From the NCBI GenBank assembly GCA_902791025.1, contig CADATZ010000001.1, forward strand, positions 434,001 through 498,000: a stretch of DNA of 64,000 nt, in the 5' to 3' direction. The position numbers and the translations under genes were made by a program. The notes under the pieces are model-generated. The model ran no database searches. It saw nothing but the letters and a program-made list of their open reading frames with translations, and was not told the DNA's origin. Position 1 is the first letter of the stretch, and each line of letters opens with the position of its first letter. This DNA comes from an uncultured Chloroflexota bacterium. Lineage in GTDB: Bacteria > Chloroflexota > Anaerolineae > Anaerolineales > Anaerolineaceae. Below, piece after piece: positions 1 to 64,000 of this stretch.

Positions 1-1
1 A

Positions 2-889
2 TTGAAGAATTTCGCGGAAAAAATCAAAAAAGCCAATTTCACGCGGCTTCTTTTGACGCTCATCACCTTATCATTAGGCGGAATTTTAGGCGGACTTCTG
101 GCGATTCCTGTTTCATCATTACCCGGCTGGTGGGGGCATTATTGTCCGGTTTTGATCGTTGTGGTGGTGGTTGTTCTTGTCGCCATGGTCTTCAGCTATC
201 GGATGGATGCTTTCAGCGAGTTCGCCAATCGCATCAGCAACGGTAAGCTGCAATTTTCTGAAGTTGCCGCAGAACACCATGAAACAGCACTGCTGGACAC
301 ATCCGTGATTATTGACGGCAGAATTGCAGATATCGCTCATTGCGGATTCGTCCCGGGCATTCTGATCGTACCGAATTTCATCTTGCTTGAGCTGCAGTTC
401 ATCGCAGATTCTGAAGATGCGCAGCGCCGTCAGCGTGGTAGAAGAGGCCTGGAAACCCTCGCGAATATGCAGAAGGATCCGGCTGTTGCCATTCAAATCA
501 AAGAATTCGACGTGCCGAATATCCGCGAGGCTGACGCGAAACTGCTCCATGTGGCAATGGAACTGGACTGTCCGATCCTGACTAACGATTACAACCTCAA
601 TAAAGTCGCGGAGCTTCAGGGCGTCCGAATATTAAATGTAAACGATTTGACGAACGCGGTAAAATCCATTCTGCTACCGGGAGAAAAATTGATCGTCAAT
701 GTCATACAGGAAGGCAAAGAGATCAATCAGGGTGTAGGATATATGGAGGATGGCACAATGGTGGTCGTAGAGAATGGCAGACCCTACCTCGGCCAGGAGA
801 TCGACGCGATCGTAACAAAAATTTTACAAACAGCCGCAGGCAGAATGATTTTTGCCCGGCATGAAAAAGAACTCGGAGTGAAACGATGA
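2..889 (+). CDS. PIN/TRAM-domain membrane protein (5' partial)
   Basis: Resembles YacL-type proteins: two hydrophobic membrane segments near residues 14-36 and 48-66, a PIN nuclease-like domain at about 96-215 beginning with the acidic motif LLDTSVIIDGRI (D99), and a C-terminal TRAM RNA-binding domain from about 230. The PIN fold suggests an RNase, but the substrate is unknown. The first usable codon is a TTG at base 2. Family members usually have four membrane segments and about 350 residues, so the true start probably lies before the window. The stop overlaps the cysS start by 4 bases (ATGA), which suggests translational coupling. Confidence 0.85.
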   Translation: MKNFAEKIKKANFTRLLLTLITLSLGGILGGLLAIPVSSLPGWWGHYCPVLIVVVVVVLVAMVFSYRMDAFSEFANRISNGKLQFSEVAAEHHETALLDTSVIIDGRIADIAHCGFVPGILIVPNFILLELQFIADSEDAQRRQRGRRGLETLANMQKDPAVAIQIKEFDVPNIREADAKLLHVAMELDCPILTNDYNLNKVAELQGVRILNVNDLTNAVKSILLPGEKLIVNVIQEGKEINQGVGYMEDGTMVVVENGRPYLGQEIDAIVTKILQTAAGRMIFARHEKELGVKR

Positions 890-2292
890 GCATTCAGTTA
901 TATAACACGCTTACAAATAAAAAAGAACCGCTTGAAACCCTTGAACCGGGAAAAGTGAAAATGTATGTTTGCGGTCCGACAGTCTACAACAAGGCTCACA
1001 TCGGTCACGCAATGTCAGCGATGGTTTTTGACATCATCCGCCGCTATCTGGAATACCGCGGATATGAAGTTCAATTCGCCATGAATTTCACTGATGTTGA
1101 TGACAAGATCATCAAACGTGCCAATGAAATGGGCGTCGACCCGTTCAAACTGGCGGAAGGCTATATTGAAGATTTCCAGCAGGATATGAAGGACCTGAAC
1201 ATCAAACCCGCGACCTTCAATCCGCGTGCTACTCAGGAAATCGATGAGATCATCAAGATCGTTCAGGGATTAGTCGATAAAGGTTACGCTTATCCGCTGG
1301 ACGGAGACGTATATTTCCGTGTCCGCAAGGATCCGAATTACGGGAAGTTATCCGGACGCAACATCGATGATATGCGCTCCGGCTTCCGTAAGGAAGTCGA
1401 TGACCGCAAGGAAGACCCGATGGATTTTGCCCTGTGGAAATCCGCCAAACCGGGAGAACCCTCCTGGGAAAGTCCCTGGGGGCCGGGCCGTCCGGGCTGG
1501 CACATTGAATGTTCCGCGATGAACCATCACCTTTTTGGCGATTCCATCGATATCCATGGCGGCGGAAACGACCTGATTTTCCCGCATCATGAGAACGAGA
1601 TCGCACAGAGTGAGTGCTACACCGGCAAACCCTTTGCACGCTACTGGATGCATAATGGCATGCTGCGCCTGAATGGTGAGAAAATGTCAAAATCCATCGG
1701 GAATATTATCTCGATCCAGGAGTTTCTGGAAAAGCACAGTGCAAACTCCTTCCGCTACCTGATCCTGAATTCCGCCTATCGGAATCCGATCATCTTCAGT
1801 GAAGAAACACTCTCTCAGGCGGAAAAAGCTGTTGACCGCATGAAAGGTTCCTTGAAACCGGCGAATCCGAAGACAGAGATCAAAGACGAAGAGGTTATTG
1901 CTAAATTCAACGCGAAAACCGCTCAGGTGAAGGAAGATTTCATCACCAATATGGACGATGATTTCAATTCCGCCGGCGCATTGGGCTGCATCTTCGAACT
2001 GGTTCGGGAGATCAACACCATGCGTGATATGGGTGCTTCTCAAGCTCAGCTGGACCAGGCACAGAGCCAGATCCGCGAATTCGCAGATGTATTCGGACTG
2101 GTTTTGGAAGAGGAAAAATCTGATGCAGGACAGTCCGCAGATGTCTTTATCCAGATGCTGGTCGATCTGCGCTTTGAACTGAAAAAGCAGAAGAACTGGC
2201 CGCTTGCCGATCAGATCCGCAAGGACCTCAGCGAGCAGGGAATCACCATTGAGGACTCCAAAGAAGGGTCTCTCTGGTATCGGAATGCCTGA
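886..2292 (+). CDS. cysS: Cysteine--tRNA ligase
   Basis: Class I aminoacyl-tRNA synthetase that charges tRNA-Cys in the cytoplasm. The HIGH motif is at residues 38-41 and KMSKS at 266-270. The zinc ligands that select cysteine are recognisable: C29, C209 in the WHIECSAMN motif, and H234/E238 in the PHHENE motif. At 468 residues it has the usual family length and looks complete. It starts inside the last codons of the PIN/TRAM gene and is followed 15 bases later by rlmB, so the three probably form one operon. Confidence 0.97.
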   Translation: MSIQLYNTLTNKKEPLETLEPGKVKMYVCGPTVYNKAHIGHAMSAMVFDIIRRYLEYRGYEVQFAMNFTDVDDKIIKRANEMGVDPFKLAEGYIEDFQQDMKDLNIKPATFNPRATQEIDEIIKIVQGLVDKGYAYPLDGDVYFRVRKDPNYGKLSGRNIDDMRSGFRKEVDDRKEDPMDFALWKSAKPGEPSWESPWGPGRPGWHIECSAMNHHLFGDSIDIHGGGNDLIFPHHENEIAQSECYTGKPFARYWMHNGMLRLNGEKMSKSIGNIISIQEFLEKHSANSFRYLILNSAYRNPIIFSEETLSQAEKAVDRMKGSLKPANPKTEIKDEEVIAKFNAKTAQVKEDFITNMDDDFNSAGALGCIFELVREINTMRDMGASQAQLDQAQSQIREFADVFGLVLEEEKSDAGQSADVFIQMLVDLRFELKKQKNWPLADQIRKDLSEQGITIEDSKEGSLWYRNA

Positions 2293-2307
2293 TTACAAGG
2301 ACTGCAA

Positions 2308-3048
2308 ATGAAGGAATGGATCACCGGCCGTAATCCGGTCTATGAAGTGTTATCAGCCCATCACCGGGACTCTTTCCGCGTGATGGTTGCTGAAGGCGCA
2401 AAGGTCGAAGGAAAGCTTTCTCAAATTCTGGAGCTGGCAAAGAAATACCGTCTGCCTGTTGCAAAGGTATCACGCAAACAACTGGACCAGATGGGCGAAA
2501 ATCACCAGGGTGTCGCGCTGGAAGCGGCCGGATATAATTATTCTGACATTCATGAGATTATCAAAGCAGCACAGAAGCGGGAGGAACCGCTGTTTGTGCT
2601 GCTGCTGGATATGATCCAGAACCCACAAAACCTCGGCACGCTGGTTCGCACTGCCGCGGCAGTCGGGATGCACGGGATCATCATCCCGCAGGCAAAGGCA
2701 GCAGGAGTGACGCCGGCGGTTGTTCATGCTTCTGTCGGGTCCACGGAACATATCCGTATCGCACAGATGAACCTGTCCCAGGCGATCGATATCCTGCACG
2801 AAGAAGGTCTTTGGATCATCGGTCTGGAAGGCGGAGACGGAACGCAGCCGGTCCAACCCAAACACCTCGGCGGCCCGCTCGGTATCGTAGTAGGCAATGA
2901 GGGCGAAGGTCTGCGGCAGCTCACCCGCAAAGCCTGTGATGAGCTCGCAGCCCTCCCTATGTCAGGTCAGGTCGAATCACTCAATGCCGCCACCGCCGGC
3001 TCGGTGATGATTTATCTGGCTTATATGAAACGGCTGGAGATGATTTAG
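2308..3048 (+). CDS. rlmB: 23S rRNA 2'-O-methyltransferase, TrmH/RlmB family
   Basis: SPOUT-fold methyltransferase that uses S-adenosylmethionine. An N-terminal substrate-binding domain (about 1-75) precedes the catalytic domain with motif 1 NPQNLGTLVRTA near residue 105, motif 2 GNEGEGL near 196 and motif 3 SLNAATAGS near 224, which builds the trefoil knot. RlmB modifies G2251 of 23S rRNA in E. coli. Which ribose is methylated here cannot be read from sequence, since RlmB and TrmH-like paralogues share these motifs. Last gene of the PIN/TRAM-cysS-rlmB run. Confidence 0.9.
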   Translation: MKEWITGRNPVYEVLSAHHRDSFRVMVAEGAKVEGKLSQILELAKKYRLPVAKVSRKQLDQMGENHQGVALEAAGYNYSDIHEIIKAAQKREEPLFVLLLDMIQNPQNLGTLVRTAAAVGMHGIIIPQAKAAGVTPAVVHASVGSTEHIRIAQMNLSQAIDILHEEGLWIIGLEGGDGTQPVQPKHLGGPLGIVVGNEGEGLRQLTRKACDELAALPMSGQVESLNAATAGSVMIYLAYMKRLEMI

Positions 3049-3170
3049 GAGTTAGGAGTTAGTGGTTAGGGTATAGGTAATAGGTGTTAGTTAATTAGGA
3101 AATTGATCACCTAACCTAACACCTAACACCTAACCCCTAATCCCTAATCCCTAAATCCTAATCCCTAATT
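3046..3170. repeat. TTAGG-type short tandem repeats in inverted arrangement
   Basis: Immediately after the rlmB stop, a G-rich arm of TTAGG/GGTGTTAG-like units (about 3046-3100) is followed, after some 10 bases, by a C-rich arm of CCTAACACCTAACC/CCCTAAT units (about 3110-3169). The arms are complementary enough to fold into one long imperfect hairpin. A second G-rich tract of the same vocabulary lies at 46074-46117. The pattern recalls the short tandemly repeated repetitive (STRR) heptamers of cyanobacteria. Function unknown. Confidence 0.8.
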
Positions 3171-3181
3171 GTCACTATTCC

Positions 3182-3210
3182 TTTTTCCTTAACAAAAAAA
3201 CATGTATAAT
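3182..3210 (+). promoter_or_regulatory. Putative promoter of the L25 gene
   Basis: A perfect TATAAT lies at 3205-3210, directly preceded by TG. The -35 box is poor (a T-rich stretch near 3182-3188). It is the only promoter-like signal in the gap before the L25 gene and leaves a leader of about 85 bases. Confidence 0.45.
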
Positions 3211-3302
3211 ATAAACCGTTTTGGAAACAAAACGAAATACTATATCTTTAAAAGGGCGAAGGTAACAACTTTAGGCTGTGAGAGGCGCCCGAAGGAAGAA
3301 AA

Positions 3303-3935
3303 ATGGAAAGAGTTGTTATTAAAGCTACAAAGCGAGACGTTACCGGCAAGAAAGTCAGCCAGCTGCGTCGTGAAGGCAAGATGCCCGGTGTTGTTTACGG
3401 TCATCACATTGAACCGATCGCCATCGTCATGGATGCCCGTGAAGTTACCCGTGCAATGATCGGCCTTACCCCGTCTTCCATCGTCACAATCGATATCGAC
3501 GGTGAAGATCATGCCGCTCTGATTCGTGAACGCCAGCGCGACTATCTGCGCAATAAGTTCATCCACATCGACTTCCAGGCTGTTTCCCGCACGGAAAAGA
3601 TCCGCGCCCGCATTGAAACCGTCCTTGAAGGCACCGCCCCGGCTGTCAAAAACTACAACGGTATCGTCCTGCATGAAAAGGAATATATCGAAGTCGAAGC
3701 TCTGCCGGAACATCTGCCGGAACGTTTCATTGTCGATATCTCCAACCTCAACCGCATTGGCGATATGATCCGCATCAGCGATATGTCTATTGCTGACGAC
3801 GTCACCGTCTTCGATGATGTCAACGACGTGATCGTCTCCATCTCCGGCGTCAAGGAAGAAGCTGAAGAAGAAGAAACCGCCAGCGCCGACGAACCCGAAG
3901 TCGTCGAAAAAGGCAAGAAGGAAGAAGAAGAGTAA
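3303..3935 (+). CDS. rplY: Large ribosomal subunit protein L25/general stress protein Ctc
   Basis: 5S rRNA-binding ribosomal protein of the long, two-domain CTC type (210 residues). The N-terminal L25 beta-barrel covers about 1-95, with the typical early motif RREGKMPGVVYG near 24-35. A C-terminal TL5/CTC beta domain (about 100-185) follows, then a highly acidic tail rich in Glu from about 185. The SD AAGGAAG precedes the ATG. It stands alone between the short-repeat tract and a terminator, and is probably transcribed by itself. Confidence 0.93.
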   Translation: MERVVIKATKRDVTGKKVSQLRREGKMPGVVYGHHIEPIAIVMDAREVTRAMIGLTPSSIVTIDIDGEDHAALIRERQRDYLRNKFIHIDFQAVSRTEKIRARIETVLEGTAPAVKNYNGIVLHEKEYIEVEALPEHLPERFIVDISNLNRIGDMIRISDMSIADDVTVFDDVNDVIVSISGVKEEAEEEETASADEPEVVEKGKKEEEE

Positions 3936-3962
3936 TCTCTTCGAAATCCAATTCGATATAAG

Positions 3963-3993
3963 AAACCGGATGCTCAGTCACCCGGTTTTTTTT
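3963..3993 (+). terminator. Rho-independent terminator after L25
   Basis: Stem AAACCGG (3963-3969) pairs with CCGGTTT (3982-3988) and runs into T residues. It lies 28 bases after the L25 stop and between two convergent genes. Confidence 0.8.
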
Positions 3994-4050
3994 ATATATG
4001 AATTCCAGTCACCAAGGATACGCAAATGAGCACATCCTGATTAGCTGGAT

Positions 4051-7000
4051 TTATTTCAGAATATCTCCCTTGATCTCATCAAGGCGTAGGCTCACCACCT
4101 GTGATGTAGAATCAGCGGACATGGTGATACCATAAATTACGTTCGATGTTTCCACGGTGTTGCGGTTATGAGTAATCAGCAGAAACTGGGTATCATTGCT
4201 CAGTTCCTTTAACAGTTCACAGAATCTGCCGACATTAGCTTCATCCAATGCTGCATCGACCTCGTCCATCACACAGAAAGGCGTCGGAGAAACCCGCAGC
4301 AGAGAAAATATCAGCGCAACCGAAGTCAGACTCCGCTCACCACCGGAAAGCAGGGAAAGTTCCTGTTCCTTGTGCCCGGGGAGCTTTGCCTCAATTTCAA
4401 TACCGGAGCTGTTCACGTCATTCGGATCCGTCAGTACCAGCCGTGCACTGCCGCCGCCGAAAAGACGTACAAACATCTTCTTGAACTCAATCTGGACTTT
4501 ATCAAAGGTCCCAAGAAAAGCGTTTTCCATCATGCGGTCCAGTTCACCGATAACCTGCCGCAGATCCGCATCGGCTTTCTTCAAATCAGCCATCTGCGCC
4601 TTCAGAAATTCATAACGCTCTGAAGATTCGGCAAATTCGGTGATCGCATCCGGATTTACGGCACCCATTCGCCGCAGATGATTTTTCAACCGCTGGATCT
4701 GCTCTTCAAGGTTTTCGCTCAGGATCTCGACCTTCGGCAGCTCTGAGACCATTTCACCCAAAGGCAGCGTGTTCTGACCTTCGATTTTTTCATCATACAT
4801 AAAGTTGACCATGCCGAGGTCATCTTCAATGCGTTTCTTCAGCGCTTCCAACCGATCATCATGACGGGTCACTTCCACCTGAGCCTGTGCAAGCATACGC
4901 TCGCTGGAAACCACCATCTGCTGCTTTTCCTGAAACGCCTCCTGGTCAATTACAGATTGTTCTTCTGCATGCTTCAATTCAGCTTCGACCGGATCAGTTT
5001 CTTCAAGAATGGAAGCTGCGTTCTGATTTTCCGCTTCAGCCTTTGCCTTCAAAGCGTTGATCTGTTCATCCAACTCACGGATATTTTTTTCTTCACTTTC
5101 CATCCGTTCCGCGAGCTGCGTCTGCTTTTTCCGGTTCTTTTCGGCTTCATTCCCATTTTCACGCACACGGTTCTCCGCTTCCGTTATCGACTTGCGAAGC
5201 ACCGCACAATTGACATTCCAATGCTGTACCTGATCCTGAAGTTCGCTGATTTGGATCCGATTGATCTGATCCTGCAGCTCCCGTATTTCACCGCGGAACG
5301 CTTCCCGACCGCTTTCGAGTTCCGTGATTTGTCCGGATGTCTCTTCGATTTGACCTCGATTTGTTTCTATCTGTGATACAGCTTCATTCAGTCGCTGACG
5401 TTGGTAAGCTGCTGCCTGGGTTTGTTTTTCTTTCTCAATCGCCAGCTGGTTAAGCTTCTTTTGCAGTTCAACGGATGAAGATTGAAGCTTTGTACGTTCA
5501 CTTTGCTTTGCTTTCAATTGTTCACGTAAGGCGGCAAGTTCCTTTTCTGCATTTTTGATCGTATCGTTCAATTCATCAGATTTTGCGCTTATTTGGCTTT
5601 TTTCTTCACCGAGCTCACGAATCTCACGTGTTCGCGAAAGCAGCTTTTGTTTTCCCTCGCTTCCGGAGACGGCGGACCCATCAGCACGGAACAAATCACC
5701 GTCCATCGTCACGATCCGCTGTCCCGGATGAAGTTTTGATTTCAGGCTCATCGCCTGTGTTCTGCTATCCGCAAGCCAGGTATTCGAGAGGATCCGTTCC
5801 ATTATCGGCTTTACTTTCTCATCATACGAAATCAGGGAAAGAAGCGGCTGCAGCGTCTCACAGCCTTCAAACCCCGAATTCTCCGGTGAAAGACTGCCTT
5901 CATCGGTTCCCAGCAGGACAGCGCGTCCGCTCTGGGCTTTATTCAAAAGGTCCATCACCTTGTTCCATTCGGAAGGATCCAGGATAACGGCATCCAGTTC
6001 ATCACCCAACGCGGCAGCCACAACTGTCTCATATTCCTTCGGAACGTTCAGCATGCTCTGCAGAGAAACGACTGAGGAATTGATCAATCCTTTTTCGGCA
6101 CTTTGCGCGACATACTGTGCACCGCGGTTCATCCCGCTGAAGTGCTTTTCCGCATCATTGAGAACATCCAGCCTGGCACTCACTTTGGAAAGCTCCGCAT
6201 CCACACGGTTCTTTTCTGAGCGCAGATTCCGCAGTGTCACGTCGCGTTCAGCGATTTCCTTCTCCGCTGTAGAAATTTCCGATATCACATTACTCAACTT
6301 GTCCTCGTTTTGTTTTTGTGCATCGTAAAACTTCTGATTATCCTGTTGGAAGGTCCGCAATCCATTTTCAAGTCGTTCTAAATTCACACGCAGACCGGAT
6401 AAGGATTCCTCAATCTTTTTTGTACGCTCATCCAGGTCATCCCGCCTTGCTTTCAGACGGATCAGCTTTGACTCCAGTTTATCCTGTTCGTCCCGCTTCG
6501 CACGCAGCGCTGCCCGCAGGTCATTGAGCTCTCCCATTCGTTTATTCAGTTCCGCCGAATAGGAAGCCTTTTGCTCCAGCGCTTCTTTTTCTTCTGCTCG
6601 AAGCGATTCCAACGACGCTGAGATTTCCTTCCCACGGGAAAGGATCAGTTCCAGTTCTTCCGCCAACAGCGCGGATTCATCCTGCTGATTATGGATCTGA
6701 GACATAACGGAATTCTTGCGTTCATCCAGGATAGCATTGTCGCGTGTGAGCTGCTCGATCCGTTTGTGAATATCTGCTGATTTTTTGTGCATCTCCGAAA
6801 GCCGCAGACGCAGTTCACGAATCTCATTCTGTTTTTTCTTCAAACTCTCATCGAGGCTTTCAAATTGAGCACGGATCTGATCCGTACGTTTTTCCTGTTG
6901 ATTGAAGCGCTCGCGAACTACCAGGAGATCCTGCTGTGCATGGTGCCAGTGATACCCGTACCATTCCCGCAGCAGATGTTTCAACTCATCCGTAACATGA

Positions 7001-7653
7001 CCGTATTCAGCGGCTCGCTTTGCCTGACGTTCCAGGGAATGAACACGAGGCTCAAGTTCGCTCAGGATATCATTGACCCGCTCCAGATTGTGGGCTGTTT
7101 CCTTCAGTCGAATCAGAGCCTCCTCACGGCGGCTCCGGAACAGACCAATCCCGGCGGCTTCTTCAAAAAAGCGTCTGCGGTCCTCCGGCGAAGCGGAGAG
7201 CGCGTTATCAATCAAACCCTGCCCGATGATCGTATAGGTTCGCTCAGAAAGTCCCGACTGTGCCAACAGTTCATTGACATCCTTCAGACGGACCTTCTGC
7301 CCATTGATCAGATATTCATTCTGCCCGTCTCTGTAGGCACGGCGTGTAATTGCCACTTCCACGTAATCCATGGGAAGCCAATGGTCTGAGTTGTCAAAGG
7401 TGATTGTGGCAGAAGCCATATTAGCGCGGGCTTTTTTATCCGAGCCGGAGAAGATCATATCAGTGGTACGGCGGCCGCGCAGTGTTGCATAGGATTGCTC
7501 TCCGAGCACCCAGCGAATCGCGTCGGAGATATTGGATTTTCCGGAGCCATTTGGTCCAACGATTGCCGTGATCGGCAAGGGGAACTCAAAAAAGACCTTA
7601 TTGGCAAAGGTCTTATATCCCTGCAGTTCGATTGATTTCATGCGTGGGGGCAT
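4051..7653 (-). CDS. smc: Chromosome segregation ATPase SMC
   Basis: Full-length SMC of 1200 residues, the DNA-entrapping ATPase of the SMC-ScpAB condensin. The Walker A motif GPNGSGKS is at 33-40. Long coiled coils flank a hinge at about 520-680. The C-terminal head carries the ABC signature LSGGER near 1100 and Walker B with the DEVDAALDE motif near 1127. It begins 3 bases after the rnc stop, an arrangement seen in many bacteria, so the two are co-transcribed. An alternative start (M5) would remove four residues, but the SD GGAG fits the upstream ATG slightly better. Confidence 0.97.
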   Translation of the reverse strand: MPPRMKSIELQGYKTFANKVFFEFPLPITAIVGPNGSGKSNISDAIRWVLGEQSYATLRGRRTTDMIFSGSDKKARANMASATITFDNSDHWLPMDYVEVAITRRAYRDGQNEYLINGQKVRLKDVNELLAQSGLSERTYTIIGQGLIDNALSASPEDRRRFFEEAAGIGLFRSRREEALIRLKETAHNLERVNDILSELEPRVHSLERQAKRAAEYGHVTDELKHLLREWYGYHWHHAQQDLLVVRERFNQQEKRTDQIRAQFESLDESLKKKQNEIRELRLRLSEMHKKSADIHKRIEQLTRDNAILDERKNSVMSQIHNQQDESALLAEELELILSRGKEISASLESLRAEEKEALEQKASYSAELNKRMGELNDLRAALRAKRDEQDKLESKLIRLKARRDDLDERTKKIEESLSGLRVNLERLENGLRTFQQDNQKFYDAQKQNEDKLSNVISEISTAEKEIAERDVTLRNLRSEKNRVDAELSKVSARLDVLNDAEKHFSGMNRGAQYVAQSAEKGLINSSVVSLQSMLNVPKEYETVVAAALGDELDAVILDPSEWNKVMDLLNKAQSGRAVLLGTDEGSLSPENSGFEGCETLQPLLSLISYDEKVKPIMERILSNTWLADSRTQAMSLKSKLHPGQRIVTMDGDLFRADGSAVSGSEGKQKLLSRTREIRELGEEKSQISAKSDELNDTIKNAEKELAALREQLKAKQSERTKLQSSSVELQKKLNQLAIEKEKQTQAAAYQRQRLNEAVSQIETNRGQIEETSGQITELESGREAFRGEIRELQDQINRIQISELQDQVQHWNVNCAVLRKSITEAENRVRENGNEAEKNRKKQTQLAERMESEEKNIRELDEQINALKAKAEAENQNAASILEETDPVEAELKHAEEQSVIDQEAFQEKQQMVVSSERMLAQAQVEVTRHDDRLEALKKRIEDDLGMVNFMYDEKIEGQNTLPLGEMVSELPKVEILSENLEEQIQRLKNHLRRMGAVNPDAITEFAESSERYEFLKAQMADLKKADADLRQVIGELDRMMENAFLGTFDKVQIEFKKMFVRLFGGGSARLVLTDPNDVNSSGIEIEAKLPGHKEQELSLLSGGERSLTSVALIFSLLRVSPTPFCVMDEVDAALDEANVGRFCELLKELSNDTQFLLITHNRNTVETSNVIYGITMSADSTSQVVSLRLDEIKGDILK

Positions 7654-7656
7654 GGA

Positions 7657-8391
7657 TCAGTTATTCTCCGGTTCCTGTCCGTATGAGCCGTAGCCAAGGT
7701 TTTCCAGTGCGTTCTGAGCGGCCTTTTTCGCCGCGTTTTGTTTGCTGGATCCCTGACCGATCCCCAGTGATTTGTCACCGACCCGGACTTCAATTTCATA
7801 GATCTTGGAATGGTCCGGTCCCAGCTCTCTTACCACTTCATAATGGGGGACCTGCATGTTCTTTGACTGCAGGATCTCCTGCAGGCGGCTCTTGGAGTCG
7901 TCATCTTTATGGTTGAGAATAATGTCATCAATGGCACCCTCCATGAAGGGCATCACAAAGGTTTTCACCGCGTCCAAACCCTGATCCAGATACAAGGCTC
8001 CGACAAGCGCCTCAAAAGCATCACACAGCAATGCGGTTTTTGATTTTCCGCTTGCCATGTATTCTCCTCTGCCCAAACGCAGAGCCTGTCCAAGGTCAAT
8101 TGTACGGGCAAACTCCGCAAGGGTCGTAGTCTGCACCAGTGCTGAGCGGTATTTGGAAAGGTGTCCTTCCTTCATTTCCGGGAATTTATTATAAAGCCAG
8201 GCGCCGATCATAAAATCCAGCACTGCATCTCCAAGAAATTCAAGCCGTTCGTTGTCTTCAATTGCATCCGGGTGTTCGTTCAAAAATGAGCTATGCGTTA
8301 ATGCTCTGCAAAGCAACATATAATCATTGAATTCCAATCCGATACGGTGCGCAAAATGCTCCGGCATTTCATAATTCGGACTCATTGTCAT
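7657..8391 (-). CDS. rnc: Ribonuclease III
   Basis: Endonuclease that cuts double-stranded RNA, including rRNA precursors. The signature NERLEFLGDAVLDF lies near residues 45-58, a second acidic motif LCDAFEALVGALYLDQG near 117-133 supplies the metal ligands, and a C-terminal double-stranded-RNA-binding domain occupies about 165-232. The length of 244 residues is normal. An AAAGAGG site lies about 7 bases before the ATG. First gene of the rnc-smc pair. Confidence 0.96.
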   Translation of the reverse strand: MTMSPNYEMPEHFAHRIGLEFNDYMLLCRALTHSSFLNEHPDAIEDNERLEFLGDAVLDFMIGAWLYNKFPEMKEGHLSKYRSALVQTTTLAEFARTIDLGQALRLGRGEYMASGKSKTALLCDAFEALVGALYLDQGLDAVKTFVMPFMEGAIDDIILNHKDDDSKSRLQEILQSKNMQVPHYEVVRELGPDHSKIYEIEVRVGDKSLGIGQGSSKQNAAKKAAQNALENLGYGSYGQEPENN

Positions 8392-8512
8392 AGGAAAGCC
8401 TCTTTTGTTATACAGGACATGGAATTTATTAGCTCAGGAATCTCTTCCGGATAAAAAATATTCCTGAACCAACAGAAGCCCTGCGAATTTGAATTATATC
8501 ATAATCCTTCAG

Positions 8513-9133
8513 TCAATAATGCATTACATTCAGAATATTTTCAGAAATTTTAAATTTTAAAATCAATAAAGCAGCACAGGCTGCTGTTCCGCACAAAAGT
8601 AAAATACTGTTAGCAATTCCATCCGCATAAAACCACCGCAGACAAACACCCTTTGCGGGATAGAAGACTCTGACCGGTTTTTTGTTGAGGACATCAAGGA
8701 AAATATGTGTCAGAAACCCGATCGCGTAAAAAAGACATGTCTGCCGGTTGATCAGGAAGATCAAAACCGACGAAGCGGCAAACATCAGCAGGGAATGAGA
8801 AAACCCGCGGTGAGCACCATTGATCGCGAAGAGGAATAAAACAACAAGCAGCCCAAGAAATAACAGACGAAGCGGATTTCCCCAAAGGTTCTCCGCCTTG
8901 AAGGTCTGCCAATACGCATAGGACTCATGCATAAATCCGGCAAAGAATACTGTGAAAGCGATTCCCCATCCTTGTTTGACATCCCGGGAAGGCCTTTCAG
9001 AACTGCGGTCGATATCACAAATCAAACTGCCGATCGCGCCGCCCATCAGGGCAAAATTCAATCCTTCAACACTGGCAGGAGCTGCAGCCAGGGCGGCTGC
9101 AATTCCAACAGCGAGATGGGTTTTACTCATCAT
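8513..9133 (-). CDS. Membrane-bound metal-dependent hydrolase, YdjM/DUF457-like
   Basis: Small polytopic membrane protein with 4-5 hydrophobic stretches. It shows the family landmarks: an N-terminal MSKTHLAVG motif, an HRGFSHS motif near the middle and THIFLDVLN further on, whose His and Asp residues are the presumed metal ligands. The prototype is YdjM of E. coli, whose substrate is not established. It ends just 120 bases before rnc, on the same strand, but the gap contains no clear signal. Function beyond the family name is unknown. Confidence 0.75.
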   Translation of the reverse strand: MMSKTHLAVGIAAALAAAPASVEGLNFALMGGAIGSLICDIDRSSERPSRDVKQGWGIAFTVFFAGFMHESYAYWQTFKAENLWGNPLRLLFLGLLVVLFLFAINGAHRGFSHSLLMFAASSVLIFLINRQTCLFYAIGFLTHIFLDVLNKKPVRVFYPAKGVCLRWFYADGIANSILLLCGTAACAALLILKFKISENILNVMHY

Positions 9134-9150
9134 TGCGGGATCACCCCATA

Positions 9151-10932
9151 TCAGGCAGCATTAGCATAAGCGATGTCATTTTCCTCTTCGAGAAACTCAG
9201 GGAACTGAAGCCTGTAAAGCATCGCATAAACGCCGTTCTTTTCCATCAACTCTTCGTGCGTTCCTTCTTCATCGATACCGTCTTCGGAAAGCACAAGGAT
9301 CCGTTTTGCCGCACGAATTGTTGATAGTCTATGCGCAATAACAAGTGTCGTCCGATTCATCGCGAGCTTTTCCAGAGATCTCTGCACAACCTTTTCACTC
9401 TTGTTGTCAAGGGAAGAAGTTGCTTCATCAAAAATCAGAATCGGTGGATTTTTCAGAAATACACGAGCAATGGAAAGGCGCTGTTTCTGCCCACCGGAAA
9501 GCTTCACACCGCGCTGACCGATATCAGTATGATATCCGTCCGGCAGGTCCATGATGAAATCGTGAGCGTTGGCCTGTTTGGCTGCCATGATGATCTCTTC
9601 GTCTGTTGCATCCGGACGTCCGTAACGGATATTTTCCATCACATCACCGGAAAAGAGATAAACATCCTGCTGTACGATACCGATATTACGCCGCAAACTC
9701 TTCTGCGTATAATCACGGATATCGCGGTCATCCACGAATACAGCTCCTTCTGACACTTCATAGAAACGCGGGATCAGACTGCAAAGAGTTGTTTTCCCGA
9801 CCCCGGATGGACCGATCAAGGCGACATACTCACCGGGATCTACCGACAGATTCACGTGCGCCAACACATCCTGCAGCGTATTTTCATAACGGAAGGTGAC
9901 ATCCCGAAATTCGATTTTCCCTTTCAGAACCCCGGCATCTACCGCGTTAGGACTGTCTTCGATATCCGGATGAATATCCATGATCTCCTGGAAACGCTCA
10001 AATCCTGCCATTCCGTTCTGGTATTGTTCCGTAAAGGCAACAAGCTTCCGAATCGGTTCGGTAACATTGCCGATGTAGAGCAGGAAAGTAACCAGATCCG
10101 TCACCGGCAGAGCATTTTCCGTGATGAGATAAGCACCGACGATAACAACCAGCACATTCAGCAAAGTGGTAAAACCATTGATCCCTGACTGATACTGAGC
10201 CATGACCAGATAATTCTGGCGCTTGCTTTCGAGAAAACCATCGTTACCCTTCTTGAATTTTCCGATTTCAACATCTTCATTGGCAAAGGATTTTACGACA
10301 CGGATTCCGGAAAGGTTTTCTTCGATTTGCCCATTAATTTCGGCGATTCGTTTGCGGTTCCTCTTATAGACCACTTTCATTTTTTTGTTCAGCTTGATCG
10401 CATAGAGGGTCATCGGCGGCACAAGAACAAATGCCACCAGCGCAAGTTTCCAGTTGATAATGAAAAGGATAATAAAGGACCCGATGAGTTTTATCAAAGA
10501 AATCGCCAGATCTTCCGGACCATGATGGAAAAGCTCGCAGATTTCAAAAAGATCTGTGGTCACTCTCGACATCAGGTGCCCGACCTTTTGGTCATCAAAG
10601 AAGCTGAAAGAGAGCTTTTGATAATGGGCGAAAAGCTCTGCCCGCATGTCGTATTCCATACGGGAGCCCATGCGATGACCATAATAGGTCGTCCAGAAGT
10701 TGCATCCATATTCAATCACGATCAGCAGCAGGCAGAGGATCCCTAACCGAAGTATTTCACTTCTGGCTTCACTGACTTCATAATAGACAACATCATGTGT
10801 GATATGTCGCACGATCAGAGGGATCACCAGCATGATCGCAGCGCCCAGCATGGAGAAAAACATATCCCAAAGGAACGCTCCCATGTAGGGTTTGTAATAT
10901 GATAAAAATTTAGACCATTTATTCGTTTTCAC
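9151..10932 (-). CDS. ABC exporter, fused permease-ATPase (MdlB/MsbA type)
   Basis: Half-transporter in which a six-helix type I exporter domain (about 1-310) is fused to an ATPase domain (about 335-575). The ATPase has Walker A GPSGVGKTT near 375, signature LSGGQKQR near 481, and Walker B ILIFDEATSSLD near 500. It probably works as a homodimer, since no partner half-transporter is next to it. The substrate (lipid, peptide or drug) cannot be told from sequence. It stops 17 bases before the YdjM-like gene, so the two may be co-transcribed. Confidence 0.93.
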   Translation of the reverse strand: MKTNKWSKFLSYYKPYMGAFLWDMFFSMLGAAIMLVIPLIVRHITHDVVYYEVSEARSEILRLGILCLLLIVIEYGCNFWTTYYGHRMGSRMEYDMRAELFAHYQKLSFSFFDDQKVGHLMSRVTTDLFEICELFHHGPEDLAISLIKLIGSFIILFIINWKLALVAFVLVPPMTLYAIKLNKKMKVVYKRNRKRIAEINGQIEENLSGIRVVKSFANEDVEIGKFKKGNDGFLESKRQNYLVMAQYQSGINGFTTLLNVLVVIVGAYLITENALPVTDLVTFLLYIGNVTEPIRKLVAFTEQYQNGMAGFERFQEIMDIHPDIEDSPNAVDAGVLKGKIEFRDVTFRYENTLQDVLAHVNLSVDPGEYVALIGPSGVGKTTLCSLIPRFYEVSEGAVFVDDRDIRDYTQKSLRRNIGIVQQDVYLFSGDVMENIRYGRPDATDEEIIMAAKQANAHDFIMDLPDGYHTDIGQRGVKLSGGQKQRLSIARVFLKNPPILIFDEATSSLDNKSEKVVQRSLEKLAMNRTTLVIAHRLSTIRAAKRILVLSEDGIDEEGTHEELMEKNGVYAMLYRLQFPEFLEEENDIAYANAA

Positions 10933-11027
10933 GGGGAAAAATTATATCATTGAATTCAGGGTAAAATAATAAACACTTAATTTTTCATGAAATAAAACTG
11001 AACTTAACTATTCAGAATTTTAATTCC

Positions 11028-11089
11028 GCACATGGTGACAGGCACACATGTGCGGAATGCTCCGCACAAGTTGCCAGTCCCCAAGTGCT
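11028..11089 (-). repeat. Dispersed palindromic element, copy A
   Basis: Near-full copy of the 65-bp palindrome family described at 53738-53933. It reads on the minus strand as GGGGACTGGCAACTTGTGCG ... TGTGCCTGTCACCATGTGCG. It sits between the ABC exporter start and the UPF0173 stop. Confidence 0.8.
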
Positions 11090-11118
11090 TCGTCTTGTAT
11101 ATACACCTTCGATAAGTA

Positions 11119-11703
11119 CTATTCCAATTCGATCGTTTCCCCGTAATTCATCCGCAGCAAATTCTTCGGAGTAAACTTCATCGGATCTGCGTCAAAGAAA
11201 TGCATCGGGGTGTTATGTTTTGCTCCAATCAAATCAGCACATTCCGTGGCTTCTTCCGGCCCCATGTTATAAACGCCGTCAATCGGGAAGAAAGCGTAAT
11301 CAATATTCTTATCCTTCAGCGCTTCCATTTCAGGGATTTTTGAGGTATCACCCGGATGATAAACCGTCAAGCCATCAAATGAGATCAGATATCCGACAGT
11401 ATTATCGGGATGATGATTCTGGTTCCCGCCGGCAGCTACGGTTTCGATCTTCACACCCTTGATTTCGTAATTATTATGAGTCAAATCCGGGTTGAGCGTT
11501 TGCGCTACACGCAAAACCACGCAGTCATCCTTTTGTGTTACTTTTTCGATCACATTATGATCGAAATGTTCATGTGTGCTGAGAACAATATCAGCGCTTT
11601 CTGAATAATCTCCGTCATAATACGGATCAATATAAATCACAACGCCTTCCGCTGTTTTAATTTTCATGGAAGCGTGCCCAATCAAGGTTAATTCTGGTTT
11701 CAT
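11119..11703 (-). CDS. UPF0173-type metallo-beta-lactamase-fold hydrolase
   Basis: Single-domain MBL-fold protein of 194 residues. GHASMKI near residue 9, the metal-binding STHEHFDHN motif near 44-52, and a later YHPGDTS motif near 113-119 are the expected ligand positions for UPF0173 proteins, relatives of UlaG (L-ascorbate-6-phosphate lactonase). A phosphosugar lactonase role is possible, but no sugar-uptake genes are adjacent. It is monocistronic as far as can be seen, with the HAD gene divergent on its upstream side. Confidence 0.85.
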   Translation of the reverse strand: MKPELTLIGHASMKIKTAEGVVIYIDPYYDGDYSESADIVLSTHEHFDHNVIEKVTQKDDCVVLRVAQTLNPDLTHNNYEIKGVKIETVAAGGNQNHHPDNTVGYLISFDGLTVYHPGDTSKIPEMEALKDKNIDYAFFPIDGVYNMGPEEATECADLIGAKHNTPMHFFDADPMKFTPKNLLRMNYGETIELE

Positions 11704-11796
11704 TTTGTCCTCTTTTCCGGTTTTCTCTTAATTATAGTTTAAAATAGAAGAAGGGATTCATTTTTTCTTTATTTTATCTGGAGTTTTTGAATAACT

Positions 11797-12597
11797 ATGT
11801 GTCCACAACAGGTTAAGGCTTTATTTTTTGATATTGACGGGACTTTGGCGAGTTCTCCTGAACACATTATTCATCCTCTGGATATCGAGAGCCTGGAAAA
11901 GCTGCATAAAAGTGGATACATGTTGTTTATTGCTACAGGACGGGATCTCTCCATTCCGGAAGAAGCTAAAATCCTTACACCCGTCTTGCCCCTTTTCACC
12001 GGTTTTGTCCATATCAACGGTCAGCACTGCTATCTGGCAGACGGAACGGAAATTTCACAGCATCCGATAGCAGATGAAGATTTTCTTCCGCTCCGTGCAG
12101 TCTGTGAACAGCATCACCTTTCCATGCTGTATCGGGTCGGCAATGTCAATCATCTCAGTGAGATGACTTTCCGGGTCAAACGCTATTGGGCACAAATGGG
12201 GCTGCCGATACCGGAAATCAGGCCGATGGCCCCCGACATTCACGATATACCGAAACTCTGCATTCATGCCTCTCCTGAGGATGAAGAAAAATATCTGAAA
12301 CCGCATCTCAATCACACATGGACCGCCCGTATTACGGAAGACCTTATCGATTTGATTCCTATTGGGATCGGGAAAAGCAGCGGATTGCGGGATGTGTGCG
12401 GTTATTTTCATATCGACCTTTCTCAAACCATGTGCTTTGGAGATGGGCAGAACGATCTGGATCTGATCCAGGCAGCAGGAATCGGAGTTGCCATGGGAAA
12501 CGCGGCGGTGAATATCAAAAACGAGGCGGATTACATCACAAAAAATGCAAATGAGGCAGGGATTACCCACGCACTCAGACATTTTGGACTGATTTGA
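11797..12597 (+). CDS. HAD-superfamily Cof-type phosphatase
   Basis: Cof/YidA-like hydrolase of 266 residues. The nucleophile motif FFDIDGTLASSP is near 9-20, the Lys region near 190, and the metal-binding GDGQNDLDLIQAAGIGVAMG motif near 215-234. The C2-type cap lies between them. These enzymes dephosphorylate sugar phosphates, cofactors or FMN, and the substrate is not predictable here. It is divergent from the UPF0173 gene with a gap of about 90 bases. Confidence 0.88.
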   Translation: MCPQQVKALFFDIDGTLASSPEHIIHPLDIESLEKLHKSGYMLFIATGRDLSIPEEAKILTPVLPLFTGFVHINGQHCYLADGTEISQHPIADEDFLPLRAVCEQHHLSMLYRVGNVNHLSEMTFRVKRYWAQMGLPIPEIRPMAPDIHDIPKLCIHASPEDEEKYLKPHLNHTWTARITEDLIDLIPIGIGKSSGLRDVCGYFHIDLSQTMCFGDGQNDLDLIQAAGIGVAMGNAAVNIKNEADYITKNANEAGITHALRHFGLI

Positions 12598-12600
12598 CGA

Positions 12601-12632
12601 AGCGCATGCGTGCCAGTCCCCCATTTGCGCTG
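12601..12632 (-). repeat. Dispersed palindromic element, partial copy B
   Basis: Half-element: GCGTGCCAGTCCCCCATTTGCG matches the outer arm (reverse orientation) of the palindrome family, directly after the HAD gene stop. Confidence 0.55.
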
Positions 12633-12740
12633 CTCAAATTCTGATTAGTTAAGAAATTCAAATAATTGCTTTCAAATACCTCTTTTCTATTGGTATAATC
12701 AATGAGAAAGATTTATTTTTATCCTCAGGAGAGAATAATA

Positions 12741-15245
12741 ATGGAAGTTGATCCGAACAAACTGTTTTTGGGCAAACTGTATAACTCCGAAAACCAATTG
12801 ACCGAAGATAAAATGTATTACAACCCGTCGGATCTGAATACACATTGTGTGATCACGGGAATGACCGGTTCCGGCAAAACGGGGCTTGGTATTCTGATGC
12901 TGGAAGAAATCGCTCTTAGAAAGATTCCCGCTATTATTATCGATCCGAAGGGTGATTTGACCAACCTGCTCCTTCATTTTCCTGAAATAACGGGGAAGGA
13001 TATCGCCCCCTGGCTTGACCAGGAAGCTCCTGTACGCGAGGGAAAAGAACTATACGAATACGCAAATGAAAAAGCTGAGGATTGGAAAAAAGGACAAGCC
13101 TCATGGGGATACGGTCCGGAAGATATTGAAGCATTATCAGGCGTTGATTACACGATATTCACCCCGGGTTCTTCCATCGGGAATCCCATCAACATCATGG
13201 CGAGTTTTGCCGCCCCGGATTCATCTGTAATTTATAATGATGAGGCGATTCGTGAGGAGATTTCCACAGCCGTCACAGCACTGCTTGGTCTGCTCGGCTT
13301 CAGCAATATTGATCCCCTCAAAAGCAAAGAACATATTCTGCTCGCCAACATCATCGAATCCTACTGGACGCTGGGGAAGGATGTTACGTTAGTGGATCTC
13401 ATCAACGCGGTTAATGATCCGCCGTTTGATACATTAGGCGCGCTGCCCATTGACAAGATCTACCCGCCAAAGGAACGGTTCAATCTCGCACTGCAGATCA
13501 ACAATTTCCTTGCTTCTCCCACCTTCAAAGCCTGGAACGAGGGACCGGGACTTGATGTCGGAAGCCTGATCCACAACAAAGACAACAAACCGCGATTCAA
13601 CATCTTTTACATACAGCACTTGAGTGACCAGGAAAAGATGTTCTTTGTCACGATGCTGTATTCACAAATTGAGTCTTGGATGCGCAACCAGACCGGCACC
13701 GGCAATTTGCGCCTGGCGGTCTATTTTGATGAAATGGCCGGGTATGTGCCGCCAACTGCGAACCCATCCTCAAAGCCTGTCATTATGCGGATGATGAAAC
13801 AGGCTCGTGCCTTCGGGGTTGGCTTGATCCTGGCAACGCAGAACCCTGTTGATATCGACTATAAAGGCCTTTCCAATGCCGGGACCTGGTTTGTCGGGCG
13901 CTTGCAGACGGAACAGGACAAAAACCGTCTGCTCGACGGTCTCACTACGACAGATGGCAATATCAACCGCGCCAATGCCGATAAACTGATCTCAGACCTG
14001 AAAAAACGCGCCTTCCTTTACATGAATGTTCATGAAAGGGGCTTGAAGGTGATGACCACCCGATGGACCATGAATTACCTTGCGGGTCCGCTCACTAAAA
14101 ACCTGATCCCGAAGCTGTATAATGAAGGGTTGTGCATACCCTACACCGAAGAAGACGCAAAAGCCGCCAGGTTACTCGCGGCAGGTAAAACCACAGAGGC
14201 TGAGGATGATTCGGAATTGAACCTTATTACAGGAGATCCTGAAGAAATCAACGACAGCTTAAAGGAGAGTGAAAATATGGAAGAAGAATTGAAAGAAGGA
14301 CAACGTCCGAAAATCGCGGCCACGATCAACGAATATTTCATGCCCGCGGAAAAATGCCCTGCGGAATGTGATTCCGACGGTGAACAGGTCACTTATATTC
14401 CTGTCTGGATCGCCCAGGCTGAGATCCGTGCCGAAAAGGAAAAATATAATTTCTCCCTCAGCACTGTCAAGGCTGCTGAAATCGCGGATGATGACCTTCG
14501 CGGCACTACTGTCCGCTGGGATGACTATATGTGTGATCCTTTTGACATCAAAGCATTGATGACACGGCCTGAATTCAATGATGCTTATTATCAGATGCCT
14601 CCGGCCTGGATGCAGGATGCAAAAACTGCCCGCACCTATGAAACTGACTTTGTCAACTACCTCTATCGTGATGCCAGCATTACGGTCTGGGGCAACGAAA
14701 AGCTTGGCGTTTTCGCTGATGAAGACGACACGGAAGACGATTTCCTTGACAAATGCAAAGATAAAATCGAGGAATTAAGTTCGGTCGAAATTGAGAAGAT
14801 CAAGAAAACCCATGAAGCGCAGCTGGATAAACTCGAAGCGAAACTGAAGAAACTCAACGTCACTCTGGAAGACAAACAAAACCAGGTCAAACAACGCGGC
14901 GTTCAAACCGTTGCGGCTGCCGGTGAGCTGATCCTTTCCCTGATCCAGAGAAGAAAGAAATCCGTCTCCAGCTCTTTGACAAAGGTCAACCAGACTTCCA
15001 CAGCGAAAAAGGCTCAGGAAAAGGTCGAGCTTGAGATCGAAGCTGTAACGGATCAGATTCAGGATGCTATTGACAACTACGAAGCAAAACTTGAAGAGAT
15101 CCAGGAAAAGTGGGATAAGATTCTTGATCAGAACAAACAGATCAAGATCACTGTCGCCAAGAAAGACATCTTTGTCGACGCTTTCGGCATTTGCTGGACA
15201 CCTTATTACACCAACAGCCTTGGTAAACTGGTAAAAGCTTTCTAA
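12741..15245 (+). CDS. HerA/DUF87-like ATPase with C-terminal coiled coil
   Basis: AAA-type ATPase of the HerA-FtsK superfamily, 834 residues from the chosen ATG. AGGAGAG lies 7 bases before base 12741; an upstream in-frame ATG at 12702 lacks an SD. Walker A is GMTGSGKTG near residue 40, Walker B is VYFDEMAGYVP near 335, and the Gln-bearing LATQNPVDID motif near 370 resembles the sensor segment of this group. A Lys/Glu-rich coiled coil fills about 670-800. Proteins like this are usually annotated only as ATP-binding protein; known relatives process or translocate DNA. No nuclease partner (NurA) is nearby. Confidence 0.8.
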   Translation: MEVDPNKLFLGKLYNSENQLTEDKMYYNPSDLNTHCVITGMTGSGKTGLGILMLEEIALRKIPAIIIDPKGDLTNLLLHFPEITGKDIAPWLDQEAPVREGKELYEYANEKAEDWKKGQASWGYGPEDIEALSGVDYTIFTPGSSIGNPINIMASFAAPDSSVIYNDEAIREEISTAVTALLGLLGFSNIDPLKSKEHILLANIIESYWTLGKDVTLVDLINAVNDPPFDTLGALPIDKIYPPKERFNLALQINNFLASPTFKAWNEGPGLDVGSLIHNKDNKPRFNIFYIQHLSDQEKMFFVTMLYSQIESWMRNQTGTGNLRLAVYFDEMAGYVPPTANPSSKPVIMRMMKQARAFGVGLILATQNPVDIDYKGLSNAGTWFVGRLQTEQDKNRLLDGLTTTDGNINRANADKLISDLKKRAFLYMNVHERGLKVMTTRWTMNYLAGPLTKNLIPKLYNEGLCIPYTEEDAKAARLLAAGKTTEAEDDSELNLITGDPEEINDSLKESENMEEELKEGQRPKIAATINEYFMPAEKCPAECDSDGEQVTYIPVWIAQAEIRAEKEKYNFSLSTVKAAEIADDDLRGTTVRWDDYMCDPFDIKALMTRPEFNDAYYQMPPAWMQDAKTARTYETDFVNYLYRDASITVWGNEKLGVFADEDDTEDDFLDKCKDKIEELSSVEIEKIKKTHEAQLDKLEAKLKKLNVTLEDKQNQVKQRGVQTVAAAGELILSLIQRRKKSVSSSLTKVNQTSTAKKAQEKVELEIEAVTDQIQDAIDNYEAKLEEIQEKWDKILDQNKQIKITVAKKDIFVDAFGICWTPYYTNSLGKLVKAF

Positions 15246-15260
15246 GATCAGACTTATTAG

Positions 15261-15300
15261 AACCGGGCGTATGAGAAAATCATGACGCCCGGTTTTGTTT
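15261..15300 (+). terminator. Rho-independent terminator after the HerA-like gene
   Basis: Perfect 10-bp stem AACCGGGCGT (15261-15270) with ACGCCCGGTT (15285-15294), followed by TTGTTT. It lies 15 bases after the stop codon. Confidence 0.85.
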
Positions 15301-15322
15301 GCACTTTTTCATATGGGGAAAA

Positions 15323-16057
15323 ATGTACACATACCTGCCGGCACTCAACACAGTTCAGAACAGTAAAAAGAATAAATCGATTAAACAGTTTATAAAATCA
15401 ATTAAACTGAATTGTCTTACGCATTTCACCCGTATGGATAATTTGAAATCCATCCTGCAATCAGGAATCCTTCCCTCACGAATTTTGAGGAACAACAAAA
15501 CCTTTGAAGCCGTGGAGAAGAATTCAATTACACTTCCTCCGGAGTGGGTCGATTTTGTTTCGCTGAACCTGTCATTTCCTGATTACAAGCTTTTCAGCGA
15601 CCTCAACAATCATATGCCCAGTGACTGGGTGATCCTGACAATCGATCCGAGAGTCCTTTCTGATTTTCCCTGTTATTTTTTCCCCGAACGTGCCATAAAT
15701 ATTATTAAAACAGCTTCTCAGCCCAATCTGTTTTTGTCAGAATATCAAAATATCACTGACCTGAAAAAGCTATTCAAAGACAGGGAAGATGCAAAACGGA
15801 AAGATCTGGATATACCCCCGTTTTACCCTACTGATCCTACCAGCGAGGTTCTCTCTCTTTTCCCAATCGCACCTTCCTATATCACACAGGTTTTTTTTCA
15901 CAGCGACTATAAATTCAATCAATGGGTCCTTCACAACACTGAATTTGCCATGACACAGGACCGTTCCCGCTGGGCAGTCGGTCTTGAATACTTCTCTCCA
16001 AGAGCAGATTATCCCTTTTGGAAGACAAACCGAAGCATTGTGAAAAAAGCTGACTGA
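15323..16057 (+). CDS. DarT-like ADP-ribosyltransferase (DUF4433 family)
   Basis: The fold markers of DarT-type thymidine-DNA ADP-ribosyltransferases are visible. LTHFTRMDNLKSILQSGILPS (near 31-51, positions 15413-15475) is the NAD-pocket start with its His. VSLNLSFPDYKLF and WVILTIDPRVL follow in the middle. YPTDPTSEVLSLFPI near 172-186 carries the likely catalytic Glu of the PxxEVL motif. In known pairs DarT marks single-stranded DNA on thymidine and the macrodomain DarG reverses it. No DarG-like gene is adjacent; the 71-residue neighbour has no macrodomain. The start is set at ATG 15323 with a weak GGGGA upstream. The family call comes from motif recognition, not a search. Confidence 0.7.
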   Translation: MYTYLPALNTVQNSKKNKSIKQFIKSIKLNCLTHFTRMDNLKSILQSGILPSRILRNNKTFEAVEKNSITLPPEWVDFVSLNLSFPDYKLFSDLNNHMPSDWVILTIDPRVLSDFPCYFFPERAINIIKTASQPNLFLSEYQNITDLKKLFKDREDAKRKDLDIPPFYPTDPTSEVLSLFPIAPSYITQVFFHSDYKFNQWVLHNTEFAMTQDRSRWAVGLEYFSPRADYPFWKTNRSIVKKAD

Positions 16058-16085
16058 TACATGGATCGCAAAACAATTAATTATA

Positions 16086-16301
16086 TTATTGTTTTTTCTC
16101 TTCCTGGCTGTGTTGTTTGATCAAATTTTCAGCTTCTTCTTTTGATAATTCCGTCAGGCTCATATTTCCCGACATGAAACGGTAACGAAGGTGAGGGGCT
16201 GGTTCCCAGGTGTTGTTTTTACCCATTTTTTCAATAAGATCTCCGCTTCTCCGAACGATTACGTCTCCAATATCAAAACGATAATATTTTGTTTCTTCCA
16301 T
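16086..16301 (-). CDS. Small hypothetical protein
   Basis: 71 residues, charged, no membrane segment or signal peptide, with a Lys/Glu/Gln-rich tail. Not recognised. It is convergent with the DarT-like gene (28-base gap) and lies 76 bases downstream of the exported RelA/SpoT-like gene on the same strand, so it could be the last gene of that run. It is not a macrodomain, so it is not a DarG-type antitoxin. Confidence 0.55.
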   Translation of the reverse strand: MEETKYYRFDIGDVIVRRSGDLIEKMGKNNTWEPAPHLRYRFMSGNMSLTELSKEEAENLIKQHSQEEKKQ

Positions 16302-16377
16302 GGTAATATATGTATCTCCCTTACTGAATAAAGCTATCTGCTAAATACAAACGCAATGATTGAGATGTAAACAACTG

Positions 16378-17124
16378 TCATTTATCCTGCTGTATGACCC
16401 AAACATATTCCGGTGAGCCTTCAGGGACGGGAACTTTGGCATAAATTTCTTTTGCGTATGCTTCTGCTGCTATTCTTTCTTCTTCTGTGGCAGTTTCACT
16501 GCGTGCGATTTCATAGTTCGCGTGTTCAAGCTCTTTTGCTTCAAAAGATGCAGGTGTGTGAAGCTGGAGTTCAAAAAGAAAACCATCCGCGGTTGTCAGG
16601 TTCATATTGATTCCTTTATACCCATCACCGCCCCATCTGTTTTTGAATTTTACAACTTTGATATGGTTTTCCTCAAGAGTCCGCAGCGATTTGTCTACGA
16701 TGGGGATATATTGATCTTCATCGATGCATAATGTATAGCGAAGTACATCTCCAATCGTCCCCGCAGCCTCTTCCGGAGTAACTTCCATGTCATGGGCATC
16801 TGTCAGGATTTTTCTGGTAAGGCTTTCCTTCGATTTGATACGATGTTCCAACCCCACAAGTCTGGCGTTTTCTGATTCAAAGGAGAGCAGCAATGCTGTA
16901 ACTTCCGGTTCAGCCCGGACAGCTGCTTCAATCAATTCATCAGCCAGTTTTTCAGCGATGCTCTGCTCAGAGATGTCTTCCTGACCAGCATTATCAGCAC
17001 CTACTGCCGTCTCCTCTTTTTGAGGCAGCACTTCTGCAAAACAAATGTTTGCGGTTGCTTCACTTATGCTCAATAGTATCAAAAGCAACCCAATAAATGT
17101 TCTGAAAGATTTTTTTGTTCTCAT
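16378..17124 (-). CDS. Exported RelA/SpoT-like nucleotidyltransferase-fold protein
   Basis: An N-terminal signal peptide (charged MRTKK, hydrophobic core to about residue 22, likely cleavage after an Ala near 30) is followed by a Glu-rich linker and a single RelA/SpoT-like domain. Motifs: LTRKILTDA near 103, TIGDVLRYTLCIDEDQYIP near 122-140, FKNRWGGDGYKGINMNL near 159-175, and FELQLHTPASFEAKE near 182-196. They match the synthetase core (RYT, YKGIN, ExQxHT) and most resemble the secreted ATP 3'-pyrophosphokinases of Streptomyces. There is no HD hydrolase, TGS or ACT domain. It is the last large gene of a four-gene minus-strand run, 16 bases after the esterase-like gene. Enzymatic activity is inferred. 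Confidence 0.72.
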   Translation of the reverse strand: MRTKKSFRTFIGLLLILLSISEATANICFAEVLPQKEETAVGADNAGQEDISEQSIAEKLADELIEAAVRAEPEVTALLLSFESENARLVGLEHRIKSKESLTRKILTDAHDMEVTPEEAAGTIGDVLRYTLCIDEDQYIPIVDKSLRTLEENHIKVVKFKNRWGGDGYKGINMNLTTADGFLFELQLHTPASFEAKELEHANYEIARSETATEEERIAAEAYAKEIYAKVPVPEGSPEYVWVIQQDK

Positions 17125-17140
17125 AATTATCAGTACCTTT

Positions 17141-19111
17141 CTATTCTAACACATGATCAACCAAACTCATTATTCCTGACAATCTGTCTTCGATTGTATC
17201 GCATATGAGTTTCTCATCCGTGACAATAAGCGTCTGAGGATATGATTTCCAATCAAAAGCATCTACACCCTTGATCTCATTATGATACAGCTGCAAGGGT
17301 TCCTCTTTTATAAATTTTTGTAAAAGGTTCTGAAGCATTTCAGACAGATCTTTATTCATCACACTGCCATACATCTCTGCGGCTTCAGTGTTTCCGAGCA
17401 ACATTGCCGACGCGTCGACTGTACCAGACCCAAGCTTTTCGATCAACGGTTTTTGATCCCAGTACATAAGATGGACCTTATTTCCGCCCTCCGAGAGTTT
17501 TACCGCAACGCGATAAACGCAGGCCATGAGAAACTGCTCAACAAGTTTCGATTGTGCTTCGAGCTCAGTTGATGACGCTTTCTGCGCTTCAATATACGCG
17601 TTAATGTCATTGCTTATCGATTCATCTTTGCTATTCCGCAGGTTCGTTATCCCTATGGATATTATATCCTCGTAATTCCGGTCACCTACAACGGAGCGGT
17701 AAACCTGCGTTTCATTTCCCGGAATGCCAATGATAAACTCAATGCCTGATGCAGCTCCATTTTGAAAAGCACGATACAAATCAATCGGAAGCCATTCCCC
17801 GTCGCAGGTGGGTGCGCACATGTTTTGCCAAAGCTTTTGTGCCGCATCTTTGAGAGATTCCGTATCAAGCTTCATAAGCTCAGCCATTGACGTAGTTTGT
17901 GTCTCTTTCAGCAGGTTCTTTGCTAAAGTTCTGGCCCCATCCGGTGTGTCATATACGGACATTGGGCTGCCGTTAAATACAAAAGCTTTTTGGAACAGAT
18001 CTTTCCCCTGTCCGCTGGCCGCAAGAAGAAGGATGGAGGTTGCACCGGATCCAAAACCAAGCACTGTGATCCGGTCTGGATCGCCTCCAAATGCAGCGAT
18101 ATTTTCCCTGATCCATCTCAATGCCGCCACCTGATCCAACAGACCCAGGTTCAGGGTATCAGGACAGGCCTCTCCGCCGGGAACTTCTGAGAAATCTATA
18201 AAACCGAAAATGCCAAGACGATAGTTAAAGCTTACGAAAACGATATCCTGATGATCATTTACAAAATTTGAGCCGTACATCAAGGGATCAGCGGAACCGC
18301 CGTAAGTAAAATCACCATGATGAAACAACACAAGAACCGGTTTTTTCTTATTCGACTTTTTGGCACCAATACAGACATTTAAACTGAGACAATCCTCGCT
18401 TTGCCTGTGATTTTTCAGGATCGAGCCATTAAGTTCTACCTGTATAGCAGATGGACCGAAGCTTTTTGCTTCAAATACGGCATCTGAAGCGGGCAGCGGT
18501 TCTGGCGCTTTCCATCTGAGTTCGCCAACCGGCGGTTTTGCGTAAGGAACTCCCAAAAAGTATATGGTATTTTTATATTTATTCCCGATGTAGGTGCCGG
18601 TTTTTGTCTTGACAGAATAATTTGCATCGTATTCACCCTCTATAGTCCGATTTTGCTGGTTTAAACCTTCAATATCCTCCTTTTTGACATCGAAGACAAA
18701 CCCTTGATTTCCATCTCCATAAAGCTTGCGGATTTTTTGAACACGATACCAACGGATGATCAAATTCACGATAAAGCCAAGAATGGGGAAGCCAACAACA
18801 TAGATGAGCTGTTCTTTTACATTATCGATCATTGAAACGCCAAGGCGTGAAACCGATATATATTGGGCAATCAGAAAAATGAGAAAAATCGTGACATAGG
18901 TTATGATCCGATTTATTGGCTTTTTCTGGATGGATTTGCTGAAGGCTATTTTGCTTACAATTGATTCTACAACAAGTCCGAGAACGAAGCTTGCCGCCAT
19001 GCAAAGTGGTTCAGGCCAGCCTGAAAGCTTCGAAATTGTCGCGCCAAAGCCATAGCCAAGCGCCGATACAAACGCAACGGCAATATCATCGATCGTAAAT
19101 AGTTTTTTCAT
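17141..19111 (-). CDS. Membrane-anchored carboxylesterase-fold protein lacking the catalytic residues
   Basis: Four hydrophobic segments occupy the first 120 residues, followed by a type B carboxylesterase domain from about 160 to the C-terminus. The fold landmarks are clear: YFLGVPYAKPPVGELRW, SEDCLSLNV, VFVSFNYRLGIFGF, and LGLLDQVAALRWIRENIAAFGGDP. The catalytic parts are altered. The usual GESAG elbow reads GFGSGA, so the nucleophile Ser is Gly. The oxyanion HGGGF reads HHGDF. The His segment reads DASAMLLGN with no His. It is therefore likely a non-hydrolytic binding protein, as in neuroligin-type cholinesterase folds. It lies between the acetolactate decarboxylase and the RelA-like gene. 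Confidence 0.8.
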   Translation of the reverse strand: MKKLFTIDDIAVAFVSALGYGFGATISKLSGWPEPLCMAASFVLGLVVESIVSKIAFSKSIQKKPINRIITYVTIFLIFLIAQYISVSRLGVSMIDNVKEQLIYVVGFPILGFIVNLIIRWYRVQKIRKLYGDGNQGFVFDVKKEDIEGLNQQNRTIEGEYDANYSVKTKTGTYIGNKYKNTIYFLGVPYAKPPVGELRWKAPEPLPASDAVFEAKSFGPSAIQVELNGSILKNHRQSEDCLSLNVCIGAKKSNKKKPVLVLFHHGDFTYGGSADPLMYGSNFVNDHQDIVFVSFNYRLGIFGFIDFSEVPGGEACPDTLNLGLLDQVAALRWIRENIAAFGGDPDRITVLGFGSGATSILLLAASGQGKDLFQKAFVFNGSPMSVYDTPDGARTLAKNLLKETQTTSMAELMKLDTESLKDAAQKLWQNMCAPTCDGEWLPIDLYRAFQNGAASGIEFIIGIPGNETQVYRSVVGDRNYEDIISIGITNLRNSKDESISNDINAYIEAQKASSTELEAQSKLVEQFLMACVYRVAVKLSEGGNKVHLMYWDQKPLIEKLGSGTVDASAMLLGNTEAAEMYGSVMNKDLSEMLQNLLQKFIKEEPLQLYHNEIKGVDAFDWKSYPQTLIVTDEKLICDTIEDRLSGIMSLVDHVLE

Positions 19112-19153
19112 ACTTTATTTTCCATGAAAAACCGGAGAGTATATATTTTTCGA

Positions 19154-19996
19154 TCAGCCTTCCCCTGTTTCGACTTTCTTGATGTCTTCACTTTGATCGA
19201 TGGTGAGATCAAAGTTGTTAAACATCTCATTGTCAGGGAGCACCATGGCAAAGTAATCAGACTGGTCGATACTTACCTCGATATCTTTGGCACTGAGGTT
19301 CAGTACATGACCTCCGGACTGTCTGTCATCCGAAATAAAATGGAAATGCCAGCCGACGGCATTCAAATCATTCATAAACTCCGGACAGTACAAACCTACG
19401 ACTGTCCCCTCAATATTTTCATAATCAAAGAAAGTCTGATCGGTTTCCAAAACAACTGCCAGCGGCTTATATGGCTTTTCCTGAGGAAGTTCACTTCTTA
19501 CCTGCATCGTATTGAAGACGCCTTCAACCTTGACCATATAAAAGCGGTTGTCACCGGTTTGACTGATTTTTTCGTTAAGCTTTTCTTTCAGTGTATTAAC
19601 GTTGTCTATACCACTGATTTGAATGTTTTCATCATTATCAAAAAATGTAACATTTGAAAAGGGAATCGTCTCTTCATCCGCAACGACCTCAATCGTTCCA
19701 TCGTAGGCAGCCCTGTAAACAATGCCTTCAAGCATGATTAGTTCACCATTTAGAGCATCAAATGTACCGATGCCGGTATCACCGAGTTCTTTAAGCTGGG
19801 CAACGGAAACGCTTCCGTTGTAATCACCAAAAGTCAAACCCTGAAGAAGAGAAACCTGGTTGATCACATCCCTTTCTGCGGAACTGTTATCTGAAGTGGT
19901 TTGAGCATTAATACTGCTGAAAATAATAAAGAATAATGACATAGCTAAAAGGAGCGCATGTCCAAGAGATCGCTTTTCTGTAATAAAATGTTGCAT
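19154..19996 (-). CDS. Exported alpha-acetolactate decarboxylase
   Basis: A signal peptide (residues 1-31, hydrophobic core followed by SINAQ) precedes an acetolactate decarboxylase domain. The zinc motif WHFHFISDDRQSGGHVL near residues 215-231 supplies three His ligands. GELIMLEGIVYR near 84-95 carries the conserved Glu, and the VRSELP segment near 172 the substrate Arg. The enzyme turns acetolactate into acetoin. Most are cytoplasmic, but extracellular forms are known from Brevibacillus. No acetolactate synthase gene is nearby, which makes a standard butanediol role uncertain. It lies between the AMP ligase (97-base gap) and the esterase-like gene (42-base gap). Confidence 0.85.
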   Translation of the reverse strand: MQHFITEKRSLGHALLLAMSLFFIIFSSINAQTTSDNSSAERDVINQVSLLQGLTFGDYNGSVSVAQLKELGDTGIGTFDALNGELIMLEGIVYRAAYDGTIEVVADEETIPFSNVTFFDNDENIQISGIDNVNTLKEKLNEKISQTGDNRFYMVKVEGVFNTMQVRSELPQEKPYKPLAVVLETDQTFFDYENIEGTVVGLYCPEFMNDLNAVGWHFHFISDDRQSGGHVLNLSAKDIEVSIDQSDYFAMVLPDNEMFNNFDLTIDQSEDIKKVETGEG

Positions 19997-20093
19997 TTTA
20001 CTTCCTCCTTATTGATTTTATAAAAACTGCCGCACATTATTTTGTGCGGCAACTATCTTACTTGATTTACTTTGAGAAGCCTCTGCAGTAAAA

Positions 20094-22481
20094 TTATTTG
20101 GCAGGTTTCTCGTCAGCCTTTTCAGCTTTTTTTTCTGCAGGTTTTTCAACCTTTTTCTCAGCAGGTTTTTCAGCCTTTTTTTCTTCAGCCTTTTCAGTGG
20201 CTTTTTCTTCAGCCTTCTTTTCAGCTTTCTTTTCAGCAGATTTTTCAGTCTTTTCAGCGTCATCTTCCTTATTGACGAACACTTTTTCGAACTGCTTCAT
20301 CATTTCTTTGTCCTGTTGGGCAGCTTGCTGAACCATAGATGTATGTTCCATGTAAAGCTGGGAAAGCATTGTTGCACCGGTCTGAGCCATCTGATTGAAA
20401 TAGGCTGCTGCCTGATTCATCTTCAGGTTCAAAACCTGTGCAGCCATCTGCTGCATGGCCTGGAAATTGGGCATCGGGAACGCGGGCATCGGTGTGTTTT
20501 CGTTGGCCTGGTTCATCCAGCCCATCGGATTGAAGGGCATAAATTGATTGGTATTCTTACTCATATTGTTCATCTCCATATTTGTATTTTGGTTTTTGAA
20601 TGAGAGACTGTCTTTCAGATCAGTCTTAATTCCATCAAATAGCTCCCTGATCATATCTGCAGATTTTTCTTCGCAGAGGACCAACAGGATATCGTTGAGA
20701 TTTCCTCCGAGCCGAACCGGCTTGATCTCGTACATATCGCCTTCTGCCTGACCTTGCGCGATACCGAACAAATCCAGTTTGCCGTTGGCATTTCGAGGCA
20801 GCTGCGGAGAAATAAGAACACGTGCCGGCAGGTTATCCGTTGAAAGTGTTTTTTCAGAAACAAAAACTGTTTGCAGAGCTTTGCGAACCGTGTCTATCGG
20901 TGACTTCTCATCGTTCAGCACCTGTACACAGAGCATCGGAATGTTGTCATGGTCATTTTTCATAAATACAGGTACGACACAGCAGCATTCGATACCGGAT
21001 TGACGGGCGATTTCGACTTCCACTTTCCCGGCCTCATAATTTCTGCCTTCCTGGTTAATGAAATATCGTCTTGCTCTGCCAAGGTAGGTGAGTTTTCCGG
21101 TTTTATCAAGGCTTACATAGTCATTCGTGCAGACAAATTTTTTGTCATCTATGGTTGTGAGTTTCAAAATTTCTCTGTCATCAAGCATTGGTGACGCACC
21201 TGATGGTGAGCTTAAATAAAGGATTCCCTCACAAGGCGCGTCTTCAAGTTTATAAAATTTATCGTCATCATCGTTATATAAGCGCAAGTCTACACCCGGC
21301 AGCAGATAACCGATAGCCTCATCATTCAGGTCTGGTGTGGAAAGGCAGCAGGCACCGCCCATTTCTGAAATGCCGTAGCCGTTCAGGAAAACGAAATTCT
21401 TACAGCCATGTTTTCGGAAAAATTCACTATACCGCTGTTTGTCCTTTGCGGAAACAGCAGCACCGCCGACCACAATACAGCGAAGGCTTGAGAAATCGAA
21501 TTTTGTATCCTCCGGCATTTTCATCCAGCCTTCGAATGCTGCACTGATTGCAAACAGGAATGTAATCTGAAATTCAGGAATCGCTTTATAAAAGTTTGGA
21601 TTGAGCATGCCTCCGGGAACTGTTGCAATGGTTCCGCCCAGGGCAAGGGGTACATGAACCTGGTCAATGATACCGTAGGAATTGCTCAAATCAACTGCCA
21701 ATCCGCTGGTCGGGTCTGACATGGCAAAGGATAATTGTGACAGTCTGGATAAAGAGACCGGAACAGCATTGAATGCTTTATCTGAGAGAACGACTGATTT
21801 TCCGACTCCGTTGGTTGTACCGGATGTATGCAGAATAAAAGCGCTGTCGCTGCTCTCTTCTTCTATATAATCAACCGGAACGGTGCCATAAGCCCCCAGG
21901 AGTGTTTCCATGCAAATCGGTCTGAACCAGGTTTTGAGATACATGTATTTTGCTTCCTGCGCGGCACGCATCGCGGCAGGTACAGCCGGACCGCCCGCCG
22001 GTATATGGAGCAAAATGATGTTGCGCAGTCCCAATTCACTTTTCCGTGAAAGCAGGTCGCTGATGAGATCAGGCATGGCAAAATCATCAGTGATGATAAA
22101 ATCAGTAAGATTTTCTTCTTTTATTGTATGTTTGAGACGTTTTGGCCTGAATGTTGTGTAAGGTGCAACAAAAGAAATCTCAGCGCCGACCATGTTCAGC
22201 GCATACATCACAAAGATGGTTTCCGCTGAGGCAGACCCCAGAACACCGACACGAGCGTTGTTTTCTCCGGTCATCCCGAGAGCTGTAAAAACCGAGGCGT
22301 ACCGATCCCATTGCCGGAACATCAGTCTGTAGGTATAGATATTCGTACCGTCTGTTATGGCAACGCGGTTTAATTGTTTCATGTCCTGGCTGTTCGCGTC
22401 CAGGATGAATTTCCACGCCTTTTGATTTTGATCTATTTGCAGCCCTGCTGATTGGGATAACTCAGGTAAAATGTCTTGCAT
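20094..22481 (-). CDS. AMP-dependent acyl/aryl ligase fused to a phasin/PhaF-like tail
   Basis: Residues 1 to about 570 form an adenylate-forming enzyme: P-loop motif ILHTSGTTNGVGKSVV near 220, NGYGISEMGG near 371, the GRARRYFINQEGRNYEAGKVE-type hinge, and a catalytic Lys in PRNANGKLD near 563. After a linker the frame continues into about 155 residues with a Met/Gln/Asn-rich amphipathic segment (near 640-720) and a low-complexity tail of EKKAEKPAEKK units. This layout resembles PhaF-type phasins. A TGGAG lies 9 bases before an in-frame ATG at base 20564, so the tail might also be made alone as a 156-residue protein. First gene of the minus-strand run. Confidence 0.8.
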   Translation of the reverse strand: MQDILPELSQSAGLQIDQNQKAWKFILDANSQDMKQLNRVAITDGTNIYTYRLMFRQWDRYASVFTALGMTGENNARVGVLGSASAETIFVMYALNMVGAEISFVAPYTTFRPKRLKHTIKEENLTDFIITDDFAMPDLISDLLSRKSELGLRNIILLHIPAGGPAVPAAMRAAQEAKYMYLKTWFRPICMETLLGAYGTVPVDYIEEESSDSAFILHTSGTTNGVGKSVVLSDKAFNAVPVSLSRLSQLSFAMSDPTSGLAVDLSNSYGIIDQVHVPLALGGTIATVPGGMLNPNFYKAIPEFQITFLFAISAAFEGWMKMPEDTKFDFSSLRCIVVGGAAVSAKDKQRYSEFFRKHGCKNFVFLNGYGISEMGGACCLSTPDLNDEAIGYLLPGVDLRLYNDDDDKFYKLEDAPCEGILYLSSPSGASPMLDDREILKLTTIDDKKFVCTNDYVSLDKTGKLTYLGRARRYFINQEGRNYEAGKVEVEIARQSGIECCCVVPVFMKNDHDNIPMLCVQVLNDEKSPIDTVRKALQTVFVSEKTLSTDNLPARVLISPQLPRNANGKLDLFGIAQGQAEGDMYEIKPVRLGGNLNDILLVLCEEKSADMIRELFDGIKTDLKDSLSFKNQNTNMEMNNMSKNTNQFMPFNPMGWMNQANENTPMPAFPMPNFQAMQQMAAQVLNLKMNQAAAYFNQMAQTGATMLSQLYMEHTSMVQQAAQQDKEMMKQFEKVFVNKEDDAEKTEKSAEKKAEKKAEEKATEKAEEKKAEKPAEKKVEKPAEKKAEKADEKPAK

Positions 22482-22709
22482 AATAGATGTTTTCCTTTTT
22501 GATTATTTTTTGATATCTGTTTTTACGTACTAAAACCCTTTAAATAAATTAAATCTGATACATCATAATTTATTTTAGGAAAATTTGCAAGATGATAGTT
22601 GAAAAATTATGTGTGACAATCTGGAACATCTCAAATAAATGGGTAAATGGTGTTTCGCTTTCTGTTATGGCAGCAATCATTGGTATAATAAATAGTTGGG
22701 AGATTGCTT

Positions 22710-25352
22710 ATGGATGCTATTAATGATATTAAAGTACTTGTAGCGGGAAAAAACTGGAAAAAGCTTACCGCCTTTTCCGTAATTATTTTATTATTAATTA
22801 CGGTAATTGTGTTTTTCATTTCCTTTGAATTGTGCAGGAATAACTATCTGAAACAGTTGGATGACTATCTCGATGAGATCCCGAAAATTGTCGATAATAC
22901 TCGGAATGAACTGGATATGCGCAGCCGCATTTTTCAAGAGGACGAGATCACCCGAGCGAAACTCGGATTGAAAATCTTCCTGGAAAACAATGGCAGTACG
23001 GAAGAAGAGCTCCTGGAGGAGGTACGCAATTCGATTTCCGCAGAAAGTGTATCCCTGCTGGATGAAAACAGAAAGTTGATTTCCACTACCGGTCCTGTAA
23101 TTCCGGAAAAAAATTTCAATGACATTATTCCAACACTTGAACCGGACGTTCCAGAACTGTTACTCTATACTACCACTTCTGAGGACCTGGAAGATACAGA
23201 AGAAGATGACGGCAAAAGTTTCGTGCTGGTTTCCGTACCTGGAAATACAAAACGCAGCCTGTTATTTGAATTCTCCTGCGAAGCGATACTGAAAATAGAA
23301 GAAGAACTGAAAGATTGGTCCAATATCCTTGGGAACATGATCCTTAAATCAGATTTTGCTATTGCCTTTGCTAAAACCGATGATAAGATTGTGGGCTTTC
23401 CGTTAGATGGCCTTGATCTTGAGAAGAACTCACCGCTTTATGAGGAACTTTCAAAGGTTTTCCAAAACAGCCGCAGTTTCCGAAAAACAAAGGATGGAAA
23501 TTACAACAAACTCATCAGATTGCAGGGGAAAAGTTACCTTGCGTCAATGATGCATTATCCACAGGAAAATGCGGATATTATTCTGGTTTTCCCCTTGCAC
23601 ATTGTAGAAAGGAATGGTTTTTTTATAGCAGCAGCTATTTCTGCTATTATCGGCTGGGGGATGCTGCTGATGCGGATTTATGTATACCGTTGCCTTTGCC
23701 ATGATGATGTCGTAAATGATCTGAAAACGATCAATCGCAAACAGATACTTCGGATAACCTGGCCGGGTATTCTGGTGATGATTTTGGTGACCGCCATCTT
23801 TTCAGCTTTGCTGCTCGTGCTGGAAATCAAGACGACCGAATCTTATACTGCTGCACTTAAAAGGGAAACCTTGCAGGCTGAGATCAATTTACGCAATAAT
23901 CAGAAAAAAACGATTCGCAGCACCTTCGAAACTTTTTATCAGACACACTCACAGATTATTGCGGATTACCTGATGAAAAATCCTGATCAGAAAACGTCTG
24001 AAGGGCTGTCAGAGCTCAACCGGATTTCAGGAACAGATTACCTGATGTGCTTTGACAAAACCGGCAAAGAATTCGCCTCATCCAACAGCTACACAGGTTT
24101 TATTGTCGGTGAAAACATGAGTGATGATTTTGAGCCGGTACTGCTTGGATATCCCTATGTGATCGTAGGACCTGATGAGGATCCTTACTCAGGAAAAATT
24201 GAGGTTGGTACCGCGATCATGATGACAGACGCGGAAGGGAAGCCGGATGGTTTCCTGTTGGCTGTCTATAGTGCCGAAGAACTGAATTCGGAACTGAAGA
24301 GAAAGAGCTATGAAAACACGGTCAATTCCTTTACCGTCCGGAATGGTTATGTTGCTGCTGCTGTCAACGCCGAGGACGGCATCTTTATAGCTCATACCGA
24401 TCCTGAAATGATAGGCCAAAAGGCTGTGAATTATATTGTGGACTATGAATCCGGCAAAAATTATGAAGGTTTCGTTGACTACAAAGGAAAAGAAATGGCC
24501 ATATCCGCGATTGCATCTGATGGAAAAACGCTCATGTTCATGGTACCTGATGGCTTGAATTACAACGAAAACTTAGGAATCCTTCCGACGATTCTGGCCG
24601 CTGCGATTCTGCTTTCAATGGTATTGGTGTATTATCCGAATGTATGCGTGTTGATGGCAAGGTCGATAAATGAGGCACAAAAAAATCTCCTGAATGATGC
24701 AAAGAAGGAAAGCGATATAAAGGTCTTTTATGATGGCTATGATGTTTTCCTGACCTTGTTTACATTTATTGTCTTGATTGCCACAACTAACGGCTGGTGT
24801 ACTTCATTTGATTATGTGCTCAACGGAAAATGGACCAAAGGGTTCCATATGTATTCCATCTGGGCGGCACTGTTCATCATTGTGTCCTTACTCTGTATCG
24901 GAATTTTATTCCAGTTTTTGTTGAACATTTTTGAGAAGCGGATCAGTCAGCGGGCTAAAACGATCACCAGATTGATTAAAAGTCTCGTTTCCTATACCGT
25001 AATACTCTTCCTTATCTTCACCATTCTTGACATATTTGGCGTGAACACCACTGCGATGCTGGCATCGGCCGGTATCCTTTCTCTTGCCATCGGTATGGGC
25101 GCCAAGAGTATGGCGGAAGATATGCTTGCCGGCTTTTTCATGATGACAGAGGGTACAGTCCATGTGGGGGATCATGTGAGTATCGGGAGAGACGTAACGG
25201 GCGTTGTTACCGATATGGGGATCCGAACCACGGAAATTACTGACAATGATGGAAATGTTGTGATCCTCAACAACAGCAAAGTCACCGGTGTACGCAACAT
25301 GAGCCGGAAACTGGAACAACCGGAATCAGAAAACGGCACAAAAAACGAATAA
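22710..25352 (+). CDS. MscS-family channel with two extracytoplasmic sensor regions
   Basis: 880 residues from ATG 22710 (GGGAG 7 bases upstream). Layout: membrane segment near 20-41; external region about 42-300; membrane segments near 302-325 and 351-373; second external region about 374-620, Cache-like, with TDYLMCFDKTGKEFASSNS; then at least five membrane segments; then the MscS pore helix and beta domain (AMLASAGILSLAIGMGAKS near 783-801, ending with DNDGNVVILNNSKV). The large alpha/beta vestibule normal in MscS is almost absent, as the protein stops about 20 residues after the beta domain. It may be a ligand- or tension-gated channel. Divergent from the AMP ligase gene. Confidence 0.82.
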   Translation: MDAINDIKVLVAGKNWKKLTAFSVIILLLITVIVFFISFELCRNNYLKQLDDYLDEIPKIVDNTRNELDMRSRIFQEDEITRAKLGLKIFLENNGSTEEELLEEVRNSISAESVSLLDENRKLISTTGPVIPEKNFNDIIPTLEPDVPELLLYTTTSEDLEDTEEDDGKSFVLVSVPGNTKRSLLFEFSCEAILKIEEELKDWSNILGNMILKSDFAIAFAKTDDKIVGFPLDGLDLEKNSPLYEELSKVFQNSRSFRKTKDGNYNKLIRLQGKSYLASMMHYPQENADIILVFPLHIVERNGFFIAAAISAIIGWGMLLMRIYVYRCLCHDDVVNDLKTINRKQILRITWPGILVMILVTAIFSALLLVLEIKTTESYTAALKRETLQAEINLRNNQKKTIRSTFETFYQTHSQIIADYLMKNPDQKTSEGLSELNRISGTDYLMCFDKTGKEFASSNSYTGFIVGENMSDDFEPVLLGYPYVIVGPDEDPYSGKIEVGTAIMMTDAEGKPDGFLLAVYSAEELNSELKRKSYENTVNSFTVRNGYVAAAVNAEDGIFIAHTDPEMIGQKAVNYIVDYESGKNYEGFVDYKGKEMAISAIASDGKTLMFMVPDGLNYNENLGILPTILAAAILLSMVLVYYPNVCVLMARSINEAQKNLLNDAKKESDIKVFYDGYDVFLTLFTFIVLIATTNGWCTSFDYVLNGKWTKGFHMYSIWAALFIIVSLLCIGILFQFLLNIFEKRISQRAKTITRLIKSLVSYTVILFLIFTILDIFGVNTTAMLASAGILSLAIGMGAKSMAEDMLAGFFMMTEGTVHVGDHVSIGRDVTGVVTDMGIRTTEITDNDGNVVILNNSKVTGVRNMSRKLEQPESENGTKNE

Positions 25353-25370
25353 CGATACAAATCAGTACAA

Positions 25371-25410
25371 GAAAAGCCAGACAAAATATTTATTCGTCTG
25401 GCTTTTCCTG
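25371..25410 (+). terminator. Rho-independent terminator after the MscS-like gene
   Basis: Stem GAAAAGCCAGAC (25371-25382) with GTCTGGCTTTTC (25396-25407), T-rich 3' arm, 18 bases after the stop codon. The symmetrical A/T tracts could allow termination in both directions. Confidence 0.85.
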
Positions 25411-25811
25411 TATTAGAGAAGCCATCTCAGTTATACCGGGAAGTCAAACATCCTCTGTTTGCGGTATTAAACAATTCACCCAACAGAATGCCTTGGCATG
25501 CAACGCTTGGATGCAATTTCTTCGTTTTGACAGTCAGATCACGTATTTCTTAGTTTTTTAGTATCTGGTCAGAACGAAGCACACCTGGTACTGAATATAT
25601 ACGTTTTTTATAAAAAAACAACATCCGCTGGATCTATGACATTCATGAAAGCATCCTGTCTATCTTAAAAAAAGCACTACAGATGAACTCCGTAATGCTC
25701 TTTTCCTTTTCATTCACTCTGTTGGCATCCGTCCTGAATACATAGTTATCATCCGGCATACACTTCCCGGAATGGCTTCGGTTGCGAGTACCACAAGCGA
25801 AAAGTTACAGC
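25411..25811. other. Intergenic gap with a repeat fragment and an unexplained open stretch
   Basis: No credible gene. Bases 25568-25590 (GTCAGAACGAAGCACACCTGG) match the outer flank of the dispersed palindrome family. From about 25667 to 25800 one plus-strand frame stays open for some 45 codons, containing TDELRNALFLFIHSVGIRPEY with no start codon or SD. It could be a gene relic next to the tRNA, but it is not recognised. Confidence 0.4.
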
Positions 25812-25884
25812 GCCCCCAGAGGGAGTCGAACCCCCAACCTCCTGATTCGAAGTCAGTCACTCTGTCCATTGAGCTATGAGGGCA
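25812..25884 (-). tRNA. tRNA-Arg(UCG)
   Basis: The minus strand folds as a cloverleaf of 73 bases. The acceptor GCCCTCA pairs with TGGGGGC (one G-T pair), the D arm contains AGCTCAATGG, the anticodon stem CTGA/TCAG encloses loop CTTCGAA with anticodon TCG, and the T arm contains GGTTCGACTCC. CCA is not encoded. Confidence 0.93.
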
Positions 25885-26151
25885 ATGAACTTATTCATTA
25901 TAGCATTATTTTTCAGAAATTTTGAAAAAGTTACGAATTTCAGGAAACAAATGCGGCAAATCATGCGCAGGTGACTGGTTATAGAGTTATACAAAACTGA
26001 CGGCGGTATGAAAAGTAACCTGTAAAAGTGACATCAAAAACAGATTCATTCTTAGTTTTTTTGGACATTGCAAAGATTGTGTTTCCGTCAATAACTTTAA
26101 AGAAAAAAATATCAAAATAAAAAAGAATTTACAGCATTTTATATCTATTTC

Positions 26152-26276
26152 TTAAAATTTTCAAAAAATGTATTATAATGGATTTAGTTAATTTCCTGGA
26201 AGAACGGCTTGGAGAGGTCGGCGGGTTGGAGAGCCCGGTCAGGAATCCCCTATAAGGGGTGTAAGGAGAGAGAGAG
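26152..26276 (+). promoter_or_regulatory. Promoter and structured leader of the sortase gene
   Basis: TATAAT at 26174-26179 with a weak TTAAAA about 17 bases upstream. The leader (26180-26276) is unusually G-rich for this gap. It contains GGCGGG/CCCGG-type pairing near 26219-26240 and a CCCCTATAAGGGG hairpin near 26247-26259, just before the SD TAAGGAGAG. No known riboswitch class was recognised. The 240 bases between the tRNA and this promoter hold nothing visible. Confidence 0.4.
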
Positions 26277-27653
26277 ATGCGAAAAATAATTACCCTGATG
26301 GCATTAATGTGCCTGTTACTTGTATTTCAAAGTGTTTTTGCACAAACCTATGACTCGCCAAAACCCAACAATGTTCCTTATGACGGAACAGTACATTATT
26401 TACTGATTGCGGGAAACACGAGAGGAAATGAATCTCTTCATTTCTGGTATGAAAATCCAAGTACAAACGAATGGAGTGAAAATCCGGAAAATATCCCAGG
26501 TGGAAAATATCCGGGTAAATACACTGTCAGATGGACGATGATCAACGGAGACCAAAATCCAAATCAGATTCCGGAAAATGAATTACATTACAATGAAGAA
26601 ACAGTGACGATTTCACTCAACGAAACTGATACTCCGGATCCGAAACAGGATTTGATTTATAAGGCTAATGATAAGCAATTTCTCGTAGACACAAAAGATG
26701 CCAAATGTGAAAATGAAGTCTGCAGACTTCCTATTTACGATGATATTTATTACTTCCGTCTTTGCCCATCAACCACTTCCTGTCCATCAGTTCAATGGGA
26801 TGCAATGATCCCCTCTGCCAGCGGAGTCCGCGCATACAGAATCGAATATATCATTGGTTCACCTGAAGAGACACCAGAGAGTGACATAGCTAATGGATAT
26901 ATTTGGGCGGAAATCAAATATCAGGCATCTGATTCCAGTCAGATTCCAACTATCGATCCTGATGATACTGAAACACCGACACCTGAAACACCGACACCTG
27001 AAACACCAACACCTGAAACGCCAACACCGGAAACACCAACACCGGAGACCGTGACACCTGAGCCGCATCCTGTACGTCCCTCCCACAATGGACCGTTTTA
27101 TCGGATTGGTGATGGAAGCGATTTATTCACAGAAGATCTGAGCCTCCCGGCAACAGGATTCCCGACACATTTCAATATTCCGCTGGCGATTCAGCCTGAA
27201 AATATCAGCTATGAAAGCCTCGCTATGCGCATTCAAATTCCGGTAATCAATGTTGATGTTGAACTAACCGGTGTACCGGAAGTAGACAGCACCTGGGCAG
27301 TAGAATGGCTGGCTGATCGTGCGGGGCTTTTGAGCCGTTCTGCGATGCCGGGAGAAGGGCATGCAATGATTGCCGCGCATAACCATTTGAACGCGGAAGA
27401 GATTGGCCCATTCGCTCTCCTTTTCTCTCTTGAAGAAAACGACCGCATTTTTATAAACACTCCGGAAGGTGGACTCCAAATCTACAGCGTTTATGCAAAT
27501 GAGCTTCTGGAACCTGATGACGTAAAAGCCATGGCAGCAATCGCCCAAAAGGAAACCAATTCTTTGATTCTCGTCACTTGCGAAAATGAAATGGTTGATG
27601 GTGGGTATATGAACCGCCGAGCGATTTTCGCAAAGCCGGTGGCAAGCCTTTAA
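26277..27653 (+). CDS. Secreted sortase-fold protein with a TPE repeat linker
   Basis: A signal peptide (residues 1-22, ending VFAQ) leads an N-terminal region of about 200 residues with no recognised domain. A linker of six ETPTP-type repeats (about 231-263) follows, then a C-terminal sortase domain (about 310-458). The catalytic residues are visible: His in AAHNH (H368), Cys in LVTCEN (C435) and Arg in MNRRAIF (R447/R448). Sortases cut sorting signals and attach proteins to the envelope; this one has its catalytic domain at the end of a long extracellular stalk. No LPxTG-type substrate is seen nearby, so the target is unknown. SD is AAGGAGAG. Confidence 0.82.
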   Translation: MRKIITLMALMCLLLVFQSVFAQTYDSPKPNNVPYDGTVHYLLIAGNTRGNESLHFWYENPSTNEWSENPENIPGGKYPGKYTVRWTMINGDQNPNQIPENELHYNEETVTISLNETDTPDPKQDLIYKANDKQFLVDTKDAKCENEVCRLPIYDDIYYFRLCPSTTSCPSVQWDAMIPSASGVRAYRIEYIIGSPEETPESDIANGYIWAEIKYQASDSSQIPTIDPDDTETPTPETPTPETPTPETPTPETPTPETVTPEPHPVRPSHNGPFYRIGDGSDLFTEDLSLPATGFPTHFNIPLAIQPENISYESLAMRIQIPVINVDVELTGVPEVDSTWAVEWLADRAGLLSRSAMPGEGHAMIAAHNHLNAEEIGPFALLFSLEENDRIFINTPEGGLQIYSVYANELLEPDDVKAMAAIAQKETNSLILVTCENEMVDGGYMNRRAIFAKPVASL

Positions 27654-27691
27654 AGTTTATATATGAAGCAATAGTATAGAGTTCTAACAGG

Positions 27692-27721
27692 GAGAGAGGG
27701 TTTTATGCCTTCTCTCTTTTC
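27692..27721 (+). terminator. Rho-independent terminator after the sortase gene
   Basis: Stem GAGAGAGGG (27692-27700) with CCTTCTCTC (27708-27716, one G-T pair), followed by TTTTC. Confidence 0.75.
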
Positions 27722-27786
27722 ATTTCTAACGTATGGGCTTCGTATACGGGGCTGATTGAAAGAAGAGCTTCTCAAGTATCATCATG

Positions 27787-29388
27787 TTATTTTTCTCTCC
27801 TCAACATGCTCCACTCATCATTACGGATAATGATAAAACCTGTACAGCTCTCAAGATCAGAGGGTATCATTTGTGGATCCAGATAAACATAAATCGAATC
27901 CACATCGATCATCCCACATGTCAAATTTTCCATATTAAGCGGGTCCCCGCCATAGATATGTTCAATTTCTCTTGCATTCGCGCTGCGGTTATACGTCATA
28001 TGTTTTTCCGCGGCAACCAGGGCAATAGTATCTTTCATTTTTGAATCACCCTCAGAGCAATAAATGTGTTTTATATCCTCTGGAATTGATTCAGTAAATG
28101 TTGAAGGCAATGAAGGAAGTGTATTATCCGGATTGCGGAAACGGAAAGAAGTCTGCGTGTGAAATGCATGAAGATCGTATAATTGAACAACAGCACAGAT
28201 GACAACGATGCCCTGTGTTATGATTCTTTTCCTGCCGCTGCTCTCCATCACTTGCGACAACGAGTATATAACGGTAAATAAAACCAAATAATAAAGCGGC
28301 CACACCAACCTTCCCGACGAACGGAAAACGGAAAGAGTTGATAAAATTTTTTCGGGCAGATTAATTTGATAAATAATTCTTTTGTCAAAGTATCCGATAT
28401 TCGATGCCGCAAGCACAATCAACCCTGCTGCCGGAAGGATATAGGGAAAGCTCTTGCGAAAGATCGTTTTTACTGAAAAGACTAATCCAAATAGAACCAG
28501 CATGATCATACCAAGTCCCCAATAATTAAACCCTTCATATTGCAGTGAGAACCTCGGTCTTGGCTGCAGCATAGCGGGTATCGAGTCCGGATTGATAAAG
28601 GCATTCAGATTCATGGATAATTCGCCGAAACTTCCCGATTGTGGAAGGATATGAGTGTAGCCTGCTGCATAATAGCCTAATAGTATCGAAACGGGAAATA
28701 CGATAAACGCCGCGATGAGCTTCGTACAAGATCTTTTTTTGATGAACATGTGGATCACCTGAAGCACCCAGAGAAAAGCAAGCATGGGAATGAAATAAAA
28801 ATGGATCAGGAGAGTAGCTTCCGTAATGAGAAACCAACCAACCGGATTCCATCGGGAGTCATCCTGAAGAATCAAAAAAATACCAAATAAAATGATCCAG
28901 TGAGCCGTTAATGTATCATGAATGATGGCCCGCTGAAGCACAACGGGATTCAGGATCGCAATAAGCGCTGACAACAATGACAGCATGAAATTTCCTGTCA
29001 GTTTCCAGCTTATTTTCACCGAAAGGGAACCAATCAACAAATATGAAAGAACGATCCATATTCCATTGAATTGGAATGTTTCCGGCAGAACGTTTTTGAA
29101 TATTTTAAAAATAAAGCAAAATAAAGGATTTGAGTCTGTTACGATTACAGACGTGCCGACCGGATAGCTTAGGTCCCGCATAAAAAACAGATATCGATTC
29201 CAGGAGCTGTTCCTGTAAAACCGCCAGCCAAGATAATGCTGAAGGTTATCCCCGCCGCCATTTGTCACCCAATTCGTATTCAAAGGATCAACATTTTCAG
29301 GTGAAAATATTGCTATAATAAATATCAATGCTATCAAACAGCCGCTGAATATACAGAACAATTCTTTTTTATTTTGAAACATGACCAC
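27787..29388 (-). CDS. Polytopic membrane protein, DUF6311/GT-C-like
   Basis: 533 residues with about 11-12 membrane segments. The N-terminal loop contains NGGGDNLQHYLGWRFYRNSSW (near 44-64) and DLSYPVGTSVIVTDSNPL, features of DUF6311 proteins, which resemble GT-C glycosyltransferases that use lipid-linked sugars. The conserved Asp near 49 is the candidate catalytic residue. It would act at the outer face of the membrane, perhaps on cell-surface glycans; no other glycan genes adjoin. The start is a GTG at 29388 with AGGA about 10 bases upstream; an ATG two codons later is an alternative. Confidence 0.72.
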   Translation of the reverse strand: MVMFQNKKELFCIFSGCLIALIFIIAIFSPENVDPLNTNWVTNGGGDNLQHYLGWRFYRNSSWNRYLFFMRDLSYPVGTSVIVTDSNPLFCFIFKIFKNVLPETFQFNGIWIVLSYLLIGSLSVKISWKLTGNFMLSLLSALIAILNPVVLQRAIIHDTLTAHWIILFGIFLILQDDSRWNPVGWFLITEATLLIHFYFIPMLAFLWVLQVIHMFIKKRSCTKLIAAFIVFPVSILLGYYAAGYTHILPQSGSFGELSMNLNAFINPDSIPAMLQPRPRFSLQYEGFNYWGLGMIMLVLFGLVFSVKTIFRKSFPYILPAAGLIVLAASNIGYFDKRIIYQINLPEKILSTLSVFRSSGRLVWPLYYLVLFTVIYSLSQVMESSGRKRIITQGIVVICAVVQLYDLHAFHTQTSFRFRNPDNTLPSLPSTFTESIPEDIKHIYCSEGDSKMKDTIALVAAEKHMTYNRSANAREIEHIYGGDPLNMENLTCGMIDVDSIYVYLDPQMIPSDLESCTGFIIIRNDEWSMLRREK

Positions 29389-29402
29389 TTATTCATTTTC
29401 CT

Positions 29403-29422
29403 GTCATGACCCGGGTCATGAC
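29403..29422. promoter_or_regulatory. Perfect 20-bp palindrome between divergent genes
   Basis: GTCATGACCCGGGTCATGAC is its own reverse complement. It sits 14 bases upstream of the GT-C-like gene start and about 180 bases upstream of the amidase gene. A third half-unit (GACCCGGT) follows directly. It is a candidate operator for a dimeric regulator; no regulator gene is adjacent. Confidence 0.5.
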
Positions 29423-29603
29423 CCGGTATAAAACCAAACCTGATCCTCATGAAAAAACTGAAGTTTTTTTTTCTTAACAGTTCCTTTAACAATCTTCTTA
29501 TACTATTCTAATCTTAATCAGGTATATCTTATAAATAAAAACATTAAAGATGAATTAATTCAAACCAATGAGTATTGAGATATGGTAAACTAATAAATAA
29601 CAT

Positions 29604-30419
29604 ATGAAAAAGTATTCTTTCTTTAAAGCTCTTATAACGATTTTATTCAGTGCTCTGATCACAGCTACGATTTTGGTTACTTTCTCTCCGGGAGCAGAAT
29701 ACATCGATCAACTCGTACCTGCGGCTGAAACAGACACAGTCAATATCGCAGCACAAAACAATCAGCGAAAAATTATCGGGCTGATTCCGGGACATTATGG
29801 ATTTGACAGCGGGTTCCAATGCGGTGCTGAGTATAATTTTGTGAAGGAATCCGATGTGAACCTTCGCATTGCCGTCATGGTACGTGACTATCTTGAAGCG
29901 CAGGGCTACACTGTCAATTTCATGCACGAGTTTGACCCGGATCTGACAAACTACACTGCATTGGCTTTGGTTTCCATTCATTCGAGCACCTGCGATACAA
30001 AAAAAGGAACGATCCAGTCCGGCTTTTATGTTACGACGGGTGGTCAGAACACATATCCGTCCGAAAGTAAACGGTTAAATGACTGTCTGACATATCACTA
30101 TGCGCAAAATTCAGAATTAAATTTTCTGGGTGAAAATTATACACCGGGTGAAGAAATGTTGTATGCATTCGATACAGTCAACAACTACACGACCATTTCA
30201 ATCGTTCACACCGGTTTTCTTGGTACTGATTATCGCACAATTTCAGAAAAAACAAACAGTCTTGCTAAGGGAATTGCTGATGGCATCAATTGTTATGTAG
30301 AGGATGAGGCTGTGGGTAGTTTGTATAAAGCACAGCCGATCGATACTTTGTCAACGATCGCATCAGCACAAAAAATTTATAAAATACCTCTTTCTAATGC
30401 TATTGCTTCAGAAGAATAG
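29604..30419 (+). CDS. Membrane-anchored N-acetylmuramoyl-L-alanine amidase-like protein
   Basis: An N-terminal membrane anchor or signal (residues 8-29) is followed by an Amidase_3-type fold: GHYGFDSG near 63-70 (first His), KESDVNLRIAVMVRDYLEAQG near 83-103 (Glu), and SIHSSTCDT near 124-132 (second His). These are the expected zinc ligands of peptidoglycan amidases. The rest is divergent, so the exact bond cut is uncertain. There is no clear SD before the ATG. The downstream gene follows after 11 bases with a strong SD, so the two are co-transcribed. Confidence 0.7.
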   Translation: MKKYSFFKALITILFSALITATILVTFSPGAEYIDQLVPAAETDTVNIAAQNNQRKIIGLIPGHYGFDSGFQCGAEYNFVKESDVNLRIAVMVRDYLEAQGYTVNFMHEFDPDLTNYTALALVSIHSSTCDTKKGTIQSGFYVTTGGQNTYPSESKRLNDCLTYHYAQNSELNFLGENYTPGEEMLYAFDTVNNYTTISIVHTGFLGTDYRTISEKTNSLAKGIADGINCYVEDEAVGSLYKAQPIDTLSTIASAQKIYKIPLSNAIASEE

Positions 30420-30430
30420 GAGGATCGAAA

Positions 30431-30853
30431 ATGAGTAATCACGCTTTTTTTTCCGGATTAGTATATGATGAACTTGATAACCTGCTTGAAACCGTAACCA
30501 TAGGTAATGAATCATTTTATATTGTCGACGATTATGGATTTAAACGTCACATTGAATCAAGAGAAGTTGACGAAAAAATATTCCATCTTTTTACGGATCA
30601 AATCGATGGAAATGAAGAATATCTGGCTAACGCCGCAGCTAATATGACAGGGAAAACAGATTTATTCTCAATGGCAATGTTTAAAAATCAGCTGCTGAAC
30701 ATCGACAAGGAAATTGATTCCATGCTGAAACAGGCGCCGCCTCCGGGATTAGCTGAGTTTCTCGGAATGTCCGGGTTCAAAGTAAATATTGATCTGCATG
30801 GCAATATCACGCATGTAAATATGCCTGCCGTTGCAGACGGCTCAGACGAATAA
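30431..30853 (+). CDS. Hypothetical protein downstream of the amidase-like gene
   Basis: 140 residues with a perfect AGGAGG-type SD 7 bases before the ATG. Soluble and acidic, no signal peptide or membrane segment. It has a predicted helical middle and a Pro-rich APPPGLAEFLGMSG segment near 103-116. Not recognised. It shares an operon with the amidase-like gene and ends at a strong bidirectional terminator. Confidence 0.75.
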   Translation: MSNHAFFSGLVYDELDNLLETVTIGNESFYIVDDYGFKRHIESREVDEKIFHLFTDQIDGNEEYLANAAANMTGKTDLFSMAMFKNQLLNIDKEIDSMLKQAPPPGLAEFLGMSGFKVNIDLHGNITHVNMPAVADGSDE

Positions 30854-30856
30854 AAA

Positions 30857-30890
30857 GGGAGCCGGGAGTTGATAACCCGGCTCTTTTATA
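30857..30890. terminator. Bidirectional rho-independent terminator
   Basis: Stem GAGCCGGG (30859-30866) with CCCGGCTC (30876-30883), T-run on the plus side and A-run (T-run on minus) on the other. It serves two convergent genes whose stops lie 40 bases apart. Confidence 0.9.
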
Positions 30891-30894
30891 TTTC

Positions 30895-31239
30895 TTACTT
30901 TAGACCATTGAACAGGTCAATGATTTCTTTCCAATCTTCTTCAAAGAAGAACAGTGTTGCACCGGGCATTTCAATAGAATAAATGATATCTCCATCAATT
31001 TCTTCACATGCTGCCAGGTAGCTTTCCGTCTCCGCAATGGTACCCGTTATCCCAAGCGGGATCTTGACAACCTCATCAGCAAATTCAAGGAATTCATCCC
31101 ACTCTTCCGTAAAGAAATTCACGGTGACTTTGCCCAAATAAAGGTTGTAAATGGTTTCCCCATCCGGTTCGTAAGATTTTACAACGTCAAACTGTTCCGT
31201 GCTGGTAACGATTTCAGTCTTTGATTCCATTTGAGCCAT
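30895..31239 (-). CDS. Hypothetical acidic protein with an internal duplication
   Basis: 114 residues, very acidic. GGAGG lies 8 bases before the ATG. Two similar halves are visible: YLGKVTVNFFTEEWDEFLEF near 34-53 and EMPGATLFFFEEDWKEIIDL near 91-110. This suggests an internal duplication of a beta-alpha unit. Not recognised. Its first 26 bases overlap the end of the AI-2E-type permease gene, so translation is probably coupled. Confidence 0.75.
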   Translation of the reverse strand: MAQMESKTEIVTSTEQFDVVKSYEPDGETIYNLYLGKVTVNFFTEEWDEFLEFADEVVKIPLGITGTIAETESYLAACEEIDGDIIYSIEMPGATLFFFEEDWKEIIDLFNGLK

Positions 31240-32578
31240 GTCTTTTTCCTCCTTTTATTTCAATACAACGGGCTTTAAATGTTTTCTTATGATATTTTAG
31301 TTTATCATATATTTTCACAAATTTATGTTTGTATTGACTGAAATATTCTTTCAGCGACAATGGTTTTGAAACTGTCTCAATATTAGTCCATGGATCCTTG
31401 TCTTCAAGTTTACAGAGAACGTAACGTAAAATTAGTTTCAGAGTAGCGACCAGAGGTGCCGCCAGGAATATTCCCAGAAAACCCATTGCCCGCCCGCAGA
31501 TCAATGCAGCGGCTAAAACCGCAGCAGGATGCACTTTCAATGTCTCAGCAAGGAACTTCGGTTGAACAAAACCATCCATAAACTTGTCGATCAGGAAAGA
31601 TATTATAATAACCAGAATGGCATACGACAGGTTATTCATTCCGAATAATGTTGTTTCCTGAAACAAAGCAACCAGGAAAACAGCTCCCCACGCAAAAAAG
31701 GATCCGATATAAGGGATCATTCGTGTCAGTCCGACAACAACGGACAAAACGATTGCGTAACGGACACCCAGAAGGATATAAAGGAACGAATATACCACCA
31801 GCGAAATCAATAGCAGCATCATCTGTCCCCATAGGAAATGCTGCCAGATCAATGAAAGGTGATACCTCCCCATTTCTATGTCATATCCATATCCGCTGAT
31901 TTTGATCAGTTTATCTTCTTTCTTATCGTCCCGCATTTCCCATAAAATGAAAAATGAAAAACCATAAACAAAAAAGAACCACCCGATCTTCGACGTAATA
32001 CCCTGAACGAAAGTCATAACGCCATTACCGATTCTTTGGATAACATTTTGTATTTGAGCACTGAGCTCAGAATTTTCAAAATAATTCCTCGCCACATCTA
32101 CACCGGATCCTGCTTTGTTATCCAAAAATCCGAATATCACATCCGTCAGGTTGTCAGCTGAATTACCTAACAAATCGAATAAATTAACAAATTGTCCATA
32201 GACATAACTCACAATGAGTGTCATAACAGCCAATGTCAAAATCAACAGCAGACTATAAACAATTACGACAGCCCATTTATGAGATACTTTCCAGTTTTTC
32301 TTTATTGCAAGAACAACCGGTTTCAGATAGAAAACAAATAAAGCTGAAACAATAAGAGGTGTAATTAAATTTCGCAGGAAATACAGACAGACCAAAGAAA
32401 TAACAATCAGAATGATCAGGACTGTTTTTTTTGTATTATCCGGCCATTTCGGCGAATATTCTGTTTCTTCAGTCTGATTATCATCAGAAACGAAAACGAC
32501 CGGCGGATTTACAGCCGGTCTGTTCTTTCTGATTTTTTCAGACAATTTATTCAGAATATCGTCAATATCTATAACCAT
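31214..32578 (-). CDS. AI-2E family (UPF0118/PerM-like) transporter
   Basis: 454 residues from ATG 32578 (AGGA just upstream); the frame also opens at 32620 inside the FHA gene, but without an SD. About eight membrane segments with the large extramembrane region between the third and fourth, and the GLTRMIPYIGSFFAW and KVHPAAVLAAALICGRAMGFLGIFLAAP motifs of the PerM/AI-2E exporter family. An extended N-terminal cytoplasmic part carries a Pro/Glu-rich stretch. Family members export small molecules, peptides or Na+/H+; the substrate is unknown. It starts 5 bases after the FHA gene stop, so the two share an operon. Confidence 0.85.
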   Translation of the reverse strand: MVIDIDDILNKLSEKIRKNRPAVNPPVVFVSDDNQTEETEYSPKWPDNTKKTVLIILIVISLVCLYFLRNLITPLIVSALFVFYLKPVVLAIKKNWKVSHKWAVVIVYSLLLILTLAVMTLIVSYVYGQFVNLFDLLGNSADNLTDVIFGFLDNKAGSGVDVARNYFENSELSAQIQNVIQRIGNGVMTFVQGITSKIGWFFFVYGFSFFILWEMRDDKKEDKLIKISGYGYDIEMGRYHLSLIWQHFLWGQMMLLLISLVVYSFLYILLGVRYAIVLSVVVGLTRMIPYIGSFFAWGAVFLVALFQETTLFGMNNLSYAILVIIISFLIDKFMDGFVQPKFLAETLKVHPAAVLAAALICGRAMGFLGIFLAAPLVATLKLILRYVLCKLEDKDPWTNIETVSKPLSLKEYFSQYKHKFVKIYDKLKYHKKTFKARCIEIKGGKRHGSNGIKD

Positions 32579-32583
32579 ATTTC

Positions 32584-34185
32584 CTAACGCACATAATTTG
32601 CGCATGTATCCGCATCCCAAAGGAAGGGGAATACATCACACCACAAACGATTATGATCGATTATGAAAATAAAGATTCCGATAACCAACAAAACGCCCAA
32701 TATGATCCCTAACGTTTTGTACAATTTCTTTTTCTTTGCTTTATCGGGATCTGCTTCTCTCTTTTGTTTTTGCGGTTCCTGATATTGCTGGGCATAAGGA
32801 TTATTCCCATATGGCATTTGCTGCCCCATCATGCCGGGCTGCTGACCGTAAGGATTATTGCCATATGGCATCTGCAGGCCCATCATACCGGGCTGCTGAC
32901 CGTAAGGATCATTACCATAAGGCATCTGCTGTCCCATCATACCGGGCTGCTGACCGTAGGGATCATTTCCATACGGCATTTGCTGGCCCATCATACCGGG
33001 TTGCTGGGCATAAGGATCATTTCCATACGGCATTTGCTGTCCCATCATGCCGGGCTGCTGACCGTAAGGATCATTGCCATAAGGCATCTGCTGCCCCATC
33101 ATGCCAGGCTGCTGCTGACTGTAAGGGTCATTACCATAAGGCATCTGCTGCCCCATCATGCCAGGCTGCTGCTGACTGTAAGGGTCATTACCATAAGGCA
33201 TCTGCTGTCCCATCATACCGGGCTGCTGTCCATAAGGATCATTTCCGAATCCCATAGGTTGATTCATTTGCTGAGCATAAGGAGAGTTACCAAATGCATT
33301 TTGCGGCATTTGCTGCGAATACGGATTCGCCCCATAAGGCGTTTGTGACGTTTGGTCCATCACAGGCTGTTGTTGAGAAAAAGAATTATCATTCATAGCA
33401 TTATGTGACTGTTTATTTACGGGATCAGCAAACCCGGAAGCAGGTTGTTGTGAATCAGCGACATTGTTTTGAAATCCTGAAACGGGAGACTGTTGGTCAG
33501 CAGCACCTGAAAATGAAGCAGCTTGACCATCTGTAACCATTTGGGGATTCTGTACAGGTATTGGGTTATTATTGAATCCGCTCATATTCATTTGACCGTA
33601 TGGATTTGCCTGATTGCCGCCAAAAGCAGCCTGTTGACCCTGATTCATACCTGCCATACCATAATTTGTGTTATAGCTTTGATTGAATCCGAAATTATCA
33701 GCAGCAGGCTGTTGATTTTGAGCATTCGCCGGAGCAAAACCATTTACTGCTCCATCATTAGAATTATTGACATTATCGTTATTCATAGGAATTCCTTGCT
33801 TCTTCTCGAAATTATATGAATCCGGAGCATTGCCTGCCGGAATATCAGTACTATTCCACTGGGTACCGGGATCAAATCCTGCAACCCTTTGAAAAACCAG
33901 CATAACATCCCCGCCAAGTCCAATCACATCATTTTCAGATAGCTGGACCGGGGCTGAAATTTGCGAATTATTAACGACTGTTCCATTCGTTGAATTGTTA
34001 TCGACCAAGACAACAGACCCATTCTGTTGTACATACAAAAACACATGAATTCTTGAAATTGAGTTTTCGGTCAAAACAATATCACAAGAAGAATCTCTCC
34101 CGATTTTTGTTTCTTCTTTTGTGATCGGGAATATTTTTCCTGCCTGCGAACCCGAATAAAAACAAAGCTGATATTGAGTATTCAT
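32584..34185 (-). CDS. FHA-domain membrane protein with PYGNDPYGQQ repeats
   Basis: An N-terminal forkhead-associated domain (about 5-100) has the phosphothreonine-binding GRDSSCDIVL, SISRIHVFL and NSTNGTVVNN motifs. About 330 residues follow that are rich in Gln, Asn, Gly and Pro. The last part is a tandem array of a 17-residue unit (PYGNDPYGQQPGMMGQQ) in about nine copies. A basic segment leads to one membrane helix near 492-514 and a short Cys/Trp-containing tail. This suggests a phospho-dependent scaffold anchored in the membrane with a flexible, phase-separation-prone linker. No Ser/Thr kinase gene is in the window. Upstream of the AI-2E-type gene in one operon. Confidence 0.85.
   Translation of the reverse strand: MNTQYQLCFYSGSQAGKIFPITKEETKIGRDSSCDIVLTENSISRIHVFLYVQQNGSVVLVDNNSTNGTVVNNSQISAPVQLSENDVIGLGGDVMLVFQRVAGFDPGTQWNSTDIPAGNAPDSYNFEKKQGIPMNNDNVNNSNDGAVNGFAPANAQNQQPAADNFGFNQSYNTNYGMAGMNQGQQAAFGGNQANPYGQMNMSGFNNNPIPVQNPQMVTDGQAASFSGAADQQSPVSGFQNNVADSQQPASGFADPVNKQSHNAMNDNSFSQQQPVMDQTSQTPYGANPYSQQMPQNAFGNSPYAQQMNQPMGFGNDPYGQQPGMMGQQMPYGNDPYSQQQPGMMGQQMPYGNDPYSQQQPGMMGQQMPYGNDPYGQQPGMMGQQMPYGNDPYAQQPGMMGQQMPYGNDPYGQQPGMMGQQMPYGNDPYGQQPGMMGLQMPYGNNPYGQQPGMMGQQMPYGNNPYAQQYQEPQKQKREADPDKAKKKKLYKTLGIILGVLLVIGIFIFIIDHNRLWCDVFPFLWDADTCANYVR
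32800..33245. repeat. 51-bp tandem coding repeat in the FHA gene
   Basis: About nine imperfect copies of a 51-54 base unit (plus strand: CCGGGCTGCTGACCGTAAGG ... CATCTGCTGTCCCATCATA) encode the 17-18-residue PYGNDPYGQQPGMMGQQM repeat. Neighbouring units differ at synonymous sites and in an extra Gln, which indicates expansion by slippage or recombination. Confidence 0.9.
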
Positions 34186-34325
34186 TCTTTATCCCTTATA
34201 GATATGTTTTTAGACCTAAACTAAATTATAACATGTGAAAAAAATAAATCAAGGATTTTTTAATGATAAAAGGCATTTTTTAGGATTATTTGATAAAAGA
34301 TATATAATTAGACAGGAGATTATCA

Positions 34326-36800
34326 ATGGATTCAGAACATTCCTTCTCAAAATTCGGTGAAATAACCTGCGAACAGACAAATCATAAAAAAGATCCTGTC
34401 TGCGTTCCTGTACCTGTATGGCTGAATGAAAAGACCATATCGATACTCTCGGATCATAACATAAACCTCCTTTACCGTCACCAGCGCCGGGCAATCGAAT
34501 CCATATATAATGTTGAAAATGTGGTAATTTCCACCGGTACGTCCAGCGGGAAAAGCCTCTGCTATCAGATACCGCTTATCGAAATGCTGCTTTCCGATGA
34601 TGTTTCCACCGCGATCCTGGTTTTTCCTACCAAAGCGCTTACGCAGGATCAATACAGGACACTAATATCTCTATACCCGGAAAAAGCGGATAAAATCGCA
34701 ATTTATGACGGAGATACAGCGAAAAATCAGCGAAGCCTGATTCGTATGAGGGCAAGGATCATCCTCACAAACCCGGATATGCTGCACATGGGAATACTTC
34801 CCTACCATACGGGCTGGAATGTATTCCTGTCACATCTGAAATTCCTGATTTTCGACGAGATCCATATTTATAAAGGTATTTTTGGTGCTCATGTGGCAAA
34901 TGTAATCAGAAGGATAAAACGAATATCACACCACTATGGAGCCATTCCCCAATTCATTTTCTGCAGTGCTACCTTATCCAACAGCAAAACACTGGCTGAA
35001 AAGCTGACAGACGAACAATTCACGGCAATTGATGAAGATGATTCCGGACATGGTGACCGCAAAATCATTTTTCTGAATCCACCCATCATCAATGAAGAGC
35101 TGCAGCTCCGTGCGGGTGTGATCTCCACAGCAGCAAAAACCGCCGGGTATCTGCTTGAAACGAACCGCCAATTACTTCTATTCTGTCAGTCGAGACAATC
35201 CGTTGAGTTCACCGTCCGAAGACTGCGTGATTATAAGATTGACGCATCCGGATACCGTTCCGGTTATCTGGCACGGGAACGGCGCGAAATTGAACATGGA
35301 CTGAAATCCGGTGAAAAACGCTGCATCGCTTCAACGAATGCACTGGAACTGGGCATGGATATCGGCGGGATCGATTCAGTCATCTCGATTGGATATCCGG
35401 GATCGATTTCATCCCTCATGCAGCGGCAGGGAAGAGCGGGACGGAAAAACGGAAATTCCACTTTTCTGCTGATTGCCTCACAAACGCCAACGGATCAGTA
35501 TATCATCAATCACCCGGATTTTATCTTCCAAAAGAATTACGAACCGGTTTTGATCGATCCGGACAACTTATTGATCCTGCTCCAGCACCTGCAATGTTCC
35601 CTTTTTGAAATTCCTTTCTCCACGCAGGAATCCTATGGAAATCTCAGCGTTGAAGAAACGCAGGACCTTCTGAACTATTTCGCTGCACAGGGAATCGCGC
35701 GCTTCAGCGGAGATCATTATTACTGGATGGACAGCGGTCAGCCGCAGGCAACTGTTTCCCTTCGCAATGCGGGACTGCACCGGATCGGCATTATCAGCGA
35801 CGACTCCGGGAAACCGGAACTGATCGGCGAAGTTGACCAATCCTCTGCCTATTGGATGATCCATCCCGGGGCGGTGTATTATCACAACGGTATATCCTAC
35901 CTGATAAAAGATCTCGACCTCCAAAGCAATACTGCCTACGCGAAACGATGCGTGATCAACTATTCCACCGAAGCACAAAAAGAATCACACATCATGGTCA
36001 ATGATATTCTCTCATCAAAGGATACGCGAAAGGCAGAAATTCTCACAGCAAGCGTTACAGTAAAAACTCAGGTTGTCAGTTATAAAAAGATCGACAATGA
36101 GACGCATCAAACGCTTGAAATCAATCCTTTAGACATGCCGGAAGAGACCCTTGAGACCAATGCCTTTGTTATTGTACTGAAAGAATCCTTCCGCGATGAG
36201 CTTCGCGAGTCCATGTTCTGGAATTCCGACAAAAATGATTACGGAAAGAATTGGCTGGCTATACGAAAATTCATCATTGAACGGGATCATAACGAGTGTA
36301 CATTATGTCACACAAAAGGCAGCGTATCAATGCTCCACGTTCACCATATACAGCCTTACCGAACCTTCACGGACAAAACGAAAGCCAACGATCCGGCAAA
36401 CCTGATCACCTTGTGCCCGGAATGTCACCGCCGTGTGGAACAGAACGTACAATTGCGCAGCGGACTGGCAGGATACGCGGCGGCATTTCACCAGTTAGCA
36501 GCATTATTTACAGAGTGTGACCCGGGAGATATCAGTATTTCAATCGAGCAGGATTGTTCCGATTTTTCAGGAAGACCGGCAATTTTCCTATACGAAAATA
36601 CACCGGGAGGTATTGGATTATCACAGGCCATCGCGGACCGCTTTGACGAAATCAATGAAGCGGTTATCAGCCTCATTATGAACTGTCCCTGCACGGATGG
36701 ATGTCCCGGATGTATCGGACCGGCAGGGGAAAACGGTCTTGGAGGGAAGGCAGAAGCCCTTGCGATAGGAACCGGTCTTGGAGCAATCAGCAATGAGTGA
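34326..36800 (+). CDS. mrfA: MrfA/YprA-like DEAD-box helicase with an inserted HNH domain
   Basis: 824 residues, AGGAG 7 bases before the ATG. Superfamily 2 helicase: GTSSGKS at 71-77, DEIH near 177-180, SATLSNS near 215, and QRQGRAGRKN near 365-374. The C-terminal DUF1998-type zinc module ends in CPCTDGCPGC near 787-797. Between them, at about 650-705, is an HNH nuclease-like module: CTLCHTKG, HVHHIQPY and LCPECHRR, with the ligand Cys pairs and the HH core. B. subtilis MrfA unwinds DNA with MrfB to remove mitomycin adducts; an HNH insertion is not part of that prototype. The downstream mrfB-like gene overlaps by 8 bases. Confidence 0.85.
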   Translation: MDSEHSFSKFGEITCEQTNHKKDPVCVPVPVWLNEKTISILSDHNINLLYRHQRRAIESIYNVENVVISTGTSSGKSLCYQIPLIEMLLSDDVSTAILVFPTKALTQDQYRTLISLYPEKADKIAIYDGDTAKNQRSLIRMRARIILTNPDMLHMGILPYHTGWNVFLSHLKFLIFDEIHIYKGIFGAHVANVIRRIKRISHHYGAIPQFIFCSATLSNSKTLAEKLTDEQFTAIDEDDSGHGDRKIIFLNPPIINEELQLRAGVISTAAKTAGYLLETNRQLLLFCQSRQSVEFTVRRLRDYKIDASGYRSGYLARERREIEHGLKSGEKRCIASTNALELGMDIGGIDSVISIGYPGSISSLMQRQGRAGRKNGNSTFLLIASQTPTDQYIINHPDFIFQKNYEPVLIDPDNLLILLQHLQCSLFEIPFSTQESYGNLSVEETQDLLNYFAAQGIARFSGDHYYWMDSGQPQATVSLRNAGLHRIGIISDDSGKPELIGEVDQSSAYWMIHPGAVYYHNGISYLIKDLDLQSNTAYAKRCVINYSTEAQKESHIMVNDILSSKDTRKAEILTASVTVKTQVVSYKKIDNETHQTLEINPLDMPEETLETNAFVIVLKESFRDELRESMFWNSDKNDYGKNWLAIRKFIIERDHNECTLCHTKGSVSMLHVHHIQPYRTFTDKTKANDPANLITLCPECHRRVEQNVQLRSGLAGYAAAFHQLAALFTECDPGDISISIEQDCSDFSGRPAIFLYENTPGGIGLSQAIADRFDEINEAVISLIMNCPCTDGCPGCIGPAGENGLGGKAEALAIGTGLGAISNE

Positions 36801-37980
36801 TATTTTATCCAGGCTCAAATCCTTAGGAGTAACAAAAGGATTCCCTAATACCGGGAAAGTTGCGGCTAAAAAGCCATCTGAACAGATGGATGCCTTGCTC
36901 CGGACATTCCCCAATGGACTTGTTGTCGAAAATGATCATGGATACGCTTTCATCAACCGGCTCATACAACCGTTATCCGCGCCTCATGGCGAAATCAATA
37001 TGGAGAGTGAAATAAAAGAATCCGCTCTCTTTGATTCAATCATGGAAATGTCAGTAGAAAAAAAGGGAGATACGCTCGCCTTTGATACGGAAACATCGGG
37101 ACTGTCAAACGGCAGCGGAAGCTTCATTTTCATGCTGGGACTTGGATATTTTGAAGACGAGAATTATATCGTTGACCAGCTCATTCTGCCGGATCTCAGT
37201 GCCGAAACCGCTTTTTTACGTCAGACAGAGCTGATATTCAGCAGATTTCCGGTGCTGCTTTCCTACAACGGGAAAAGCTTTGATATTCCCATGCTGCAAA
37301 GCCGTCTCCGCTTTCATTTGATGCCCGATTTCACGAAATCAATAGCGCATTGCGATCTGCTGAAACTTACCCGCCGATACTGGAAACCCGCTCTCGGAGC
37401 AGTTAATTTATCCAATATCGAACACTATGTATTGAAACTTCAGCGCGGCGATGAAGAAGTGCCGGGCTATCTTGCTCCGGAATTGTATCGCGACTTCTTA
37501 CGGGATGGAGACGCCTCGCATATTTCCGGAGTTGCTTATCACAATCAAATTGATGTAGTCAGTCTCTCAGCCTTTTTATTGTATCTGAATGATTTAGTGA
37601 TACACGCGGAAAGCGATCCCGCTCTTTGGAAAGTCAATAATGTTTCAGAAACAGCGCTCATGAAGTATAACCTGCCTTTCTTTTCAGGGAAAATAATCGC
37701 CAGTATCAATGATTTTTCAAGAAAAGAGAAAAAGGCGCTCGCGTCTAAATTACAAAAGGCAGGAGAAAAAGAAAAAGCAGCGGACATTTTACAGGATCTC
37801 GCCGAAAACGGGGATTTTGAAGCCGCGGAAAAACTGATGAAACTGTTTCAGAAAAACAAAGATCAGGAAAAGTTCGAATACTACCGCACCTTAACCATAC
37901 AGCTCATTAAAAAGGAAGAAACGATGGGAATCTGGTCAAAGGCTGATAAATTAACAAAAATAAGAAATCAAAAATTATGA
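36793..37980 (+). CDS. mrfB: MrfB/YprB-like DnaQ-fold exonuclease
   Basis: 395 residues from ATG 36793, which overlaps the helicase stop; GGAG lies 10 bases upstream, and an in-frame TTG at 36778 is a weaker option. The RNase H-like exonuclease domain (about 95-265) has FDTETSGL (D98/E100), SYNGKSFDIPML near 157-168 and HNQIDVVSLS near 250-259, giving the DEDD metal ligands. A Lys/Glu-rich helical tail (about 310-395) follows. In B. subtilis MrfAB acts in mitomycin C repair independent of UvrABC. The tight overlap here supports a helicase-nuclease pair. Confidence 0.85.
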   Translation: MSDILSRLKSLGVTKGFPNTGKVAAKKPSEQMDALLRTFPNGLVVENDHGYAFINRLIQPLSAPHGEINMESEIKESALFDSIMEMSVEKKGDTLAFDTETSGLSNGSGSFIFMLGLGYFEDENYIVDQLILPDLSAETAFLRQTELIFSRFPVLLSYNGKSFDIPMLQSRLRFHLMPDFTKSIAHCDLLKLTRRYWKPALGAVNLSNIEHYVLKLQRGDEEVPGYLAPELYRDFLRDGDASHISGVAYHNQIDVVSLSAFLLYLNDLVIHAESDPALWKVNNVSETALMKYNLPFFSGKIIASINDFSRKEKKALASKLQKAGEKEKAADILQDLAENGDFEAAEKLMKLFQKNKDQEKFEYYRTLTIQLIKKEETMGIWSKADKLTKIRNQKL

Positions 37981-38027
37981 TAAACTGCTTCTATCATATT
38001 TTTGATTTCTTATTGAAAAAAATACCC

Positions 38028-38209
38028 CAACGTGCCGGTATCTGCAATGTTTTTGAACCTGCAAGACGCAGGATGGTGTTCTCCGCACTGACGCTGCCTT
38101 GGCTCAGGCCTATCGCATTACCAGTGAATCGAGAAGAACTCCGATTTCTAAGGTGTTGGCTCAAAACGCATGCTGCAGCCTCTCGAACACACCAGGGTAC
38201 TTATTAGTT
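38028..38209 (+). pseudogene. Possible relic of a flagellin C-terminus
   Basis: Two plus-strand frames hold pieces that align in order with the conserved C-terminus of flagellins. QRAGICNVFEPA (38028-38063) resembles QRAxLGAVQNRLE, and after a frameshift SESRRTPISKVLAQNA (38123-38170) resembles AESRIRDTDxxKEVLxQNA, ending SLSNTPGYLL. The spacing of about 33 codons between the two pieces agrees with flagellin (about 29). There is no start and the reading frame is broken. The rest of the 37981-38498 gap is AT-rich with nothing recognised. The resemblance is by eye only. Confidence 0.35.
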
Positions 38210-38498
38210 TACACGAGATTTTCATTTTTGTGAAGATTTATTATTAATAATTTACAGAAACTCATTAAATCATGTTACAAAAATCACTGTCTAGAAAAAA
38301 ACGTACAAAAAAAGCACCTTATACAAGAGCTGCTTATGATACAATTATCTGAAGATTTAAAAATATATCAGGATAGATTTACCTCTGATCTCATGCCAAA
38401 ACTGAGTCTTATATGGAATTATTAAAAACTGACTAATGCGATACCAACAAAGTACTTTTTGAAAAGCTTATCTGCAATAACAGGAATTCATAAAAAAC

Positions 38499-39932
38499 AT
38501 GGACAAAAATTTGGTAAAAAAAGTAAGTCTCAATAACATTATTCAAATTATATGGGTTGTTATAATGATCAGCGTTTGCTGCTTAGGAATGGAACTCAGT
38601 CCGATATGGACGGGAAGAGTACCCACACACAGAAACCAGTATGAAATAATGACGCAGTCTTTGCTGAATCGACATCTGTACATGGATATAGATCCGGACA
38701 GTAAATTACTTGAACTTGAAAATCCTTATGATCCCCAGGCTCGGAAAGAAGCCGGAGTGGGCTTCAAATTCGACCATGCCTTTTATAATGGCCGTTATTA
38801 TATGTATTTTGGTATAGTTCCTGTATTTATATTATTTCTCCCTTTCCGCATTATTTTTGGAAGGTCGTTAGCCGCATTTCATGCAACTCAAATTTTTACA
38901 GCATTTATCATCATCGGGTTCTTTCTTCTCTTCAATTTTCTAAGGAAAAAGTTCTTTCCTAAAATAGGTAACTTTACCTTTATCTCATTAGCCACAGCTT
39001 TTTGCTCTTTCTCAATATGGTACTTCGTCGATGCACCTGCACTTTACTGTACGGCCATATCTTCCGCTGTATGTATGATGGTCTGGAGTTTTTATTTTTA
39101 TTTCAGAGCAGTTTTTGATGATTTCTCATTTAATAATAGGATCTTGTTCGCAATAGCCGGTGCTTTTTTCGGAGCACTTGCATTTGGCTGCAGACCACCT
39201 GTTGCAATCGCAAACCTTACTGCCGTTCCGCTTTTTGTTGTTTTTTTGAAAAACAACAAAACAAGTTCAAAGGAATGGCGGAAAATTCTGCTGATTGCAC
39301 TGCCATACATTATTATCGGCGTACTGCTGATGATGTATAATTATGCCCGTTTTGATGATCCCTTTGAGTTTGGACAAAAATATCAATTATCGAACTGGGA
39401 TCAAAAAGAATACAGTCTACTGAATGGGCTTGGATTGATTAAACAAGTCAACGGATTCATCAAAATGTTCATTCAAACAAAGGATCTTTCAGTGGTCTTT
39501 CCTTATGTACAACACAGCGGAATTTTCTTTGAATTCCCGGTTTTTCTTATATCTATCGGGGCTTTGATTTTTTCAAACTCTACCAGAACACGATTAAAAG
39601 AAAAGAACTGGCTTTTCTTCCTTTTGACAGCCGGACTCGCGATAATTCTTATAACAATTGTTGAAATCGCAATGTCTCCACTGATTGAAGAGCGATACCA
39701 TTTTGACCTGAATTATCTGATTGCTATTTCGACCTTTCTTGTCATCGGTTTTTTCTATATTGAAGCTGGTGACGGTTCAATTCGCAAATATAATATCGTA
39801 TTCACTATTTTATCGCTGATAACTATTTTGACCGCTGTTTTGTTGTTCTTTGTCCCATACGATTTCAACTTTACCGCTTATTATCCGGAAACACTCGACC
39901 ATATTCGCGAAATCATGTGGCAATTCAAATAA
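38499..39932 (+). CDS. Polytopic membrane protein, GT-C-like
   Basis: 477 residues with about ten membrane segments. After the first helix, a long extracellular loop (about 35-100) contains HLYMDIDPDSKLLELENPYDP and FDHAFYNGRYYMYFGIVPVF (near 90-109). The acidic residues in such a first loop are typical of GT-C glycosyltransferases that use polyprenyl-linked sugars. No partner genes for glycan synthesis adjoin. No clear SD precedes the ATG. Function not otherwise recognised. Confidence 0.7.
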   Translation: MDKNLVKKVSLNNIIQIIWVVIMISVCCLGMELSPIWTGRVPTHRNQYEIMTQSLLNRHLYMDIDPDSKLLELENPYDPQARKEAGVGFKFDHAFYNGRYYMYFGIVPVFILFLPFRIIFGRSLAAFHATQIFTAFIIIGFFLLFNFLRKKFFPKIGNFTFISLATAFCSFSIWYFVDAPALYCTAISSAVCMMVWSFYFYFRAVFDDFSFNNRILFAIAGAFFGALAFGCRPPVAIANLTAVPLFVVFLKNNKTSSKEWRKILLIALPYIIIGVLLMMYNYARFDDPFEFGQKYQLSNWDQKEYSLLNGLGLIKQVNGFIKMFIQTKDLSVVFPYVQHSGIFFEFPVFLISIGALIFSNSTRTRLKEKNWLFFLLTAGLAIILITIVEIAMSPLIEERYHFDLNYLIAISTFLVIGFFYIEAGDGSIRKYNIVFTILSLITILTAVLLFFVPYDFNFTAYYPETLDHIREIMWQFK

Positions 39933-39942
39933 TAATATCACA

Positions 39943-40009
39943 GACGCACACGAGGACAGGCACGCTTGTGCAGGTTATGCCACACAAGTTGCCAGTCCCC
40001 ATGTACTTC
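39943..40009 (-). repeat. Dispersed palindromic element, copy C
   Basis: Near-full copy: GACGCACACGAGGACAGGCA ... AAGTTGCCAGTCCCCATGTA. It lies between two convergent genes and 25 bases before a strong terminator. Confidence 0.8.
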
Positions 40010-40034
40010 TTATTTATAAGTTCACACGATTATC

Positions 40035-40067
40035 AAAAAGCGCACCCGGAATTCAGGTGCGCTTTTT
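40035..40067. terminator. Bidirectional rho-independent terminator
   Basis: Perfect 12-bp stem AAAAAGCGCACC (40035-40046) with GGTGCGCTTTTT (40056-40067), plus more T residues. It lies between the convergent GT-C-like gene and hydA. Confidence 0.93.
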
Positions 40068-40088
40068 TCTTGTTATCTACGGATTTGA

Positions 40089-41858
40089 TCAGTCGTTGAA
40101 ACCTTCACGTGCAGCATAGGTAGTATGCAGCAATTCGTGAGCCTTGTGTGAATTCGGTTCACCAAGATACTTTTCGTACAGTTCAACGATCTGCGGGTTG
40201 TTGTGAGACTGACGGACCACCTGGCGTTCATCTTCGGAATAAAGGGCTTTCGCGCGCTTTTCCTTGTAAGTATCCAGGATGTTGTCCTCTTCACCATGCA
40301 GAAAGCACGGGCGAACATACGGCTGACCGCCGCCATTGATACAACCGCCCGGGCAGCCCATGATTTCGATGAACTGATACTTGGACGTACCATTGCGGAT
40401 CTCATCCAGCAGGACTTTCGCGGACTTCATACCGGAAGCAATCGCGACATTCACCACGGTACCGTTGATGTCGATAGCGGCTTCACGGATACCGGCATCG
40501 TGGCCACGGACTTCTGTGAATTCGATCTTGTCGTATTCTTTGCCGGTCAGCTTGAAATAAACGGTACGCAGAGCGGCTTCCATCACACCACCGGTAACAC
40601 CAAAGATCACGCCGGCACCGGAGTAATCGCCCATGATGTCCTGATCCCATTCTTCATCGGGGAGACGATCATAGATGATACCGGAACGCTTGATCATCTT
40701 TGCGAGTTCGCGGGTAGTGATAACAGCATCAACATCTTCGATACCATTGACCTTTTCCTGTTCGCGTTCTTTTTCGAATTTCTTCGCGATACAAGGCATG
40801 ACGGAAACAACGAAGACATCCTTCGGAACATAACCGTGCTGTTCAGCCCAGTAGGATTTTATAATGGCACCCTGCATCTGATGCGGGGACTTGCAGCTGG
40901 AAAGATGATCAAGCAGATCACCGTAATTGTATTCAGCATAATTGACCCAGCCCGGGGAGCAGGAAGTAATCATCGGCAGCACGCCGTTGTTGGTCAGGCG
41001 GTGCAGCAGTTCGGTTCCTTCTTCCATGATGGTCAGGTCAGCACCGAAGTTGACATCGTAGATCTTTTCGAAGCCAAGGCGGCGCAGAGCAGCGATCATC
41101 TTACCGGTGGTCGGGGTACCGATCTTGTAGCCGAATTCTTCACCGATCGCAGCACGAACAGCTGGAGCGACCTGGCAGACAACGTGCTTGCCGGCTTTCA
41201 CAGCGGCATCGACCTTGTCGATTTCGGATTTTTCCATCAGAGCGCCGGTCGGGCAGACGTTGACACACTGACCGCACTGGATACACGGAGAATTGGCGAA
41301 GCTGCGGTTCTGAGCAGGGGAGACGAATGTCTTGAACCCGCGGTTTTCAAAACCGAGGATGCCGAGACCGTGAGCATTGGAGCAGCGGGCAATGCAGCGT
41401 CCGCAGAGGATACATTTGGATGTATCGCGGACGAGTGCCGGAGCCAGTTCATCAATGATGGTATCGGATTTTTCACCCTTGTAAGCGCCTTCACGGGCAC
41501 CGACAAGCTGTGCGACATGCAGCAGTTCACAATGGCCGTTTTTACCGCACTGCTGGCAGTTGACGTTATGGTTGGAAAGAAGCAGTTCAACACTGCGTCT
41601 CCGAGCCTGTGTAGCTTTCGGTGTGGAAATGCGGATTTCCATACCTTCATTCACAGGGTAAACACAGCTGGCTACGAGACCGCGGGCACCGGTTGCTTCA
41701 ACGAGACAAACACGGCAGGAACCCTGGTTGCATTCGCCATGATTGAACGCGCACAGAGAGGGGATCTCATACCCGCATTTCTTTGCAGCTTCAAGAATTG
41801 TAAGACCGGCTTCTACCTGATAGGGCTGACCTTCGATCTTAATATTAACTAATGACAT
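40089..41858 (-). CDS. hydA: [FeFe] hydrogenase catalytic subunit HydA (NADH-linked, HydABC type)
   Basis: 589 residues. N-terminal [2Fe-2S] domain (C35, C46, C49, C64 region), a His/Cys [4Fe-4S] segment (VNCQQCGKNGHC near 99-110), two [4Fe-4S] clusters (CILCGRCIARCSNA and CIQCGQCVNVCPTG), then the H-cluster domain. The three H-cluster motifs are intact: TSCSPGW near 297, MPCIAKKFE near 352 and GCPGGCINGGGQP near 497. It makes or consumes H2. In HydABC trimers electrons from NADH and ferredoxin are usually combined by flavin-based bifurcation. Last gene of the hydC-hydB-hydA operon. Confidence 0.95.
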   Translation of the reverse strand: MSLVNIKIEGQPYQVEAGLTILEAAKKCGYEIPSLCAFNHGECNQGSCRVCLVEATGARGLVASCVYPVNEGMEIRISTPKATQARRRSVELLLSNHNVNCQQCGKNGHCELLHVAQLVGAREGAYKGEKSDTIIDELAPALVRDTSKCILCGRCIARCSNAHGLGILGFENRGFKTFVSPAQNRSFANSPCIQCGQCVNVCPTGALMEKSEIDKVDAAVKAGKHVVCQVAPAVRAAIGEEFGYKIGTPTTGKMIAALRRLGFEKIYDVNFGADLTIMEEGTELLHRLTNNGVLPMITSCSPGWVNYAEYNYGDLLDHLSSCKSPHQMQGAIIKSYWAEQHGYVPKDVFVVSVMPCIAKKFEKEREQEKVNGIEDVDAVITTRELAKMIKRSGIIYDRLPDEEWDQDIMGDYSGAGVIFGVTGGVMEAALRTVYFKLTGKEYDKIEFTEVRGHDAGIREAAIDINGTVVNVAIASGMKSAKVLLDEIRNGTSKYQFIEIMGCPGGCINGGGQPYVRPCFLHGEEDNILDTYKEKRAKALYSEDERQVVRQSHNNPQIVELYEKYLGEPNSHKAHELLHTTYAAREGFND

Positions 41859-41872
41859 GAATATCCTCCCTC

Positions 41873-43759
41873 TTATTGTTTGCTGATCGCACCGAACTTA
41901 CAGGTAGCCATACAGGCACCGCACTTGACACAGGCAGTTGAATCGATCTTCATTGAAGCAAGCTTGTGTTTCGGAGCAATGTAATCAGTTCTGGTAATGC
42001 AGTTCGCAGGGCAACCCTTAGCGCACATACCGCAGCCGATACATTTTTCAGGATCGATCACATAGGACATAAGGTTCTTGCAGACATGTGCCGGGCACTT
42101 TTTGTCAACGATGTGGGCGATATATTCGTCTTTGAAATGAGCGATCGTGGAGTTGATCGGGTTCGCAGAAGTCTGGCCAAGCGCACAGAGTGAATTGGTC
42201 TTCACGGTATCGCTCAGTTCTTCCAGTTCTTCCAGATCATGCATGGTACCCTTACCTTCGCAGATGCGGGTCAGGATTTCCAGCATGCGCTTTGTACCGA
42301 TACGGCAGGGAGTGCATTTACCGCAGGATTCGTCGCAGATGAATTCCATGTAGAATTTCGCAACATCAACCATGCAGTTGTCTTCGTCCATAACGATCGC
42401 ACCACCGGACCCCATCATAGAACCCTTGGCAACCAGGTTATCAAAGTCGATCGGTTCATCGAGATATTCAGCAGTCAGACAACCGCCGGAAGGACCGCCG
42501 GTCTGAATGGCTTTGAATTTCTTATCGTTCGGGATACCGCCGCCGATATCATAAATCAGTTCACGGAGAGTAGTGCCCATCGGAACTTCAACCAGACCAA
42601 CGTTGTTGACCTTACCGCCAAGAGCGAACACCTTTGTACCCTTGGACTTTTCAGTACCAACGGAAGCAAATTCAGCAGCACCGTTGCGGAGAATGTACGG
42701 AACGCAAGCCAGAGTTTCTACGTTGTTCACGCAGGTCGGCTTGTCCCACAGACCCTTGACAGCCGGGAACGGCGGACGAGGACGCGGCATACCGCGTTTG
42801 CCCTGAATGGAATTCAGCAGAGCGGTTTCTTCACCGCAGACAAACGCACCGGCACCAAGACGCAGGTGGCAGCGGAAGCTGAAACCGGAACCGAAAATGT
42901 TGTCACCCAACAAACCGATTTCTTCGGCTTCTTTGATGGCAATGCGCAGACGCTTGACAGCGATCGGGTATTCAGCACGGACATAGAAATAACCGTTGTG
43001 AGCACCGAAAGCATAACCGGCAATGACCATACCTTCGATAACTGCCAGCGGATTCCCTTCAAGGATGGAACGATCCATGAAAGCACCCGGGTCACCTTCA
43101 TCACCATTGCAGACGATGTATTTGTCTTCGCTTTCGACATTCTTAGCGAATTGCCATTTACGGCCTGTCGGGAAGCCCGCACCGCCGCGGCCACGCAGAC
43201 CAGAGGCCAGAACTTCATCGATCACTTCCTGCGGATCCATGCTCAACGCACGGCGCAGACCCTGATAGCCGCCATCACCAAGAGCTTCATTGATGTCTTC
43301 CGGATTGATGACACCGCAGCCATGGAGGGCAATACGCTTCTGTTTCTTGTAGAAATTGATGTTGTCCTGTTTGATGACTTTTTCATGAGTGGAAGGATCG
43401 ACATAAAGCAGACGTTCAACAACTTCGTTGCCGACAATGTCTTTTTCGACGATTTCTTCAACATCTTCGATCTTGACCAGTCTGTAGAGTGTATCTTCAG
43501 GATAGATCTTCACGAAAGGACCCTGGGAGCAGAAACCGAAACAACCAACGATGTTTACGGTCGCCTTGTCGGTTAAACCACGGGCAGCAAGAATTTCTTC
43601 AAACTTTTCTTTGATTTTGTCGGAATGGCTGCTCAAACAACCGGTTCCGCCGCAAAGAACAATATGACGTTTTCCGTCAAGTCCCTTAATTTTTTCATCA
43701 AGAGCCTTGGTACAGGATTCGATTTTTTCGTTCAGGGCTTCTACGGATGTAATTTTCAT
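41873..43759 (-). CDS. hydB: HydB/NuoF-like flavoprotein subunit of the hydrogenase
   Basis: 628 residues: an N-terminal thioredoxin-like [2Fe-2S] domain (CGGTGCLSS near 37-45 and VGCFGFC near 71-77), the NuoF core with GRGGAGFPTGRKW (FMN/NADH site) near 193-205, the [4Fe-4S] motif ESCGKCTPCRIGT near 485-497, and a C-terminal ferredoxin domain with two CxxCxxCxxxC motifs. It oxidises NADH and is the flavin site of HydABC. It overlaps hydC by 4 bases, and hydA follows after 14 bases with a good SD. Confidence 0.95.
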   Translation of the reverse strand: MKITSVEALNEKIESCTKALDEKIKGLDGKRHIVLCGGTGCLSSHSDKIKEKFEEILAARGLTDKATVNIVGCFGFCSQGPFVKIYPEDTLYRLVKIEDVEEIVEKDIVGNEVVERLLYVDPSTHEKVIKQDNINFYKKQKRIALHGCGVINPEDINEALGDGGYQGLRRALSMDPQEVIDEVLASGLRGRGGAGFPTGRKWQFAKNVESEDKYIVCNGDEGDPGAFMDRSILEGNPLAVIEGMVIAGYAFGAHNGYFYVRAEYPIAVKRLRIAIKEAEEIGLLGDNIFGSGFSFRCHLRLGAGAFVCGEETALLNSIQGKRGMPRPRPPFPAVKGLWDKPTCVNNVETLACVPYILRNGAAEFASVGTEKSKGTKVFALGGKVNNVGLVEVPMGTTLRELIYDIGGGIPNDKKFKAIQTGGPSGGCLTAEYLDEPIDFDNLVAKGSMMGSGGAIVMDEDNCMVDVAKFYMEFICDESCGKCTPCRIGTKRMLEILTRICEGKGTMHDLEELEELSDTVKTNSLCALGQTSANPINSTIAHFKDEYIAHIVDKKCPAHVCKNLMSYVIDPEKCIGCGMCAKGCPANCITRTDYIAPKHKLASMKIDSTACVKCGACMATCKFGAISKQ

Positions 43760-44256
43760 GCTTCAGCTCCTTCTTTGGCTTTATATTCAGCAATAATCGC
43801 GGGAACTTTGTCAACGCTCATCTTCGGGTAGACAGTCCCGTTAATGCTTACTGCCGGGGCAATACCGCAGGCACCGATGCAGCGAAGTGCGTCCAGAGTG
43901 AACATTCCATCTTCTGAAGTTTCGCCCGGTTTGATCTTGAGGATTTCAGAAAACTTGTCGATGACATTCTGTGCTCCTTTTACGTAGCATGCAGTTCCGA
44001 GGCAGCATCCAATGACATACTTGCCCTTTGGGGTCAAAGAGAAGAACGAATAGAAGGTCACAACACCGTAAATTTCAGCCACGGAAATGTTTGTTTCTTT
44101 GGAAACGATTTCCTGGACTTCCAACGGAATGTATCCGTATTCGTTCTGAATATCACTCAGGATCATCATGAGAGGCGTAGGTTCGTTCTCATAGCGATGA
44201 CAAATCTCAGTGATAGTCTGTACAGCACTTTCGCTTAATTTGGCCATAAACACCAT
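43756..44256 (-). CDS. hydC: HydC/NuoE-like [2Fe-2S] subunit of the hydrogenase
   Basis: 166 residues of thioredoxin-like ferredoxin fold. The four cluster ligands are visible as CCLGTAC near 87-93 and CIGACG near 128-133. It passes electrons between the flavin subunit and HydA. First gene of the operon, with its stop overlapping the hydB start (ATGA). The start is ambiguous: ATG 44256 has GGAG only 3 bases upstream, while ATG 44247 has the same site 12 bases upstream. The 215-base gap upstream shows no recognised signal. Confidence 0.93.
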   Translation of the reverse strand: MVFMAKLSESAVQTITEICHRYENEPTPLMMILSDIQNEYGYIPLEVQEIVSKETNISVAEIYGVVTFYSFFSLTPKGKYVIGCCLGTACYVKGAQNVIDKFSEILKIKPGETSEDGMFTLDALRCIGACGIAPAVSINGTVYPKMSVDKVPAIIAEYKAKEGAEA

Positions 44257-44472
44257 TTCTCCATTTCTTCACATTTGAATCGAAAATACATCGAAAAACA
44301 TATTTCGACTAAACACACTGATTATATCATAAATCAGCGTCTTTTTTCATTTCCATTTATATGTAATTTGATATGGTATTTATGTGATAAAAGGCACATA
44401 GCGTATCAATGAGATACTCCAGTGCCATGAGAATCAGGAGTGTCCTTTTCAGGACAGGAGGATTAAAAGCTT

Positions 44473-44889
44473 TTATTTCGTCAAGGATGCGCCTAAATTT
44501 TTACAGGCTTCTACTGCCTCATCATCCGGGGCATCATTTGCGATTACATAATCACAGGCAAAAACTGCGCCAGCAGTCTGGCAGCGGTCTGCCCAGGTAC
44601 GCATCCATTCGCCATCGCCCCATCCATAAGAGCCAAAAAGAGCGATCTTTTTACCGTTCAAACTTCCTTCGATTGCAGCGAACATCGGTTCATATTCGCT
44701 TTCTTCCAAAACTTCGGATCCCATTGCCGGGCAGCCAAAGGCCACAGCATGATAATCGTTGATCTCACTCGCGGTGATAGAATTCAGCATAACAGCTTCA
44801 GCTCCATTTGCTTTAATACCTTCCGCAACCGCATTTGCCATTGCTTCCGTGTTTCCAGTACCGCTCCAATAAACAACTGCAATTTTCAT
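44473..44889 (-). CDS. Flavodoxin
   Basis: 138 residues. The FMN phosphate loop SGTGNTEAM is at 9-17, followed by the isoalloxazine-binding loops FGCPAMGSEVLEE near 51-63 and GSYGWGDGEWMR near 86-97. It is a short-chain clostridial-type flavodoxin, a one-electron carrier that can replace ferredoxin when iron is scarce. It lies 78 bases downstream of the DUF3793 gene on the same strand, a pairing that fits an iron- or redox-responsive unit. It is also next to the hydrogenase genes. Confidence 0.93.
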   Translation of the reverse strand: MKIAVVYWSGTGNTEAMANAVAEGIKANGAEAVMLNSITASEINDYHAVAFGCPAMGSEVLEESEYEPMFAAIEGSLNGKKIALFGSYGWGDGEWMRTWADRCQTAGAVFACDYVIANDAPDDEAVEACKNLGASLTK

Positions 44890-44967
44890 GAATAACCTGC
44901 TTTCTATTTTTTAAATTTTTGCTGCATCATCAGGTAACGATGCTGATATTTCACTGACCGGATCTGC

Positions 44968-45516
44968 CTATCCGGCAATGGTCAGATGTTCAATACTTTT
45001 TCCCATCAGCCATTGTTTCTGATAAAGATCTGTACACTTGCGAAAACGCTCAAACTGCTTACTGGCTTTTTCCACATCTCCATATACTTTCCAGAAACCA
45101 CACAGCTTCCAGGATTTTCTTCGGTTAATAAAACCCTCCACATCATCCGGCGGATAGCCGAGGAATAGACCAATCTCATGCGGGAATTCGCCTTCTCCTT
45201 CAAGTTTTTGAATCAGATGCCGCAAACAAATGTTTTCATCCAAATCCGGATATCCGCACTGTTTCAGCAGCTGACACGCCTTACAATCCTGAAGATCTTT
45301 TGAAAGACGACCCGGTCTATAAACATAAATCAAACCACGGCCTTTTTCATATTGCAGCGCCAGGACCCGAATTCCCTTATTTTTGAGTCGATTATTCAAT
45401 GAACGAACTTCATCCAGCATTTCCTGACGATCCGCGAAATTTCCGGTGAACAGATTCGCTGTTTTTATGTTTGCCATTGTTGGCGCACAATGGCGGATCA
45501 CAAGTTCATCAGACAT
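44968..45516 (-). CDS. DUF3793 family protein
   Basis: 182 residues from ATG 45516 (GAGG 5 bases upstream); the frame is open further upstream without an SD. The family marks are clear: HCAPTMANIKTANLF near 9-23, GRGLIYVYR near 62-70, FPHEIGLFLGYPPDDVEGFI near 116-135, and FWKVYGDVEKA near 145-155. The family has no established activity. It often occurs near flavodoxin or iron-transport genes in anaerobes, as here. Confidence 0.88.
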   Translation of the reverse strand: MSDELVIRHCAPTMANIKTANLFTGNFADRQEMLDEVRSLNNRLKNKGIRVLALQYEKGRGLIYVYRPGRLSKDLQDCKACQLLKQCGYPDLDENICLRHLIQKLEGEGEFPHEIGLFLGYPPDDVEGFINRRKSWKLCGFWKVYGDVEKASKQFERFRKCTDLYQKQWLMGKSIEHLTIAG

Positions 45517-45560
45517 AATTACCTCTATATAATTTGCATATACTAACCCTATCTGATTTT

Positions 45561-45613
45561 TTATCGGCTTCATAAAGCCGATAATTTACAAGTTAGTTAG
45601 TATTATATAACTA
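45561..45613 (-). promoter_or_regulatory. Leader hairpin and dyad upstream of the DUF3793 gene
   Basis: TTATCGGCTT (45561-45570) pairs with AAGCCGATAA (45575-45584) in the 5' region of the DUF3793 transcript. Just upstream, TAGTTA (45594-45599) and TAACTA (45608-45613) form an inverted repeat with an 8-base spacer. It may be an operator, for example for an iron regulator, but no consensus was matched. Confidence 0.4.
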
Positions 45614-45659
45614 TATTAGCATAAGCTTTTATCTTTGTCAACAAAAAGTGGAAAAACTT

Positions 45660-46073
45660 TTACAAAGTTTTAAAAGCATTGAAGATACATCTTGTAATTT
45701 CAGGATACGTCAGATTGTCCGGGAATTTGTCAAAAAAGGCTGTTTCAGCCATTTCACTTTCCGGCATTATACCGAGTTCATGAATATCAGCACAAAATAC
45801 CATCCCCGCACCATGGTTATTTTTACCCGGTTCTTCGCCGCAATAATCACAAAGAGGAATCAGGGTAAATGAAATCGCTCCGGATTCTTCAAAAAGTTCC
45901 CGCTTAGCAGCCGCCTCCGGTGTTTCGCCGGGCTCGATATGTCCGCCCTGCATTTCCCAGGTTGTACGATTTTTATGCCGGCTCAACAGAAATTGATCCT
46001 GATACCGGCTCAGCATCACAACATAATCATAGGTTCCCAATGTCCCTGGAGGATAAATTTTGATTTCATTCAT
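45660..46073 (-). CDS. NUDIX hydrolase
   Basis: 137 residues. A complete Nudix box GGHIEPGETPEAAAKRELFEESG lies near 44-66 (positions about 45875-45945) with the REx2EE metal ligands. These enzymes cleave nucleoside diphosphates linked to another group; the substrate here is unknown. The protein ends in a FNAFKTL tail. It is monocistronic between the DUF3793 leader and a short-repeat tract. Confidence 0.9.
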   Translation of the reverse strand: MNEIKIYPPGTLGTYDYVVMLSRYQDQFLLSRHKNRTTWEMQGGHIEPGETPEAAAKRELFEESGAISFTLIPLCDYCGEEPGKNNHGAGMVFCADIHELGIMPESEMAETAFFDKFPDNLTYPEITRCIFNAFKTL

Positions 46074-46222
46074 TTTTTAGGTATTAGGTATTAGGTGTTA
46101 GGTATTAGGTGTTAGGAAGTTAACTTCTTTCTTCATTCTTTCTTCATTCTTCCTTCCTCATTCTTCCATCTTCATCCACTATCCACTATTCATTATGCAC
46201 CATTCACTATTCACCATTCACT
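46074..46222. repeat. TTAGG-type short repeats and CATTCAC-type microsatellite
   Basis: Bases 46077-46117 are repeated TTAGGTATTAGGTGTTAGG units, the same words as at 3046-3170. Bases 46120-46165 are repeated TTCTTCATTC units, and 46170-46222 are CCATTCACTATT-type units. No coding signal. The tract fills the gap between the NUDIX and DUF554 genes. Confidence 0.8.
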
Positions 46223-46225
46223 ATT

Positions 46226-46945
46226 TTAGACCGGCAGATAGGCCGCTATCACTGCCAGAACGACCGCGGGGAGCATGTTCGCTACCCGCAATTTCTTTCC
46301 CCAGACCAGATTCACTCCCACAGAGAAAATCAGAATAGAACCGACCAGTGAGAGGTAATCAATAGCAAGTTCTGTCATGATCGGGGAAATCAACCGGGCA
46401 AGCAGGGTCATAGATCCTTCAAAAATAAAAACCGGAATTGCGGAAAATCCTGCACCTTTCCCCATGGATGCAGTCATCATAATGATAATGATAAAGTCCA
46501 GTACAGATTTCACAGCCAATATAGAGTAATCACCTAATATCCCATCTTCAATGGCCCCGACAATCGCCATCGCTCCTATCGAAACAGTCAGTGAAGCAGT
46601 TACGAAAGCATCCACAAATCCTGCATCTTTGGCGTTTCCTGTTTTGATCTTCAGCCATTCGCCAAAGCGCTCAAAGCCTCTCTCGATTCCAATCAATTCT
46701 CCAATGATCGTCCCAAGCGCAAGACAGATCGTGATAAGCATTGATTTCCCGGCAGTGATTGTACCTCCATCAACACTGAGCATACCCTCCATTGCTCCGG
46801 AAATCGCAATAAAAAGCACTGCAACTCCATTTGCTTTGGTGATAGCATCCTGCTGTTCCTCTTTGAAAACCTTACCGAAAAAATGCCCCGCAAAACCGCC
46901 GGCTGCAATAGCGCCGGTATTGATCAATGTTCCCAATCCAATCAT
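46226..46945 (-). CDS. DUF554 family membrane protein
   Basis: 239 residues, mostly hydrophobic, with six to seven membrane segments. The N-terminal LGTLINTGAIAAGGFAGHFFG and KANGVAVLFIAISGAMEG motifs, GTIIGELIGIERGFERFG near 80-97, and ESVLDFI-like segments (KSVLDFI) are typical of DUF554 proteins (YdfK/YqgA). These are presumed inner-membrane transport proteins of unknown substrate. No regulator or partner gene is adjacent. Confidence 0.88.
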   Translation of the reverse strand: MIGLGTLINTGAIAAGGFAGHFFGKVFKEEQQDAITKANGVAVLFIAISGAMEGMLSVDGGTITAGKSMLITICLALGTIIGELIGIERGFERFGEWLKIKTGNAKDAGFVDAFVTASLTVSIGAMAIVGAIEDGILGDYSILAVKSVLDFIIIIMMTASMGKGAGFSAIPVFIFEGSMTLLARLISPIMTELAIDYLSLVGSILIFSVGVNLVWGKKLRVANMLPAVVLAVIAAYLPV

Positions 46946-46984
46946 TCAGAATATCCTTGATTCACAAAATATCCTCATTTAGTA

Positions 46985-47207
46985 TTCATTCAGAACGAAG
47001 CACACCTGAACAGTTTTTTTCTGCATCGCGGCCTGCACAATAAAATGTATGGCGTGATGCGTCGCTAAGTTCTGAATTAGTACCACAATTATATTATTTC
47101 CGGAGAATTTATTCGTAAAATTCATGAATTCTATGAATATAGAGCACATGGGGACTGGCATCATGTGCGGCGCAGCCCGCACGGGTGTGCCTGTCCCCAT
47201 GTGCGTC
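46985..47207. repeat. Dispersed palindromic element, copy D plus a flank fragment
   Basis: A full copy at 47142-47207 (GAGCACATGGGGACTGGCAT ... GTGTGCCTGTCCCCATGTGC). A partial flank ATTCAGAACGAAGCACACC lies at 46986-47004 and GATGCGTCGCTAAGTTCTGA near 47055-47074. It suggests an older, decayed copy next to a younger intact one. Confidence 0.8.
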
Positions 47208-47218
47208 AAAAATTTATT

Positions 47219-48238
47219 TCAGTTCTTTTTAACCACTGTCAGAGGATCTTCATTCTTTTCATCAGAATTCATTTGCCTGCCTTTTTCCTTCCTGTTCCGT
47301 ATAACTTTCCGAATTATCAAAACGATCAGAACGACCGGGATCGCGATAAGGATCAGAATCGGAATCACAACGATGATGAAATAGATAACCGCTTCTATCA
47401 CGCTCTTGCCGCCATCCAGCAGGCTTTCAAACGCATCTTTGAATACATCACCGATATTCCATTTGGAAACAGTCTGAATCGGTGCAGGCCGGATGGATGA
47501 GATCGTTACATCAATCGAGGACAATGCCACACTTTCTTCCATATATTTAATCTGGCCTTTGTAAACCTCGATATCAGATTCAACTCTGGAAATTTCTGTA
47601 TAAACCTCCAAAGCCTCTTCTGCGTTCTCAGCAGTATCAAGAATTTCATAAAGCTTGTCAAGCGTCTTTTGCAGGCTTGTCAAACGGGAATTTGTGTCTA
47701 CATATTCAGAAGTAATGTCAACACCGTAAACCCTTTTATTCGAAACATATTTTGCGGAATCAGTTGTTAACCCCTCGATAAAAGCAAGTGTATCATTCAG
47801 CTTTTCAGCAGGAACACGAATTGTAAGATTTGCCCGGGGAAGGTAAATATCACCGCTGTAATAATCCTGGCTGGAGGAAGATGAAACCACAAATCCGCCG
47901 GATTGTTCCGTCAAGGCGATCAGTTTATCCGCCGCATCGAGAGGATCCATCACCTGGATATTGATACTGGCCGATTTCTGGATCATTCGTTTCTGACCTT
48001 CCGCACCACCATTTGCCGCGGCAGGAACAGCCTTTGAATATGCCGCAGAGGATTCCTCAGCTGCATACCCATACTCCATGTCCATCATCGTATCAGCAGC
48101 ATAATCGTACATGTAAACATCTTCCCTGTAAGCAGCACCGGTTTCCGGGGCTTTTTGTGAAGATTTCTTTGCACATCCAGAAATCAAAAAAGTCATAATT
48201 ACCGCAAGAATAATCATGAACCGCGTCTGTTTTTTCAT
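47219..48238 (-). CDS. DUF4349 lipoprotein
   Basis: 339 residues from ATG 48238 (GGGAGG 5 bases upstream). The lipoprotein signal ends in the lipobox LISGC. After a Tyr/Met-rich linker, the DUF4349 region contains QKRMIQKSASINIQVMDP near 80-97, ANLTIRVPAEKLND near 134, VYGVDITSEYVDTNSRL near 160 and a coiled coil (about 180-225). A membrane segment lies near 285-308 and a basic tail follows. Role unknown; probably envelope-associated. Terminated upstream by the hairpin after hppA. Confidence 0.85.
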   Translation of the reverse strand: MKKQTRFMIILAVIMTFLISGCAKKSSQKAPETGAAYREDVYMYDYAADTMMDMEYGYAAEESSAAYSKAVPAAANGGAEGQKRMIQKSASINIQVMDPLDAADKLIALTEQSGGFVVSSSSSQDYYSGDIYLPRANLTIRVPAEKLNDTLAFIEGLTTDSAKYVSNKRVYGVDITSEYVDTNSRLTSLQKTLDKLYEILDTAENAEEALEVYTEISRVESDIEVYKGQIKYMEESVALSSIDVTISSIRPAPIQTVSKWNIGDVFKDAFESLLDGGKSVIEAVIYFIIVVIPILILIAIPVVLIVLIIRKVIRNRKEKGRQMNSDEKNEDPLTVVKKN

Positions 48239-48280
48239 AAGAACCTCCCACATCATACATTCATTATACTTTATATACGA

Positions 48281-48311
48281 AAGACCCTGCGGAAAGGTTC
48301 CGCAGGGTCTT
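48281..48311 (-). terminator. Strong hairpin between hppA and the DUF4349 gene
   Basis: Perfect 14-bp stem AAGACCCTGCGGAA (48281-48294) with TTCCGCAGGGTCTT (48298-48311), 3-base loop. The T-tract on the minus side is short. It lies 23 bases after the hppA stop. Confidence 0.75.
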
Positions 48312-48333
48312 CATAAATTTTACAGATTATAAA

Positions 48334-50409
48334 TTATTTGAAGAGATGCCAGACAGCGATCACAGGAGCGAAGGTGGAAGCCACCAGGGACATGACCGTG
48401 ATCAGGGTGTTCAGGGACGGACCGGCTGTATCTTTGAAAGGATCACCAACAGTGTCACCAATAACAGCAGCCTTGTGCGCATCGGAACCCTTGCCGCCGA
48501 AATTACCGGCTTCAACGAATTTCTTTGCGTTGTCCCACAGGCCACCAGCGTTAGACATGAACAGAGCAAACAGCACACCGGTAACAATGGCGCCGCCGAG
48601 GAATCCGGTCAAGCCCTTAGGCCCGAAGACCAGACCAACACAGAGCGGGAAGACGATAGCGATGATCGCCGGCAGAATCAGTGATTTCAACGCGCCGTCA
48701 GCAGCCAGGGAAACACATTCGCTGTAATCCGGAGTAGCTTTGCCTTCCAGGATCTTCGGGTTCTTCTTGAAGACGCCGCGGATGTATTCGATCATCTTGA
48801 AAGCGTTCTGGGTAACAGAGAGCATGGTCAGCGCAGAGAACAGCGGCGGGCACATGGAACCGAGGAAGATACCGGCCAGCACGATCGGATCCATCAGAGA
48901 AATATCGCTGAATTTGAAGCCTTCCACGGAAGCAGCGTTGATTTCACTTACAAACGCAACGAACAGACCAAGCACGGTCAGTGCTGCAGCAGCGATGGAG
49001 AAACCCTTCGTAATAGCTTTCGCGGTGTTACCTGCGGAGTCAAGGACGTCAGCGCGGTCGATGACTTCTTCATCCATTCCGGACATTTCGGCAATACCAC
49101 GGGCATTGTCAACGATCGGACCGTAAGCATCAGATGATACGATCATACCGGAGGTAGCAAGCATACCGACAGCGGAAATCGCGATCCCGTAAAGGCCCAT
49201 ATCACCACCGCCCACAACGAAGTAGGCAACCATCATGGCTACAACGATACCAACGATGGAAGGAACGATGGAAATCAAACCATAGCTCATACCGGAGATG
49301 ATGGTGATCGCAGCACCGGAACCGGAATATTCGGCGGTCAGCTGTACCGGTCTGTATTCATCAGAGGTAAAGAATTCTGTCGTCTGTCCGATCACAACAC
49401 CCACAGCGGTACCGGCAAGAATTGCCCAGATCAAACCGTTGTTGATGCCGGGGATGAGGAGAATAACGATTGCCATCAAAACGACAAAAATTCCACAGGT
49501 GATATAAGTACCCATATTGAGGGCTTTACCCGGTTTGCCGTTTTTACCGACACGGACGAAATAAACACCAACCAGTGAAGCCAGAATACCCAGTGCGCAG
49601 AGGATCAGAGGCAGGACAGTGTAAAGCGGGGCATTGGCTGCGATCGCGGGATCGGAAGAAGTACCGAATGCGGCACCGAGCAGCATAGCCGCCACTGCGG
49701 AAGCGACATAGGAGTCGAAAATATCAGCACCCATACCGGCAACATCACCAACGTTGTCACCAACGTTGTCGGCAACAACTGCCGGGTTGCGGGGATCGTC
49801 TTCCGGGATACCGACTTCAACTTTACCGACCAGGTCAGCTGCGATGTCAGCGGTCTTGGTATAAATACCGCCGCCTGCCTTCGCAAGCAGAGCCAGGGAG
49901 GAACAGCCGAGTGAGTAAGCCAGAACAAGCTGTGCATCCTTGCTGATCAGGTAGATCAGGCACATACCGACGGTTGCGACACCAACCACTGCGAAGCCCA
50001 TAACGGCACCGGCTTTGAAAGCCACATTGAACGCAGTGTTCAGGTCTTTAGAAGCTGCAACAGCAGAACGGACATTCGCCAAAACAGCCACTTCCATACC
50101 GAGGTAACCGGCAACTGCGGAGCAGAGTGCACCGAACAGGAAACAAATAGCTGTCGGGATACCACGCTGACCTTCAATAGTATAAACAACAGCCAGAATA
50201 ATAGCCATGGCACCGGCTACGATAATCAGCGCCATATAAAGCTTCTTCAAATAGGCACGAGCGCCATCACGAATCCATCCGGCAACTTCCCGTGAACGGG
50301 CAGTGCCGTCATCCTGCTTCTTCACCCAGAAGAAGTAATAAAGGCCAACGCCAAGAGATGCGATACCGCAAATCAAACCGATGACCAGCCACAAAGTTGT
50401 ATTACTCAT
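48334..50409 (-). CDS. hppA: Membrane-bound proton-translocating pyrophosphatase (K+-independent type)
   Basis: 691 residues, about 16 membrane helices, from ATG 50409 with GGAGG 6 bases upstream (ATG 50415 would touch the SD). The pyrophosphate site is intact: [21 protein letters not shown] near 188-208 and [21 protein letters not shown]. The potassium-determining segment reads [10 protein letters not shown], with Lys at the position that is Ala in K+-dependent enzymes. By the established rule this marks the K+-independent H+-pumping class. It uses cytoplasmic pyrophosphate to energise the membrane, useful in a fermentative anaerobe. Monocistronic. Confidence 0.95.
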
Positions 50410-50598
50410 CACCATCCTCCTACGTAGGTATTAAATGAGTTCAGTGAAACTGAATTAATTCTCGGTGAAATTGTCATTTTCTATAAAGTCATTAAAATGC
50501 CTTTTCAAAATTACAATTCCAACCTATATACATTGTACCTGAAAACTATAGATTTGGGTAGAAAGTATAACAATTATTAATTTTATTGATTCAATACA

Positions 50599-50635
50599 GA
50601 GCACATGAGGATTGGAATTTTGTGCAGCGTTCAAG
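50599..50635 (+). repeat. Dispersed palindromic element, partial copy E
   Basis: Half-element ACAGAGCACATGAGGATTGG ... TTTGTGCAGCG, decayed, in the gap upstream of hppA. Confidence 0.6.
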
Positions 50636-50655
50636 TTATGATTAGCTGCATTATC

Positions 50656-50686
50656 AAAAAACAGAGCTTTTTCAGCTCTGTTTTTC
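50656..50686. terminator. Bidirectional rho-independent terminator
   Basis: Stem AAAAACAGAGCT (50657-50668) with AGCTCTGTTTTT (50674-50685). On the minus strand it ends the transcript of the YtxH-like gene. Confidence 0.88.
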
Positions 50687-50709
50687 CTCAACTCGCAATA
50701 TAATGAAAA

Positions 50710-51135
50710 TTAATCTTCGGATTCTTCAGTCTCGGCAGGTTCTTCCGCTGCATCGGAAACTTCAGGCTCTTCTTTCGGCATCAGGATTTCTTCGGCTTCC
50801 GTATTTTCCGGTTTTTCAGAAACTTTCTTGAAATTACCGATCTGTTCCTCCAAAATCACCTGACCGCGGCGGGTGATATCTTCTGCGCGCTTACGGGTAG
50901 CGGAAGCCAGTGTTTCAAAACGATCCCGAGCTTCACGTGCGGCAGACTCAGCCTGCTTATATGCGTCATCGACGGACATATTTGCCTTGCCGAGAATCTC
51001 ATCCTTTTTCCCCTTCAGGGATGCGCGAGTTTCATCTCCGGAATTGGGAGCATACAAAACCGTTGCGATGGCACCGGCAACAGCACCGGCCAAAAATCCT
51101 ACAAAAAATGAACCAAAACCACTTCGTTCAGACAT
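50710..51135 (-). CDS. YtxH-domain protein
   Basis: 141 residues. One N-terminal membrane segment FFVGFLAGAVAGAIATVLYAP (positions about 51050-51115) with the SG(D/E)ETR motif after it is typical of YtxH. A helical region and an acidic Glu/Pro-rich tail follow. YtxH proteins are stress-linked in Bacillus, but their role is unclear. It is 49 bases downstream of another small membrane protein on the same strand, and the two probably form an operon. Confidence 0.85.
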   Translation of the reverse strand: MSERSGFGSFFVGFLAGAVAGAIATVLYAPNSGDETRASLKGKKDEILGKANMSVDDAYKQAESAAREARDRFETLASATRKRAEDITRRGQVILEEQIGNFKKVSEKPENTEAEEILMPKEEPEVSDAAEEPAETEESED

Positions 51136-51184
51136 TTCATCTCTCCTTTTCCTTTCTCCGGTTTATTCACCGGAGACAAAAGAT

Positions 51185-51646
51185 CTATCTCTTAAATAGT
51201 GAGACAATTGTGTTTGCCGCGCTTTTAATACCGGAAATCGTAGATGCGGCATTGACAACCGGCTCAACTGCATCTTCACACAGGAAGGACACCGTACCGG
51301 AAAACTTTTTTACGGTTTTTCCTGTCGTATTCAATATCGGTTCCACTTCATATTTCAAAAAGTTCATCAGTTTAGCGGTATTGATACAAAGAACAGTCAC
51401 CGCGGTAACGGTAACAACACTCTCAAGAACAAATAAAACGAGCATAATATCGCGGATCATACCTGTCGTTTCAGGTCCAAGCCATATAAACAATGCTGTC
51501 AGTCCTGCCAGAATGATCAGAACTGCCGCGATAATCAAAGGAATCTTAGAGTTTGCTGAAGTTTCACCGGTCTGTACTGCACCGGAAGTTTTCGCTTCCG
51601 TATTGACCGTGTTTTCAGCAGCAGACGTTACTTTTTCTTCTTCCAT
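51185..51646 (-). CDS. Small membrane protein upstream of the YtxH gene
   Basis: 153 residues: a Thr/Ser/Glu-rich N-terminus, two membrane segments near 36-57 and 64-88, and an amphipathic C-terminal region (about 90-150). It is shaped like the DUF948/YtxG-like proteins that accompany YtxH in Bacillus operons, but the sequence match is weak and the name is not assigned. Operon context is the main support. Confidence 0.7.
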   Translation of the reverse strand: MEEEKVTSAAENTVNTEAKTSGAVQTGETSANSKIPLIIAAVLIILAGLTALFIWLGPETTGMIRDIMLVLFVLESVVTVTAVTVLCINTAKLMNFLKYEVEPILNTTGKTVKKFSGTVSFLCEDAVEPVVNAASTISGIKSAANTIVSLFKR

Positions 51647-51742
51647 GTTGCCTCATATCAAATTATATACGATTTTACATGGTTTCGCATGGATGTTTGA
51701 CAAACTTATGAAAAATTAATAAAAAAGAATATATTCAGGACA

Positions 51743-51808
51743 AAGCACACGGGGACTGGCATCTTGTGTCGCGGAGCCGACAAAAGCGTGCCTGTCACCA
51801 TGTGCGTC
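51743..51808 (+). repeat. Dispersed palindromic element, copy F
   Basis: Near-full copy (AAAGCACACGGGGACTGGCA ... GCGTGCCTGTCACCATGTGC) preceded by the family flank ATTCAGGAC. It lies between the small membrane protein gene and the xpt terminator. Confidence 0.85.
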
Positions 51809-51828
51809 TTTAAGATAATGGACAGCTG

Positions 51829-51864
51829 CAAAAAAACTCGTGGATACATGACAGTCCAAGAGTT
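51829..51864 (-). terminator. Rho-independent terminator after xpt
   Basis: On the minus strand, stem AACTCTTGGA/TCCACGAGTT (one mismatch; 51835-51844 with 51855-51864) is followed by a T-run (A-run 51831-51836 on plus). Confidence 0.75.
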
Positions 51865-51897
51865 CTTTTGAAACCATTATAAAAAAAATTAAATAGC

Positions 51898-52473
51898 TTA
51901 TTCTTCTCGGAAAGAGATCCCGTTTTCATCCGCCTTTTCGATGATTGCCAGGGAGTGCAGCTTATACCCGGCATCACGTAGCTTCTGACCGCCAGGCTGG
52001 AAACCCTTTTCAACTGCCACACCAACGCCAACCAATTCAGCACCTGACTGATGAACAATATCAATCACACCGCGAAGGGCCTCTCCGTTGGCAAGAAAAT
52101 CGTCAACAACCAAAACTCTGTCGTCAGCGTTCAGCCACTCAGCGGAGACGATGAGGTTCACAGCCTTTTTATAGGTATAAGAGAAAATTTCGCTCTTATA
52201 CAATCCGCCTTCAATGTTGTCTGATTTGGCCTTTTTCGCGAAGAGCATCGGCAAACCGAACCGTTCGGCGGTAACTGTTGCCAAAGCGATCCCTGAAGCT
52301 TCAACTGTCATAATGAGAGTTGGCTTATCCTCAGCAAATACGGTATAAAACTCTTCTGCTAATTCTTTCAGCAGACTGATATCGACCCGATGGTTCAAAA
52401 AACCATCAACCTTGATGATATTACCCGGTAAAACCTTTCCGTCCCGGCTGATACGATCCTGCAGCAGTTTCAC
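51898..52473 (-). CDS. xpt: Xanthine phosphoribosyltransferase
   Basis: 191 residues, the usual Xpt length. The PRPP-binding motif VLVVDDFLANGEA lies near 120-132. N-terminal MKLLQDRISRDGKVLPGNI and the hood residues DGFLNHRVD are typical of Xpt rather than hypoxanthine or adenine enzymes. It salvages xanthine to XMP. No purine riboswitch was recognised in the 190 bases upstream. Monocistronic. Confidence 0.93.
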   Translation of the reverse strand: MKLLQDRISRDGKVLPGNIIKVDGFLNHRVDISLLKELAEEFYTVFAEDKPTLIMTVEASGIALATVTAERFGLPMLFAKKAKSDNIEGGLYKSEIFSYTYKKAVNLIVSAEWLNADDRVLVVDDFLANGEALRGVIDIVHQSGAELVGVGVAVEKGFQPGGQKLRDAGYKLHSLAIIEKADENGISFREE

Positions 52474-52664
52474 AATTCACCTCTGTTTCAGAATTAAACG
52501 ATTCGGATTTCAAATCAATTTTCCATATTTTAACATAAAAAAAATGACTTTCATCACATGAATTCAGTTATTTCTTACAGTTATTACAGTTTATTGCTGC
52601 CATTCAGAAAATAGCCGAATTTGCCGTGACGCAGCACGGAGCCGGTGCATGAAATGTAACTTTT

Positions 52665-53702
52665 TTATCGATTGGAAATCCCGGCAGATTCAAAGGTCGC
52701 CATTTCCCGCAGGATGTTATTGGCGGCATCTACCAGATTGAAAGCTAGAGCCGCTCCGGTTCCTTCTCCTACACGCATATCCAACTGCAGAAGCGGATAT
52801 TTCCCAAGTTTTTCTAGAAGAAAACGATGTCCCGCCTCCGGAGAACGATGACCGGCAATCAGATAATTCCGAACACCCGGGACAAGCGCATCTGCCAAGG
52901 CAGCGGCAGCTGTAGATATCAACCCATCCATCACCAGCGGAATTGAACGGGAGGCCGCAGCGATCGTCACCCCGGCCATGCCGGCAATTTCAAACCCGCC
53001 GATCTTACACAGGATATCCATCGGATCGAAAGCATCAGGTTTCCGCACATCCAAAATCTTTTCAATGATAGCAACCTTCCGGGCAAGACCGGCATCATCC
53101 AGACCGGTTCCCCGCCCCGTAACCTCAGCGGGTGCTTTACCGCAAAGCACGGCAGTGATTGCCGCAGCGGAAGTGGTGTTGCCGATTCCCATTTCACCGG
53201 TAGCAGCCAGCTCCAACCCACGATCAGCAGCTTCATTCAGCACATCGATCCCGACCTGCAAGGCCTCCTCAGCCTGCGGCCGTGTCATCGCGGGACCATC
53301 AAGCATATTCCCTGTTCCCTTTGCAACTTTTCGTGAAATCAAACCGGGCATATCCGGAAAATCATAATTTACCCCGATATCCACGATCATCACATCACTG
53401 TGCGACTGCCTGGTCAGAACATTAACTGCCGCGCCATGGTTCAGAAAGTTCATCACCATCTGCGGAGTAACTTCCGCAGGATAAGGACTGACGCCTTCCC
53501 GAACGATGCCATGATCGGCTGCCATCAAAAAGACAGATCGCTTCTTCAGTTCCGGAGCAATTCTCCCGGTCATTCCGGCAATATCAATAGAAAGCTCTTC
53601 AAGCCTTCCCATACTGCCGGTCGGTTTTGTCAGCGAATTCTGACGTTCTGCTGCTTCATTTCGTTTTGTTTCATTGATCAAAGGTATAACTGGAAATTCC
53701 AT
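52665..53702 (-). CDS. cobT: Nicotinate-nucleotide--dimethylbenzimidazole phosphoribosyltransferase
   Basis: 345 residues. N-terminal LTKPTGSMGRLEELS near 24-38, GEMGIGNTTSAAAI near 168-181 and the catalytic Glu in VGEGTGAAL (E313) are the CobT marks. It activates the lower ligand base (as alpha-ribazole phosphate) for the nucleotide loop of cobalamin. It is divergent from btuC, across two copies of the palindrome family. Together with BtuCDF this suggests uptake and remodelling of corrinoids. No de novo corrin ring genes are in the window. Confidence 0.95.
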   Translation of the reverse strand: MEFPVIPLINETKRNEAAERQNSLTKPTGSMGRLEELSIDIAGMTGRIAPELKKRSVFLMAADHGIVREGVSPYPAEVTPQMVMNFLNHGAAVNVLTRQSHSDVMIVDIGVNYDFPDMPGLISRKVAKGTGNMLDGPAMTRPQAEEALQVGIDVLNEAADRGLELAATGEMGIGNTTSAAAITAVLCGKAPAEVTGRGTGLDDAGLARKVAIIEKILDVRKPDAFDPMDILCKIGGFEIAGMAGVTIAAASRSIPLVMDGLISTAAAALADALVPGVRNYLIAGHRSPEAGHRFLLEKLGKYPLLQLDMRVGEGTGAALAFNLVDAANNILREMATFESAGISNR

Positions 53703-53737
53703 ATTTCATCCCCCATATATTAAAATAAGTAAAGACG

Positions 53738-53933
53738 GAGCACATGGGGACTGGCATCCTATGTCGCGAAGCCGACACAAGTGTGCCTGTCCCCATGTGC
53801 GTCGCTTCACATTCAGGACAGAGCACATGAGGACTGGCATCCTATGTCGCGAAGCCGACACAAGCGTGCCTGTCACCATGTGCGTCACTTCACATTCAGG
53901 ACGGATCACGTTGGAACTGTCCTCACATGCGTC
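53738..53933 (+). repeat. Dispersed palindromic element, tandem copies G and H plus half-copy I
   Basis: Two near-identical copies at 53738-53803 and 53821-53886 (GAGCACATGRGGACTGGCAT, central CGCGAAGCCG, GTGCCTGTCMCCATGTGCGT) are each followed by CTTCACATTCAGGAC. A diverged half (GGATCACGTTGGAACTGTCC ... CATGCGTC) lies at 53902-53933. Each unit can fold into a hairpin, since its ends and inner arms are complementary. They fill the gap between the divergent cobT and btuC. No promoter for either gene is clear. Confidence 0.88.
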
Positions 53934-53996
53934 AAAATCATAAATACAGCATTATAATTTTGACCGATTCCAATTTTATCAGGGATCAGCATTGCC

Positions 53997-55019
53997 ATGA
54001 AGAAAACTAAGGACATCACAACGATATTGGTTATTGCCCTCGCGGCAGCCGGTTTGCTCGGTATGCTGCTGGGCAGTGTTTCAATTTCTCTTCAAGACCT
54101 GATTTCAGTTTTCAAATTCCGCATATTCGGCCTTGAGATTCCCCAGAGCTTGAAAAGTACCGATACCATTCTGTTCATGCTGCGGATTCCACGGACGCTC
54201 ATGATGATACTTACCGGAGCAGCCCTGGCATGCAGCGGAGCAAGCTATCAGGGCCTGTTCCGCAATCCGCTGGCAGACCCCTACCTGATCGGCGTATCTT
54301 CAGGCGCGGGACTGGGTGCCATCATCGCGATGTCCATCCCCTGGCAGTACAGCAGACTTTCCGTTTTCATGGTGCCGCTGTTCGCATTTCTCTTTGCCAT
54401 TGCGGCGGTTTTTCTCGTCTTCAATCTCGGAAGGATGGGCGGTTACCTGAATATCACCGGGCTGCTGTTGGCTGGTGTAGCTGTCAATGCCTTCACTTCT
54501 GCACTCAGTTCTGTCTGGATGCTCATCAGTGGAATAGAACTCAAGCGTTCCTTCAGCTGGATGCTTGGCGGAGGCGGAATTGCGGGTTGGGACCGCATTC
54601 TGATCACCGCTCCGCTGATCCTAATCGGCATTATCGGGCAGATCCGCTATGCCTACCCGCTGAATATTCTCCAATATGGAGAAGATCAGGCGACTCAACT
54701 GGGAATCCCGGTCGGAAAAGTCCGCATCCGTCTAATTATATACGCAACCTTGACGACCTCCGCAGCCATCGCCTGCACCGGTGTTATCGGATTTGTCGGG
54801 CTCATCGTACCGCATTTGCTGAGGATCCTGATTGGGAGCGATTACCGCAAACTGGTTCCGCTCTCACTTTTGGGCGGTGCTGTTATGCTCACGTTCTCCG
54901 ACATTCTCGCGAGAGTGCTCCTGGCTCCCCAGGAGATCCCGGTCGGCATCATCACTGCAGTGACAGGTGCTCCGTTTTTCTTATGGATCCTGAACCGCAC
55001 AAATCAGGCAAAGGTATAA
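53997..55019 (+). CDS. btuC: Cobalamin/iron-siderophore ABC permease (FecCD family)
   Basis: 340 residues, about ten membrane helices. RIPRTLMMILTGAALACSGASYQGLFRNPLADP (positions about 54184-54282) and the coupling-helix region GFVGLIVPHLLRILIGSDYR near 263-282 are typical. FecCD permeases carry cobalamin, haem or siderophores. The cobT neighbour and the absence of siderophore genes favour cobalamin. The ATPase gene follows after 2 bases. Confidence 0.9.
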   Translation: MKKTKDITTILVIALAAAGLLGMLLGSVSISLQDLISVFKFRIFGLEIPQSLKSTDTILFMLRIPRTLMMILTGAALACSGASYQGLFRNPLADPYLIGVSSGAGLGAIIAMSIPWQYSRLSVFMVPLFAFLFAIAAVFLVFNLGRMGGYLNITGLLLAGVAVNAFTSALSSVWMLISGIELKRSFSWMLGGGGIAGWDRILITAPLILIGIIGQIRYAYPLNILQYGEDQATQLGIPVGKVRIRLIIYATLTTSAAIACTGVIGFVGLIVPHLLRILIGSDYRKLVPLSLLGGAVMLTFSDILARVLLAPQEIPVGIITAVTGAPFFLWILNRTNQAKV

Positions 55020-55021
55020 GC

Positions 55022-55801
55022 ATGCTGAAATTATCAAATGTTTCGTTGGGTTATGGCAGCCAACCGGATACACTGAGCGGTATTTCCCTTGAGATCAACC
55101 GCTCTGAAATGCTGGCATTGATCGGAAAAAACGGAGCGGGGAAAACCACATTACTGCGCGGACTGACCGGACTGCTGCCGCTGCGTTCCGGGAAGATCAC
55201 CATCAACGGGAAAGACATCACCTCCTTAAGCGCACGCGAACGCGCACGATTGATTTCCGTTGTGCCGCAAGCTGTTGCTCTCCCTGCGGGATACACAGTC
55301 TACGAGACAATTTCCCATGGACGCACGGCATATCTCAACTGGTACGGGAAGCTGGGTGAAACGGACAGACAGATCATTGATCACGCCATCAAAATAACCG
55401 GACTGGAAAATTTCACGGAAAAAGAAATCTCCACCCTTTCCGGTGGAGAACAGCAGCGGGTCATTCTTGCGCGGGCGCTCGTTCAAAACGCTCCGATCAT
55501 GATCCTGGACGAACCGACCAGTTCACTTGATATTCATTACCAGGTCGCCCTGCTGCAGCTTGAACGTGAAATCTGCAGAAAGGAAGGCATCGCGGCGGTT
55601 TTCATCATCCATGACCTGAACCTCGCTGCCCGCTTTGCCGACCGGATCGCTATTCTGCATCAGGGGAAGATCAGGGCAATCGGAACGCCGCAGGAAGTTT
55701 TGCAGGAAGATCTGCTTTCCGAAGTTTATGACACTCCGGTGCGGGTTCTGAATGATCCCACAGAGGGTCTGATCATCATTCCCCGCACCGGAAAGGATTA
55801 A
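55022..55801 (+). CDS. btuD: Cobalamin/iron-siderophore ABC transporter ATPase
   Basis: 259 residues from ATG 55022. Walker A GKNGAGKTT at 35-43, Q-loop VVPQAVALPAGYT near 80-92, signature LSGGEQQR near 139-146, and Walker B IMILDEPTSSLD near 159-170. An open frame extends far upstream through btuC in another frame, but that part is a shadow. The stop overlaps the btuF stop on the other strand by 4 bases. Confidence 0.93.
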   Translation: MLKLSNVSLGYGSQPDTLSGISLEINRSEMLALIGKNGAGKTTLLRGLTGLLPLRSGKITINGKDITSLSARERARLISVVPQAVALPAGYTVYETISHGRTAYLNWYGKLGETDRQIIDHAIKITGLENFTEKEISTLSGGEQQRVILARALVQNAPIMILDEPTSSLDIHYQVALLQLEREICRKEGIAAVFIIHDLNLAARFADRIAILHQGKIRAIGTPQEVLQEDLLSEVYDTPVRVLNDPTEGLIIIPRTGKD

Positions 55802-56721
55802 TCAAAACATTCCGGATGCAGCAATCCGGCAATCACTTCCAGTCCTTCTACCAAACGCGGACCGGGACGGGAAACGAGATTATCATCAAATTCAAAGAGC
55901 ATGTTATTTTTTACCGCGGAAAGATCTCCCCAGCCGGTTCTTGCCGCAACCGCTTCCGGTGAATTTCCATAAGCCGCATCCCCGAGCAGGATCACGTCAG
56001 GATCGGCTTTGATCAGAGCTTCCAAACCGATTTGAGCCCAGCTGCCCTCCAGCTCATCTCCCAGATTCGTGCCGCAGGATAAGGATATAATGCTGGAAAT
56101 GAAAGTATCTTTACCCGCGGTCCAGGGTTTGGTTGGATCAGTCGCGTCCATTTCATAAAAGACAAGACTATTATCTTCACAGTCCTTCATAGCATCTTTT
56201 ACCGCATCAACACGATCACTTAATGATTCCACCAACTCGACCGCTTCGTCTTCTTTTCCGATAACGCCACCGATGGTCAGGATCGATTCAAAAAGCTCAT
56301 CAAAATCAGCCGGATTTTTGACACAGTAAACCGTCAGTCCGAGCTTTTCCATATTACTGACTTCCTCAAGGGTCGTCATTTCCGAAGCAAAAATGATATC
56401 CGGAGCAAGTGCCAGCAGCATTTCATAATCCGGACCCGCGCTCCAGCTGGTAACTTTTTTTACTTTGGAAATGGATTCCGGATAATCGGAATTGGCGTCC
56501 GTTCCCTTTATCAGGTTCTCTCCACCAAGAAAATAAATCGTTTCCGTCAGGGAAGGGGCCAGTGTGACTACAGACGTTACTTCACTCGGAACACTGACCT
56601 CGCGTTCAAGATCATCGATATATTTAATCTTCTCAACCGTAACAGTATTCTGCGCAAATGCGGGAAAGACGGAAACCAGCACAGAAAAAATCATGATAAG
56701 GACAAAAGAAATTCTCTTCAT
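55798..56721 (-). CDS. btuF: Corrinoid/metal-chelate ABC substrate-binding protein
   Basis: 307 residues from ATG 56721 (AAAGGTGAG 8 bases upstream; a GTG at 56733 is less likely). A signal peptide ends at FPAFAQ, followed by a class III binding-protein fold: RVVTLAPSLTE-like segment VTSVVTLAPSLTETIYFLG near 52-70, YPESISKVKKV, and ELEGSWAQIGLEALIKADPDVIL near 225-247. There is no lipobox, so it may be held otherwise or be free in the envelope. It is convergent with btuD, not co-transcribed with its permease. Confidence 0.88.
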   Translation of the reverse strand: MKRISFVLIMIFSVLVSVFPAFAQNTVTVEKIKYIDDLEREVSVPSEVTSVVTLAPSLTETIYFLGGENLIKGTDANSDYPESISKVKKVTSWSAGPDYEMLLALAPDIIFASEMTTLEEVSNMEKLGLTVYCVKNPADFDELFESILTIGGVIGKEDEAVELVESLSDRVDAVKDAMKDCEDNSLVFYEMDATDPTKPWTAGKDTFISSIISLSCGTNLGDELEGSWAQIGLEALIKADPDVILLGDAAYGNSPEAVAARTGWGDLSAVKNNMLFEFDDNLVSRPGPRLVEGLEVIAGLLHPECFD

Positions 56722-56938
56722 ATTCAATCTCACCTTTCAAATAAAAGAATATATCACAAATAAAGGTTTCCATCAAGTCAGCCGGTCAGAAAGGGAATTT
56801 CCTTTTGTTCGGATCTTTATCATTGAGGTGTAAGCAGAGAGCTGCAGCTCAGTTGCCGGTCAGCAGTACGGGCTTCTCCGCAGCAGCTAACCGACCCGGT
56901 GCTCAGTCCTGAACAGCAGCGAATAAGCAGACAGCATT
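56722..56938. other. Gap upstream of btuF: GC-rich, self-complementary, no riboswitch seen
   Basis: The part nearest the aminotransferase gene (about 56825-56938) is more GC-rich than its surroundings. It holds the perfect 12-bp palindrome GAGCTGCAGCTC (56839-56850) and further CAGCAG/CTGCTG-type pairings. No B12 box was found, so a cobalamin riboswitch is not supported. It may be a structured transcript or a repeat remnant. Confidence 0.35.
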
Positions 56939-58132
56939 TTATTTGTTGATACCGTATTCCTCAGCAAGTTTTTTGAAAACAGGGAGCGCACGCTTGATCA
57001 CATCCGGACTGACGCAGTAGGCTATGCGAACATATCCCGGTGTGCCAAAACTGTCTCCTGGAACGACGAGAAGGTTTTCTTTCATCGCCCGGCGGCAAAA
57101 AGCTTCCGCATCCGGTTCAGGTGTTTTCATGAAGAGATAAAATGCTCCATCCGGATAAACGCACTGATACCCCATCTCCGTAAGAGAACCATACAGCAAA
57201 TCGCGGTTGCTCTTATAAATAGAAATATCGCTGGTCGCGCCGAGACATTCAACACAGATACGCTGCCACAAGCTTGAGACGCAGATATATCCAAACGACC
57301 TGATAGCGGCGATAGCAGCGGAATAAATATCACTGTAATCATCCAACTCCGGAGGAAACGCCATGAAGCCGATACGCTCACCTGGGAGTGAAATGTTTTT
57401 ACTGAAAGAATAGCAGTAAATCGTGTTCTTGTAGATCGTCGGAAGAAAGACGACTTCCTGCCCGTCATAGACCAGATCGCGGTAAGGTTCGTCGGCAACG
57501 ATATAGATCGGGTGACCGTACTCTATCTGTTTCTTTTCTAACAGCTTCGCTAACCCCTCCAGACCCTCGCGCTTCAGTACCACGCCTGATGGGTTGTTCG
57601 GAGAATTCAGGATGAGCATCATGGTGTCACTCGTCAGTGTTTTCTCCGTTACATCCAGATCGATCTGGAAAGTATCCGGATTTGTCGGGCATTCGATCAG
57701 TCCTTCCCCATGGCTGTCAGCATAATATTTGTAATCCATAAAGTATGGTGTAAAAGTCATCGCCCTGCCACCTCCGGATAGGAAAACCTTTGTCAGTGCT
57801 GCCAGACAGGTGGAAGTTCCGCAGGTTACGACCACATCCTGTGCGCGGTAAGGAACCCCGAATGTATTCCGCAGATATTCCGCCGTCTTTTCGCGAACTT
57901 CAGGAAATCCGATAGCCGGAGCATAGGTATAAAGCTTTGCGGGAGACATTGAAGCAGTCAGTTTTTCCATTGTTTCAAACACACAATCCGGAGGGTTAAT
58001 GCTCGGAGAACCGATAGTGAAATTGTACACATTGTCCTCACCCACGATTTTTGCCTGTTTCGCACCATATTCGGCAATTTCACGGATAATATTGCCGCTT
58101 TGCCCTGCTTTTACTAATTTTTGATCAATCAT
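56939..58132 (-). CDS. Class I/II pyridoxal-phosphate aminotransferase
   Basis: 397 residues from ATG 58132 (GAAGGAG 10 bases upstream; an ATG at 58153 overlaps the SD). Aspartate-aminotransferase fold type I: NFTIGSPSINPP near 37-48, NSPNNPSGVVL near 168-178, the PLP Lys in SFSKNISLPGERIG near 243, and the C-terminal Arg in GYVRIAYC near 373. It probably transfers amino groups from Asp, Ala or aromatic amino acids. Substrate range cannot be told. Monocistronic. Confidence 0.9.
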   Translation of the reverse strand: MIDQKLVKAGQSGNIIREIAEYGAKQAKIVGEDNVYNFTIGSPSINPPDCVFETMEKLTASMSPAKLYTYAPAIGFPEVREKTAEYLRNTFGVPYRAQDVVVTCGTSTCLAALTKVFLSGGGRAMTFTPYFMDYKYYADSHGEGLIECPTNPDTFQIDLDVTEKTLTSDTMMLILNSPNNPSGVVLKREGLEGLAKLLEKKQIEYGHPIYIVADEPYRDLVYDGQEVVFLPTIYKNTIYCYSFSKNISLPGERIGFMAFPPELDDYSDIYSAAIAAIRSFGYICVSSLWQRICVECLGATSDISIYKSNRDLLYGSLTEMGYQCVYPDGAFYLFMKTPEPDAEAFCRRAMKENLLVVPGDSFGTPGYVRIAYCVSPDVIKRALPVFKKLAEEYGINK

Positions 58133-58255
58133 GAATGCATAACTCCTTCGCATTTTTCAAAAAACTTGTCACGATAATGAAATTTGTGAATTTTGAATTT
58201 GCAAAATATCGTACCACAAATTTCTGTGATAGTGCAGAAAAGGCTTTAATTATGG

Positions 58256-58813
58256 TTATGGATTCTGAAAATTCCGTTCTTCAGCAAGCATCACAGCATC
58301 CGCAAGCGGATTCATCGGTATACAATCGTCCAGGGTTTGAACTGTGAGTGCAAGAGCATCTCTGCCAATCGCATACCCGCTGCCCAGATCATCGATCAGG
58401 TGGCCATAACCACCTATACGCAATTCCTGGCCTTTCTCATTGATTCCATAGGCAATCGAACCGGTTCCGGCAATCAGAATACATCCGGGTCCCTGCATCG
58501 CGCCACGCAAAGCGATTTCATGATCTCCGCAGAGTTTCAGCACACCATGAAAATCGGCTTTCTTCAACTCACTTTGAACCAGAACACCGGTTTCTGTTTT
58601 TGTGACCCCCGCGCCACCGATACACATTGAGGCACATGCTGCCATATCACCGCAAAATTGAAAGATTTCATGCAGCCGGTCAACAAAAGCAGTTCCCCCG
58701 ATGCCGGTCAGATTGAATGAACCGAACTCTTTCCGGAAATTTTGTCCGCTTTCCAAATACCGCAGTTCCAGCCTGGATGAGGTTCCCCCGCCGTCAATCC
58801 CCAAAAGAAACAT
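58256..58813 (-). pseudogene. Truncated N-acetylglucosamine kinase-like gene (BadF/BadG ATPase fold)
   Basis: 185 residues of an ASKHA-type sugar kinase: LLGIDGGGTSSRL (phosphate 1) at 3-15, ACASMCIGGAGVTK, and GCILIAGTGSIAYGI (phosphate 2) near 110-124 with GGYGHLIDDLGSGYAIGR near 133-150. Intact relatives have about 300 residues, so the C-terminal ADP-binding half is missing. The start and SD (AGGA) are normal. Its 5' end abuts the anmK relic on the opposite strand, as if a deletion or inversion joined two broken genes. Possibly not functional. Confidence 0.7.
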
Positions 58814-58832
58814 GATTTCCTTTCAAAGCCTC

Positions 58833-59165
58833 ACCGGCATATATCCATATGACCTGATCGCAACACTCACCATGCTCACAGCACAGTCCATCGCGGACTC
58901 CTACAGAGCTTTTCTGCCGGAATTCCCGGATTAGGTCATTGTTTCCGGCGGTGGTTCTCAAAACCCACTGCTGATGCAGATGCTGGAAAAAAAGCTTCAA
59001 CCGGCTCAGGTGCTTACCTCTGATGCCATGGGAATCCCATCGGAAGCCAAAGAGGCTGCCGCCTTCGCGGTCATGGCCTATGAGACCATGTATCGCCGCC
59101 CCGGGAACATTCCTTCCGCCACCGGTGCCGCTCATCCGGTGATCATGGGATCTGTCACTTTTCCA
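58833..59165 (+). pseudogene. anmK: C-terminal relic of anhydro-N-acetylmuramic acid kinase
   Basis: Translated in one frame the stretch gives the end of AnmK: DLIATLTMLTAQSIADSYRA, then EFPD, a TAG stop at 58932-58934, then VIVSGGGSQNPLLMQMLEKK and GIPSEAKEAAAFAVMAYETM. The first two thirds of the gene are absent. The stop sits exactly where intact proteins have Glu (PDEVIVSGGG), so one base change explains it. The frame runs without a stop into murQ. Confidence 0.8.
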
Positions 59166-60083
59166 ATGAAGCGTCAGTACAACGAAGAAGTGCTGCCCAT
59201 TACGGAAAAATTTAATCCAAAATCTGATCGGATCGACGAAATGTCAACGCTTGGACTGGCTCAGACCATCAATGATGAAGACCGCAAAGCTGCCGGGGCT
59301 GTAGGAACACAGATACATCAAATAGCGGCAGCGATCGATGCCATTTCTGAACGAATGTCCCATGGCGGACGGCTGATTTACCTCGGCGCGGGGACTTCCG
59401 GCAGACTGGGCGTATTGGATGCATCCGAAATGCCGCCTACGTACGGCGTTTCCCCGGATCTGGTGATTGGACGGATCGCCGGAGGAATGGAGGCGCTGAT
59501 CCATGCGGTAGAAGGAGCTGAAGACGATCCGGAGGGCGGAAGAAAGCACATCGAAGAACTGAATGTCAATGAAAATGACAGTATCGTCGGTCTGTCTGCC
59601 AGCGGAAACGCGCCATATGTAATTGGCGGGCTGGACGAAGCTCACCGCCGCGGTGCACTCACAATTGCTGTAGGCTGCAACCGGAAAGCGAAAATGGCAG
59701 CTCACGCGGATATCGCCATTCTGCCGAAACCTGGGCCGGAAGTTATCAGCGGCTCTACACGAATGAAAAGCGGTACAGCACAGAAACTGGTACTAAATAT
59801 GCTTTCTACGGGTGTCATGATCAAACAGGGGAAGACTTATGGCAATCTCATGATCGACCTCGAGGCTACAAATAAAAAGCTTATTGCCCGCAAAGGGTGA
59901 CTGACTGCCGCTGCCTGTAATATTTCAGAAGATGAAGCACAGCAATTGCTGGAACGATGTAACGGAAATATCAAATGCGCAATCGTGGTTCATTACAAGC
60001 AGGTGACTCCGGAAGAAGCTTATGACATCCTGAAATCAACTCATGGCTTCGTAAAAAAGGCGCTGGACGAACATTTGGCATAA
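59166..60083 (+). pseudogene. murQ: N-acetylmuramic acid 6-phosphate etherase, interrupted by a nonsense codon
   Basis: The SIS-domain etherase is recognisable from DEMSTLGLAQTINDEDRKA near residue 24. YLGAGTSGRLGVLDASEMPPT, SASGNAPYVIGGLDEA, and GPEVISGSTRMKSGTAQK follow in order with intact active-site motifs. A TGA at 59898-59900 ends the frame after 244 residues from ATG 59166. The same frame then continues to 60083 with LTAAACNISEDEAQQLLERC and VTPEEAYDILKSTHGFVKKAL, the normal C-terminal helices. A CGA-to-TGA change would explain the break. The enzyme cleaves the lactyl ether in MurNAc recycling; the product here is probably defective. Confidence 0.85.
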
Positions 60084-60196
60084 CAGTTACAAAAGGTATG
60101 CTGTATAGTCTTCGTAATGTATTCGTACAATTAATTAACAAAAGATAATAGTTTACTGTACAATCATGAAAACAGTGTTATAATAATTAATGTATT

Positions 60197-60270
60197 GGGC
60201 GGGTAGCTCAGTTGGTTAGAGCACATCCCTTACAAGGATGGGGTCGCAGGTTCGAGTCCTGTCCCGCCCA
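60197..60270 (+). tRNA. tRNA-Val(UAC)
   Basis: Cloverleaf of 74 bases: acceptor GGGCGGG/CCCGCCC, D arm AGCTCAGTTGGTTAGAGC, anticodon stem CATCC/GGATG with loop CTTACAA (anticodon TAC), T arm CAGGTTCGAGTCCTG, discriminator A. CCA is not encoded. Confidence 0.95.
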
Positions 60271-60296
60271 CTGAAAAAAAGGTCATATTTACTCGG

Positions 60297-60328
60297 AACC
60301 TTAAGAGAAATCCTAAGGTTTATTTTTT
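60297..60328 (+). terminator. Rho-independent terminator after tRNA-Val
   Basis: Stem AACCTTA (60297-60303) with TAAGGTT (60314-60320), followed by TATTTTTT. Confidence 0.8.
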
Positions 60329-60369
60329 AATAATCTCCTCCTTCCATACCAAATCAAAAGAGCAACCTT

Positions 60370-61359
60370 TCATTTGAGTATACAAAGAATTTCTCCGGCG
60401 TCTCCGTGAATACAGACAGACTGATGTTCTATCTCTTTGGGACATACTGCTTCGTCATAATTCAGGCAGGCATAAAAGGCCTGACTGTTGTCTCTCGTCA
60501 TCTGCCAGAAAGGATACTTAATAATCACCGGCGTATTTGCTCCTACGCCGATTTCCAGATACAGCACATGCAGATTTTTGTGTCTGCGAAGGAAATCGGA
60601 ATACGCAGCCGACGCCTTATGCCATCCTGTATCCTCAACAAAGGTATCGTCCGAACGAAGATTCATCGTGACCGGATCGCCATTGGGATCAGTGGGGATC
60701 AATTCTGTCGGCAGCTGCATGGAAATATTACCGTTCTCCGGAATTTGGAAAATGCCAGCTTCATCTCGGACAAAGCCCTGGGCTTCCATGGCCAGCATCG
60801 TCCACTCCTCGTTATCGTAGGTTTCCTGCACCTTTGAATCAACGCTTTGGAACAGACCGTAGTCTCCCTGTGTATAGAACAGCCGCTTTTTGTCGAAGCC
60901 CGCACTCTGAAACTGGTGATCCACATTCGTTGTAATCACGAAGTAGTCTTTGCCATCAAGCAATTGAAGAAGCTGAGTGTAAACAGGCTTCGGAGCGGGA
61001 ATATATCGGTTGAAGTAAATGTGTCTTGCCCAATAGGCCCATGTCACCTCAGGCGCTGCTTGCATCACCACAAAGCCACCGGTGTACATATCGTGAAATC
61101 CGAATGCTTCTTCAAAATCGGAAAAATACCTTTTGAAACGATCCCCGGAGTAAGTAAAACCTGCCGCCGTGGAGAGCCCTGCTCCTGCTCCGACAACAAT
61201 AGCATCCGCTGTTTCGAGTTCCTTTTTCAGCCTTGCAATCTTCTCCTCATGTGTCCCGATCCCATGTGAAACGCGAAGGTCATAAGTACGCACGGCAAGA
61301 AGGCCTTTATGTATCGATTCCAGATAGCCGTTTGGCTGATCAGTGTAATAGTTCTTCAT
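60370..61359 (-). CDS. Class M sirtuin (SirTM-like, macrodomain-linked)
   Basis: 329 residues from ATG 61359 (GAGG 12 bases upstream; an in-frame ATG at 61389 would add ten residues). The NAD-binding Rossmann core has VVGAGAGLSTAAGF near 56-69 and TTNVDHQFQSAG near 143-154. Where classical sirtuins have the catalytic ELHG, this protein reads TQGDYG, so Gln replaces His, as in class M sirtuins. The four-Cys zinc ribbon of classical sirtuins is missing. SirTMs in staphylococci and streptococci act as protein ADP-ribosyltransferases on the lipoylated carrier GcvH-L. The upstream macrodomain gene overlaps by 20 bases. Confidence 0.85.
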   Translation of the reverse strand: MKNYYTDQPNGYLESIHKGLLAVRTYDLRVSHGIGTHEEKIARLKKELETADAIVVGAGAGLSTAAGFTYSGDRFKRYFSDFEEAFGFHDMYTGGFVVMQAAPEVTWAYWARHIYFNRYIPAPKPVYTQLLQLLDGKDYFVITTNVDHQFQSAGFDKKRLFYTQGDYGLFQSVDSKVQETYDNEEWTMLAMEAQGFVRDEAGIFQIPENGNISMQLPTELIPTDPNGDPVTMNLRSDDTFVEDTGWHKASAAYSDFLRRHKNLHVLYLEIGVGANTPVIIKYPFWQMTRDNSQAFYACLNYDEAVCPKEIEHQSVCIHGDAGEILCILK

Positions 61360-62146
61360 AGTATGCTTTATCCTCGTCTTTGAATACATTGAAAATCACC
61401 CGATCAATCCGTTCTTTGTGTTCGTCCAGCCATTTGCTTACGGTATCGACCGCTATTTCCGCCGCGCGTTTATTCGGGAATCGGAACACTCCTGTGGAGA
61501 TGCAGCAGAACGCTACGCTTTGCAGGCCGTTCTCCGCGCATAGGTCGAGCGTATTCCGGTAACAATTCGCCAAATCCTGTTCCAGTGCCGTTGTCAGCCG
61601 CCCCTCAACAATCGGGCCGACAATATGAACAACCTTCTTCGCCGGCAGGTTATAGCCGTCTGTCAGCATGGGAACAGCAGTCGGTTGTTCATAATCTCTG
61701 CCATAGCGGACACGAAGCTGATTCATCTGTCGATTGCATTCAGCTCGAAGCTGTACACCGGCAAAGGTGTGAATGCAATTGTCGATGCAGGTGTGCATCG
61801 GGACAAAGCAGCCGAGCATCTGCGAATTGGCGGCGTTCACAATAGCGTCAACGGCAAGGCGGGTGATATCACCCTGCCAGATAGACATCCCGTCCTTAAT
61901 CTCCGGAATATCCGAAAGGCCTACGACGCCTTTTTCACGGATACGCTCCCGCAGGTATTCATCCTGCACGGCCAGTACCGAATCGTCCAACTTCTTCGGC
62001 ATACGAATGTTCATCAGGGAACGCAGGATTCGTCTTTTATTCTCGTTATCCTCCGGCGTTTTTAAATCCTTATATTGAACGGAATCGGCCTTAAACGCTT
62101 CAACCAGCGTGTCAAGCCGCTGCTCCTGTGTCATTTTCTCAGTCAT
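61340..62146 (-). CDS. Zinc-type macrodomain ADP-ribosylhydrolase linked to SirTM
   Basis: 268 residues: a helical N-terminal extension (about 1-85), then the macrodomain. ADP-ribose contacts are visible in WQGDITRLAVDAIVNAANSQM near 90-110 and SVAFCCISTGVFRFPNKRAA near 214-233. The loop after NAANS holds C113, H118 and C120 (GCFVPMHTCIDNCIHTFAG), the Cys/His set of the zinc-containing macrodomains that accompany SirTM. These remove ADP-ribose added by SirTM. It starts 4 bases after the PNPOx-ferredoxin stop and overlaps SirTM, so the three genes form one unit. Confidence 0.88.
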   Translation of the reverse strand: MTEKMTQEQRLDTLVEAFKADSVQYKDLKTPEDNENKRRILRSLMNIRMPKKLDDSVLAVQDEYLRERIREKGVVGLSDIPEIKDGMSIWQGDITRLAVDAIVNAANSQMLGCFVPMHTCIDNCIHTFAGVQLRAECNRQMNQLRVRYGRDYEQPTAVPMLTDGYNLPAKKVVHIVGPIVEGRLTTALEQDLANCYRNTLDLCAENGLQSVAFCCISTGVFRFPNKRAAEIAVDTVSKWLDEHKERIDRVIFNVFKDEDKAYYEELLH

Positions 62147-62150
62147 GGCG

Positions 62151-62771
62151 CTATCTTCTTTCTACCGCTCCAACGGGACAAGCTTCTATGCAGTTTCCGC
62201 AGTGCAGGCAATGCTCCTGTTCAATCACATGGGGTATGCCGTCCGTTTCGATGCAGCTTTGTGGACAGACCGCCGCACAGCTTCCACAGCCGATGCAGGC
62301 ATCCGTAATGAAGTATCCTTCCGGTTTCTGTGCTGCTCCCCCGAAGGTGAAGGAGGCTCGTTCAATCGGCTTTTTCGAGAGATCGAACCATTCGCCGGTG
62401 CCTTCGTAAATCTGGAAAACGGTCAGCGCCTTCATGGAGTACTCCGTCGGATAAATCTCCTTCATGTATGGATTCTTCGCAAACAGCTCCGGTATTTTTT
62501 CATACCCAAGTTCACGCACCCTGCCTCTGATCGACACCGCTACGCTGCTCAAAGTATCCTTGCCTTTCATAGCGGTCAGCGCAAGAAAACCTCTCTTGAT
62601 GAGACGCTCATAAAAGCTCTTGCCCTTTGCCGTCAGAAAATAAAGGCTGTTTTCATCACAGTCCATCATGTCTATTGCAGCTGTTACAGGCAGGCCCTCA
62701 TCATCCACTGTTGCAACAATCGAGGTGTGTATTTCATTTACAACATAAGAAAGATAATCTGCTGTTTTCAA
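62151..62771 (-). CDS. PNPOx-like flavin-fold protein fused to a 2x[4Fe-4S] ferredoxin
   Basis: 206 residues. The N-terminal split-barrel domain (about 1-140) has the pattern of pyridoxamine 5'-phosphate oxidase-like FMN proteins (HTSIVATVDDEGLPVTAAID near 15-34). The C-terminus carries two cluster motifs, CIGCGSCAAVCP near 160-171 and CLHCGNCIEACP near 188-199. It could pass electrons between a flavin and ferredoxin-like carriers. The start is a TTG with a perfect GGAGG 7 bases upstream. First gene of the three-gene unit with macrodomain and SirTM; the Rrf2 gene and a terminator lie just upstream. Confidence 0.85.
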   Translation of the reverse strand: MKTADYLSYVVNEIHTSIVATVDDEGLPVTAAIDMMDCDENSLYFLTAKGKSFYERLIKRGFLALTAMKGKDTLSSVAVSIRGRVRELGYEKIPELFAKNPYMKEIYPTEYSMKALTVFQIYEGTGEWFDLSKKPIERASFTFGGAAQKPEGYFITDACIGCGSCAAVCPQSCIETDGIPHVIEQEHCLHCGNCIEACPVGAVERR

Positions 62772-62786
62772 AATAGTTCCTCCTAC

Positions 62787-62820
62787 AAAAGGCTCCGGAA
62801 GAATACGATCTTCCGGAGCC
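62787..62820 (-). terminator. Terminator/attenuator between the Rrf2 gene and the PNPOx gene
   Basis: Perfect 12-bp stem GGCTCCGGAAGA (62791-62802) with TCTTCCGGAGCC (62809-62820); the minus strand continues with four T residues. It lies 7 bases after the Rrf2 stop and only 20 bases before the next start, so read-through would be needed for one long transcript. Confidence 0.8.
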
Positions 62821-62826
62821 TTGGAA

Positions 62827-63267
62827 TTATTTCTTCTCCGCCAAAAGCTCTGTCATCCCTCTGCGAAGATCGAGGAGTGTATATTTCCGCAGTTCATCCT
62901 CCATCGCGTTTTGAACTGCTTTCAGTTTATTGTCCAGCAATGCATGGATGTTTCTTCCTACCGGACACTCGGGATTGGGACTCTCATGAAAGTGGAACAG
63001 GTCTCCGTTTTCCACTGCACCGATCGCCTCGTAAACATCATAAAAGCTGATTTCCGATAAATCCCTCGTCAGTTCAATGCCGCCCGTGCCTCTTGCAACG
63101 GTGATCAGACCGGCATTTTTAAGCTGTGTAAGTATCTTTCGGATGATAACGGGATTTGTGTTTATCGATCCCGCTAAAAAGTCGCTGGTAACCTTATGCT
63201 CATCCTTGAACACATCCACACAGGCGAAAATGTGCAAAGCAATTGTAAACCTACTTGAAATCTGCAT
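62827..63267 (-). CDS. Rrf2-family transcriptional regulator
   Basis: 146 residues from ATG 63267 (GGAGG 7 bases upstream; in-frame codons further up lack spacing). A winged-helix domain opens with MQISSRFTIALHIFACVDVF, then the recognition helix NTNPVIIRKILTQLKNAGLI near 37-56 and the wing VARGTGGIELTRD near 58-70. The cluster-binding Cys triad of IscR/NsrR is not present; only two Cys remain (near 16 and 101), as in the YwnA-like branch. A redox or small-molecule signal is likely. It probably controls the downstream redox/ADP-ribosylation genes. Confidence 0.88.
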   Translation of the reverse strand: MQISSRFTIALHIFACVDVFKDEHKVTSDFLAGSINTNPVIIRKILTQLKNAGLITVARGTGGIELTRDLSEISFYDVYEAIGAVENGDLFHFHESPNPECPVGRNIHALLDNKLKAVQNAMEDELRKYTLLDLRRGMTELLAEKK

Positions 63268-63280
63268 AATCATTCCTCCA

Positions 63281-63316
63281 TGATAGTACTCTATCACGGA
63301 ATGTTAGTAATTTCAA
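63281..63316 (-). promoter_or_regulatory. Promoter and operator-like dyad of the Rrf2 gene
   Basis: On the minus strand TTGAAA (63311-63316) and TAGAGT (63288-63293) are separated by 17 bases. The -10 region lies inside the inverted repeat TGATAG-N4-CTATCA (63281-63296). Such an overlap fits autorepression by the Rrf2 protein. Confidence 0.6.
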
Positions 63317-63324
63317 TGGTTACA

Positions 63325-64000
63325 TTAAAACTTGCCATTCTCGTTTGCCCATGTCTCCTTGGCTGCAAGCGTCTCCATCACGTCCCAATGCTCTGCGATA
63401 TAGCCATTTTCAACACGGAACAGATCATAATAAGTGGTCGGAACGCCGCCGAAGGAGCCTTCGCTGCAGGCGAGAGCATAGTCGCCGTCGGCAAGAACCA
63501 TATGCGTCTTGTCATAGACCATCGAAATGCCTTGCTCAGCCATGGCTGCAAGCGCAGCACCCAGGCCGGACAGTCCGTCAGCGATGGAAATGTTGTGCTG
63601 GATGTACTTGTCGCCATCGTAGTAGGATGTCAGCTTTTCAGGATGCTCTCCGCGAAGCACGTCGCCCACGAATCCGGCAACGATGCGGCGGGTCTCTTCC
63701 TTATCGACGTCCTTCTTTTCAAGCGTACCGTCGATCTGAGTGTGACCGGAAGGATTGGGAGCGGCGACATTCTGAAGATTGTCCCAATGCTCGTCGATCT
63801 TGCCATCGGCGTTGAAATGGAATACGTCAAACGCTACCTGTTCACCCGCTCCGGCGAAATTGTAGACCGTCTGAAGGAAAACACAATCACCGTCTTCAAA
63901 AATACGGATGTTATTGACCGTCGTCTTTACAGGTGCCTGCTGCAGTCCGGCGACCGCAGCCACAAATGCGTCAGCGCCGGTGCCGAAAGCGAGATTGTGC
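63325..64000 (-). CDS. SnoaL/NTF2-like protein, tandem domain (5' partial)
   Basis: The frame is open to the window edge, so the start lies outside. Two SnoaL-like cone-shaped domains are visible: the end of the first (HNLAFGTGADAFVAAVAGL ... FDVFHFNADGKIDEHWDNLQ) and a complete second one (HNISIADGLSGL, then YYDLFRVENGYIAEHWDVME). The repeated IxEHWDxx motif supports the tandem. Such folds bind small hydrophobic ligands or act as hydrolases or isomerases; the role here is unknown. It lies 58 bases upstream of the Rrf2 gene on the same strand. Confidence 0.8.
   Translation of the reverse strand, partial: HNLAFGTGADAFVAAVAGLQQAPVKTTVNNIRIFEDGDCVFLQTVYNFAGAGEQVAFDVFHFNADGKIDEHWDNLQNVAAPNPSGHTQIDGTLEKKDVDKEETRRIVAGFVGDVLRGEHPEKLTSYYDGDKYIQHNISIADGLSGLGAALAAMAEQGISMVYDKTHMVLADGDYALACSEGSFGGVPTTYYDLFRVENGYIAEHWDVMETLAAKETWANENGKF

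What the first reader, a model, noticed from the sequence alone, without database searches (positions are those of the whole stretch)
16378..17124. Secreted RelA/SpoT-like alarmone-synthetase fold
The sequence shows a signal peptide followed by a lone synthetase-like domain with RYT, YKGIN and ELQLHT motifs and no hydrolase or regulatory domain. Known relatives are the extracellular ATP 3'-pyrophosphokinases of Streptomyces and some toxin domains. An exported form in a Gram-variable anaerobe, inside an operon with other exported proteins, is unusual. It could modify nucleotides outside the cell or act as a toxin against competitors.
Basis: partly seen in the sequence, partly recalled or inferred. 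Interest (0 to 1): 0.75.

Follow-up and report, generated by a model that had tools for sequence, protein, structure and literature searches.

The report
Secreted alarmone-making enzyme with immunity gene
A ruminant-gut Chloroflexota bacterium (near Flexilinea) carries a gene for an enzyme of the alarmone-making family that it apparently secretes, followed by a small gene related to known immunity proteins against such enzymes, which suggests a secreted toxin rather than only an extracellular signal.

Summary
In detail: window 16378-17124 (minus strand) encodes a 248-aa RelA/SpoT-type synthetase domain with an N-terminal signal peptide. It belongs with the exported alarmone synthetases (EAS) described in 2025 (PMC12691689). 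Its best structural match is SaEAS (8vx3, Z 21.3) and all six active-site residues are kept. The host is a Flexilinea-like Anaerolineaceae (Chloroflexota); its nearest relatives are ruminant-gut metagenome-assembled genomes (MAGs).

(1) The next gene, 71 aa (16086-16301, minus), lies directly downstream in all four genomes that have the enzyme. It is related to the IapK/Tis1 immunity proteins that neutralise toxic alarmone synthetases: profile-profile P 6.8e-6, 0 of 200 shuffles as good, and Tis1 (6ox6_B) is its best structural match, though weak (Z 4.7). SaEAS and VpEAS, the characterised Sec-exported members, lack such a gene. (2) In one relative the synthetase is fused behind an exported acetolactate decarboxylase, so export was kept through a second signal peptide.

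Best reading: a Sec-exported (p)ppApp/(p)ppGpp synthetase toxin with cognate immunity; the target is unknown. Product, neutralisation and entry into targets are inferred. This is a new variant of a known kind.

The parts
16378..17124 (-). Exported alarmone synthetase (EAS-type SYNTH domain, 248 aa)
17035..17124 (-). Signal peptide, residues about 1-30 (cleavage ATA|N at 25 or CFA|E at 30)
   Evidence: heuristic; a similar N-terminus in the G006 ortholog
16564..16749 (-). Catalytic core: D126, R129, K159, N173, E185, Q187, equivalent to SaEAS D121, R124, K154, N169, E182, Q184
   Evidence: alignment; SaEAS residues from PMC12691689
16086..16301 (-). 71-aa IapK/Tis1-like immunity protein candidate, no signal peptide
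17141..19111 (-). Membrane-anchored carboxylesterase-like protein, probably without esterase activity
   Evidence: GESAG Ser replaced in all three copies read
19154..19996 (-). Exported acetolactate decarboxylase (signal peptide; zinc-binding His residues kept); fused to the synthetase in relative G005
   Evidence: fusion
20094..22481 (-). AMP-forming acyl ligase with a Lys/Glu/Ala-rich tail; first gene of the same-strand run

Best explanation
The gene encodes a Sec-exported small alarmone synthetase of the EAS/Apk type that transfers pyrophosphate from ATP to the 3'-OH of purine nucleotides, making (p)ppApp and/or (p)ppGpp. It is exported unfolded, by its own signal peptide here or by that of a fused acetolactate decarboxylase in a relative. 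The adjacent 71-aa protein stays in the cytoplasm and binds any synthetase that folds there or re-enters, blocking the acceptor-nucleotide site as Tis1/IapK do. The pair therefore most likely works as an exported toxin with cognate immunity in the gut community. Shown here: fold, active-site residues, signal peptide (heuristic), conserved gene pair, homology of the small protein to the IapK family, the ALDC fusion. Inferred: enzymatic product, neutralisation, and entry into target cells.
For: Fold and family: 8vx3 E 3e-18, Z 21.3, Foldseek E 1e-14. Active-site residues all kept in 21 sequences. The motifs RYT, GxN and QxH are the syn2/3/4 signatures that PMC12226406 lists for adenosine 3'-pyrophosphokinases against AVR, SxH and IR of (p)ppGpp synthetases. 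Immunity: a 71-aa gene directly downstream in all four genomes with the enzyme although the genes beyond it differ; MuF-phage Apk2 genes carry a 68-79-aa gene in the same place; hhalign of the two families P 6.8e-6, score 31.5 against shuffles of mean 10.3 and maximum 19.8; an HMM from the phage and enterococcal family alone ranks the 71-aa frame first among all frames of each of the four loci, E 0.0014-0.0075, and finds nothing in 4739 frames of the Streptomyces loci; best structural match Tis1, Z 4.7. IapK and BcTis1 neutralise Apk2 by occluding its active site (PMC12226406; PMC11699363), and Tis1-like domains inhibit (p)ppApp-making toxSAS at the acceptor site (PMC11782079). Export selected: the ALDC-synthetase fusion keeps a signal peptide.
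Against: No assay. SaEAS has the same motifs and prefers guanylate acceptors, so the motifs do not fix the product. Tis1 itself is not found by sequence and Z 4.7 is weak on its own. No (p)ppApp hydrolase (Aph1) gene is adjacent, unlike the phage loci. How a Sec-exported enzyme would enter another cell is unknown; SaEAS showed no effect on the bacteria tested (PMC12691689). The four genomes are close relatives and share other private genes, so co-occurrence alone proves little.
Confidence: 0.6

Rival explanations
1. Extracellular signalling or nucleotide-modifying enzyme as proposed for SaEAS: it converts nucleotides released by lysing cells into alarmones outside the cell. The 71-aa protein only protects against enzyme that folds before export.
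For: Closest solved relative is SaEAS, which works outside the cell with low Km and no detected killing (PMC12691689); the Sec route puts the enzyme where nucleotides are scarce but present after lysis.
Against: SaEAS and VpEAS manage without an immunity gene (PMC12691689; no IapK-like frame in 26 Streptomyces loci), whereas here one is kept beside the enzyme in four of four genomes.
Confidence: 0.25
2. Exported toxin aimed at eukaryotic grazers (rumen ciliates) or the host epithelium, with the immunity protein guarding the producer, as for secreted NAD glycohydrolases with immunity factors.
For: Immunity proteins can accompany exported toxins that act on eukaryotes (discussed in PMC11699363); the nearest relatives come from goat and ruminant digestive tracts; PMC12691689 proposes action inside amoebae for SaEAS.
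Against: No translocation partner or eukaryote-targeting domain seen in the locus; no direct evidence.
Confidence: 0.1
3. The 71-aa gene is an unrelated conserved neighbour, and the similarity to IapK/Tis1 is chance convergence of short alpha/beta proteins.
For: Small proteins; sequence identity 15-28%; Tis1 not found by profile search of the PDB; PHROG 3514 (the phage family) does not match it at E 1.
Against: Three lines agree: position, profile comparison against shuffles, and blind rank first in all four loci, plus Tis1 as best structure match.
Confidence: 0.12

Closest known systems
SaEAS, exported alarmone synthetase of Streptomyces albidoflavus (PDB 8vx3; PMC12691689)
   Same: Sec signal peptide, single SYNTH domain of the same size and fold (Z 21.3), same six active-site residues, C-terminal VPVPxG motif
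   Different: About 30-36% identity; SaEAS has no immunity gene and is an isolated gene; here there is a five-gene run with an immunity-like gene, in another phylum, and a variant fused to ALDC
Apk2 with IapK and Aph1 (MuF phage polymorphic toxins; PMC12226406)
   Same: SYNTH domain about 37% identical to the streptococcal phage domains, RYT/GxN/QxH signatures, small immunity-family gene directly downstream
   Different: No MuF domain and no prophage genes beside it; a signal peptide or ALDC in place of the delivery domain; no Aph1 hydrolase gene beside it
Tas1/Apk1 with Tis1 (type VI effector of Pseudomonas aeruginosa; PDB 6ox6)
   Same: Same fold (Z 11.4) and a downstream protein whose best structural match is Tis1 (Z 4.7)
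   Different: No PAAR/type VI delivery; low sequence identity (24% over the structural alignment)
XopAD/skwp C-terminal domain (NCBIfam NF041399)
   Same: The synthetase domain matches the end of this model, E 1e-30
   Different: None of the very long SKWP-repeat N-terminus; 248 aa in all

Membership tests
Exported alarmone synthetase (EAS) | SYNTH fold of the RelA/SpoT superfamily | tested here: met
   Z 21.3 to 8vx3 over 197 residues; phmmer E 3e-18
Exported alarmone synthetase (EAS) | Active-site residues D, R, K, N, E, Q of SaEAS | tested here: met
   All six aligned and invariant
Exported alarmone synthetase (EAS) | Export signal (Sec signal peptide or secretion domain) | tested here: met
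   Charge, hydrophobic core and cleavage motif, heuristic only; second export route through ALDC in G005
Exported alarmone synthetase (EAS) | Makes (p)ppGpp and/or (p)ppApp | not testable with these tools
   needs an enzyme assay
Signal-peptide EAS as characterised (SaEAS, VpEAS) | No adjacent immunity gene | tested here: not met
   IapK/Tis1-like gene directly downstream
toxSAS of the Apk type with Tis1/IapK immunity | Small immunity-family gene directly downstream | tested here: met
toxSAS of the Apk type with Tis1/IapK immunity | Tis1-like fold of the small protein | tested here: inconclusive
   Tis1 ranks first of 989 chains but at Z 4.7; Foldseek had nothing at E 0.001
toxSAS of the Apk type with Tis1/IapK immunity | syn2 RYT, syn3 GxN, syn4 xH signatures | tested here: met
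   RYT 129-131, GIN 171-173, LH 188-189 (signatures)
toxSAS of the Apk type with Tis1/IapK immunity | Immunity protein neutralises the synthetase | not testable with these tools
   needs co-expression or binding assay
MuF polymorphic toxin Apk2 | N-terminal MuF capsid domain in a prophage, Aph1 hydrolase gene | tested here: not met
   Only a signal peptide precedes the domain; no HD hydrolase gene beside it
Long RSH (Rel/RelA/SpoT) | HD hydrolase, TGS, ACT domains | tested here: not met
   248 aa, none found; the genome has a separate 742-aa Rel and a small cytoplasmic-type synthetase
XopAD type III effector | Long SKWP-repeat N-terminus | tested here: not met
   matches only model positions 1934-2126 of 2133

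The most novel reading that the evidence does not exclude
A diffusible antibacterial alarmone-synthetase toxin that leaves by the general secretory pathway, is paired with a Tis1/IapK immunity protein, and in one lineage rides on an exported acetolactate decarboxylase as carrier domain: a delivery mode for this toxin class not reported in the papers found.
Probability: 0.35. Interest if true: 0.78.

Novelty: new variant of a known kind. Interest (0 to 1): 0.6.

Why it matters
The 2025 study of exported alarmone synthetases left open whether they act outside cells or re-enter cytoplasm, and noted that re-entry should require a cytoplasmic immunity protein, which it did not find beside the Sec-exported ones. 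This locus supplies a Sec-exported synthetase with such a gene next to it, so the question becomes directly testable. It also extends the class to Chloroflexota of the ruminant gut and shows the domain fused to an exported metabolic enzyme.

Tried and rejected
Pfam RelA_SpoT alone is below its cut-off, so it was not relied on. PADLOC gave nothing for the synthetase. A viral-contig scan with the Flexilinea/Streptomyces alignment found no relative; phage relatives came from other queries. Sequence searches of the PDB with the 71-aa family did not find Tis1; the hits of the phage-family profile to Kelch proteins are short repeats without a significant domain. Co-occurrence of the synthetase and the 71-aa gene (same 4 of 61 genomes) was first taken as strong evidence; it was discounted because the neighbouring MscS-type gene has the same four-genome distribution in the 21 genomes searched. 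Tree of the domain: Flexilinea, Streptomyces and MuF/Enterococcus sequences form three separate groups whose order is unresolved, so neither is shown to be the donor.

Full report
Observation. The ORF 16378-17124 on the minus strand encodes 248 aa. The match to Pfam RelA_SpoT is weak (E 0.11, below the cut-off), but phmmer finds the solved exported small alarmone synthetase of Streptomyces albidoflavus (8vx3) at E 3e-18, and NCBIfam places the domain at the end of the XopAD model at E 1e-30. An AlphaFold2 model (mean pLDDT 83, over 90 through most of residues 50-240) matches 8vx3 at Z 21.3 over 197 residues, then RelP/RelQ-type synthetases at Z 12-14 and Tas1 at 11.4. The six active-site residues named for SaEAS (D121, R124, K154, N169, E182, Q184; PMC12691689) correspond to D126, R129, K159, N173, E185, Q187 and are invariant in 21 sequences. 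The first 30 residues have the make-up of a Sec signal peptide (heuristic).

Host. The window lies in a 4.2-Mb genome. Only 4 of 14 genomes searched in that genus and none of 47 others in the family and order have the gene; of 400 genomes drawn from the phylum only the window's own has it. The genome also has a 742-aa Rel and a small synthetase without the exported type's motifs.

Locus. Five genes lie in one direction: AMP-ligase, exported acetolactate decarboxylase (ALDC), carboxylesterase-like membrane protein, synthetase, 71-aa protein, with gaps of 16 to 97 bases. G006 has the same order. G005 lacks the esterase at this place and has the ALDC and the synthetase as one 500-aa protein behind the ALDC signal peptide; the joint lies between the last residue of the stand-alone ALDC and the linker of the synthetase. 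G012 has AMP-ligase and esterase on one contig end and synthetase plus 71-aa gene on another, and no ALDC match in the genome. Thus the synthetase domain is exported by its own or by a borrowed signal peptide, which argues that export matters. The fusion rests on one MAG assembly, but the frame is open over 500 codons.

The 71-aa gene. It has no signal peptide, follows the synthetase in all four genomes, and is 81-83% conserved. Its model (pLDDT 80) has as best structural match 6ox6_B, Tis1, the immunity protein of the type VI effector Tas1 (Z 4.7, 62 residues, 23% identity). The score is weak, so I tested it by other means. MuF-phage relatives of the synthetase (Apk2) carry a 68-79-aa gene within 8 bases of their stop codon; in Enterococcus faecalis the same domain is fused to an HD hydrolase. 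Papers name this protein IapK or BcTis1 and report that it neutralises Apk2 by occluding its active site. The Flexilinea family against the 24 distinct downstream proteins gives hhalign score 31.5, P 6.8e-6; 200 column shuffles have mean 10.3, maximum 19.8; an earlier, smaller comparison aligned 61 columns at P 1.1e-4. An HMM built without any Flexilinea sequence ranks the 71-aa frame first among 770 frames of the window (E 0.0075) and first in the three other loci (E 0.0014-0.004), and finds nothing in 26 Streptomyces loci (best E 5.2 of 4739 frames). I conclude that it is a divergent member of the IapK/Tis1 immunity family (about 85% likely). The mere co-occurrence in the same genomes is confounded by relatedness, since a neighbouring channel gene shows the same pattern.

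Mechanism. Tis1-like domains inhibit the (p)ppApp-making synthetases by occupying the acceptor-nucleotide site, whereas tRNA-modifying ones are held by another domain type (PMC11782079). The presence of this family therefore points to a nucleotide-modifying synthetase. The syn2/3/4 motifs are of the adenosine-kinase type, but SaEAS has them too and prefers guanylates, so the product is open: (p)ppApp, (p)ppGpp or both. Because SaEAS and VpEAS, exported in the same way, have no immunity gene, the one here suggests that cytoplasmic activity, by leakage or by re-entry from kin, is a real threat; the simplest reading is an exported toxin with immunity. Action on eukaryotic grazers and purely extracellular signalling remain possible.

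Novelty. Exported alarmone synthetases and the Tis1/IapK immunity family are both known. The combination of Sec export with an immunity gene, the occurrence in Chloroflexota, and the fusion to ALDC were not found in the papers searched; supplementary sequence lists of PMC12691689 could not be read, so these proteins may be listed there without comment. Tree analysis leaves the Flexilinea group separate from both the Streptomyces and the phage group.

Noticed in passing
window 17141-19111 (-): Carboxylesterase-like membrane protein that lacks the catalytic Ser of GESAG (GFGSG here, GFDSG and GFESG in relatives) and apparently the catalytic His; probably a non-enzymatic, neuroligin-like use of the fold.
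   Followed up: partly
window 15299-16057 (+): DarT-like ADP-ribosyltransferase gene (PF14487, E 1.6e-6) converging on the immunity-like gene, without an adjacent macrodomain antitoxin; a HerA-like ATPase gene lies before it (12702-15245).
   Followed up: no
L032:6844-8718 (-), genome G013: Secreted fusion of a HAD-type phosphatase domain with acetolactate decarboxylase, a second fusion partner of the exported ALDC in this genus.
   Followed up: partly
L066:3595-4236 (+), Enterococcus faecalis plasmid LR962045.1: IapK/Tis1-like domain fused to an HD hydrolase domain directly after a synthetase gene, so both kinds of immunity are in one protein.
   Followed up: partly
L067:3590-3799 (+) and similar phage loci: PHROG 3514, listed as unknown function, is the IapK immunity family that follows MuF-Apk2 genes.
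   Followed up: partly
window 60370-62146 (-): Macro domain protein (PF01661, E 1e-31) next to a gene that looks sirtuin-like by eye (no Pfam match), resembling the bacterial sirtuin-macrodomain pair.
   Followed up: no
window 22704-25352 (+): MscS-type channel with an N-terminal Cache-like region, found only in the same four genomes of 21 searched.
   Followed up: no
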